A stretch of DNA of 41,162 nucleotides. Origin: Paenibacillus alvei (GTDB lineage: Bacteria; Bacillota; Bacilli; Paenibacillales; NBRC-103111). The position numbers were made by a program, and so were the translations under genes. Location: assembly GCA_945881905.1 (NCBI GenBank), contig CAMCVV010000020.1, positions 1-41,162 on the forward strand, in the 5' to 3' direction. Below are positions 1 through 41,162 of the stretch, piece by piece (the first letter of the stretch is position 1; each line of letters begins with the position of its first letter). The notes beneath the pieces were generated by a model. The model did not search any database and was not told the origin of the DNA. It saw only the letters and a list, made by a program, of their open reading frames with translations.

Positions 1-6
1 ATTTGT

Positions 7-2394
7 TTAAGCATCAGGCTCTATGCTTTCTTTAGGTAATTCATTCAACTCTACATCCGGCGTGATACTTTCTTGAGGCAATGAATCTATGTCCAAGATA
101 TCATCGGAATCAGGTGCTTGTCCATCAAGTAGTGTATCTTCTCCATCAGGTAGTGTGGCTTGTCCTGAAGGTATCGTGACTTCTACGATTTCAGAAGCTT
201 CTCCTTTTAATTGACTTTCTATACGAACCCCAATCACATAATACACATAGGTCTCACCAGAAAGTACAGTTGAGTCGATCGCTTCTGCAGAAGGAGTTTC
301 TAACCATTTCTGGAATTGTGTTTCTCCGACAGCTTTACGATATACTTCATATCCATATGTTTCACCTAGCGAATTCCACTGCAGTTGAATGAAACGCGAT
401 GCTTCATTGAAATATGCACCTAAGTTCGTCACTTTAGTCACGGGTTGGACTAAAGCCGCAACACCTGTTGGCAAAGTGAACGAAACTACTTTTTTTCCTT
501 TTAATGATTTAGACATGACTTCTTTGAAGATGTTAGCTGCACTCCCACTTCCCACAGTCACATAGTGCGAGGTATCGGTTTGATCGAATCCTTGCCATAC
601 CGCAGCAGTCCACTCTGGTGTAAAGCCAACAAACCATACATCACGGTCATACTTTTCAAGACCTTTCCAATCTAAATTTGTAGAGCCTGTTTTTCCAGCT
701 AACGGACGATTGAAATACGCTTTAGTGCCAGTTCCTCCAGACTGTACTACGCTTTCTAGTAGCATGCGCGTATAGTAGGCCGTCTTTGCACTCATGACTC
801 GTTTCTTTTCAGGGGCGAATGTCACGATGTCTTGGTTGTTCCGATCTACAATTTTTGTAATTACATGTGATTTGTTTTGAATACCTTGATTGGCAAAAGC
901 TCCATAAGCCGTAGCCATTTGCATCGGAGAAACACCTTGCGTTAAACCACCTAGTGCCATAGCTAGATTACGATCTCCAGGACCAAGCTGTAACCCTAGT
1001 TTATTAGCGAAATCAAATCCTTTTTGAACGCCGATTTGGTCAAGTAACCATACTGTTGATATATTGATGGATTTTTGAACAGCTTCAAACATCGTCACTT
1101 CTTCGGAATATATCTGATTATAGTTTTGTGGTTGATACGTTTGTTTGCCTGTCCCAAACGTTTGTTTCGTATTGTTCAGAAATGAATATGGATTCCATAT
1201 CCCTGTTTCGATTGCTGGTGCATATACAGCGATCGGTTTGATTGCAGAACCAGGTTGACGTAAGCTGTTCACACGATGGTAACCTTTGCTGATATAATCT
1301 CGCCCGCCCACTAAACCAAGAACACTTCCATTACGATGATCTAAGATGACCATAGCACTTTGTATTTTCGTGCCATCTGCAGCGTCTTTTTGAAAAAACT
1401 TTGGATTCGCATAGGTTTGTTCAAGAATGGATTGCACGTGTTGATCCATCGTTGTCGAAATCCGATACCCTTTATTGAGAAGTTCATCTTCTGTGATCCC
1501 ATACATATGTTCAGCTTCATCTACAACATAATCTACAAAAGAAGCATACTGCATGTTTGTGATTGACTCTGCGGGGACTTGGTAGTCAACAGCTGCTGCT
1601 TCTTCGCGTTGCTTGTCGGTTATGTATCCTTGTTCCATCATCAACTGCAATACAATTGCTCGTCTTTCTTTGGATTTCTCGGGATTCGATATTGGAGAAT
1701 ATCTCGATGGAGCTTTAGGTAGTGCTGCTAGAGTAGCCATTTGCCACAGTTCAAGTTTGTGCAAGTCAGCTTCCGCAAAATACACCTTCGATGCAGCTTT
1801 CACACCATAAGCGCGTTGACCAAAAAAAATACGATTGAAGTATTTTTCTAGGATTTCATCTTTGCTATAACGCGCTTCAAGTGCGATAGCAACAGACACT
1901 TCCGTCGCTTTGCGGAAAAATGTTTTTTCTGAACTTAGGAACACATTTTTTGCTAATTGTTGTGTAATCGTACTGCCGCCTTCAGCTAATCGACGTTTGG
2001 TAATATCCGTCCAAAAAGCACGACCAATTGCCCATAAATCAACGCCACTATGCGATTCAAATCGTTTGTCTTCAATCGCGATAAATGCTTGCTTCATCAA
2101 TATAGGAATTTCGTTACTTTCTACACTTTCGCGATTACCGTGTTCACGAAATAGTTTGGCAATTTCTTTTTGATTCGCATCAAAAATAAGTGTAGTTTCT
2201 GCGGTTTCAAATTTATCGATTTGTTGTTTTAATATGGAAGCACCATTGAGAATAATAATGAGATATAAGCCAAGTGAAGCAACCAATCCAATCATCACCA
2301 CCACGAGAATGCCCAAAACCCATTTTCGAATACTTCTTCGTGAATTACGTTTGCTACTTTTTTGCGTTTTTTGTTTGTTACTTGTTGGACTCAT
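7..2394 (-). CDS. Class A penicillin-binding protein (PBP1A-like, bifunctional)
   Basis: Membrane-anchored peptidoglycan synthase that polymerises glycan strands and cross-links peptides outside the membrane. A basic cytoplasmic tail (1-24) precedes one membrane helix (about 25-50). The GT51 glycosyltransferase domain shows AIEDKRF with the catalytic Glu at 108 and GGSTITQQ at 139-146. The transpeptidase domain shows SAIK (383-386, nucleophile Ser383), SIN (442-444) and KTG (568-570). Residues about 665-740 look like a fibronectin type III module, followed by an acidic Pro/Asp/Glu tail. All catalytic motifs are present and 795 aa is normal for the family. AAAGGGG lies just upstream of the ATG. 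Several class A paralogues (pbpF, ponA, pbpG types) are possible, so no symbol is given. Confidence 0.93.
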   Translation of the reverse strand: MSPTSNKQKTQKSSKRNSRRSIRKWVLGILVVVMIGLVASLGLYLIIILNGASILKQQIDKFETAETTLIFDANQKEIAKLFREHGNRESVESNEIPILMKQAFIAIEDKRFESHSGVDLWAIGRAFWTDITKRRLAEGGSTITQQLAKNVFLSSEKTFFRKATEVSVAIALEARYSKDEILEKYFNRIFFGQRAYGVKAASKVYFAEADLHKLELWQMATLAALPKAPSRYSPISNPEKSKERRAIVLQLMMEQGYITDKQREEAAAVDYQVPAESITNMQYASFVDYVVDEAEHMYGITEDELLNKGYRISTTMDQHVQSILEQTYANPKFFQKDAADGTKIQSAMVILDHRNGSVLGLVGGRDYISKGYHRVNSLRQPGSAIKPIAVYAPAIETGIWNPYSFLNNTKQTFGTGKQTYQPQNYNQIYSEEVTMFEAVQKSINISTVWLLDQIGVQKGFDFANKLGLQLGPGDRNLAMALGGLTQGVSPMQMATAYGAFANQGIQNKSHVITKIVDRNNQDIVTFAPEKKRVMSAKTAYYTRMLLESVVQSGGTGTKAYFNRPLAGKTGSTNLDWKGLEKYDRDVWFVGFTPEWTAAVWQGFDQTDTSHYVTVGSGSAANIFKEVMSKSLKGKKVVSFTLPTGVAALVQPVTKVTNLGAYFNEASRFIQLQWNSLGETYGYEVYRKAVGETQFQKWLETPSAEAIDSTVLSGETYVYYVIGVRIESQLKGEASEIVEVTIPSGQATLPDGEDTLLDGQAPDSDDILDIDSLPQESITPDVELNELPKESIEPDA

Positions 2395-2462
2395 GAAGTA
2401 ATCCCCTTTAACAGTCTTATCTTAAGAATACAATGAAACATGACTTGCGTATCTTAAGAAAA

Positions 2463-2490
2463 GAAACAACCCAAATATACAAGGTTGCTC
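2463..2490 (-). terminator. Weak intrinsic terminator after hfq
   Basis: On the minus strand a short stem, CAACC (2483-2487) with GGTTG (2467-2471), is followed by TTTCTTTTC. It sits about 45 bp after the hfq stop and before the penicillin-binding protein gene. The stem is only 5 bp, so this is tentative. Confidence 0.4.
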
Positions 2491-2531
2491 TAAGCTATTC
2501 CATTCAGTTAGACGTCACAACACGGAAATAA

Positions 2532-2771
2532 CTATCCATCCGAAACACTATGATTCATCAGCGATACTGATTTTTGTGGAGTGAATGTAGAAATCGCGTG
2601 TTTGTATACCATTTGTTGCTTCCCTTCACTATCAATAATGATCGTGAAGTTATCAAATGCGCGGATAATTCCTCTAATCTGGAAACCATTGGTTAAGTAT
2701 ACGGTTACCAACATGTTTTCTTTGCGTAGTTGATTCAAGTAATGATCTTGAATATTAACAGATTTGTTCAT
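2532..2771 (-). CDS. hfq: RNA chaperone Hfq
   Basis: Small Sm-like protein that forms a hexameric ring and binds sRNA and mRNA. The 79 aa contain the Sm1 region ([21 protein letters not shown], about 22-42, with the family's G-x-I-x-x-F-D-x-F pattern) and the Sm2 signature YKHAIST (about 56-62). Length and order match Firmicute Hfq. It follows miaA by 56 bp on the same strand, the usual miaA-hfq order. GGAGGG precedes the ATG. Confidence 0.97.
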
Positions 2772-2827
2772 TCGCGGCCCTCCTCAATGGAATACAACAA
2801 TCACCCAAGTCTTTGTGTAATCGGTGT

Positions 2828-3799
2828 TTAGTCAGTTATGTTAAATTTATGATTAAACTTAGTGCTTATTATATCATTAATCAATTGAAAGTGAATAGTA
2901 GAATTTGTAGAATCACTCACATCTATCCAGTTTATTTCTTTCATATGACGAAACCAAGATAATTGGCGTTTCACATAATGTCTTGTTCGAGTTTTCAATA
3001 CTTCAACTGCTTGCTCATAGCTATACACTTGATCCAAATAACCTACCATTTCCTTATACCCTAAGGCTTGCATTGAACCTGCATCTCGAGGACAGCCGGT
3101 GTCAAGCAAAGACTTCACTTCTGCGATGAGTCCAGCATGTAACATCTCATCGATACGTTGTTCCACGCGCTCATATAGCAATGAACGTTCCATCGTTAGA
3201 CCAATGAGACATAACTGGTAGGGGCTTGTTTTCGTTTGTTGGGCAAGAAGCGCTGAATGCGTGGATCCGCTGACATGGGCAATTTCTAATGAGCGAATAA
3301 TTCTTCTGCGATCATGGGGGTGTAATCGTTGCGCGCTTTGAGGATCTACTGCTATTAATTGGTGATGAAGTGCTTCATCACCGTGCTGCTCTGCAAAAGC
3401 GTCCCGTTCTTTTCTGAAAAACTCATCACTACCGACAAATGCAAACTGGTATTGATAACACACGGATTCAATATATAGACCTGTTCCACCTACGAGGACA
3501 GGTAATTTCCCTTTTGCATGAAGTTCATTAATAGATTGAGTTGCTCGCGCTTGAAATTCAGCTACAGAAAACGATTGTTCGGGTTCTCGAATATCAAGTA
3601 GATGATGAGGGACTCGCTCTTGCTCTTGTTTGCTTGCTTTAGCTGTTCCGATGTCCATCCCGCGATACACTTGCATGGAATCGCCAGAAATAATCTCGCC
3701 ATTCCATTGTAGCGCGATGTCCAAGCTGAATTTGGTTTTGCCTACAGCTGTTGGGCCAACGATAACAAGCAAAGGTAATTTGTGCTGTGGATCATTCAA
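2828..3799 (-). CDS. miaA: tRNA dimethylallyltransferase MiaA
   Basis: Transfers a dimethylallyl group to N6 of A37 in tRNAs that read UNN codons. The P-loop GPTAVGKT is at 15-22, and the family motif GDSMQVYRGMDIGTAK begins at 39. GGTGLYI and the DPQSAQRLHPHDRRRIIRSLE-type segment follow, and the C-terminal helical part contains the tRNA-binding QLSWFRH segment. The start is unusual: no in-frame ATG precedes the P-loop, so the call is TTG at 3799, whose last two bases are the first two of the TGA stop of the upstream methyltransferase gene. This suggests translational coupling. 323 aa is normal length. Confidence 0.95.
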   Translation of the reverse strand: MNDPQHKLPLLVIVGPTAVGKTKFSLDIALQWNGEIISGDSMQVYRGMDIGTAKASKQEQERVPHHLLDIREPEQSFSVAEFQARATQSINELHAKGKLPVLVGGTGLYIESVCYQYQFAFVGSDEFFRKERDAFAEQHGDEALHHQLIAVDPQSAQRLHPHDRRRIIRSLEIAHVSGSTHSALLAQQTKTSPYQLCLIGLTMERSLLYERVEQRIDEMLHAGLIAEVKSLLDTGCPRDAGSMQALGYKEMVGYLDQVYSYEQAVEVLKTRTRHYVKRQLSWFRHMKEINWIDVSDSTNSTIHFQLINDIISTKFNHKFNITD

Positions 3800-4569
3800 A
3801 GTTCGATCACTCCATATGTGACTTGCGTATTTGACTTCCCAATATAGGTTACACCGAGTCGCTCGAATTCAGGACTCGACCTGTGTTCTTTCATCACAAT
3901 TCTTTTGCGTGCTACGCGTTTGGCTTGATGAATCGCTTCGATCGTTAACGCAGAATGATTCGCTATATCTCGAATCGATTGAATCGCATCTGATTTGTGA
4001 AGCGGTTGACGAAACATCGGGTCAAAATAAATAATATCTGCACTTTGTGAAGCTTGCTGTTGCAGATAATCCAAATGATTCATTGGAATCACGTGAATGC
4101 GTCTCATCGCATCATTGATTTCAGTAGTGTCTGACCGATAAGATTGCAACCCTTCACGAATCATCAAAGCCAGAATCGGTTCGCTTTCTATAGCAATTAC
4201 TTTTCCCTCAGCGCCTACTTGATATGATAACACAATCGCATCGGAACATAGCCCTGCGGTACAATCGATCACATGGTCGTTCGCTGAAGCTTGTGTATAG
4301 GCAACTAAGAGATCTCGCTCTCCATTCAACAGGCGCTTGATGCGAATCGTTGCCAAACTTGGATGAAAGAAGAGCGGTTTCTGATTTTGATAATAATACC
4401 GAATTTCTGATTTTGTGACAAGGAGTAAGGATTGCTGTGCGTCGAGGTGCTGAAGTTGCTGTATCGCATAGCGTGCTCTAGGGACGTATATCGCTTCTGA
4501 TTCATGAGCTAATGCTTTTGCATATTCGACAACTCGTGCATCAGGTGCATATGAAGTTGAAATAATCAC
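3796..4569 (-). CDS. Class I SAM-dependent methyltransferase (RsmJ-like fold)
   Basis: Probable methyltransferase of unknown substrate. The SAM-binding region reads VIDCTAGLCSDAIVLSYQVG (about residues 100-119), followed by an acidic ribose-binding loop (VIAIESEP). A DPMFRQP motif near residue 180 resembles the DPMFP motif of the 16S rRNA methyltransferase RsmJ, so a nucleic-acid substrate is plausible but inferred. The likely start is GTG at 4569, 4 bp after the mutL stop, and the end overlaps the miaA start. It therefore lies inside the mutS-mutL-miaA operon, as commonly seen in Paenibacillus relatives. Confidence 0.8.
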   Translation of the reverse strand: MIISTSYAPDARVVEYAKALAHESEAIYVPRARYAIQQLQHLDAQQSLLLVTKSEIRYYYQNQKPLFFHPSLATIRIKRLLNGERDLLVAYTQASANDHVIDCTAGLCSDAIVLSYQVGAEGKVIAIESEPILALMIREGLQSYRSDTTEINDAMRRIHVIPMNHLDYLQQQASQSADIIYFDPMFRQPLHKSDAIQSIRDIANHSALTIEAIHQAKRVARKRIVMKEHRSSPEFERLGVTYIGKSNTQVTYGVIEL

Positions 4570-4573
4570 GTCT

Positions 4574-6436
4574 TCACATCACCCGCTTAAACATTTTTTC
4601 GAGTTCGTATGTAGAAAAACTAATGACGATCGGTCTTCCATGTGGACACGTATAGGGGTTTTTGCACAAGGCCAGTCGATCCAATAACGCTTCTAATTGC
4701 ACAAGACTGAGATGCTGATTCGCTTTGACCGAAGCTTTGCAAGAACATAATATGGCAGCTTTTTCACGAAACTTGGTGAGGTCTATGCTTTTTTTTTCAT
4801 TCAAGATCCATTCGCACATTTCTTCGATAATGACTTGTTCTTCTTGTTCTGGTAACCACTGAGGATACGCTCTGACCATGAAGGCATTTCCGCCGAACGG
4901 CTCGATGTATAATCCCATTTGCTCGAACATCATCAAGCGCTCTGTCAGTACACTTGCTTCACTCGATGTGAATTGCAGCGTGAGCGGTACTAGTAGTTCT
5001 TGACTTGCTGGCTCAGGATTCCCAAACCGCTCGACAAAATATTCATACTGTATGCGTTCATGGGCAGCATGTTGATCGATCACATACAATCCCGATTCAT
5101 TTTGTGCAAGTACATACGTTCCATGCAATTGTCCGATCGGTGAAAGCTGTGGAAAGCTCGGAATGCGCGTATCGGTGTGTAACTCGTCATATCGTGTAGA
5201 GCCGATGAATTGCTCTTTCACTTGCTGCGGTAGCCCATGGAAATTGTGTGCTTTATTTGATGGATATTCGAACTTGTTTGGGATCGCATCAGCTGCATTC
5301 GTCGAAGATGATGGAGAGGTATATGTACTTGTGTTGGCTCCATATTGGAGACGACTCACATCCGCAGGAGCAGCTCGCTTGAGGTGAAGCTGCTCTTGGA
5401 TATGTGTATCAAAACTAACTTTGGGTGGATTCATCTCGGGAATCAGTAATTGATTTCCTAGTTTTTGCTTGATCGTGTGTTCGACTAGTTGACTCAGTTC
5501 GATTTCTTTACTGAAGCGGACTTCTAATTTCGCAGGGTGAACATTCACATCTACGATAGTCGGATCCATCGTAATATCCAGGACTACAAGTGGATAGCGA
5601 TGTATCGGTAATAACGTATGATACCCTTGGATAATAGCTTGATAAAGCGCAATACTGCGCACATAGCGACCATTGATAATCGTCGTGATGCCACTTCGAT
5701 TCGAGCGCGTTAATTCAGGTTTAGAGATGAATCCTTTAATCCGATAATCCAGACTTTCGATATCGAATTCGATCATTTGCTTACTGATCGATGCACCATA
5801 GATCGCAGCTAAAACCTGCAGTCGATCCGGATGACCCGATGTTTGTACAATGACATGCCCATGATGCTTCAACGTAAATGCGATATGAGGGTGCGCTATC
5901 GCTAATCGATAAATGAAATCAGTCACATGACCTAATTCAGTTTGTAGCGATTTCATGTATTTGAGTCTAGCTGGAGTGTTGAAGAATAAATCTCTCACGA
6001 TGACCTCTGTACCTCTAGAAGCAGCAACATCTTCAACAGATACGACACGTCCACCTTCGATGAGAATCTTGCGTCCTAAACCACTATCGTTCGCACAAGA
6101 AACACATGTTAAGCGAGAAACAGCTGCAATGCTAGGTAAAGCTTCGCCTCGAAACCCCAGTGTTCGAATCGACATCAAGTCTCTGCTTGTTTTGATTTTA
6201 CTTGTCGCATGCCGCAAAAAAGCCAGTTCACAGTCTTCGGCTTCCATTCCCGAGCCGTAGTCGAGAACACGTATGTAGGATAACCCGCTATCTTCAAGCG
6301 AGACATCTATACGCTTGCTACCTGCATCAATGGAATTCTCCACTAGCTCTTTGACAATTGAAGAAGGTCGTTCTACAACTTCACCTGCCGCGATGAGATT
6401 CGCTAGTTGCTCGCTTAACAATTGAATGTGTCCCAT
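4574..6436 (-). CDS. mutL: DNA mismatch repair protein MutL
   Basis: Links MutS mismatch recognition to strand incision. The N-terminal GHKL ATPase has ELVENSIDAG (catalytic Glu33), DYGSGM (about 59-64) and TLGFRGEALPSIA (about 92-104). A variable Ser/Thr/Asn-rich linker (about 360-400) leads to the C-terminal dimerisation and endonuclease domain. DQHAAHERIQYE (454-465), the SCKASVKAN segment and CPHGRP together form the metal site of nicking-type MutL. This MutL should therefore have latent endonuclease activity, as expected in bacteria without MutH. The ATG follows an AAGGAAAT site. It is 3 bp downstream of the S41 protease gene. Confidence 0.96.
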   Translation of the reverse strand: MGHIQLLSEQLANLIAAGEVVERPSSIVKELVENSIDAGSKRIDVSLEDSGLSYIRVLDYGSGMEAEDCELAFLRHATSKIKTSRDLMSIRTLGFRGEALPSIAAVSRLTCVSCANDSGLGRKILIEGGRVVSVEDVAASRGTEVIVRDLFFNTPARLKYMKSLQTELGHVTDFIYRLAIAHPHIAFTLKHHGHVIVQTSGHPDRLQVLAAIYGASISKQMIEFDIESLDYRIKGFISKPELTRSNRSGITTIINGRYVRSIALYQAIIQGYHTLLPIHRYPLVVLDITMDPTIVDVNVHPAKLEVRFSKEIELSQLVEHTIKQKLGNQLLIPEMNPPKVSFDTHIQEQLHLKRAAPADVSRLQYGANTSTYTSPSSSTNAADAIPNKFEYPSNKAHNFHGLPQQVKEQFIGSTRYDELHTDTRIPSFPQLSPIGQLHGTYVLAQNESGLYVIDQHAAHERIQYEYFVERFGNPEPASQELLVPLTLQFTSSEASVLTERLMMFEQMGLYIEPFGGNAFMVRAYPQWLPEQEEQVIIEEMCEWILNEKKSIDLTKFREKAAILCSCKASVKANQHLSLVQLEALLDRLALCKNPYTCPHGRPIVISFSTYELEKMFKRVM

Positions 6437-6439
6437 GTG

Positions 6440-7975
6440 CTATTTCCTTTCTGTAGCTACCATCGTGAATTGATGTTCCTCTTGTTTATAGGAAAATTCA
6501 GGAAAAAATTGGCTGAAATATTTCAATTGAATGTAACTTACACCTTGAATGACTTTGAGATGATCTGCATCAATCAGAAAACTTGCTTTATGAGATGATC
6601 GTGCAATGTCCACACTCCGTCGTTGTTCGTTCCAAGTGATTTGTGCACCGATTAATGCTGCAAGAACTCGTGATGGAACATATATTTCGCCATCTTGTGT
6701 GATTATATCGATATCTTCGTTAAGACTTACGCCATTGACCAAGAGCTCATAGGCAGAAACGTTAAGCGTGAGGGACGGAATTCCAGCCATACGCAAAGCA
6801 GTTAGGAATTGCGCTAAGTTCCCTGTTATGTCTACATCAGGTTGGATTCCCACCTGGTTTACCTTTGTTTTATTGGGAGTAAAATATTCTTCTGTTGTAA
6901 TCTTCAACATCGTGCCACCTTCTAATGAAAATAGTTGTTGAACGATTCCTTTGCCGAAGCTCTTCTTCCCGACTACACGAGCAATTCGATAATCTCGCAA
7001 GGCACCCGTCAGAAGCTCAGATGCACTTGCTGAGTATGCATTTAGAATCATCGTCACAGGAACTTGTAGATTAGGCTGATTCACATTTACGCGTTGAGGT
7101 TTTTTGGTTTGATCTTTTGCACTCGAATAGTACACGACACCTTTGTTCACAAATCGACTGAAGATGTGAGTAGCCGATTCAGAAAACCCTCCTGAATTAT
7201 TGCGCAAATCAATAATAAGCGAAGTTAACCCTTTCGATTGAAAATCAGCAATCACACGATCGAATTGATCGCCAATATCTGATGAGAAACTGGTAATCTG
7301 TATATACCCCACACCTGGTTCGAACCAATAGCTATAGATATCAGGATAATTGAATGCACTGATCACTAGATCATAAAAGATGATTTGGTTTTGTCTCTTG
7401 ATGGACACATTCATCGAATCTCCGAGCTCACCTTTCAAACGTCTAAACATCTGGTCAATCGAATCGTTGGTAGAAATGCGTACACCATTCACTTCTTGAA
7501 TCTGATCTCCTTTCTGAAGTCCTGCCCTGCTTGCTGGGGAATTCTCTATGACTCCTGTAATGAAGAACCCGTCATCTGCTTTCTCGATCCGAATCCCTAG
7601 CCCTACATAATTTTGTTCAATTGAATTATAAAATCGCGCTGACGCTTCCGCATTGAAATAATCCGTATAAGGGTCATTGATGTACGCTAACATGTTTTCT
7701 ATACTTTTGCCTTGCAATTCTTCATCTGTGACACCACTGATATGATAATTAACGAGCAATTCTCGCACTTGATCTGTGGTACGATCTGGAGATTGTGCAT
7801 AGAGTCCACTTGGAGCAAAGCTGATGAGACCCATACACATGGAAATAATCACAGCAATGATACGTATCGATGACGGAACCCAAGAAGAAATATAAGATTG
7901 CAATTGGTTGAGAACATGATATCCTACCTGTTGCTGATTTTTAGGTTGCTGATATACTGAATTTTGGTTTTCCAA
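6440..7975 (-). CDS. S41 family C-terminal processing protease with PDZ domain
   Basis: Membrane-anchored serine protease of the CtpA/CtpB type. It has a cytoplasmic N-terminus (1-36), a membrane helix or signal anchor (about 37-60) and a PDZ domain (about 122-200, containing ENSPASRAGLQKGDQI). The peptidase core has YSASASE with likely nucleophile Ser317, Lys342 and Gln346 in FGKGIVQ, at the spacing known for CtpB (Ser-25-Lys-4-Gln). Residues about 405-510 resemble a copper-amine-oxidase N-terminal-like domain, common in Paenibacillaceae secreted proteins. The start is TTG at 7975, 7 bp after the mutS stop, preceded by AGGGTAGAG. CtpB of Bacillus acts in sporulation signalling; a similar role here is inference. 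Confidence 0.88.
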   Translation of the reverse strand: MENQNSVYQQPKNQQQVGYHVLNQLQSYISSWVPSSIRIIAVIISMCMGLISFAPSGLYAQSPDRTTDQVRELLVNYHISGVTDEELQGKSIENMLAYINDPYTDYFNAEASARFYNSIEQNYVGLGIRIEKADDGFFITGVIENSPASRAGLQKGDQIQEVNGVRISTNDSIDQMFRRLKGELGDSMNVSIKRQNQIIFYDLVISAFNYPDIYSYWFEPGVGYIQITSFSSDIGDQFDRVIADFQSKGLTSLIIDLRNNSGGFSESATHIFSRFVNKGVVYYSSAKDQTKKPQRVNVNQPNLQVPVTMILNAYSASASELLTGALRDYRIARVVGKKSFGKGIVQQLFSLEGGTMLKITTEEYFTPNKTKVNQVGIQPDVDITGNLAQFLTALRMAGIPSLTLNVSAYELLVNGVSLNEDIDIITQDGEIYVPSRVLAALIGAQITWNEQRRSVDIARSSHKASFLIDADHLKVIQGVSYIQLKYFSQFFPEFSYKQEEHQFTMVATERK

Positions 7976-7982
7976 CTGATCT

Positions 7983-10595
7983 CTACCCTTCTGTAATCAA
8001 AAGTCGTTCTTGAATAGATTGCAAAACATTCATTGCTTGTAAAGGTGTCATGTGATCAACATCGAGCGACATTAATTGCTCGATCACTTCATTGATTCGA
8101 GCGGATTGTTCGATGTCCGTCACACGATTGATTTCCACTTGTTGTGGATAGGTGTATTGAGGAGTAACCCCTGTAACCTCTAGCTGAAGCCTCTGTTCTT
8201 GAGTGCGTAACTCGAATTGTTGAAGCAATGTGTAAGCACGTTGGATGATGGAAGAAGGTAGACCTGCGATTTCTGCACAATATATGCCATAGCTTGTACT
8301 TGCTGCACCGCGAATGAGTTTTCGTAGAAAAGTCACTTGTTGACCACTTTCTTTAACGGCCATGCAATAATTATGTAAATATTCGAGGCTTTGTTCGAGA
8401 TGTGCAAGTTCATGAAAGTGAGTCGATACTAAGGTCTTACAGCCAATTTGCGCATGTAGATATTCAATGACAGCTTGCGCGATCGTAATGCCTTCGCCTG
8501 TGGAAGTTCCGCGTCCAAGTTCATCAATAATGACCAAGCTTGTGCGCGTAGCTTTTTCCGTCATGATCTGTATATCCATCATTTCTACCATGAACGTACT
8601 TTGTCCTCCAATCAAGTCATCCGCTGCACCAATTCGTGTGAAAATACGGTCTGTGATTGGGATTTGTGCAAAGCGTGCAGGTACGAAACACCCGATTTGC
8701 GCCATAATGCATATCAGCGCAACTTGTCTCATGTATGTACTTTTACCCGCCATATTCGGACCGGTAATTAACAGAACATGACTTTCATCTTTTTGTAAGA
8801 ACGTATCGTTAGCAATGAACGTGCCTTGTTCGAGTACGACTTCAACAACAGGATGACGACCTTCTTCGATCCGTAAGTCATAATCACCACCGATGTGTGG
8901 CCGCTTATAATGATTTTTAGCGCTTACCGAAGCAAGTGATTGCATAACATCCATGGTAGCGATATGCTCTGCAAGAAGTTGCAAGCGTGCTACATGTTCT
9001 GCAACACGATCTCTTAACTCACAGAACAAAGCATGCTCCACATGGATGATCGATTCTTGCGCTTCCAATATCAAGGCTTCTTTATCTTTTAGCTCTGGCG
9101 TGACATATCGCTCTGCGTTCGATAACGTTTGTTTGCGTTCGTATCTACCTTCAATGAGATGATGGAGATTAGCTTTCGATACTTCGATGTAATAACCAAA
9201 CACTTTATTGAAACCTATTTTTAAAGACTTGATTCCCGTTGCTTCACGCTCTTGACGCTCAAGCTCAGCAATCCATTGGACACCATGCTTGCTTGCTTCT
9301 CGCAACTGATCTAAGCGAGCATGGAATCCATCACGGATCATTCCGCCATCACGAACAGATACAGGCGGATCATCAACGATCGCTAGGTCAATCCAAGACT
9401 CAATATCATGACAATCATCCATATGCGCCACAATGGTTTGTAGCGTTATCGAACTTGAAGTCGCACAACGTTCGATCAGATACGGCATTTGCTGCAAGGA
9501 ATGCTGCAACGCTTTGATATCTTTGGCGTTGGCATTACCGTAAGAAATCCGACCGACAAGTCTTTCTAAATCATATATTTCTTTCAGCGCTTGCTTGATT
9601 TCTTCCCGCAAGATGAATGAATTCGTCAAATGTTCAACAGCTTCAAGTCGCTCTTGCAGTCGAGCTTCATTCATCAGTGGTTTCTCAATCCAACGTCGTA
9701 GCATTCTTGCTCCCATTGCAGTGACCGTATGATCAAGCAACCAAAAAAGAGAGCCTTTTTTGGTTCGATCACGAACTGTTTCCACAAGCTCCAAATTCCG
9801 TCTCGTGAAGGGGTCCATCGTCATATATTGATCTGGTGTATACATTCGAAGTTGCTTCACATGAGCAAACGCTTTTTTGTGAGTGACTCGCAAGTAACTT
9901 AACATTAGCGCAACGGATTTGCGACTGACAGAAGCCCAGCTGAGCTGACTATATTCTAACGGAAAGTGTGCCGCAAGTAACGATTCATCCGCTTCTTGTG
10001 CAGTGGTATAAGTCACTTTCTTATTCCATAAGGTCATGCTTTGCTCACATTGATGAAGTATCGAAGCACAAGCCAAGATCTCGGAAGGCTGATATACATT
10101 CAGTTCATCAATGACGAAACGAAATGAACCTTCGAACCATGTCGTGTACACTTCTCCCGTAGAAACATCACATGCGCACAAGCCATAGTGGTTCTCTTGA
10201 CCAATGAGTGCAACCATGTAATTATTCGTTGCGCCGCCAAGCATTTTACTGTCAATCACATTTCCTGGTGTAATGATGCGTACGATTTCTCTTTGCACGA
10301 TTCCTTTTGCTAGTGCAGGATCCTCGACTTGTTCACAGATCGCAACCTTGAATCCTTTGTCAATCAGTCGAAAAATATAGCTGTCTGCAGCATGATGAGG
10401 AACTCCACACATCGGAATCCGCTCCTCTGCACCACCTTCACGACCTGTCAACGTCAGTTCAAGCTCACGTGAAGCGACGATGGCATCATCGAAAAACATC
10501 TCATAAAAGTCACCGAGTCGAAAAAACAAAAAAGCATCGGGTACTTGTGCTTTCACAGCTAGATATTGTTGAATCATCGGTGTATAGGTTGTCAT
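7983..10595 (-). CDS. mutS: DNA mismatch repair protein MutS
   Basis: Mismatch-recognition ATPase. The N-terminal mismatch-binding domain has the Phe-Tyr-Glu signature in GDFYEMF (about 28-34). Core and clamp domains follow, then the ABC-type ATPase with P-loop GPNMAGKST (612-620), Walker B and signature segment IIDELGRGTSTGEG, and STHFHEL. The C-terminal helix-turn-helix dimerisation segment is present. The start is the ATG at 10595, not the ATG 12 bp upstream: the upstream ATG lies in the ribosome binding site, which reads ATGGAGGAAGTT before the true ATG. The protein is 870 aa, normal for the family. It heads the mutS-S41-mutL-methyltransferase-miaA group. Confidence 0.97.
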   Translation of the reverse strand: MTTYTPMIQQYLAVKAQVPDAFLFFRLGDFYEMFFDDAIVASRELELTLTGREGGAEERIPMCGVPHHAADSYIFRLIDKGFKVAICEQVEDPALAKGIVQREIVRIITPGNVIDSKMLGGATNNYMVALIGQENHYGLCACDVSTGEVYTTWFEGSFRFVIDELNVYQPSEILACASILHQCEQSMTLWNKKVTYTTAQEADESLLAAHFPLEYSQLSWASVSRKSVALMLSYLRVTHKKAFAHVKQLRMYTPDQYMTMDPFTRRNLELVETVRDRTKKGSLFWLLDHTVTAMGARMLRRWIEKPLMNEARLQERLEAVEHLTNSFILREEIKQALKEIYDLERLVGRISYGNANAKDIKALQHSLQQMPYLIERCATSSSITLQTIVAHMDDCHDIESWIDLAIVDDPPVSVRDGGMIRDGFHARLDQLREASKHGVQWIAELERQEREATGIKSLKIGFNKVFGYYIEVSKANLHHLIEGRYERKQTLSNAERYVTPELKDKEALILEAQESIIHVEHALFCELRDRVAEHVARLQLLAEHIATMDVMQSLASVSAKNHYKRPHIGGDYDLRIEEGRHPVVEVVLEQGTFIANDTFLQKDESHVLLITGPNMAGKSTYMRQVALICIMAQIGCFVPARFAQIPITDRIFTRIGAADDLIGGQSTFMVEMMDIQIMTEKATRTSLVIIDELGRGTSTGEGITIAQAVIEYLHAQIGCKTLVSTHFHELAHLEQSLEYLHNYCMAVKESGQQVTFLRKLIRGAASTSYGIYCAEIAGLPSSIIQRAYTLLQQFELRTQEQRLQLEVTGVTPQYTYPQQVEINRVTDIEQSARINEVIEQLMSLDVDHMTPLQAMNVLQSIQERLLITEG

Positions 10596-10666
10596 AACTT
10601 CCTCCATGCGCGCTTACACGTATGATTCAATTATAACATGAAATCCGGAAGAATGAAGATTAGAAT

Positions 10667-12133
10667 CTAGATAAATGGATGTATTTTCCAGCTTTTACGG
10701 ATATCTACACATTCATTCCACCGATATCTCATTTGGATGTAGTGTTTTAAAGGGGCTACGGCATGAATAAGATTCCGATAGGTTGCTAACTGCTCTAGAT
10801 CGCGCCAGAGCTCCATCACGACCATATAAAGTGAATCACGATCACCTTGATAATAAGCTGCTTGATGTTGAACCAAAGCAAGCGGTCGTTGTCGAAGGGA
10901 GAGATAATTGTTGGCAATGCATTGTGCTAAAGCAAAGACACCTCGAGTCACGATCGGTGAAGCCAACCAACTGGGTAAAGTTCGATACTCAAAACCACCA
11001 TGCGGCTGTCTGCGAAAGTCACCGAGAAAGCCATATCGGGGTCGGCGGTATGCAGCAGACTCACTTTCAAGCTGCAACAATGGTAAAGCTAGATAATTAT
11101 CAAGTGTTCGCAACAAGTCCGTATTCAACCATATCCGGCTGAAATGAATGTGTCCGCCAAGCGGGAAGCCTTTGACTGGCATGCCTCCTGATAGCCAAGA
11201 CAGCTGATCATCGGTAATCATATGGGCGGCACCTTGCATAGCGCGATGCACATGAGCTGTTAATTCATCTGCATGCTCACTCGGCGGTGGGCGTAGCTCT
11301 ACGAGTGGCCGAATCACTTGACCTCTCACCTGTATCACTGCGTCACAGCCAACTTCTCCTTCGCGAGCCAAAAACCGTGAAGCCGGTACGACTTTCCCTT
11401 GCTCGTTCTGCAAAATGAACTCCGGATCAGCTCCTAGCCACACAGGTATATGTGGAGCAGACAACTCCTTTAGCGCATGTGCAAAGCGATTCATCGCATC
11501 TGCTACTAGCTTACACAGCAGATCTCCCCACTTCGGGACAGGATCCACATCGACGACGAGTACATCTCTATTTGTGGAGAATCCAATCGTTACAACCCCA
11601 TAATCAAGTCCGAGTGCGTAAATCACTTTGATCGCTTCTCGTTTCGCTTTACGCGATACGTAGCTATTGCAGTCGGAAAATTCACTACTCAGATAGGGTT
11701 TTATCATACTTCTAGAGATGTCTTGACGTAACCATATCGGACTAGAACTAATGAACATCGCGATCATCTCTAGTTGGAATACCATGACGCGATACATCGT
11801 AGAGAAATGCTCTCCCCTGAAGTGATGCTCACCATCGGAGTTATCCTCCGTCGAGTCAAACACCTCAGCTGTCTGGGATGAGCGGTACGTTCTTGCCGTC
11901 TTGATCCCGTGGAGCGCTAGCAACGTTTCACGTTGGAGAGGACACCGTGCTTGTTGAACTGCTGAACGATGTTGGAAAACCAACCGTCCTGTGCTTGCTT
12001 CATTACGATCGCCATATTGGATAATTGCACCATCATGCAAAGAAGCTGGTAGACGAGCGCCATGGGGAAAGTTCAATTCTCGGCCTAATGCCAAGGCATC
12101 TTCTTCGTTGCTATGCAACAAGAACAATTGCAT
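10667..12133 (-). CDS. Putative amidoligase (COOH-NH2 ligase type), possible ATP-grasp fusion
   Basis: Probably an ATP-dependent ligase that forms amide bonds between carboxyl and amino groups; substrate unknown. The C-terminal half carries motifs I recognise from the phage-type amidoligase family: GADPEF (234-239), VELRPPP (278-284), GGHIHFS (326-332) and GFEYRTLPSWL (380-390), with conserved acids, His and Arg suited to ATP/metal binding. The N-terminal half (about 165-203) has an ALGLDYG...VVDVDPVP stretch that resembles the C-terminal part of an ATP-grasp domain. AAAGGAGA precedes the ATG. It lies between cotE and mutS, 48 bp after cotE, which suggests a sporulation or coat-related modification role. 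The function is inference. Confidence 0.72.
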   Translation of the reverse strand: MQLFLLHSNEEDALALGRELNFPHGARLPASLHDGAIIQYGDRNEASTGRLVFQHRSAVQQARCPLQRETLLALHGIKTARTYRSSQTAEVFDSTEDNSDGEHHFRGEHFSTMYRVMVFQLEMIAMFISSSPIWLRQDISRSMIKPYLSSEFSDCNSYVSRKAKREAIKVIYALGLDYGVVTIGFSTNRDVLVVDVDPVPKWGDLLCKLVADAMNRFAHALKELSAPHIPVWLGADPEFILQNEQGKVVPASRFLAREGEVGCDAVIQVRGQVIRPLVELRPPPSEHADELTAHVHRAMQGAAHMITDDQLSWLSGGMPVKGFPLGGHIHFSRIWLNTDLLRTLDNYLALPLLQLESESAAYRRPRYGFLGDFRRQPHGGFEYRTLPSWLASPIVTRGVFALAQCIANNYLSLRQRPLALVQHQAAYYQGDRDSLYMVVMELWRDLEQLATYRNLIHAVAPLKHYIQMRYRWNECVDIRKSWKIHPFI

Positions 12134-12181
12134 CGCCAGTCTCCTTTGTCTTCGTCGTCACCGATCGCTGTCAATACGCAA

Positions 12182-12751
12182 TCATGAGCTATATTCGTTT
12201 TCAAGCATTACATCATCAAGCTCTTCATAGTCACTTGCGTGATTGTCATCATAATTGACGTATTTGTCATCCTCTTCATTACAATTCCCTTGACAAACAA
12301 GTATACACACTTTCGTTTCTGCAATCATTTGTACTTCGAATTCTCGTTCTACACGAACCACGACATGCTTTCCATTCATAGCGATATTCGCTTCTACACA
12401 ATGAGGAGCTTGCGTAGATTCAGCAACGACTTCTGAAGTGATTGATTTATGCTTCTGATCTATATACGTGAGGGGAATTGTTTCTACGTAAGACATCATT
12501 TCCTTTGCTACATCTGTTTTCGAATTATGATCATGAGAGTACCATATATTGATATCATAAGTACCCGCAACTTCCACATGATCTCCTGAACGGATAGCCT
12601 CATATTGGTGATTAATAATCCAAGCACCAAGGATACTCGTAGGCGAACAAGGTGGGGTTACGGTATGGCTGACTAGCGCAAATTTACGACCTTTGCCACA
12701 CACAGCTTTTGTAATAATTTCACGACAAGTCATATGATGATGAATCGTCAT
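12182..12751 (-). CDS. cotE: Outer spore coat morphogenetic protein CotE
   Basis: Scaffold protein needed to assemble the outer spore coat. The 189 aa show the CotE hallmarks: CREIITKAVCGKGRKF near the N-terminus, PTSILGAWIINHQYEA, a VEVAGTYDINIWYSHDHNSKT segment, and an acidic Asp/Glu-rich C-terminal tail. I place the start at ATG 12751 because GGAGGAGGTT lies about 7 bp upstream; the in-frame start 27 bp further up has no such site. It is upstream of the amidoligase and mutS, the neighbourhood seen in Bacillus (cotE-mutS-mutL). Expression is probably in the mother cell under SigE/SigK, but I could not firmly place a promoter. Confidence 0.93.
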   Translation of the reverse strand: MTIHHHMTCREIITKAVCGKGRKFALVSHTVTPPCSPTSILGAWIINHQYEAIRSGDHVEVAGTYDINIWYSHDHNSKTDVAKEMMSYVETIPLTYIDQKHKSITSEVVAESTQAPHCVEANIAMNGKHVVVRVEREFEVQMIAETKVCILVCQGNCNEEDDKYVNYDDNHASDYEELDDVMLENEYSS

Positions 12752-12861
12752 CTCTTTCAACCTCCTCCATACAATCATTCGTTACAAGCATATGCAGGAC
12801 AGCAGCCTATAGTGACAATTATTTATAATTCATGAATTTCACTCAATCGATCAAGATGTAC

Positions 12862-12893
12862 AACAAAAAAACCTCGAACACATGCGAAGAGGT
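12862..12893 (-). terminator. Intrinsic terminator after the M32 carboxypeptidase gene
   Basis: Read on the minus strand, ACCTC (12889-12893) pairs with GAGGT (12871-12875) and is followed by a run of seven T. It lies about 50-80 bp past the carboxypeptidase stop codon and separates that gene from cotE. Confidence 0.7.
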
Positions 12894-12941
12894 CATTGTT
12901 GGTAAGTTAAAGCCATATGCAAGCCTCTATGCTTTATATGC

Positions 12942-14459
12942 TTATAAATCATAAATGCGTTTGAATTTCTCCTCGACATATTGCACGAAATACGTTGGAT
13001 TTAGTTCTTCCCCTGTAACCGCGAGAAGCAACTCATTGGGTGTACGTAATTTCCCATATTGATAGATATGTTCAACGAGAAAATCTTTGATCGGTTGCAT
13101 GTTTCCGTTCATCAACAATTCATCGAATTGCGGAAGCTTCTGCTTCAACGTGTGCGTAAATTGTGCGGCGTACATATTGCCTAACGCATAGGACGGGAAA
13201 TATCCAAAAGCGCCGCCTGACCAGTGTACATCTTGTAATACACCTTCCTTGTCATTCGGAGGTTCTATTCCTAGCATTTCTGTATATTTGGCATGCCACA
13301 CTTCACGAAGGTCGGCTACACGGATGGATCCTTCTATTAACCCTTTCTCGATTTCGTATCGAATCATAATGTGTAAATTATATGTCAATTCATCTGCTTC
13401 TACACGAATTAATGACGGTTCAACATGATTAATCGCTCGATAGAATGTCTCTACGTCAATATGATCAAATTGACCTGGGAAAAACTTCTGTAATTCTGGA
13501 AAATAGCGCGTCCAAAACGCTTTGCTACGGCCTACCATATTTTCCCAAAAACGTGATTGTGATTCATGAATCCCCATAGATGTTCCCGTACACAGATTCG
13601 TACCGATAAGCTTTTCGCTGATATGTTGCTCATATAACGCATGGCCACATTCGTGAATCGTACCAAACAATGCGCTTTTGATATCATCAGTCAAATAACG
13701 TGTCGTAATCCGCACATCACCAGGATTAAGTCCAGTTGCAAAGGGATGTACGGTTTCATCCAAACGCCCTGCTTCAAAATCATACTGCATCTGTTCAAGG
13801 ATAAAAACGCTTAGTTTCTTTTGCTTTTCTTTATCAAATGATTGCTCAAGGCACGCACGGTCAACTGGTTTTCCAGATGCTTGAATCTGTCGGAGTAATG
13901 CGATCGTCTTCTGTTTGAGCTCACCAAACACGTGATCTAATTGTGCTACTGTGAGCCCTGGCTCATAGAGATCAAGCAACGTATTATACGGATGTTGCTC
14001 ATAGCCCCATAGATCAATAAATTCGATGTTCATTTGGACAATCTTCTCTAGATAAGGTTGAAACATTTCATAATTCGATTGGTGCCTTGCTTCTTCCCAG
14101 ACGGACTCTGCTTGCGAAGTCAGTACGACATAAGCTTGATATTTATCTTCAGGAATACGTTTGCTTCGATTGTATTCTTTCTGGCATTCGACGATCATCT
14201 TTACACTGATTTCATCTAATTCCGCAAAATGATCTGGTTCCTGTAAATAAGCAAGCAATTCACCCATCTCAAGTGAAGTTGACATGCGAAATACTTCTGT
14301 AGACAATTCACCAATCACTTCGGAGCGAGTGGCCATGCCTTTCTTTGGTGCACCTGTGCGTAAATCCCAATACATCAAACCAACCGCTTCTTCATATTGC
14401 TTCATTTTACGGACTAAGTGTTTGAATTGATCTCGTTTTGCGATAAGTTCAGGTTTCAT
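12942..14459 (-). CDS. M32 family metallocarboxypeptidase (thermostable carboxypeptidase 1 type)
   Basis: Cytoplasmic zinc or cobalt carboxypeptidase that removes C-terminal residues from peptides. The 505 aa carry the zinc motif HECGH (269-273, catalytic Glu270) in a GTIHECGHALYEQ context. The family motif HESQSR (298-303) and the conserved DLYEPG segment (about 163-168) are also present. Helix-rich throughout with no signal peptide. GAGGAG sits about 9 bp before the ATG. Its own terminator follows, and a DUF309 gene lies 28 bp upstream on the same strand. Confidence 0.93.
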   Translation of the reverse strand: MKPELIAKRDQFKHLVRKMKQYEEAVGLMYWDLRTGAPKKGMATRSEVIGELSTEVFRMSTSLEMGELLAYLQEPDHFAELDEISVKMIVECQKEYNRSKRIPEDKYQAYVVLTSQAESVWEEARHQSNYEMFQPYLEKIVQMNIEFIDLWGYEQHPYNTLLDLYEPGLTVAQLDHVFGELKQKTIALLRQIQASGKPVDRACLEQSFDKEKQKKLSVFILEQMQYDFEAGRLDETVHPFATGLNPGDVRITTRYLTDDIKSALFGTIHECGHALYEQHISEKLIGTNLCTGTSMGIHESQSRFWENMVGRSKAFWTRYFPELQKFFPGQFDHIDVETFYRAINHVEPSLIRVEADELTYNLHIMIRYEIEKGLIEGSIRVADLREVWHAKYTEMLGIEPPNDKEGVLQDVHWSGGAFGYFPSYALGNMYAAQFTHTLKQKLPQFDELLMNGNMQPIKDFLVEHIYQYGKLRTPNELLLAVTGEELNPTYFVQYVEEKFKRIYDL

Positions 14460-14487
14460 TTGATATTCTCCTCACGAAATGGAATGG

Positions 14488-15030
14488 TTATTGGGATTTT
14501 AAATGTTTTTGACGATGACGTTCAGCAATGACTTCTGTCCGATCGCGGAGACGATGCTTCTCTATAAGAAAAGTGTCACTTAAATCACTTGCTTGTTCCC
14601 ACATCCAACCTCGTTGTGCTGAGATGTGCATGCAATGTTGCTTTAACTCATAATCGATAATCGGCAAATTCACATCTGTGAATGATGTATCTACACCTCT
14701 AGAATCACAAACAGTTCCCTTCTCTAACTCTATCATTCGCTTGCTTAGGATTTCAGTCAACTGGTGATGGTCTAACCCAAAAGAGTTCGTGTTTGCTTGA
14801 CTCACCTTGTGTTGCGCACCAGCTAACATCTTGCTTGCACCTGCAAAATTACCTCTTCGTTGATGATATAGACTTACAGCTATCTGGATTAGCGCTACAT
14901 GGAAAGCTCTCTGTGGGTCATGAAGCTGTTCTTTCCAATAAGCTTCCATCACTTCATGACATTCAAAATAATCACGAGCACCATGAAAATACACCAGATA
15001 GTCGATATATGCTTGTGGATACGCGTGCAT
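14488..15030 (-). CDS. DUF309 domain protein
   Basis: Function unknown. The N-terminal part (about 12-80) shows the DUF309 pattern: FHGARDYFECHEVMEAYWK, followed by FHVALIQIAVSLYHQRRGNFAGASKML, a helical bundle with a conserved HE(V)ME centre. The C-terminal 100 residues are less conserved and basic at the end. The start is ATG 15030: AGGAGG lies 9 bp upstream, while the in-frame TTG at 15036 would leave only 3 bp. It is divergent from the GH18 gene and 28 bp upstream of the carboxypeptidase gene, probably in one transcript with it. Confidence 0.82.
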   Translation of the reverse strand: MHAYPQAYIDYLVYFHGARDYFECHEVMEAYWKEQLHDPQRAFHVALIQIAVSLYHQRRGNFAGASKMLAGAQHKVSQANTNSFGLDHHQLTEILSKRMIELEKGTVCDSRGVDTSFTDVNLPIIDYELKQHCMHISAQRGWMWEQASDLSDTFLIEKHRLRDRTEVIAERHRQKHLKSQ

Positions 15031-15216
15031 GCGCAATCCCCTCCTTAACCCTTACCTTACTCTGTCCTCTTATTATATCACGATCACCCAAAAAACCTAG
15101 CACATCTCAAATATTCATAATCTTTACATTTCAAACGCAACTAAACTAGTTCTTTCCACGTACAATTAATAGAGAGACACAGATTACTAGCACACGTGCA
15201 GAGAGAAGGTAGACAC

Positions 15217-17130
15217 ATGAAATACAAAGTTTGGATATTACTAGGAAGTATGATTTTAAGTCTAGTTTCACCTCTAACCATGAACGCAGCGAGTCCTTCC
15301 ACAGATAAAACAACGAAGTATCGCGTCTATCAGAATAACAAACTCATCATGGAGTACGCAACTTATAAAGCTGCTGAGGATTTCGCCAAAGCTTACGCGA
15401 ATAGCCATGTGGAATCAATCGATACACGTAAGTGGCTTTGGGATAACTTCCCAAGATATCAAGTCTATGAGCAAGGAACTCCTATAGAGAACGGTGCTTT
15501 CTTGAAAGCAGAAGCAGCAATTGCATTTGCCTCCAATGATACATACCGAAATGTTCGTGATTTACAATCTACTGGCTGGTTATGGAATAACTATCCCAAA
15601 TATCGAGTACTCCAAGGCGAAACAACACTACCTCGTTGGGAATTCACTACGCTGAAGCAAGCAATCGCAGAAGCAATGAAATGGGGAGGTTCATATGTGA
15701 TTGACCTCACGACCAATCAATGGGTATGGGACAATTACTCGAATGCAATGATAGATTCATTACGAAGTGGTCCGATCACTTATCGCGTCTACCAAGGAAC
15801 AGTCAGTTTAGAGAGTTGGGAATTCGCTTATCTCGAAGATGCTGTGAATGAATCTTTACGCTGGATGGATTCTACTGTTGTGAACACGAAATCCGAACAA
15901 GTCGTATATCGAAACCAACGTCCTTATCATGTATTCCAAAACGCTAATTTCCTCATGAATTTCACATCTTTAGATGCTGCGATCACTTACGCAAATGGTT
16001 GGGCCAATAGTACCATTGTGCTTGATAAAAAGCAAATCTGGACGAATACCCCCTATTATGGTGTGTACCAATCCAATGCGAAAGTCGGGGAATTCAAATC
16101 CATCCCACTTGCGCTCCAATATGCTTCCACGTTCAGTGATGCTTCAATCCGAACGTTGGAACAACAATTCATTTGGGACAATTATCGCAAATTACAGGTT
16201 TGGGGATGGAACGGTACATCATCGACAGAAACGATCATCAACCATGCGAATGGTACCATGGGGTTAGATGTCATTTCCCCTACATTCTTTGAACTTGCAG
16301 ATGCAAGCGGAGCACTCAAAGACACTGCAAGTACTGAAACCATTACGTATTTAAAGCAACAAGGATTAACGATATATCCCTTGGTTCATAATCAATTTAA
16401 TAGTAGTGTAACAAGTAACTTTCTCAGCAATCGAGATGCACAAACTTTATTTATTACCTCGCTTGTCAATCGTGCTTCACAATTGGGTTTACCTGGTCTC
16501 AATATAGACTTCGAAAATCTTGCTGGCAAAGATCGAGCGGCTTTCACAGCGTTCATGGAATCATTGACCCAAGCAGCGCATTTGAAAAACCTAGTGATCT
16601 CGATCGATTTACCTCGAGGAAGCATCAAGTGGAATCAGTCTACTGCTTTTGACCACGAGAAGCTAGGCGCGATTGTCGATTACATCAACATCATGGCCTA
16701 TGATCAATTCTGGAAAGGAAGCACTTCGCCAGGTTCCGTTGCGACACTGGCTTGGGTAGAAGAAGGCATTCAAGAATTCCTTAGCTATGGTATACCGCGT
16801 AACAAAATCGTTCTAGGGATTCCGTTCTATGTTCGCGAGTGGAAGCTCGATCGAACGGGTAAACTTGTCGGTAATCGAGCCATCTTCATGAAGGAAATCC
16901 CGAATATCATCCAAACCAAACAAGTGACTCAAACCTGGGATGACACTGCACAACAATATAAATTATCATATACAGATAATGAATTCACGTATCTCTTATG
17001 GATAGAAAATGATGAAAGTGTGAAAGCTCGACTGAATTTAGCGAAAAAATATGAGCTTGCAGGAGTTGCTGCGTGGCGACTCGGCTACGATTATCCTGAC
17101 TTATGGAAGACCATCATCCAAAATAAATAA
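15217..17130 (+). CDS. Secreted GH18 glycosidase with repeated N-terminal domain (spore/cell-wall type)
   Basis: Probable spore or cell-wall glycosidase related to YaaH/YdhD-type GH18 proteins. It has a signal peptide (1-25, cleavage near MNAA|SP). About five to six imperfect repeats of roughly 60 residues follow (about 33-330), each with a Y-x-V-x-Q start and a W-x-W/x-DN-Y end; these probably bind wall or coat. The catalytic barrel (about 335-637) has LNIDFE with catalytic Glu433 and INIMAYDQFW (about 490-499). The usual DxxDxDxE motif is altered: Asn429 replaces one Asp, and the first Asp is also absent. The start is ATG 15217, with GAAGG upstream; the GTG 21 bp earlier has no site. It has a terminator just downstream. 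Confidence 0.85.
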   Translation: MKYKVWILLGSMILSLVSPLTMNAASPSTDKTTKYRVYQNNKLIMEYATYKAAEDFAKAYANSHVESIDTRKWLWDNFPRYQVYEQGTPIENGAFLKAEAAIAFASNDTYRNVRDLQSTGWLWNNYPKYRVLQGETTLPRWEFTTLKQAIAEAMKWGGSYVIDLTTNQWVWDNYSNAMIDSLRSGPITYRVYQGTVSLESWEFAYLEDAVNESLRWMDSTVVNTKSEQVVYRNQRPYHVFQNANFLMNFTSLDAAITYANGWANSTIVLDKKQIWTNTPYYGVYQSNAKVGEFKSIPLALQYASTFSDASIRTLEQQFIWDNYRKLQVWGWNGTSSTETIINHANGTMGLDVISPTFFELADASGALKDTASTETITYLKQQGLTIYPLVHNQFNSSVTSNFLSNRDAQTLFITSLVNRASQLGLPGLNIDFENLAGKDRAAFTAFMESLTQAAHLKNLVISIDLPRGSIKWNQSTAFDHEKLGAIVDYINIMAYDQFWKGSTSPGSVATLAWVEEGIQEFLSYGIPRNKIVLGIPFYVREWKLDRTGKLVGNRAIFMKEIPNIIQTKQVTQTWDDTAQQYKLSYTDNEFTYLLWIENDESVKARLNLAKKYELAGVAAWRLGYDYPDLWKTIIQNK

Positions 17131-17147
17131 GTCATGTGATTCACAAA

Positions 17148-17189
17148 ACAAACCCCTCATTTCCGCTGAATGGATGATGAGGGGTTTGT
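17148..17189. terminator. Strong bidirectional terminator between convergent genes
   Basis: A perfect 13-bp inverted repeat: ACAAACCCCTCAT at 17148-17160 pairs with 17177-17189 around a 16-nt loop. It lies between the 3' ends of the GH18 gene (plus) and the YdhK-like gene (minus). The minus-strand read ends in a T-rich tract (TTTGTTTTGTG), so it can serve both genes. Confidence 0.85.
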
Positions 17190-17222
17190 GCGTTAGTTTG
17201 GGATTGATGCTACGGCTACGAA

Positions 17223-17774
17223 CTACTGTGATGACAATTCGCTTTCAGTTACCCATTTATGGTTTTGTATGATATTGCCATTATTTGTCAATATGAAATC
17301 AACCATATACACCGTTGTTTCCTCAACTGAATCAATCACACCCTTGGCACCTTTCATTCCCGTCATGTGATCTGTATTTATCATCACTTCTGCACCAGGT
17401 TGAAAGGAATCTGCGCCAAAATCAGTAATTTCTTCATGGACGATCCATTTGTGATTTTCCACTCTATCTCCACCTGTAACAGGGGTATATGAGACAGCAT
17501 AAACTTTGGTATTGAACGCTCCTACAATAGTAGCTTCAGCACCTTCCATACCTTTCATATGACCTGTCTTCATGAATGCTTTACTTCCGATTTGGTATTT
17601 GGGATTTATGGCAACTTGAATTCCCTCGGGAAGCTCACCTGAGATTGAATGATCCATTTCTGAATGATCCATTTCTGAATGATCCATTTCATTACTATCA
17701 GAAGAACAAGCAGATACCAACATCCCTACGATCAACATACTCATCACGATTACGACAAGACTTTTCGTTCTCAT
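17223..17774 (-). CDS. YdhK-family (DUF1541) lipoprotein
   Basis: Predicted lipoprotein exposed outside the membrane. The signal peptide ends in the lipobox LVSAC (Cys23). A short Met-Asp-His-Ser repeat (EMDHSEMDHSEMDHS, about 29-43) could bind metal such as copper; that is inference. Two DUF1541 repeats follow (about 60-118 and 125-180). Each has a GHMKGMEGAEATIVGAF-like or DHMTGMKGAKGVI segment and ends in NHKW. GAGGTGAT precedes the ATG. It converges on the GH18 gene and shares its terminator. The cellular role of the family is not established to my knowledge. Confidence 0.85.
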   Translation of the reverse strand: MRTKSLVVIVMSMLIVGMLVSACSSDSNEMDHSEMDHSEMDHSISGELPEGIQVAINPKYQIGSKAFMKTGHMKGMEGAEATIVGAFNTKVYAVSYTPVTGGDRVENHKWIVHEEITDFGADSFQPGAEVMINTDHMTGMKGAKGVIDSVEETTVYMVDFILTNNGNIIQNHKWVTESELSSQ

Positions 17775-17848
17775 TATCCATCACCTCAACACTATTCTAA
17801 TGTAATTACATAACGAATTCAACCGAACCTAGGTGATTCTTCAACAGA

Positions 17849-18103
17849 TCACCTGTCATTGGATGATCTGTCTTTATCTGCCCACAATCGATTCATCTTC
17901 GCTTGGATCACACGTTTCCGCTCTTCCGTTTCATGAGGAAGCTTAACCCAGATGCCTTCTCTGTATGCAACGACATCCCCTGCCTCCACATCAGATGCAA
18001 CTTCATGCCGAGGGACATCTCTTGTTGAGCTATCGATTTCAATGACTGCATAATCGCCTTCCCAGCGATCAACAATACCTTTCATCTGATCTCGTCCTTC
18101 CAT
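17849..18103 (-). CDS. DUF3006 domain protein
   Basis: Small protein of unknown function: 84 aa with a beta-rich N-terminal part (MKGIVDRWEGDYAVIEID) and an R-H-E-V-x-x-D-V-x-x-GDVV core, typical of DUF3006. A basic helical tail follows. Two starts are plausible: ATG 18103 (AAGGT upstream) or ATG 18085 (GGAAGGA upstream). The second gives the usual family N-terminus, so the protein may be 78 aa. It follows the ComEC-like hydrolase gene by 44 bp on the same strand, a pairing often seen in Firmicutes. Confidence 0.75.
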   Translation of the reverse strand: MEGRDQMKGIVDRWEGDYAVIEIDSSTRDVPRHEVASDVEAGDVVAYREGIWVKLPHETEERKRVIQAKMNRLWADKDRSSNDR

Positions 18104-18147
18104 ATATATCTACCTTCGATCCATATCTCTATCCGTGGTTCATATCT

Positions 18148-19200
18148 CTATCTGAGTTTACTTCGCTGAGTCCTAAGTTCAATGATCTCGCCATCAGATA
18201 TCGCAGTGATATGTCCATCTCTATCATTTCTATATATCGTTGCACCTGCTGCTGTTAATCGTTCAACAACTGTCGGGTGAGGGTGTCCATACTTATTTGT
18301 TCCGACTTGAATAATCGCAAATTGTGGTTGAACAGCTTGTAGAAAAAGTTCGCTTGTCGATGAAAGTGAACCATGGTGACCAATAAGCAATACATCAGAT
18401 CTAAGATTCTCTTGAGATTGGCGCATATCACTTTCACTTGCCGCCTCTGCATCGCCTGTGAACAGAAAAGTAGATTGACCATACGTCAAACGAACTACAG
18501 CGCTCATCTCATTTCGATCCTTATACATCTGTCTTGGAGCAATGATTTCTGCGGTAATGTTCTCATCGAAAGCAAGGATTATCCCTGCCTGAGCAGTTTT
18601 TACTTGAACCTGCTTTCGCTCAATTGCGTCGAGTACAGATTCGAAAGTCTTCGTTGTAGCTAATATATCAGGCATATAGATTTCACCGATATCAAAAGCA
18701 TCGACAACTGCATCTAATCCTCCCACATGATCCGCATCGGGGTGAGTTCCAATCAAGATATCTACGCGAGTAACTCCATGATTTTTCAAATATTGCACGA
18801 TTCTCGCTTCATCATCATTATGTCCACCGTCAATGAGCATAATTCGACCCGATGGACTGATGATCAATTGCGAAGCGCCTTGGCCTACATCGATGTAATG
18901 CACAGCAAGCTTGCCAGGAGCTAATTCAATGTAGCTGTCATCCGATGTATCATTCAATGAAGATTTCGTTGTAGCGTAAGTCGAACGATCCAGTGGACTT
19001 ATACTTGTCAGAAGGGATTCCTGATCTGGCGTGAATCCACTGATCATTCCCACACTGGAAATCAGAAGTGCGCCTAAGGTCCAAACAACCTTGCTTCGAC
19101 TGTTTTTCGTGTTGCGGTTCGAACGTCTTCTTTGAAATAATCGAACAGACATCACCAGCATAAGTGCACAAAACCCTATCCATACGTACAAGATGTCCAT
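18148..19200 (-). CDS. ComEC/Rec2-like metallo-beta-lactamase fold hydrolase, membrane-anchored
   Basis: Stand-alone version of the hydrolase domain of the DNA-uptake protein ComEC. Two N-terminal membrane helices (about 2-22 and 39-56) are followed by the MBL domain. Metal motifs are IDVGQG (103-108), LIDGGHNDD (122-130), HPDADHVGG (153-161), FTGDAE and GHHGS. The competence-channel helices of full ComEC are absent, so a direct role in DNA uptake is unlikely. A secreted or outward-facing phosphodiesterase or nuclease is possible. The start is ATG 19200, with GGAGG 8 bp upstream; the TTG 15 bp earlier overlaps that site. The DUF3006 gene lies just downstream. Confidence 0.85.
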   Translation of the reverse strand: MDILYVWIGFCALMLVMSVRLFQRRRSNRNTKNSRSKVVWTLGALLISSVGMISGFTPDQESLLTSISPLDRSTYATTKSSLNDTSDDSYIELAPGKLAVHYIDVGQGASQLIISPSGRIMLIDGGHNDDEARIVQYLKNHGVTRVDILIGTHPDADHVGGLDAVVDAFDIGEIYMPDILATTKTFESVLDAIERKQVQVKTAQAGIILAFDENITAEIIAPRQMYKDRNEMSAVVRLTYGQSTFLFTGDAEAASESDMRQSQENLRSDVLLIGHHGSLSSTSELFLQAVQPQFAIIQVGTNKYGHPHPTVVERLTAAGATIYRNDRDGHITAISDGEIIELRTQRSKLR

Positions 19201-19355
19201 TCGTGTTGCCTCCAAGTTGTCATAGCGTTGATCGCATGATGTGTGATTTTTTTCAACTGTTTTTTATGTCATTTGTTGTTCAATCGACATATGCAGCTAA
19301 CGAAGAGGCTCAGTCATCCTTCCTATTAGCGAGTAGGTGAGACTGCATTTACCGA

Positions 19356-20378
19356 TTATTTAATCGTGATTTTACGTCCTGTTTGAGCACTCTCGATTGC
19401 ACCAAATACCATTTGCATGCTTTTGATATTATCCGCGCAATCCGTCATTGCTTTTCGGCCATCGATCAATGCTTGAAACATATCATCCAAACAACCGAAG
19501 TGTCCTTCATGCTCCATGATGATCGGATCGAGGTGTAAGTGCTCATACGTGTTCATGAATACATGTTCCGTCACTGGTTTCACAATTTCATAATAAGGCT
19601 CTCCATGACCGTCCCATATCGCAGTTCCTTGGGTACCCGTTATTCGCCAGTCGCCTTCCCATGACGTAGGTGCTCCCTCGGCACACCATGACCCGCGGTA
19701 GCACAGTACAGATCCGTTCGACATTTCAAATATACATATCGCTGCAGCATGACCTTCATACCAGGAACCGATTGGATTATATTCATGACAATAAACCGAG
19801 ATTGGATCTGCGCCTAACAGATAGCGGGCTTGGTCAAATGTATGGATAGCCATATCTAGAACGAGCGGATGTGCCATTGCGTCACGGAAACCACCAAAAT
19901 GAGCACCCATAAAGAAATCTACATTCGCAGAGGCAATTTGGCCAATGTGACCTTCTGCGACGATAGTACGAAATGTTTTCATCTTCGATAGATATCTGCG
20001 ATTTTGCATGATGGCATAAGATTTCCCTGTAGCTTCAGCTGTCTTGAGCATGATCAGTGCATCTTCCAAAGATGTAGCCATAGGTTTCTCGCCGAGTACA
20101 TCACAACCTGCCTCCAATGCAGTTATCGTAATTTGCTTATGCGCTTCTGGAATAGTTGTATCTAAGACGAGATTAGCTTTCGTCACATCGATAGCTTCTT
20201 GGAGATTCACATAGACTTCAGCTAGTAAATCATGCTTTGCAGCAAAGACCAAAGCTTGTTCTTTGTTCAAATCCACCAACCCGACGATCTCTGCATCTTG
20301 ACGTTCTTTGACATAATTAACCCAGGCATTGGCCATACCCCCACAACCGACGACAATGATTTTGAATGTTCGATCCAT
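19356..20378 (-). CDS. Gfo/Idh/MocA family oxidoreductase
   Basis: NAD(P)-dependent sugar or inositol-type dehydrogenase; substrate not determinable. The Rossmann motif GCGGMA is at 11-16, the EKP active-site motif at 97-99 (Lys98), and DMAIHTFDQAR near residue 180 supplies the catalytic His/Asp region. 340 aa is normal. The start is ATG 20378, with GAAGGGG just upstream. It directly follows a broken sugar-phosphate isomerase gene on the same strand, and a broken AraC regulator is divergent. It therefore looks like the last intact member of a catabolic operon and may now lack its partner. Confidence 0.88.
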   Translation of the reverse strand: MDRTFKIIVVGCGGMANAWVNYVKERQDAEIVGLVDLNKEQALVFAAKHDLLAEVYVNLQEAIDVTKANLVLDTTIPEAHKQITITALEAGCDVLGEKPMATSLEDALIMLKTAEATGKSYAIMQNRRYLSKMKTFRTIVAEGHIGQIASANVDFFMGAHFGGFRDAMAHPLVLDMAIHTFDQARYLLGADPISVYCHEYNPIGSWYEGHAAAICIFEMSNGSVLCYRGSWCAEGAPTSWEGDWRITGTQGTAIWDGHGEPYYEIVKPVTEHVFMNTYEHLHLDPIIMEHEGHFGCLDDMFQALIDGRKAMTDCADNIKSMQMVFGAIESAQTGRKITIK

Positions 20379-20379
20379 G

Positions 20380-20827
20380 TTACATCCCCTTCGAATTCGG
20401 AATAAAATTGCCTCCACGGCAATGTTTCAAATAATTCAACCCATGGACTTGACCTGTCATTTCGAACTCGCCTCTGTACACAGGATCATGCCAACCTTCG
20501 ATATCGATCGTGCCTTGGTAGTCAAACTGTCGAAGAATGGTAATGACATCTGCCCAAGCGGTATCACCAAAACCTGGTGTTCGGTACCACACATATTCAT
20601 GAGGTCCGAACACACCCTATTCCTTCACGATATCCCACGCAATGGCGGCATCTTTCCCATGAACATTGGTCGGATTATGTGCGATATTCCAATTCCCTCG
20701 TTCCCAAGTACCGCCCATCGTACAGTTCTCGAAAGCCTGACGATTCAAAACCATAGGGAATTAACTGTGGAATCATCTCTGCAGCAGATCCTCCACCTAC
20801 CAAAGTACCTATCTGTTTGTGTTTCAT
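20380..20827 (-). pseudogene. Sugar phosphate isomerase/epimerase, decayed
   Basis: Remnant of a TIM-barrel sugar-phosphate isomerase/epimerase. A good ribosome binding site (GGAGG) and ATG remain at 20827, followed by IGTLVGGGSAAEMIPQ and IPYGFES. The frame then shifts into a stretch reading MGGTWERGNWNIAHNPT, which jumps straight to VHGKDAAIAWDIVKE, meets an in-frame TAG, and resumes as GVFGPHEYVWYRTPGFGD through IDIEGWHDPVYRGE to the C-terminus at 20380. Compared with the usual 300-plus residues, large internal parts are missing. At least two internal deletions, one frameshift and one stop are visible. Confidence 0.85.
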
Positions 20828-21002
20828 CGTATAGTCCTCCATAAATCCATAGATTTATGTAACTCTATCTATTATACTAAATCATTCACAATAGCGCTCT
20901 ATGTTTCATGGCATATATTTCTCCAATCTTGTGATTTTGGAGGTTTCACGATTGAAGGAGTAACTCTTCGAACACACATCGCTAATCGATAAGTATTTAC
21001 CT

Positions 21003-21803
21003 ATGAATGTCTTCTCCCTCGTCAATCATCATCCTACGATGATTGAGCCCCATTGGCACGATCACTTCGAGCTGATCTATGTGTTGCATGGCGATGTTAC
21101 ATTACATATAGGTAGTACCACGTACCAAACTACTTCTGGTGATTTGATCTTCGTCAACAGCGGAGAAATTCATGCTGCCTTCACCCATTCGAGGTTGCAC
21201 AAAGCTGTTGTTCATGCTATATTATTCCACCCTTCGATGATCTACAGTGCAAGCTCAAAATCCGAATATACCGCACCTTATCTAAGTGGGAAGTCGATAA
21301 TAGCTACAAAAATCCATCATGAGACTCTAGAATACAAGCCACTGATGGATACCGTTTTGAAGCTATTGAACGAATTTAAGCATAAACACGTTGGTTACAA
21401 AATCGCTTTGAACGCATGCTGTCAGTTGCTATTTACTTATCTCACCCGAGGATACAAGGTAAAGACTAAGAAAACAAGGAAATCCCAACTAAAAGCAGCA
21501 CGATTCAAAGAACTTCTCATCCTTATTGAACAAAGCAGCGCTGAACGCATAGGATTGAAGGAAGCTGCATCGATGGTACATATGAGTCCCTACCATTTCT
21601 GCAAAACCTTCAAACAGTAAACAGGATCATCTTATGTGCAGTTTGTTAATCATCGTCGAGTGCTCACAGCAGATAAATTACTCCACGAAACCATGTTGAC
21701 CATAACTGAAATTTCCGAACAAGTCGGATTTGCGAATATCCATCGTTTCTCGAAACTTTATAAGCAAGTGAAAGGTTACTCGCCTACTGGTGCGCGGAAA
21801 TAA
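21003..21803 (+). pseudogene. AraC-family regulator interrupted by an in-frame stop
   Basis: Former sugar-responsive regulator. The N-terminal cupin has HWHDHFELIYVLHG (about residues 19-32), and the first helix-turn-helix (LKEAASMVHMSPYHFCKTFKQ) ends at a TAA codon at 21618-21620. The same frame then continues without further stops: TGSSYVQFVNHRRV, then ITEISEQVGFANIHRFSKLYKQ, ending at 21803. A single nonsense change therefore removes the second DNA-binding helix-turn-helix. The 5' end is also weak: no ribosome binding site precedes ATG 21003. It is divergent from the decayed isomerase gene that it probably controlled. Confidence 0.85.
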
Positions 21804-21933
21804 CAGTGCCATCGAGGACTTTGACTATTTGCCACTGGTCTTCAACTTCAAAACCCACCCCGTATAGAAGGTATATGTTAAGCCAAGCGTCTGTCCTAAG
21901 ATGCCAAACATGGTAGGGCTAATCTATACGGAA

Positions 21934-21955
21934 CCTCATATGTTCACATATGAGG
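21934..21955. terminator. Terminator-like hairpin between the AraC remnant and DUF4097 genes
   Basis: A perfect 9-bp stem (CCTCATATG at 21934-21942 with 21947-21955) and a 4-nt loop. It lies 17 bp beyond the DUF4097 stop codon, between convergent reading frames. The T-tract is poor on both strands. An additional 8-bp inverted pair (CCGTATAG at 21860-21867, CTATACGG at 21924-21931) brackets the preceding 56 bp. Confidence 0.5.
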
Positions 21956-21971
21956 CCTCTGCATCGATACC

Positions 21972-23003
21972 TCATTCAATCGTAATATCTCCAACGTCTA
22001 CTCGCACTTGGATCACGTCAGTCGTTTGTTGCAATGCTTCCTTTGTTTGGATGTCTCCAACACGTGTTTGAATGTCATAGAAACCTGTGAAATCTGGTGC
22101 ATGATCAATATAAACATCACCTACATGAGTCTTGATGTTTAGCTGATTGACCTTCGTTTGAGTGATATCGATATCGCCGATTTGCACAGTCACATCAACA
22201 TCACCGTCTACGTTATCGAACTCCACATCCCCAACTTCTACACGAGCTAGCAGAGTTCCTCTGATGCTTGAACCTTCGACATAACCAAACCCAACTTTCA
22301 GGATCGTGCTCTTCGCTTGGATTCGATCCAATGTCAAATCACCAAACTCTTGGTCAATCACTATATCATTAGCTGTCAAATTCCTCACCTCCACATTCGC
22401 TGAAGATGACTGAATTTCGACAAGATCGAATACCGTGGGTTGGGTAAGATATAGAGTGATCGTAATCGACGGTTGTTTGAATTTGAGATTGAATAACTGA
22501 AACTCGAATCCATCAACAGCTGGTTGTTGATCTAGATTCATCTCGAAGGTTTGATTGGTAATCCGCAGTTGCTGCATTCGTTCAGCAAGCGCTGTAGTCA
22601 CATGTCCACGGATATCTAGCACATTCGATCCATTCGTGCTAGGTAAGACAACAACTTTCACATCCACCGTGTCATGGTTGAGCTTCATGCGAGTTAAAGC
22701 ACCTTGTTCGAACGTGATTTGATGTGTAACCTCTGTGTGGGCACTTTCTTTCACACCTAACGACGAAAGATCCTCAAGATTCGTCCAAGTGAAGATCAGA
22801 CCGATGACGCTGATGACGTCATGGTAGAGCTTCATGCGAGTTAAAGCACCTTGTTCGAACGTGATTTGATGTGTAACCTCTGTGTGGGCACTTTCTTTCA
22901 CACCTAACGACGAAAGATCCTTAAGATTCGTCCAAGTGAAGATCAGACCGATGACGCTGATGACGATCAGTACTACACTGAGTAACGCTATTTTTTTGAT
23001 CAT
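21972..23003 (-). CDS. DUF4097 beta-strand-repeat membrane protein with internal duplication
   Basis: Envelope protein of unknown function. The N-terminal helix (about 4-24) anchors a C-terminal DUF4097-type beta-helix (about 160-343) built of repeated V-x-x-GD-V/I strands, such as VEVGDVEFDNVDGDVDVTVQIGDIDI. Residues from VISVIGLIFTWTNL to TRMKL occur twice in tandem (49 codons), so the predicted protein has a second copy of half the membrane helix. AAGGAAG precedes the ATG, only 1 bp after the DUF1700 stop. It belongs to the PadR-DUF1700-DUF4097 operon, known in Firmicutes as an envelope-stress-like module. Confidence 0.83.
   Translation of the reverse strand: MIKKIALLSVVLIVISVIGLIFTWTNLKDLSSLGVKESAHTEVTHQITFEQGALTRMKLYHDVISVIGLIFTWTNLEDLSSLGVKESAHTEVTHQITFEQGALTRMKLNHDTVDVKVVVLPSTNGSNVLDIRGHVTTALAERMQQLRITNQTFEMNLDQQPAVDGFEFQLFNLKFKQPSITITLYLTQPTVFDLVEIQSSSANVEVRNLTANDIVIDQEFGDLTLDRIQAKSTILKVGFGYVEGSSIRGTLLARVEVGDVEFDNVDGDVDVTVQIGDIDITQTKVNQLNIKTHVGDVYIDHAPDFTGFYDIQTRVGDIQTKEALQQTTDVIQVRVDVGDITIE
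22671..22964. repeat. 147-bp tandem duplication inside the DUF4097 gene
   Basis: Copies at 22671-22817 and 22818-22964 are directly adjacent and differ, by eye, at only two positions (TTG/TAG near the start; CTC/CTT before AAGATTCG). The unit is 49 codons, so the reading frame is kept. The near identity indicates a recent event. Confidence 0.95.
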
Positions 23004-23004
23004 A

Positions 23005-23544
23005 TTAAAGACTTCCTTTCACGAAATTAATGTTCCATATGACATACTTTTTGATCCATACCCATGCGTACTTCGCAGTTAACCACAGCTGAATGGCCAG
23101 CAATATCCCACAGCCCATTAAACCAATCGCAATAAACCCTATCGCTACATGAAATGACCCCACAATGATGAAGCCGATTAACGAGATTGGCAGTGCTAAG
23201 CTGAATAGAATACTTATAATACTGAGCCCTAACCAAATGCCAAAGAGCGAAAATACAAGAGGAATAACGAGGTTGATATTCAAGAAAACAATTGCAATCA
23301 CGACGAGAATTGAGCGAAAAATATCTTCACTTTTCTTTTTCACAGGAGGTTTCGATTCACCGAGGACTTCTTTGGCTAATTGCAACGGATCACCTAATTC
23401 ACTTGAAATTTGTTGCTCACTTTTTCCTTTTATCAACCCGATATCAAAATGAGTCTGGTAATCCCCGAGTAATTCTTGACGTTCTTTCTCTGATAAGGAA
23501 TCAAGTTGAGCGGATAACGTCTTGATAAATTGTTCTCTATTCAT
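23005..23544 (-). CDS. DUF1700 (HAAS-domain) membrane protein
   Basis: Integral membrane protein that usually partners a PadR regulator. The N-terminal HAAS-type helical domain (about 1-60) reads FIKTLSAQLDSLSEKERQEL, then GDYQTHFDIG and SSELGDPLQLAKEV. A short linker and about three to four membrane helices follow (about 75-165). The start is ATG 23544, because AAGGAG lies 9 bp upstream; the ATG 6 bp earlier would leave 3 bp. It overlaps the end of the PadR gene by 8 bp and is followed after 1 bp by DUF4097, so translation is probably coupled. Confidence 0.85.
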   Translation of the reverse strand: MNREQFIKTLSAQLDSLSEKERQELLGDYQTHFDIGLIKGKSEQQISSELGDPLQLAKEVLGESKPPVKKKSEDIFRSILVVIAIVFLNINLVIPLVFSLFGIWLGLSIISILFSLALPISLIGFIIVGSFHVAIGFIAIGLMGCGILLAIQLWLTAKYAWVWIKKYVIWNINFVKGSL

Positions 23545-23866
23545 GAGCATCTACTCCTTCGATAATGTTATTTACACTTTGTGAGAAAAACTTCCACTCT
23601 GCAATGCTTTGACGTAATGAATGCACACCTGCGTCAGTGAGCCGATAATATTTCCGCGAAGGGCCTTCAGAAGATTCTTGCAAGTATGTGGTGCAATAGT
23701 CATCTTGAACGAGTCTTCGTAACATGGGGTAGATCGCGCCTTCAGCGACTTGAAAATGTGACGATATGGAATTCGCCAATTCATACCCATATTGATCTTT
23801 GCGCCCGATGATGACAAGTGCACATAATTCCAATACACCTTTTTTGAATTGAGCGTTAATTTCCAA
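23537..23866 (-). CDS. PadR-family transcriptional regulator
   Basis: Small winged-helix repressor. The 109 aa contain the PadR core: FKKGVLELCALVIIGRKDQYGYEL, then VAEGAIYPMLRRLVQDDY as the recognition region and wing, and GPSRKYYRLTDAG. The start is TTG 23866, giving LEINAQFKKG, the usual family N-terminus, with AGGAGG 9 bp upstream. The earlier TTG at 23887 lies across that site. It is the first gene of the PadR-DUF1700-DUF4097 operon. It probably autoregulates through the inverted repeat upstream. Confidence 0.87.
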   Translation of the reverse strand: MEINAQFKKGVLELCALVIIGRKDQYGYELANSISSHFQVAEGAIYPMLRRLVQDDYCTTYLQESSEGPSRKYYRLTDAGVHSLRQSIAEWKFFSQSVNNIIEGVDAHE

Positions 23867-23909
23867 AGTGATTGTCCTCCTATTCAAGATTTAATACTGA
23901 CTATTGAAT

Positions 23910-23935
23910 GATACTATTCATTGATTAGTAGTATC
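23910..23935. promoter_or_regulatory. Candidate operator of the PadR operon
   Basis: A 7-bp inverted repeat (GATACTA 23910-23916, TAGTATC 23929-23935) with a 12-bp gap lies about 45-70 bp upstream of the PadR start, in A+T-rich DNA suited to a promoter. The function is inferred from position and symmetry. The rest of the 392-bp gap up to the oxidase start shows no gene; a 70-codon minus-strand open frame there has no ribosome binding site or recognisable protein. Confidence 0.4.
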
Positions 23936-24172
23936 TATGTGTAAATTAGCACACGGTACTGAATAATGCAAGGTAGTACAGTGAAATGATTTACAGCACT
24001 CCTGTGATGGTTGCAGATGAATCTCTGATATGCAGATGAACGAACATGTCCGTCCCAATAAACGTAAGGGAATGCACTTCAATTCGTCCATCATGTCAAC
24101 CGTGTGTAGTTCTCCTATGGCACCGACCACACAGATTCATCATTGATTTACGTGAATAAACATGATGTAATG

Positions 24173-24212
24173 GATTACAAATAACTAGAGATGATTACAT
24201 ATAGTTAGAGAT
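24173..24212. repeat. Two adjacent 20-bp direct repeats upstream of the oxidase gene
   Basis: GATTACAAATAACTAGAGAT (24173-24192) is followed at once by a copy with 17 of 20 bases identical (24193-24212). They lie 47 bp before the oxidase start. The 20-bp spacing is about two helical turns, which fits two regulator molecules on one DNA face; this is inference. Confidence 0.6.
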
Positions 24213-24258
24213 ATCAAGTGAGAATACGTTACAGCTAATTCAAGGAGGTATGACGTTC

Positions 24259-25530
24259 ATGGGTAAGCTATTGAACTGGGCAGGCAATTATACATACAGT
24301 ACAGACAACTTACATCTACCTCGAAGTATCGAGGAAGTCCAGCGCGTGGTAACGAGCCATAACCGTGTGAAGGTACTAGGAACAAGACATTCGTTCAATG
24401 GAATTGCAGACTCGACGGATCACTTGATCTCACTTCATCACCTTGACCGCGTATTATCTGTAGACCGAGATCGTCGAACCGTAACTGTCGAAGCAGGCAT
24501 TACGTATGGGAATCTCTGCAAATATCTCAATGACATAGGCTTGGCCATACATAATATAGCATCACTACCGCACATTTCCGTAGGTGGTGCTTGCGCAACA
24601 GCTACACACGGTTCAGGAGATCACAATGGCAATCTAGCTACAGCTGTATGTGCGATGGAAGTCGTTACAGCGGATGGCGAAGTAGTGAACTTCTCCCGAG
24701 ATCCACGCGATCCGGATCTGAATGGTGCAGTTGTCGGCTTAGGTGGGATAGGAGTTGTCACCAAGCTTACACTTGATGTGGTACCTGCATATCAGATGAG
24801 ACAAGACGTCTACGAGAACTTGCCCTTGTCAGAACTGCACGCGCAATTCGACGATATATTCTCAAGCGCTTACAGTGTCAGTTTATTTACCGACTGGCAG
24901 AGCGCGAATTTCACGCAAGTCTGGTTGAAGCGCCGACTCACCGAAGAAGGATCTATAGTCATTCGAGCTGACTTGTTCGGTGCCAAGCTATCCGATGTAG
25001 CATTGCATCCCTTGCAAGGCCATGCTCCAGAGAATTGCAATGATCAGTTGGGAATTACCGGGCCTTGGCATGAACGATTACCTCACTTTCGCATGGATTT
25101 CACACCAAGCAGTGGTGCAGAATTACAAAGTGAATACATTATCCCTCGTATGCATGCCTATGATGCACTGTGTGCGATCTATCAATTACGTACACACATT
25201 ACCCCACTTCTCCTTATATCTGAAGTCCGTTCCATCGCGAAGGACGAGCTGTGGATGAGTCCGAATTATCAGCAACCCTCCATAGGTATTCATTTCACGT
25301 GGAAAGATGATTGGCATGCCGTTCAGAACGTTCTCCCCTTGATCGAGGAGCAACTTGCACCATTCCGCGCTCGTCCGCACTGGGGTAAATTGTTTACTAT
25401 GAAAGTAGAGCAGGTCCAATCGTTATATGATCAGCTTCCGGAATTCCAGAAGTTACTGCGACACTATGATCCGCAAGGGAAATTTCGTAACGCATTCTTA
25501 CATACCTACATCTTTGGCTCACTTGAATGA
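24259..25530 (+). CDS. FAD-linked alditol/xylitol-type oxidase
   Basis: Flavoprotein oxidase of the VAO/aldonolactone-oxidase family, probably oxidising alditols or sugar lactones with O2. The N-terminal FAD-binding domain has LGTRHSFN; its His (residue 44) is the position that binds FAD covalently in Streptomyces alditol oxidase. GGACATATHGSG (about 111-122) is the second FAD motif. The C-terminal part (about 170-423) matches the ALO substrate domain and ends KFRNAFL, typical of the family. The start is ATG 24259, because GGAGG lies 9-10 bp upstream; ATG 24250 would leave 1 bp. Repeats upstream may carry its control. Confidence 0.85.
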   Translation: MGKLLNWAGNYTYSTDNLHLPRSIEEVQRVVTSHNRVKVLGTRHSFNGIADSTDHLISLHHLDRVLSVDRDRRTVTVEAGITYGNLCKYLNDIGLAIHNIASLPHISVGGACATATHGSGDHNGNLATAVCAMEVVTADGEVVNFSRDPRDPDLNGAVVGLGGIGVVTKLTLDVVPAYQMRQDVYENLPLSELHAQFDDIFSSAYSVSLFTDWQSANFTQVWLKRRLTEEGSIVIRADLFGAKLSDVALHPLQGHAPENCNDQLGITGPWHERLPHFRMDFTPSSGAELQSEYIIPRMHAYDALCAIYQLRTHITPLLLISEVRSIAKDELWMSPNYQQPSIGIHFTWKDDWHAVQNVLPLIEEQLAPFRARPHWGKLFTMKVEQVQSLYDQLPEFQKLLRHYDPQGKFRNAFLHTYIFGSLE

Positions 25531-25559
25531 TTCAGGTAGAGATGATGATACTTATAGCC

Positions 25560-25576
25560 ATGTCCACGTTGGACAT
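25560..25576. terminator. Small hairpin between convergent oxidase and YyaL genes
   Basis: ATGTCCA (25560-25566) pairs with TGGACAT (25570-25576) around a 3-nt loop, in the 76-bp gap between converging genes. There is no T-tract on either side, so its terminator role is uncertain. Confidence 0.35.
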
Positions 25577-25606
25577 CTAAGCGTAACATGGTTCTTGAAG
25601 CAACCG

Positions 25607-27724
25607 TCAATCCTTATGAAGCGCAAGGAGTGCTTGCAATTCCTCGAGGTCGTTCGTCGGCGATTGGCAAGCGAAGTTCTGGCATACATACGCAGTGGCG
25701 CGTCCACCAAGAGCAAGCTTATCGTGGACGAGTGGAATGAGTTCACGGATACCTGCTATGTCATCATTAACTTGATGTGCTTTATGTGATTGTAGGGTAG
25801 GGTGTAACACCATCAGCGCATTCGGCAGATAGGTTTGATGCACCAAGCGAATCATATCTTGTGTCGATTCATCATCTGGATCTCCAGCAATTACTATTTC
25901 GGTTGCATCTCCATACGCGAAGTCGACTGCAGCCAAGAAGAGCGAGTGCCCTGTCGGATAACTCAGTACAGCACCAGAGAACGCACGTAATTGCTCATCG
26001 GCACGTTGTGAAAGCTCAGCATTGTAAGTGAGTTTTGCAAGTCGAAGCAGATTGAGCGCTGCAGCTGAATTACCAGAAGGCAAAGCACCATCATAGATTT
26101 CCTTCGGACGCGTCGGAAGCTGTTCACCATCATGACCATAGAAAAACAAACCGCTTCTTGTGTGATCCCAGAACAGACGTAACATATCTTCATTCAACTT
26201 CACTGCAACTTGTAAGTATTTCACTTCAAATGTCGTCTGGTATAGTTCGATCAGCCCCCATACAAGGAACGCATAATCGTCGACATATCCAAGAATCGCA
26301 GCTTCCCCATCGCGATATCTCGCAAGGAGGCGACCATCTTCTCGACGCATATGCGTGAGGATGAAGTTAGCTGCTCGCTCTGCTGCATAGCGATAATCGT
26401 CGCGTCCTAGTGCCCGTGCTGCTTTGGCCATCGCTACAATCATCAATCCATTCCAAGAAGTAAGGATCTTATCATCCTTACTTGGATGAATACGTTGCTC
26501 TCTATAGGTGAACAATGCTTGCCGCGATGCTTCGATTCGTCGTCGAACATCGTCTACATGCCATTGTTTGCGCTTAGCTATGCCCTCGATGCGCCCAGCC
26601 AAGAGGTTCGGAATGTTGAGCTCCTCGAAGTTCCCTTCTGCTGAAATGTCATAGAGCTCGTTGAACAATTCACCTTCCTCAACACCTAATACAGCGATCA
26701 CTTCATCGGGCGTCCATACATAGAACTTGCCTTCTTCCCCTTCGGAGTCTGCGTCTTCAGCGCAATAGAAGCCTCCTTGCGGATCTGTCATATCACGAAG
26801 CACATACGTTAATACGTTGCTAGCAATTTCTGCATAAAGCGGGTTGCGTGTCACTTGATAGGCTTCCACATAGGTCATGCTCAGAAGTGCATTGTCATAT
26901 AGCATTTTCTCGAAATGAGGAACTAACCACTTCTGGTCCACTGAATATCGTGAAAACCCAAAACCAATGTGATCATACATGCCACCTCGTTGCATCATAT
27001 CTAATGAGTGTTCAACCATATGTAGGGCTTGCCTATCGCCAGTCCGTTTGTGATAACGCAATAGGAAGGATAAATTGTGCGAAGTCGGGAACTTAGGGGG
27101 ACTCGCGAATCCGCCAAATTCGGAATCAAATGTGCGTACATAAATCTCAAACGCTTTGTGTAAGATGGCTGCTGATACTTCCTCGCCATTTCCTTCGCGA
27201 TTTTCGAACAATCGATTCGTCGTCGATTCGATGATCTGCTGACCGATCCCTCGCACTTTGGCTTCATCTTCGCGCCACTTATCAGCGATTTGCGTCAAAA
27301 TATCCATCAACCCTGCTCGACCTTGTCTCCTAACCTTCGGATAGTACGTTCCTGCGAAGAAAGGCAATTTATCTGGTGTCAATAACACTGTAAGAGGCCA
27401 CCCTCCTTGACCCGTCATCGCTTGGCACACAGCCATATACAGATGATCTACATCAGGGCGCTCTTCACGGTCGACTTTGATCGAGATGTAGTCACGATTC
27501 AGTATTTCAGCAACTTCGACGTCTTCGAATGATTCATGCGCCATCACATGGCACCAATGGCAAGTTGAGTAACCAATACTCAAGAAGATCGGCTTATTCT
27601 GTTCCTGGGCTATCGTAAAGGCTTCATCACTCCAAGGTAACCACTGAACAGGGTTATAGGCATGTTGGAGTAAGTACGGAGATTTCTCATTGATTAATCG
27701 ATTGGGTTGATACAAGTTCGTCAT
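25607..27724 (-). CDS. Thioredoxin-fold DUF255 protein (YyaL/SSP411 family)
   Basis: Cytoplasmic protein with an N-terminal thioredoxin-like domain (about 1-165) and a C-terminal six-hairpin glycosidase-like helical barrel. The family signature is clear: [21 protein letters not shown], then [18 protein letters not shown] with the CxxC-type pair Cys55/Cys58, and [15 protein letters not shown]. The biochemical role of the family is not settled. The start is ATG 27724 (AGGTGGAG upstream), giving 705 aa; the longer open frame adds 40 residues with no family similarity. It converges on the oxidase gene. Confidence 0.9.
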
Positions 27725-27876
27725 GCGGGCTCCACCTACTTCTTGTTTCTTATGATGATGTGTGTGTATTCGTAATGGGTAATGAGACCAGTATAGCATA
27801 GAGGAAGCTTCTTGTTGAATGACCATGGACTGTTGTCTGTCCATTCCTGTTGAGCGCTATGAGTGCATGCAGTGAT

Positions 27877-28077
27877 TTATGATATGTTGATGGCGAATTT
27901 GAATTGTTCGTTTACATCTCGCTTGCTTAGATTAGGTCGAGGGTAGAACGTCACGATGCTCAACTCCTGCATATACCTGCCAACACATGGTTTGCCCACA
28001 GCTCAGAATCTCAGCTTCATCAGTTCATGCTTCATTCTTCTGCAACCAAAGGTCGGTTCTTTAAAGTGAATACTTCG
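27877..28077 (-). pseudogene. IS3-family transposase (OrfB) internal fragment
   Basis: Minus-strand translation gives SIHFKEPTFGCRRMKHEL, a TGA stop, then VGRYMQELSIVTFYPRPNLSKRD, after which similarity ends. This is the GYRRM...YPKPNLSKR segment before the integrase core of IS3-family OrfB. No IS ends are visible beside it. It lies in the 485-bp gap between the YyaL gene and the AAA ATPase gene. The rest of that gap holds only the A+T-rich ATPase promoter region (a TTGATA at 28138-28143 and TATAAT at 28163-28168 are possible elements, with a long 19-bp spacer). Confidence 0.75.
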
Positions 28078-28209
28078 CTACATACGAACTATCCTTTTCT
28101 ATGTATCTTGGTCTCCAATGTAACTTCGAATAATCGATTGATAAATCGTTAATAATTATACTTATAATTATAATAATAGTAAGTATAATAAATAAATGAG
28201 GTGGTTACA

Positions 28210-29598
28210 ATGAAACATTTTATCGATCGAGAACAAGAAATGCATTTTCTCAATGAAGAATACAATCGAAAAGGGTCTTCTTTCGTCGTGCTGTATGGTA
28301 GACGTAGAGTGGGTAAGACCGAACTTTCAGCTGCGTTTATGCGGGGAAAAAATGCACTATATTTTCTTGTAACAGAGGAAAGTGAACAGCAAAACCGCAA
28401 TTCATTTAAAGAAGTTGTTGCAGACTTTTGCAATAACGATCTATTAAAACAAGCACGGGTAGATAGTTGGGATCTATTATTCAAGACGCTTCTATCGAGA
28501 ACTGTTGATAACAAATTAATTCTCGTCATCGATGAATTTCAATACTTGGGAAAATCGTATCCAGCGTTCCCATCGGTTTTCCAAAAAATATGGGACACGA
28601 TGTTAAAAGACGAAAATATTATGGTCATTCTTTGTGGCTCACTGATACCAATGATGGAGTGTCAGACGTTGAATTATACCAGTCCCTTATATGGTAGAAG
28701 AACAGGACAAATCAAGTTGAAACAAATCCCATTTTCATATTATCATGAATTTTTTCCTGAAAAGAATCGCAAAGAATTGATCGAATATTTCGCGATTACC
28801 GGTGGTGTACCTAAATATATCGAACTTTTTTATGATAGTGAAGACATTTATTCTGCAATTGATAAAAATATATTGTCCAAACAAAGCTTTCTTTATGATG
28901 AGCCCAATTTCCTGTTGCAGCGCGAAGTGACTGAAGTTGGCAGCTATTTTTCTGTTATAAAAGCAATCGCAGCAGGTCATCAAAAGTTAGCTAAAATCGC
29001 TGGTAATTTGGAATTAAAGCAAACAGGACTAACGAAGTACCTCAGAACATTAATAGATCTTGATATTCTAGAAAGAGAAGTTCCCATAACCGAAGAAAGT
29101 CCGGAAAAAAGTAAAAGAGGATTGTATAAGATAAAAGATAATTTTATTCTATTTTGGTTTAAATTTATCTATCCAAACTTGAGTTTCATCGAGTCAGGAA
29201 ATAAAGAACTTGCGATGAAAAAAATTAAAAATCGTTTGACAAATGAGCATATCAGCTATGTGTATGAAGATATATGCATAGAAGAAATGTGGAAGTTAAA
29301 TGCGTTGGGGAAACTGAACTTTACGTTTGATAAAGTGGGGCGATGGTGGAATCATGACAATGAAATCGATATTGTCGGATTTGATAGCACTGGGACAGAT
29401 ATCATTTTTGGAGAATGTAAGTATTGGGAAGGCAAAGTGGGCGTGAATGTTCTTACTGCACTAGAGGAGAAAGCAAAGGCCGTTGAGTGGAAAAGAGAAA
29501 AGCGTAAGGAACATTATATTCTATTTTCTATTCATGGATTTACAAATGAACTGATTGCACTGACGAAAACAAGGAATGATGTGGTGTTAAGTGAGTAA
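28210..29598 (+). CDS. AAA-type ATPase with DUF234 nuclease-like C-terminus
   Basis: Orphan P-loop ATPase of the archaeal-type/DUF234 family; function unknown. The P-loop YGRRRVGKT is at 29-37 and Walker B VIDEFQYL near residue 105. A winged-helix-like part (about 255-300) is followed by a C-terminal domain with EIDIV (Glu385, Asp387) and FGECKYW (Glu402, Lys404), which fits a PD-(D/E)xK nuclease core. 462 aa is usual for the family. The start is ATG 28210 (GAGGTGG upstream) rather than GTG 28201. The gene is visibly more A+T-rich than its neighbours. IS3 remnants lie on both sides, and one IS end begins 2 bp after its stop codon. Horizontal origin is likely. Confidence 0.85.
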   Translation: MKHFIDREQEMHFLNEEYNRKGSSFVVLYGRRRVGKTELSAAFMRGKNALYFLVTEESEQQNRNSFKEVVADFCNNDLLKQARVDSWDLLFKTLLSRTVDNKLILVIDEFQYLGKSYPAFPSVFQKIWDTMLKDENIMVILCGSLIPMMECQTLNYTSPLYGRRTGQIKLKQIPFSYYHEFFPEKNRKELIEYFAITGGVPKYIELFYDSEDIYSAIDKNILSKQSFLYDEPNFLLQREVTEVGSYFSVIKAIAAGHQKLAKIAGNLELKQTGLTKYLRTLIDLDILEREVPITEESPEKSKRGLYKIKDNFILFWFKFIYPNLSFIESGNKELAMKKIKNRLTNEHISYVYEDICIEEMWKLNALGKLNFTFDKVGRWWNHDNEIDIVGFDSTGTDIIFGECKYWEGKVGVNVLTALEEKAKAVEWKREKRKEHYILFSIHGFTNELIALTKTRNDVVLSE

Positions 29599-29600
29599 AC

Positions 29601-30090
29601 TGTAAGGCTCCCTCTTGTCCAAACACAGATTTTTGAAATGTAAGATTAATTCTCCTCCCTGATTTTGAGGTTCTTATAGCTGTTCATACAAGTGATATAA
29701 TCCTTCGATGTAAACTGGCTGCCTGGATCAGTATTCATGATTTCAGGTGTCCCATGAGCTTTTATGGCCACCTGAACGGTTCTCACCACTAAGTCGGATT
29801 GCATGGTATTGCTCATCGCCCAACCTACGATGAATCGACAGCGTTCTGATATTGATTTCTTCTTGATCGCGCACTAGAGGAACTTTACTCTAATCGTATG
29901 CAGTGGATCTCGATAGCTTCAATAGCTCACACTGATGCTTCACGGTTATCTCCTGACTACTGTCATCGATTCATGTTTTCTTTTCCTTAGTACGGAGACC
30001 TGATGTTTTTTTAAGTCAATTCACATCTATGCATACTCTGATTTTGTCTTATGTTTAACATTTTGTGTCCAACCTTATGGGAGCATTACA
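29601..30090 (-). mobile_element. Degenerate IS3-family element with recognisable ends
   Basis: Imperfect terminal inverted repeats delimit about 490 bp. The left end at 29601 reads TGTAAGGCTCCC, and the right end, read inward on the minus strand from 30090, reads TGTAATGCTCCC. Both continue to a shared ACACA about 22 bp in (18 of 29 positions match by eye). Inside are minus-strand OrfB remnants. OrfA is not recognisable. No target duplication is evident. With flanking sequence this explains most of the 682-bp gap 29599-30280. Confidence 0.7.
29646..29958 (-). pseudogene. IS3-family transposase OrfB, two fused fragments
   Basis: The N-terminal fragment reads VKHQCELLKLSRSTAYD, a stop, then continues to RTLSIH. 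One base out of frame it is followed by RFIVGWAMSNTMQSDLVVR and AHGTPEIMNTDPGSQFTSKDYI, the middle of the rve integrase core with its DPGSQFTS segment (normally DQGSQFTS or DHGSQY). The DNA-recognition segment and first catalytic Asp region are deleted between two places that share CGATTCAT. The frame stops at 29646-29648. Confidence 0.78.
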
Positions 30091-30146
30091 ATGTTCATCC
30101 CGTATTCTTGTTTCTCCTGATCAATTGTTCCGCAATTCGTGTGTGG

Positions 30147-30236
30147 CATTCGATCTATCGGTCATTCGATATATCGATCATTCGATCTATCGGTCATTCG
30201 ATCATTCGGTCATTCGATTCAATCGATTCAATCGAT
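30147..30236. repeat. Octamer repeat array (CATTCGAT / CTATCGGT)
   Basis: About eleven consecutive 8-bp units: CATTCGAT, CTATCGGT, CATTCGAT, ATATCGAT, CATTCGAT, CTATCGGT, CATTCGAT, CATTCGGT, CATTCGAT, then TCAATCGA and a ninth-base-shifted TTCAATCGA. All carry TCGAT/TCGGT. It sits between the IS3 remnant and the 3' end of the EamA transporter gene. Confidence 0.9.
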
Positions 30237-30280
30237 TTCCGAATCATCTCGTCAAGACTTCTACATGATCTGATCTCCAC

Positions 30281-31150
30281 TCACACATCTCTTACTTGTT
30301 TGCTTTTGGGCCAATTCACAACGATCATCCCGATAGAGAACAACAAGGCACCTGCTAGCACATGAAGACCTACAGGTTCGCCGAAAAACAGCACGCCCCA
30401 CAGCACTGTAAACAATATATTGGAATTAGAAATCACTGAAGCTAGAAATAGAGGTACCGTCCTTAATGCTTGCGCAAACCAATAAAAGCTTAGTCCCGTA
30501 ATTGCTCCTAATGCAATTAACGCCAACAATGCGCCGAGATGAAACCCCTTGAACTCGAAAGTCAGCGGTAACGGAATAGCCGTGATCAGCGCACACCAAC
30601 TGAATATCGATAGATTCATCGTCAACGGATCGATCAAGGGGATGAGTTTCTTCTGGCTAAACATATGTAACGCAACACCAATGCCTGCCAAGACGAATAG
30701 AAGATTCGCAACGCCATTCTCAGCGATCATCTCTGACATCGATCGACCGTTCAGCATAATCATCCAGACACCTCCCATAGACAGGAGCGCACCGAGCCAG
30801 TCTTTGCTTACCATCGATTCTTTCAGAATGAACACCGAAATCAATAATAATAAAAGAAAAGAAATCGGGAAGCCTACCATATATCCATAGGAAAGTCCTA
30901 AGACGATGCCTATGTTCTCCAATAAATAATTCAAGCTTTTGCCTATTGATCCAACCCATATCCAACGATTCTTACTTCGGATGTGGATCGGGCCTTTCTT
31001 TACTCGATACACAATCGCTAATATGATCACCCCAATGAAAAACCGAAGAAAAGTTATCGTTCCACTATCCACCATAAGCGATGCCACTTTCACAAAAATC
31101 CCAACAAAACTCCATGATAACGAAACAAGAAATATGACCACAACGCCCAA
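30281..31150 (-). CDS. EamA-family (DMT) transporter
   Basis: Ten-helix drug/metabolite transporter probably exporting or importing a small metabolite; substrate unknown. Two EamA repeats are visible (about 1-135 and 145-285). Each starts with a helix ending in a small-residue/aromatic pattern (SLSWSFVGIFVK; ANLLFVLAGIGVALHMFSQKK), and the second ends with LFFGEPVGLHVLAGALLFSIGMIVV. I choose TTG 31150 as start: GGAGG lies 8 bp upstream and the helix then begins at once as in relatives. ATG 31174 lacks a site. The protein is 289 aa. Confidence 0.82.
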   Translation of the reverse strand: MGVVVIFLVSLSWSFVGIFVKVASLMVDSGTITFLRFFIGVIILAIVYRVKKGPIHIRSKNRWIWVGSIGKSLNYLLENIGIVLGLSYGYMVGFPISFLLLLLISVFILKESMVSKDWLGALLSMGGVWMIMLNGRSMSEMIAENGVANLLFVLAGIGVALHMFSQKKLIPLIDPLTMNLSIFSWCALITAIPLPLTFEFKGFHLGALLALIALGAITGLSFYWFAQALRTVPLFLASVISNSNILFTVLWGVLFFGEPVGLHVLAGALLFSIGMIVVNWPKSKQVRDV

Positions 31151-31248
31151 TGTTATACCCTCCAAAAACCACATGATTCGATTTTAACACACCCCTGCGG
31201 TTTTTGGTTACACGTGCCCACAATTATCGTTGGTAGACGACAGGGGAT

Positions 31249-31500
31249 TCACTGCCCTTCAAGAAGTTCTCCAGGTTCTACTTGCACATGACGACTCGAG
31301 ACATGGTTACCAATCGGCTCAAATCGCGTATGTCCTGGCATGTAGTGCACAGCAATCGCTCGTCGTTTCATCAGCGAAGGATTACTACGACTGCCATGCC
31401 ATATGCGTAACGTATCGGTCTGACACAATTGTGCGACTTCTTCACAGATGTGTTTTGGATCCTCTCCTCTCCACTGCTTACGTAGTGGAGAGGAGAGCAT
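31249..31500 (-). pseudogene. Phytanoyl-CoA dioxygenase family, C-terminal fragment
   Basis: Minus-strand reading gives DTLRIWHGSRSNPSLMKRRAIAVHYMPGHTRFEP then GNHV, RHV and VEPGELLEG. This is the C-terminal end of a PhyH-type Fe(II)/2-oxoglutarate dioxygenase, with the distal metal His in WHGS and the 2-oxoglutarate-binding Arg region (KRRAIAVHYM). The N-terminal two-thirds, including the HxD metal motif, are missing. The fragment begins within a perfect palindrome. The gap 31501-31588 toward copA shows no recognisable coding sequence. Confidence 0.7.
31462..31497. repeat. Perfect 14-bp inverted repeat
   Basis: CTCTCCTCTCCACT (31462-31475) pairs exactly with 31484-31497 around an 8-nt loop. 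It lies about 92-127 bp beyond the copA stop codon, at the upstream edge of the dioxygenase fragment. No T-tract follows on either strand, so it is not a typical terminator; it might still halt copA transcription or mark a rearrangement breakpoint. Confidence 0.8.
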
Positions 31501-31588
31501 TCAACATGCAAGGAATCCAGGAAGGCTTCGATGTCTGTGTAGCAATTGACGCAGCTTTCGAGGTAGCACTCTTAGATGAGTTATGGTG

Positions 31589-33865
31589 CTATGCACTTGA
31601 TTTTGAAGTACGTGTCACATTTATTTTTTGCAGTCGCAATGCATTCAACACGACGGATATCGAACTTAACGCCATAGCAGCACCTGCAACCCACGGAGCC
31701 AGTAACCCCATCGCAGCAATCGCAATCCCGATGACATTATACCCAAGCGCCCAAAATAAATTTTGTTTGATGTTCCTCATCGTCATCTGGCTCATCCATA
31801 TCGCATCGGAAATACTGAACAGATCTCCGCGAATCAAGATGATGTCTGCTGCTTCGATCGCGACATCCGTGCCACTACCCATCGCTATGCCGATATGCGC
31901 TGTAGCAAGTGCAGGTGCATCATTGACTCCATCTCCGACCATGGCTACGTGGTAACCACGAGCTTGCCACGTTGAGATTTCTTTGGCCTTATCCTCAGGT
32001 AAGACTTCTGCTAATACATGATCGATCCCTACTTGCGAAGCAATCGCTTTGGCAGTGCGTTCGTTATCCCCTGTCATCATCACGACTTGTAGACCCAAAG
32101 CCTGTAGTTGCGCTATTGCTTCTCGAGAAGTTTCCCGTAGGGTATCTGCGACAGCAACCAGTCCAGCATAATGCTGATCTATCGCTACGAACATCACGGT
32201 TTTCCCTGCTTTCTCAAGCTTACCGCTGTAATCAAGATTTTCAGAATCGATGGTTACCTCACACTGCGCCATCCATTTTCGAGTACCGATGTGGATTCGT
32301 GTATCATCAATGACTGCACGCAAACCATACCCAGGCACAGCTTCGAAATATTCTCCTTCCTTCACAGACATCGCAGGTAATTCGATGCCTCTAGCCACTG
32401 CGCCAACCACGATTGCTTCTGCAAGTGGATGCTCCGAATGTTTCTCAGCTCTTGCCACTAAGCGCAAAAACCTCATCTCATCCATACCTTGTGCAATCAC
32501 ATCTGTAAGCTCAGGCTTGCCATGAGTTATCGTTCCAGTTTTATCTAACATGATTACATCAATCCGATGTGTTGCTTCTAAGTGCTCGCCACCTTTAAAT
32601 AATATTCCCCATTCGGCAGCACGGCCTGAACCTGCCATGATCGAAGTCGGTGTCGCAAGACCCAGTGCACAAGGACAAGCAATCACCAATACGGCAATCG
32701 CTATCTCCATGGCATTCGCCATATCACCAGGCACGAGTATCCACCATAAGACAAAAGCCAGTAGCGCGATGACGATAACGATTGGAACAAAAATCCCAGA
32801 GATCACATCAGCTATGCGTTGAATCGGTGCTTTCGATCCTTGAGCTGCTTCGACGACATGGATGATTCGCGCAAGAGCAGTATCTTCGCCAATTTTCAGC
32901 GCTTTGACTTTGAGCACTCCATAAGTATTCATCGTTGCGCCAATAACAGGATCTCCTGTACCTTTCTCGATCGGAATGCTCTCTCCCGTAAACATCGACT
33001 CGTCCACAGATGAATGTCCTTCAAGAACTTCTCCGTCTACAGGGATTTGGGCACCTGGTTTGACGATGCAGATCTCACCTATACGCACATATTCAGGAGG
33101 AATCGCTTTCTCTACTCCGTCGCGAATAACAATCGCACTTTTCGCTTGAAGTTCCATCAATTTCGTGATAGAAGCTGACGTCCTTCCTTTGGCTCGTGCT
33201 TCGAACCATTTCCCAAGCAATATCAACGTAATCAAAACCGCACTCGTCTCAAAATAAAGCGACGGTACATTCATCTCATGGTGATCCACAGTACCTGTTG
33301 TAAACATCCAAGCTAAAGTGAGATACAGACTATAGAAATAAGCTGCTGAAGTACCTAATACAACCAAAACATCCATATTTGCACTTCGGTTTCGTAATGC
33401 ACTGTAAGCCCCGATGTAAAATCGCTTTCCCCAGTAAAACTGTATAGGTGACGCTAATACGAATTGGAACCATGGATTCATCAATAGTTCGGGTATCCAC
33501 ATCCACGAGGTGAAAGCAAAATGGCTAACCATCGACCATAACAGCGGTAACGAAAACACAGCAGATCCTATCCATGCGTGCAATTGACGATCCATGTCTT
33601 GCTTTCGTTGATGTGCAATATCTGATTTCTGTTGCTTGACTGAAGCCTGGAAACCGAGTTGCTCTATTTTCTTCTGAATATCCGGCAGAGAAACTCCCCC
33701 AGGTGTAATTACCACACGCGCGGATTCCAATGCAAGATTCACATGAGCAAGTTGCATGCCAGGCAACTTCATTAACCCTTTCTCGATGCGGGTAGCACAG
33801 GAAGCACAGGTCATGCCAGTGATATCGAAGTGGATTTGTGTAGATAGTTCTTCATGATTCGTCAT
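31589..33865 (-). CDS. copA: Copper-exporting P1B-type ATPase CopA
   Basis: Exports Cu(I) from the cytoplasm using ATP. One N-terminal heavy-metal domain carries GMTCASC (17-23). Eight membrane helices follow, with the intramembrane CPC motif (397-399), the phosphorylation site DKTGT (441-445), SEHPLAEA with the family His-Pro, and GDGVNDAP. The Cu(I) signatures YN (in ALGYNVIG) and M-x-x-SS (in MALSSISVV) in the last helices support copper over zinc or cadmium. The start is ATG 33865 (GAGGG upstream); the GTG at 33895 lacks a site. It follows csoR in one operon, 36 bp apart. No copZ chaperone gene is adjacent. Confidence 0.95.
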
Positions 33866-33901
33866 CAGATATCCCTCATTTCGCTTCTTGCACACATGAC
33901 G

Positions 33902-34360
33902 TTATTTCATCAATGTATGCATTGTTTTTAACAATTCATCTACGACTTCAAGTTCACCGTCTTGAATGCGTTCGACTACACAGCTCTTCAAATGCTCAGC
34001 AAGTAACAATTTACCTACACTATTCAGTGCAGATTGCACAGCTGCGATTTGGTTCAAGACATCGTCACAATAGGTGTCTTTCTCAATCAATCCCTTGATT
34101 CCACGAATTTGACCTTCGATGCGATTGAGTCTACTAGCAAGACCTGATTTGACTTGTTTCGAATGATGGCTCCTGCGTAAGCTTACATGTAGGCTACCAG
34201 ATATACACACTTCGGATGCGTTCTCGCCAGATGTGTTCTCACCAGATATCTTCACTTCGGATGTGTTCTTACCAGATATCTTCACTTCGGATGTGTTCTC
34301 ACTAGATGTGTTCTCACCGGAAGTGTTCTGTACATTGCTATGTTTGGCCATTGCATCCAT
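33902..34360 (-). CDS. csoR: Copper-sensing repressor CsoR with repetitive N-terminal extension
   Basis: Cu(I)-responsive repressor of the copper export operon. The C-terminal 85 residues are a normal CsoR: RLNRIEGQIRGIKGLIEKD, and the Cu(I) ligands Cys98 (TYCDD), His123 and Cys127 (AEHLKSC). Ahead of it is an unusual extension of about 65 residues made of repeats such as ENTSEVKISG and KNTSEVKISG; usual CsoR proteins are near 100 aa. GAGGTG five bases before ATG 34360 and the operator just upstream suggest the extension is translated. An internal start closer to the core was considered, but I saw no better ribosome binding site. Confidence 0.9.
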   Translation of the reverse strand: MDAMAKHSNVQNTSGENTSSENTSEVKISGKNTSEVKISGENTSGENASEVCISGSLHVSLRRSHHSKQVKSGLASRLNRIEGQIRGIKGLIEKDTYCDDVLNQIAAVQSALNSVGKLLLAEHLKSCVVERIQDGELEVVDELLKTMHTLMK

Positions 34361-34378
34361 TCACCTCTTATTCACGAT

Positions 34379-34401
34379 TATATACCCCCTATGGGTATAT
34401 A
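34379..34401. promoter_or_regulatory. CsoR operator
   Basis: Near-perfect dyad with core TACCCCCTATGGGTA, flanked symmetrically by TATA on each side. It matches the known G-tract/C-tract CsoR box (two C/G runs around a TA-rich centre). It begins 19 bp upstream of the csoR start, where it would overlap the promoter of csoR-copA. Confidence 0.85.
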
Positions 34402-34428
34402 TTCAAGTCTTCACGTTCATTCCTCTCC

Positions 34429-34455
34429 AAAACAAATAAACCTCTTACATAGAGG
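34429..34455 (-). terminator. Intrinsic terminator beyond the response regulator gene
   Basis: Minus-strand stem CCTCT (34451-34455) with AGAGG (34441-34445), 5-nt loop, followed by TTTATTTGTTTTGG. It would end the transporter-sensor transcript before the csoR promoter, 244 bp after the regulator stop. Confidence 0.6.
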
Positions 34456-34698
34456 CTAATTCATTAGTATCGATATCTCTTTCTCCGTTAACCGACTTTC
34501 AAACGAATGGCATGTTTCAACAAACCGATGAACATACACCCTACGACAAGTGCATCTTCATGTGTGCAGATATCTTCGAATTATGGAGGTGCGAATTGCC
34601 ATGGTTCGATTTACTTATCTGTTTCTTTCGTATGGAGAGATACATAATCCACGTGATCGTATGTATTGTCAACAACTGTTTACAAAAACCTAGCGCAA
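34456..34698. other. Non-coding gap between csoR promoter and response regulator
   Basis: No supported gene. One minus-strand frame without a start (34498-34584) reads DALVVGCMFIGLLKHAIRLK and stops, which may be a membrane-protein scrap, but it is too short to name. Confidence 0.5.
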
Positions 34699-35901
34699 TC
34701 ATTGTTGGCTCTGACGATATTGAATCGGAGATAACCCTACATTTTTCTTGAACGAGGTACTGAAGTAATGTTGATTATCATACCCTGTGAGATGAGCGAT
34801 TTCGTTAATCGACAGCGTCGTTGAATCGAGTAACGACAAAGCTTTACTAATCCGAATTGAAGTCAATACATAAATGAACGAATAGCCTAATTCCTCTTTC
34901 AATTGCCGACTCAAATACGTAGGTGAGATTTGCAACTCTCCTGCTACACCATTCAAATTCAATAATGGATTCGTGTAATGTTCATTCATATAGTGTTGAG
35001 CTCGTCGAACGATGGGTGATAACTGCGATTGATTATATACTTGCTCACACGCTCGTTGATAGGCAATATGGAGATTCTCGCTTATCGCATCCACGAGTTC
35101 GAAACACAAGAAAGCGTTGATTTCGAGAAATTGAGCGATTGACTTGCGAATCAGTTGAATCGTATCATCTGATAAAGTGTCCCACACGATGACCAGAATT
35201 AACCCTTGGTGATTCCGACATATGAAATGTGGCCAAGGCTGTAGCCACTCTCTAACTATATTCTCGATCGCAAATAAATAGAGCTGACGATCTTTCTCAT
35301 TGACATAGGGTTTACTCGCATCTTTCTCGAACCACCGAACCACACCGACCATAGACGGATATGTCTGTGGTAATTGAAGGAATCCCAGTTGATCGTAGAC
35401 TTCAGACTCACTGAAATTACCTGAAATCCAATCTAAACAAAATCGTTCTCGTAATAAATTTAGATTTTTAGCAATTTGTTGATAAGCCGCTGTGAAATGT
35501 TTCTGGTGAGAACTTTTTTGCTCTAAGTCTTGGGTAACTCGTTCTAGAGAGCTATGTAACAATTCCGCATTGATCGGCTTCAATAAATAATCATCCACCT
35601 CAAGACGAATCGCTTCTTGGGCGTAGTCGAATTTATCGAAACCCGAGATAATGATGACACGACACATAGGTAAAATCTCTTTTAATTTTCGAATAAAGGA
35701 TAACCCGTTCAAAATCGGCATATTCAAATCTACAAGTGCAATATGAATTTGATGACTAGAAACATAATCTAATGCTTCTTCGCCATCTTCAGCTTCAGCA
35801 ACAACTTCGATATTTAACGCTTTCCAATCAATAGTCTTAAGAATCCCTTCTCGAATGATCGGTTCGTCATCAGCAATTAAAGTTCTCCACATCGCAACCA
35901 T
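34699..35901 (-). CDS. YesN-like response regulator with AraC DNA-binding domain
   Basis: DNA-binding partner of the adjacent kinase. The receiver domain (about 4-120) has acidic Asp11/Asp12, phosphoacceptor Asp58 in ALVDLNMP and Lys108 in LLKPI. A central linker domain of about 180 residues follows. The C-terminal AraC helix-turn-helix pair (about 300-398) includes VAGELQISPTYLSRQLKEELG and INEIAHLTGYDNQHYFSTSFKKNVGLSPIQYR. ATG 35901 directly follows the kinase stop codon, with AAAGGAG about 10 bp upstream. It probably activates the sugar transporter genes of this cluster; this is inferred from position. Confidence 0.92.
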   Translation of the reverse strand: MVAMWRTLIADDEPIIREGILKTIDWKALNIEVVAEAEDGEEALDYVSSHQIHIALVDLNMPILNGLSFIRKLKEILPMCRVIIISGFDKFDYAQEAIRLEVDDYLLKPINAELLHSSLERVTQDLEQKSSHQKHFTAAYQQIAKNLNLLRERFCLDWISGNFSESEVYDQLGFLQLPQTYPSMVGVVRWFEKDASKPYVNEKDRQLYLFAIENIVREWLQPWPHFICRNHQGLILVIVWDTLSDDTIQLIRKSIAQFLEINAFLCFELVDAISENLHIAYQRACEQVYNQSQLSPIVRRAQHYMNEHYTNPLLNLNGVAGELQISPTYLSRQLKEELGYSFIYVLTSIRISKALSLLDSTTLSINEIAHLTGYDNQHYFSTSFKKNVGLSPIQYRQSQQ

Positions 35902-37818
35902 TTATGTTTTACTCCTTTGATCTCCGGATATGATAGGGTGTATGATCGTCACTGTTGTTCCTCCATGTGGAATACTCTTAATCGTAAGTCCATAAGGTTC
36001 TCCAAATGAATATAACAGGCGTGCTTGTACATTGATTAAACCATAACCACTTGATCCATACACTGATGCATGCTCTGAGCTGTGCGGTGATTCATACGCT
36101 GGCTCGAGAGCTGACTCGAGAGCTGATCCGTACTCTGTTGAAGTAGGGTCTCGATGAAGGTCATCCGTTTGATTCGGCGTGAATTCTTGTGCAACTCGAC
36201 GAAGCCGCTGATACAGTGATTCAAGTTGATCTTCATTCATCCCCACTCCATCATCCATGACTTGAATCACCAATTGTTGATCAATGATATCTGCAATTAT
36301 TTGAATATGGCCAACGCCTCTGCGCTCTTTAATTCCATGATAGATCGCATTTTCTACAATAGGCTGCAAGATAAGCTTGATGACAAAACAAGATTTCAAC
36401 AAGGGACTCATGAAGATATCATGCTGTAATTTATAACTATATCTCGTTTGTTGAATCTTCAGATAGCTTCTTACATGCTCGATCTCATCTTCGAAAGGGA
36501 TAATTTCTTTGCCTTTACTTAACCCTATTCGAAAAAAAGTAGATAATGCATCGACTAAAGAAGAGACTTCTGTAGCGCCTTTTTTTTTGGCGAGCCATTG
36601 AATCGTATCTAACGTATTATATAAGAAATGAGGTTTGATATTCGCGTGGAGAATGCGTAATTCGGATTCGCGTTTTTGGCGCTCTTTTGTTTTGACCAAC
36701 ACGATTAATTTGCCAATATGCGTAAGCATCTGATTGAACCCTCGACTGAGCATACCGATTTCATCTGTTCGATCATCGATGCTGCGAATATGTAAATCTC
36801 CAGCTTCTACCCTCGACATGAATTGTGTTAATCTCAGTATCGGGCGCGATAACGAATGCGATAAGAAATATGATGCTGTAACTCCCAAAAATATCACCAA
36901 AAAAATAAAGCTCACTAAATAAAATCGGATTTCACGCACTTCAGCAACAGATTCGCTTTTTGCAAAAACACCTACAACAGACCAATTCGTGAAATTCGAT
37001 TTGCGATATATGAACTGCACTTCTTGATTACCGATACGTTTATTGAAATCACCTTGCGTATCTTGTAGAAACCATGTAGCTTGGATTTGCTCGGTAATCG
37101 GATTGTTAGGCGCATATACCTGTTCTCCTTTCTCATCGATTAACATGAGGAAGCCTGACTGGCCTAGACGTGTATCTTTGAGTGTTTCAGCAATCACTCT
37201 AAGTTTGAGGTCTATCAAGACTACACCAAGAGTTTCTTGCGTAGCAGGATCGAGGATCGCTCTCACGACTGTGACGACTTCATCATCCGTATAGGCTATA
37301 TAACTGACAATATTACGACCTTTGGGATGACCGATAAGTTCAAAAATACCTCGATTCGCTATCGCTTGGTGATACCATGTTTCTTCTGTAAGGTCATTGG
37401 CATATTTCGGTACGATTTCATTACTGAGATATTGATTGCGCGCATTAACGATAAGAATCCCAGCGATTTCTGCATGTAAAGTCGTGAATCCCCGAAGAAA
37501 CTTCTTGATTTCGTATAGTTGTTGTTCGGTTTCTTGGTGAAGTGAAGGTTGTTCACGGAGAAAATCCTGAACAAGTGGATGAAATGAAATATAATAGGTT
37601 ATATTTTGAATCTCGCTCACATAAGATTCAAGAGATTTGTTGGTTTTTCCGATGAGTTGCAACGTATTTTCATTCACTTGCTTGCTTATTATTTGATTTA
37701 CTGTGAAATTAACAAGAATACCAATGAGTATTGTTGGTAATATGCTGATCATCAAAAAGTGAATCACAAGTTTATAACGGATAGGTAAGTCATTTATTGT
37801 AAGTCCGTTGAGTTTCAC
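35902..37818 (-). CDS. YesM-like sensor histidine kinase with atypical insert
   Basis: Membrane sensor kinase. First helix at about 15-38, extracellular Cache-like domain at about 40-298, second helix at about 299-321, then HAMP (about 322-375). The His_kinase motif ILHANIKPHFLYNTLD has phospho-acceptor His397. The ATPase has Asn490 in QPIVENAIYHG and DDGVGM (522-527). Between that G box and the final GYGLINVQARL lies an extra Ser/Glu/Tyr-rich repetitive stretch (about 545-590). I choose GTG 37818 (AAGGCGGG upstream) over the open frame's longer start, which would overlap the binding-protein gene. The regulator gene follows without a gap. Confidence 0.9.
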   Translation of the reverse strand: MKLNGLTINDLPIRYKLVIHFLMISILPTILIGILVNFTVNQIISKQVNENTLQLIGKTNKSLESYVSEIQNITYYISFHPLVQDFLREQPSLHQETEQQLYEIKKFLRGFTTLHAEIAGILIVNARNQYLSNEIVPKYANDLTEETWYHQAIANRGIFELIGHPKGRNIVSYIAYTDDEVVTVVRAILDPATQETLGVVLIDLKLRVIAETLKDTRLGQSGFLMLIDEKGEQVYAPNNPITEQIQATWFLQDTQGDFNKRIGNQEVQFIYRKSNFTNWSVVGVFAKSESVAEVREIRFYLVSFIFLVIFLGVTASYFLSHSLSRPILRLTQFMSRVEAGDLHIRSIDDRTDEIGMLSRGFNQMLTHIGKLIVLVKTKERQKRESELRILHANIKPHFLYNTLDTIQWLAKKKGATEVSSLVDALSTFFRIGLSKGKEIIPFEDEIEHVRSYLKIQQTRYSYKLQHDIFMSPLLKSCFVIKLILQPIVENAIYHGIKERRGVGHIQIIADIIDQQLVIQVMDDGVGMNEDQLESLYQRLRRVAQEFTPNQTDDLHRDPTSTEYGSALESALEPAYESPHSSEHASVYGSSGYGLINVQARLLYSFGEPYGLTIKSIPHGGTTVTIIHPIISGDQRSKT

Positions 37819-37849
37819 AATTTCCCGCCTTAATCCGTTACAATTTGAT

Positions 37850-38869
37850 TTAATGAGGATAATAATCAAGAACATTGTCTCGTGTAACAACAGATATACC
37901 TGTATCCAAATTAACAGGAACTATTGGAGACTTCTTTTGTTGATTCCACGTTTGACCGAGCTGAGCAGGATCATGCTGAAGATGATACAAATATTGTAAG
38001 GACCAATAGCCCATATTCCATGTTCCTTGCGCAAGCGTTATCGTAATCGTACCATCTTTGACTAAATCAAGCGTGTCACGATCTGTATCAAAGCTGATAA
38101 TCTTCGTTTGACTCAATTTATCTAATCTTTTGACTGCATGTCCTACCCCTGCACCTGCAACAGCTTCAGTAACGAAAATCCCTTTGATGTGTGGATATTG
38201 ATCAAATATACGATTTGTCGCTAGCTGTGCTTCGAAGTGGTCTCCTTTTCCGTCCTCGAAGATCACCATCTGGATCTGTGGGTAGTGGAGTGCTATCGTA
38301 TCTTTGAAGCCTGCATAGCGTTGTGCCATATTGAGTTGATTGGGCATAGATACGACTGCAACTTGCCCACTCTGTTGAATAAGTACAGCCATCTCATGTG
38401 CAGCGATCACACCTGCTTGATAGTTATTCGTTCCCAAAAAAGATAACGCTTTGCTTTTTGGAGAACCCGAATCAAAAAGTACAATAGGAATGCCTGCTAG
38501 ATATGCTTTATCGATGACCGCATGCAGCGCATCTGGATCAATCGCAGATAAAGCAATTCCTGCTGGTTTTTTGGCAATCACTTGCTCAAGCACAGTTACT
38601 TGCTCATTCACATCTCGATTCGTTGCTCCGTAATATTCCACAGATACATTCAACACTTGAGCCGCATCTTCGAAACCTTTTAGTGCGTTCTTCCAATATT
38701 CGATTCCTGATTGGAAACTAACCATTACATATTTTTCGCTGATATCTCCTTTGGTGCAGTTGTTCATTTGTGAGAGAGAATCATACTTCGAACTCGTGAG
38801 TTGATAACTGGTCACATAGAGCATAAATAAACTGATTAACATCACATAAACCATGATTAACTTTTTCAT
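37850..38869 (-). CDS. Membrane-anchored sugar-binding protein (RbsB/XylF-like), likely sensor subunit
   Basis: Periplasmic-binding-protein fold of the type 1 family (Peripla_BP_4) with GIALSAIDPDALHAVIDKAYLAGIPIVLFDSG, VAVVSMPNQLNMAQRYAGF and FDTDRDTLDLVKDGTI. The N-terminal helix (about 4-22) has no lipobox and no clear AxA cleavage site, so it may stay as an uncleaved anchor. GAGGAG precedes the ATG. It lies after a terminator-like hairpin that follows the permease gene and only 31 bp before the kinase gene. That grouping fits a binding protein that passes sugar status to the kinase, as in XylFII-LytS systems, rather than the transporter's main binding protein, which may lie beyond the window. 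Confidence 0.85.
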   Translation of the reverse strand: MKKLIMVYVMLISLFMLYVTSYQLTSSKYDSLSQMNNCTKGDISEKYVMVSFQSGIEYWKNALKGFEDAAQVLNVSVEYYGATNRDVNEQVTVLEQVIAKKPAGIALSAIDPDALHAVIDKAYLAGIPIVLFDSGSPKSKALSFLGTNNYQAGVIAAHEMAVLIQQSGQVAVVSMPNQLNMAQRYAGFKDTIALHYPQIQMVIFEDGKGDHFEAQLATNRIFDQYPHIKGIFVTEAVAGAGVGHAVKRLDKLSQTKIISFDTDRDTLDLVKDGTITITLAQGTWNMGYWSLQYLYHLQHDPAQLGQTWNQQKKSPIVPVNLDTGISVVTRDNVLDYYPH

Positions 38870-38892
38870 TTAACTTACTCCTCTAATAAGCA

Positions 38893-38917
38893 ACGAAAAC
38901 CTCTCATGAAAGAGAGG
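38893..38917 (-). terminator. Terminator or attenuator between permease and binding-protein genes
   Basis: Minus-strand stem CCTCTC (38912-38917) with GAGAGG (38900-38905), 6-nt loop, followed by TTTTCGTT. It would reduce read-through from the transporter genes into the sensing genes. Confidence 0.65.
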
Positions 38918-38967
38918 ATTTGTTATTCAAACTCGTATAGTAGGCATATGCTGTCCCTGTATCGAGG

Positions 38968-40131
38968 TTAGTGACTTTTGTTTTTGGTATAGATATCAAA
39001 ACCAACAGCAATTAACAGAACGATACCCTTAATCGCTAATTGCCAGTCAATCCCCAATCCTACCAACGACATGCCGTTATTCATAACACCCATGACAAGT
39101 CCACCAATGATCGCTCCGATGACTGTACCGATTCCTCCGGTTGCAGAAGCACCCCCAATATACACTGCAGCAATCGCATCTAGTTCAAAATTAATTCCTG
39201 CTCTAGGTGTTGCAGCATTCAATCTAGCTGCAAAAATCAATCCGGATAAAGCGGATAAGACACCCATATTCACAAAAACCCAGAATGTCACACGTTGTGT
39301 AGCAATTCCTGAAAGCTTTGCTGCTTTTTCATTACCACCTGTTGCATAAATCCGCCGACCGATGACTGTTTTGTTCATCACAAACGCATAGATCACAACG
39401 AGCATAAACAGGATAAGTAGAATATTAGGAATACCTTCATATAATGCTAGTGTAAAACTAAAAATGTTAATTAATGAGATAATCATAACTATTTTAACAA
39501 CTAAGAATCCAATTGGCAATACTTCAAATTTATATTTTAACTGTGTATTTCTGTTTCTCCATTCTTGCAATATATAAATCAACGATAGTCCAATTCCACA
39601 AATAATGGTCATCTGATTAATTGACGAATTCACATCGAAGTCGCTCAGAAAACCTGAACTCATTTTTTGGAATGCGTTAGGAAATGGTGCAATCGACATG
39701 CCATCTAAGATAACCATCGTTAGCCCGCGAAAGATTAACATCCCGGCAAGTGTGACGATGAAAGAAGGAATCTTCACATAGGCAATCCAGAAGCCGTGCC
39801 AAGCACCTACTAAGCCACCAATCACAAGAGATATAACGACAGTTGCAAATGTTGGAATTCCCCAATTAACCATCATCACTCCTGCTAACGCTCCGACAAA
39901 TGCTGCTATAGATCCTACAGACAAATCAATGTTTCCTGTAATAATGACAAGCAACATCCCAATCGCAAGAACAAGAATATAACTATTTTGTAGAATAATA
40001 TTGGTGACGTTCAATGGCTTAAGCAAGATGCCATCTGTAAGTAATTGGAACAATATTGTGATCACAATTAATGCGATAATCATTCCATATTGCCTTATGT
40101 TTTGTTTGAATAACTGTCTAAGCACAGCCAT
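38968..40131 (-). CDS. mmsB: Monosaccharide ABC transporter permease (GguB/MmsB-like)
   Basis: Membrane channel of a sugar uptake ABC transporter. 387 aa with about ten hydrophobic segments. The family motif [17 protein letters not shown] is near residues 55-75, [29 protein letters not shown] follows, and [14 protein letters not shown] is the cytoplasmic coupling loop. The length and the divergent middle (about 170-240) fit the long XylH/GguB group rather than RbsC. The start is ATG 40131 (GAGAGG 8 bp upstream), overlapping the ATPase gene by 14 bp. It works with the ATPase encoded upstream. The sugar is not readable from sequence; xylose, arabinose, galactose or glucose are known for the group. 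Confidence 0.87.
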
Positions 40132-41162
40132 TGGACACACCTCTCACTTTCGTCATATACGTCATCATCATTTCTTGTGTAGCATCATGCCGAAGCACTT
40201 CCCCTGATATTTGACCTTCACACATCGTATAGATGCGATCACTTAGTCCAAGAATCTCAGGTAGCTCAGAAGAAATTACGATAACACCGATTCCACTCAT
40301 TGCTAATTCATTAATAATTGTATATATTTCGAATTTGGCACCAACATCAATACCTCGTGTCGGTTCATCGAGGATTAAGATATCTGGTTCAGAAAAAATC
40401 CATTTACTCAATACAACTTTTTGTTGATTACCACCACTTAAGTTCACTGTCTTTTGAAATACATGAGGGGTTTTGATATTCATTTTGGCGCGAAATTTTT
40501 CGGCAACCAGAATTTCTTCACTTTCATTAAGCACTTGAAAGCGAGAAATCTTATTGAGATTGGCTAAAGAAATATTTCGTTTAATATCGTCGACCAAGTT
40601 AAGTCCATAGTGTTTGCGATCCTCGGTTACGTAAGCAATACCGTGATGAATGGCTTGTGATACTGACTTGAGATGGAGTTCTTGGTCATTCATAAAGAGT
40701 TGGCCACTAATTTTCGTTCCATAAGAACGACCGAATACACTCATCGCTAACTCTGTTCTTCCTGAACCCATTAATCCAGCAATACCTACAATCTCTCCTT
40801 TGCGCACATAGAGATTTACATTATCAACTATTTTACGCTTGGTGTCTTGCGGGTGATATACATTCCAGTTCTTGATTTCAAAGAATACTTCACCAATTTG
40901 AGGTTGACGTTGTGGATATCGATTCGTAAGTTCTCGACCCACCATACCTTTAATAATCTTTTCCTCTGTCACTTGGTCTTGAAGCATATCTAATGTTTGT
41001 ATGGTTTGTCCGTCGCGTAAGATGGTAATCCGATCAGAGACTTGCGCAATTTCATTTAATTTGTGAGAAATCAGTATACAAGAAATACCTTGCTGCTTAA
41101 ATGCGATTAATAATTGTAACAAATTCTCACTATCATCTTCATTCAGAGCAGCTGTTGGTTCA
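40118..41162 (-). CDS. mmsA: Sugar ABC transporter ATP-binding protein (GguA/MmsA-like), 5'-truncated by window
   Basis: Only the C-terminal two-thirds is present; the gene continues past 41162. The visible part starts in the first Walker B (DEPTAALNE), then HKLNEI. It goes into the second nucleotide-binding domain with [10 protein letters not shown] (a degenerate P-loop, usual for the second domain of this family), the signature [14 protein letters not shown], Walker [16 protein letters not shown] and SSELPEIL. About 347 of roughly 500 residues are seen. The frame is open to the edge, so the internal TTG that begins the longest start-bounded frame is not the real start. It overlaps the permease gene. 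Confidence 0.92.

Follow-up and report, generated by a model that had tools for sequence, protein, structure and literature searches.

A predicted amide ligase linked to cotE and to YheC/D ATP-grasp proteins in Bacilli

In the Bacilli genomes that we sampled, a predicted carboxylate-amine ligase of the PF14395 family is restricted to genomes that also carry cotE and YheC/D genes, and it therefore probably makes a chemical link in the spore coat. The best overall explanation, in which we place slightly more confidence than doubt, is that it is an ATP-dependent amide ligase that works together with YheC/D proteins on the coat. Behind the plain family name stands a well-conserved ligase that is tied to CotE and, in part of its range, is accompanied by one or two further ligase folds. 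If this explanation is true, coat assembly across a large part of the Bacilli uses dedicated amide ligases.

Results

The ligase gene and its neighbors

The window, i.e. the complete stretch of DNA analyzed, is an entire contig of 41,162 bases and belongs to a genome of 2.4 Mb that was rated 99.6% complete. Spo0A, CotE and SpoIVA were found in this genome together with 8 matches to YheC/D, and a profile search returned one match to PF14395. A first-pass annotation had described a 488-aa protein with the motifs GADPEF, VELRPPP and GGHIHFS, encoded 48 bp after cotE and in front of mutS. The open reading frame was found to be intact, with the three motifs starting at residues 234, 278 and 326, respectively, and the neighbors were identified by Pfam as CotE and MutS. 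A gap of 59 bp (10608-10666) separates the end of the ligase gene from mutS. The coordinates of the features are compiled in Table 1.

Table 1. Features of the cotE-ligase-mutS region of the window
Feature	Position	Strand	Basis and remarks
CotE-linked amidoligase, whole ORF, 488 aa	10667..12133	(-)	Open, ATG start; PF14395 E=1.1e-94
N-terminal domain, residues 1-224, RimK-like ATP-grasp fold	11462..12133	(-)	VIA Z to RimK; about 90 residues short, variable metal-ligand positions; probably inactive
C-terminal domain, residues 229-488, carboxylate-amine ligase of GS/GCS fold (predicted)	10670..11449	(-)	PF14395; VIA Z; conservation
mutS	7983..10607	(-)	Pfam; conserved downstream neighbor of the ligase gene, probably transcribed as a separate unit
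cotE, outer spore coat protein	12182..12778	(-)	PF10628 E=9.1e-74
Conserved element TGTCCTGCATA...TTGTAA just 5' of cotE	12782..12801	(-)	Probably part of the cotE promoter
cotE-ligase gap, 48 bp	12134..12181	(-)	No terminator-like site found, unlike most relatives

The PF14395 profile (COOH-NH2_lig) was matched over its full length (positions 1-254 of 254) by residues 233-484 with 316.8 bits, far above the curated cut-off of 25. The family name, COOH-NH2 ligase, is presumably itself a prediction. At E values of up to 1, PF14395 was the only Pfam match of the protein; nothing was found for the N-terminal half, and PF14398 was not among the matches. NCBIfam, searched at the same threshold, gave no match for the ligase or for CotE. 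A PDB sequence search with the ligase protein yielded no relatives, and a PDB search with two profiles yielded unrelated proteins only, at E values of 0.2 or worse. The PHROG family of S6 glutaminyl transferase touched residues 159-218 with an E value of 0.046.

Two further features of the window were recorded. A 147-bp tandem duplication (22671-22965; two copies, 98% alike) lies within an ORF for a 343-aa DUF4097 protein (21972-23003, minus strand); it may be a recent duplication or an assembly effect. In addition, a DUF234/ATPase_2 protein, an archaeal-type ATPase, is encoded at 28201-29598 on the plus strand.

Structure of the C-terminal domain

A full-length model was generated with AlphaFold2 from 42 sequences (pLDDT 87.6, pTM 0.89) and was then used for a structure search, for which VIA Z scores are given. 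Residues 229-488 aligned with 1tt4 (Z 17.0, 3.0 Å, 239 residues), YbdK (Z 16.9, 2.9 Å, 236 residues), Dop (Z 16.0, 3.6 Å, 243 residues), PafA (Z 15.6, 3.4 Å, 248 residues), and GCS (Z about 13-15). The amidoligase domain that had been proposed from the motifs was thus recovered by structure prediction and fold search as a GS/GCS-type fold, in which conserved acidic, histidine and arginine residues are present.

In an alignment of 27 diverse rows, 33 columns were invariant, of which 31 lay in the C-terminal and 2 in the N-terminal domain; for 42 closer rows, the respective numbers were 52 and 7. The invariant residues of the C-terminal domain include D236, E238, E279, R281, H328, H330, D345, E356, R363, D372, E382 and R384; we take them to be ordered much like the residues that bind metal and substrate in E. 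coli GCS. Judged from the model, the C-terminal domain would be a carboxylate-amine ligase of the GS/GCS type, and the enzyme is most likely an active amide ligase.

Structure of the N-terminal domain

At the N-terminus, the end of an ATP-grasp domain had been suspected. This resemblance is real and larger than proposed, as residues 1-224 adopt wholly an ATP-grasp fold in the models. Within the full-length model, the domain matched RimK with a Z score of 15.0 (4.0 Å, 196 of 291 residues aligned), LysX/ArgX with about 14, and PsnB with 13.6. When the domain was modelled alone (pLDDT 84.8), RimK was matched with a Z score of 14.9 (3.7 Å, 196 of 291). The 50 rows listed in the search with the isolated domain comprised chains of RimK, LysX/ArgX, PsnB, Ddl, VanA-like proteins, carbamoyl-phosphate synthetase and PPIP5K2, all of which we take to be ATP-grasp proteins. 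Both domains therefore align with ligase folds, and both of the halves proposed earlier exist.

The best RimK rows matched 196-202 of 291-292 RimK residues, such that about 90 residues were without a counterpart in the N-terminal domain. According to the order of strands in the model, the missing part should be the subdomain that clasps ATP, including its lysine. Positions 182, 195 and 197, which presumably line up with the RimK metal ligands D and E-x-N, were variable, and 9 kinds of residues were found at position 182 in the 27 rows. The equivalents of D and E-x-N were seen in YheC/D: in 11 YheC/D proteins, of which five are encoded in the window genome and six in two further genomes, K201, K242, R317, D400, E413 and N415 were invariant. 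A profile comparison of the N-terminal domain with YheC/D aligned the last motif only (20 columns, E=2.9e-4, probability 41%).

If the N-terminal half were active, one chain would contain two successive ligases. The retention of the overall ATP-grasp fold, with a Z score of 14.9 for the isolated domain, and a nearly invariant GLDxGxV motif would be in accordance with such an arrangement. However, the limited match to RimK and the variation at the three putative ligand positions, where the 11 YheC/D proteins keep their catalytic set invariant, make it very improbable. Because about 90 RimK residues are missing and the metal-ligand positions vary, the N-terminal half is probably a dead ATP-grasp scaffold and not a second ligase, and it has probably been kept for binding. 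The first-pass annotation had spoken of two ligase-like modules; this is supported for the two folds, but not for two working active sites.

The residues of the YheC/D proteins also touch on the direction of the reaction. By these residues, the partner proteins are intact ligases, and the enzyme encoded beside cotE might remove the groups that they add, in the manner of a Dop-like deamidase or isopeptidase. Dop indeed falls short of the best matches by no more than about 1 Z unit (16.0 vs. 17.0 and 16.9). However, YbdK scores slightly above Dop and PafA about equal to it, comparisons from which the direction is not readable by fold alone, and we regard a reverse enzyme as improbable and the formation of amide bonds as the preferred reading.

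Linkage to cotE and mutS

Homologues were found in 36 of 38 relatives of the window genome (37/39 when the window genome itself is counted). For the 36 relatives with a match, 29 loci were returned, and cotE preceded and mutS followed the ligase gene in all 29. A scan of public genomes revealed 524 encoding stretches, and the best 80 of these were analyzed (the named loci). In these best 80 of 524, the ligase gene was preceded by cotE in 79 loci and followed by mutS in 79, and both neighbors were within 0.9 kb in 77. The exceptions were two contig ends (L116 and L090) and one locus with mutS at a distance of 1.9 kb (L148). The named loci stem mostly from Paenibacillus, and also from Tepidibacillus, Vulcanibacillus, Chengkuizengella, Ammoniphilus and some metagenome bins. 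The neighborhood survey thus made the linkage to cotE stronger than could be foreseen from the window.

For a class-wide view of spacing, both coordinates were taken for 107 of 161 ligase genomes. In 95 of the 107, no more than 1.5 kb separated the end of cotE from the PF14395 domain that follows it; in 11, the distance was 1.7-5 kb, with cotE upstream on the same strand. In the one genome without linkage, G179, mutS lies next to the ligase gene and cotE at a distance of 480 kb.

The stability of the block in the class, the promoter-like TATAAT of mutS directly after the ligase gene and the gene order in G179 could be explained by a housekeeping gene that merely hitchhikes between cotE and mutS. 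However, the ligase is confined to CotE-positive genomes (161/161), and YheC/D genes enter the cotE-ligase-mutS block; hitchhiking is thus the explanation to which we give almost no credence.

A plasmid search for the ligase returned a single record, which carries the cotE-ligase-mutS block with the ligase annotated as 'hypothetical protein'. This 'plasmid' (100 kb; L228, NZ_CP013205.1 47249-62346) comes from Paenibacillus sp. IHB B 3084 and contains cotE, mutS, mutL, miaA and hfq, which are core genes of the chromosome; it may be a piece of the chromosome or a second replicon. In the window, mutS and mutL are separated by a gene for a peptidase of family S41 that also has PDZ and copper-amine-oxidase-N domains (6440-7975, minus strand). 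The order mutS-S41 peptidase-mutL was present in 69 of the 76 named loci containing both mut genes, and this arrangement is therefore normal for the group.

YheC/D genes and fused ligases

Where cotE and the ligase gene lie apart on one strand, YheC/D genes were found between them in 9 of 9 loci read, i.e. in 7 of the 11 spaced same-strand cases and in two further genomes (G094 and G058). For four proteins, encoded in L062 and L067, the YheC/D identity was tested and confirmed with Pfam. The gene order was cotE-yhe-yhe-yhe-lig-mutS in L067 and L068, and cotE-yhe-yhe-lig-yhe, in some cases with one more, in the remaining loci with inserted YheC/D genes. In L067 the genes are tightly packed: the longest ligase ORF overlaps the preceding yhe ORF by 20 bases, and the aligned part of the ligase begins about 30 bases after that ORF.

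Two genomes (G124 and G136) encode, besides the usual copy, a fused protein (880 or 886 aa) in which PF14395 precedes PF14398. In both genomes the next gene after the fused gene encodes a Mur-type ligase (L072, 7201-8649; L073, 7690-9105), and in L072 a PEP-mutase-like gene comes next. These loci with a fused ligase-YheC/D gene are possibly peptide-metabolite clusters.

The fused genes lead to the question of whether the product could be a small molecule, i.e. a soluble amide such as a gamma-glutamyl compound or a dipeptide, that is used in the spore instead of being attached to coat proteins. The nearest solved folds, YbdK and, with lower scores, GCS, are small-molecule enzymes, and the fused paralogues lie beside a Mur-type ligase in both genomes, in one case near the PEP-mutase-like gene, as in peptide-metabolite clusters. 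However, the main gene copy is tied to the structural coat gene cotE, the genes that flank the ligase in the named loci are cotE and mutS and not metabolic genes, and the protein-acting enzymes Dop and PafA are within 1-1.5 Z units of the best match. We consider a soluble product to be rather unlikely, albeit a serious alternative, and prefer an action on the coat.

In the window's own group, a physical link to YheC/D was hardly seen, as a YheC/D homologue was present in the flanks (up to 8 kb) of only 1 of the 80 named loci (L095), which are mostly from Paenibacillus. The 8 YheC/D matches of the window genome lie elsewhere. Five of them are arranged in tandem on another contig (C9; L184, 6182-12358), and the 8 matches make a large family for a genome of only 2.4 Mb. 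The part of a second ligase is probably played by a separate protein, YheC/D, rather than by the N-terminal half of the ligase.

Distribution in Bacilli

The class sample consisted of 299 Bacilli genomes, including the window genome, and was complemented by 14 control genomes from outside the class. Matches were found for the ligase in 161 of the 299 genomes, for CotE in 210, for Spo0A in 247 and for YheC/D in 202. CotE and YheC/D were both present in all 161 ligase genomes, and only one of these, G067, had no Spo0A match. Homologues in non-spore-formers without linkage to cotE had been named as the observation that would speak against a coat role; within the class sample, none of the 89 genomes without a CotE match had the ligase, and it was found in 0 of the 14 controls. 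The co-occurrence has a P value of 1e-40, which was computed on related genomes, such that the counts are not independent events; we therefore rely on its direction and not on the P value.

There were 49 CotE-positive genomes of the class sample without ligase, and YheC/D was rarer in these, with a median of 1 and none in 19 genomes. In the ligase genomes the median was at least 8, with about 8 candidates scored per genome. B. subtilis, a named control, had CotE and YheC/D matches and no ligase match. YheC/D alone is no marker of spore formers: its model matched 5 of the 14 controls, including E. coli, Synechococcus and two archaea, with 4 of the 5 over the cut-off, and 11 of the 89 CotE-negative genomes (by subtraction, 202 less 161 less 30).

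Several genomes illustrate the loss of the ligase. In G033, CotE was kept and the ligase was lost, and cotE is directly followed by mutS. A decaying ligase copy lies beside an intact cotE in G004, the copy of G005 is split between frames, and one TGA was found inside the ligase alignment of G017. In G022, which is 68% complete, neither cotE nor the ligase was found. Because it is lost or decaying in CotE-positive genomes, the ligase serves a refinement that can be dispensed with and not the core of the spore. G083 and G306, which belong to a single genus of the same order as the window genome, have kept Spo0A and show no CotE and no ligase; one of them has 4 YheC/D matches, the other none.

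Relatives were also found to be encoded in 20 viral contigs, with 23-43% identity over parts of the protein. In 4 of 4 viral loci scanned (L156-L159, of the 20), the product of the gene that follows the ligase gene or genes matches a class II glutamine amidotransferase, with the match in L156 below the cut-off. A collection of annotated phages yielded no match to the ligase.

Expression signals

Upstream of cotE, the 10-mer GTCCTGCATA was present in 74 of 79 named loci. The longer pattern, TGTCCTGCATA...TTGTAA, occurred in 0 of 100 shuffles, a number that is no independent test, as the pattern was drawn after the block had been seen. The relatives mostly extend the GTCCTGCATA block as CATACA, and this continuation could, by its sequence, be a mother-cell -10 element. 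The strict sigma-E and sigma-K consensus sequences were found upstream of cotE in 1 and 2 of 79 loci, respectively, which was not above shuffles.

A terminator-like hairpin was detected between cotE and the ligase gene in 61 of 73 relatives (3-14 in ten shuffles), and co-transcription of the two genes is therefore not general. The gap in the window has no such site; cotE and the ligase gene thus probably form one transcript here, as an exception to the rule. The gap between the ligase gene and mutS contains TGTTATAAT, which is absent from the list of the consensus scan. An Rfam search of the window gave nothing at gathering score.

The cotE-ligase gaps of the named loci (L076-L155) also contain recurrent short elements. 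A box of the form RWWTRGGY, which we take to be the GerE consensus, was found in 52 of 73 gaps (mean of shuffles 10, largest 19); for an ATATGC/T element, the count was 43 of 73 (6 in shuffles). Such elements might belong to a promoter that is used late in the mother cell. However, a -10 element was not enriched and many of the species are closely related, and for these reasons we do not rely on the GerE-like boxes.

Discussion

We propose a reaction in which the C-terminal domain would activate a carboxylate by phosphorylation, most likely that of glutamate or a similar acid, and would then couple it to an amine, such that the product bond would be an amide, either peptide or isopeptide. The shortened N-terminal ATP-grasp domain, which is probably non-catalytic, would bind the substrate or a partner protein. 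The ligase would be made in the mother cell together with CotE, would be located in the coat and, in concert with YheC/D-type ATP-grasp ligases, would build an amide-linked modification or a short peptide of the coat.

The acidic tail of CotE was considered as a substrate and rejected. The C-termini of CotE from 20 ligase-negative genomes were compared with those from ligase-positive genomes (18 of 19 others, 29 relatives, 7 with inserted YheC/D genes, and the window); L219 had no readable CotE tail. The tails were mostly acidic with and without the ligase, and non-acidic tails were found in 2 of the 20 ligase-negative genomes. As the tails are acidic in both sets, the substrate idea gained nothing from this comparison.

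A more far-reaching version can be formulated, namely a spore-coat conjugation system in many Bacilli outside the Bacillus lineage. It would consist of a GS-fold ligase with a repurposed dead ATP-grasp domain, several YheC/D proteins and sometimes a Mur-type ligase, and would furnish coat proteins with isopeptide tags or cross-links of non-ribosomal origin, as a coat counterpart of pupylation or S6 glutamylation. We regard this version as speculative and doubtful.

Both families, PF14395 and YheC/D, are already known, and part of our reading may be in print. Iyer and others reportedly classified these ligases in 2009, and a spore-wall role for YheC/D is said to have been predicted there already; Pfam presumably predicts such a role as well. 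Our literature search covered titles and the starts of abstracts. Among the matches listed, none linked PF14395 ligases to the coat of Bacilli, and the cotE-ligase-YheC/D arrangement was not found.

For B. subtilis, an excerpt of one report describes yheC and yheD as sigma-E genes that are raised by SpoIIID (PMC517825), and an excerpt of another describes how YheD, a spore-surface protein, is first arranged in two circles and later encloses the spore as a shell (PMC7911427). In the Paenibacillus polymyxa laboratory strain DSM 365, CotE-GFP display works, according to an excerpt of a 2024 paper (PMC11278568). The conserved ligase beside cotE and its tie to YheC/D indicate that amide-linked modifications are to be looked for in spore coats.

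The protein combines features of several known systems. The fold of residues 1-224 is shared with RimK, LysX/ArgX and PsnB, but, in comparison to RimK, the domain is about 90 residues shorter and its metal-ligand positions are not conserved. YheC/D (PF14398) retains the ATP-grasp catalytic residues, whereas the window ligase does not match PF14398; in some families, YheC/D belongs to the same gene cluster or even the same polypeptide as the ligase. The fold of residues 229-488 is common to the pupylation enzymes PafA and Dop as well as to YbdK and GCS, all of which are without a credible sequence match to the ligase in the PDB set. With the type 2 ligase of phiEco32-like phages, the C-terminal domain has full-length membership in PF14395 in common. 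In the phage loci scanned, the ligase is followed by a match to a class II glutamine amidotransferase, whereas in the cellular branch the neighbors are CotE and MutS, which flank the ligase in the window as in the 77 of 80 loci with both genes within 0.9 kb, and elsewhere YheC/D.
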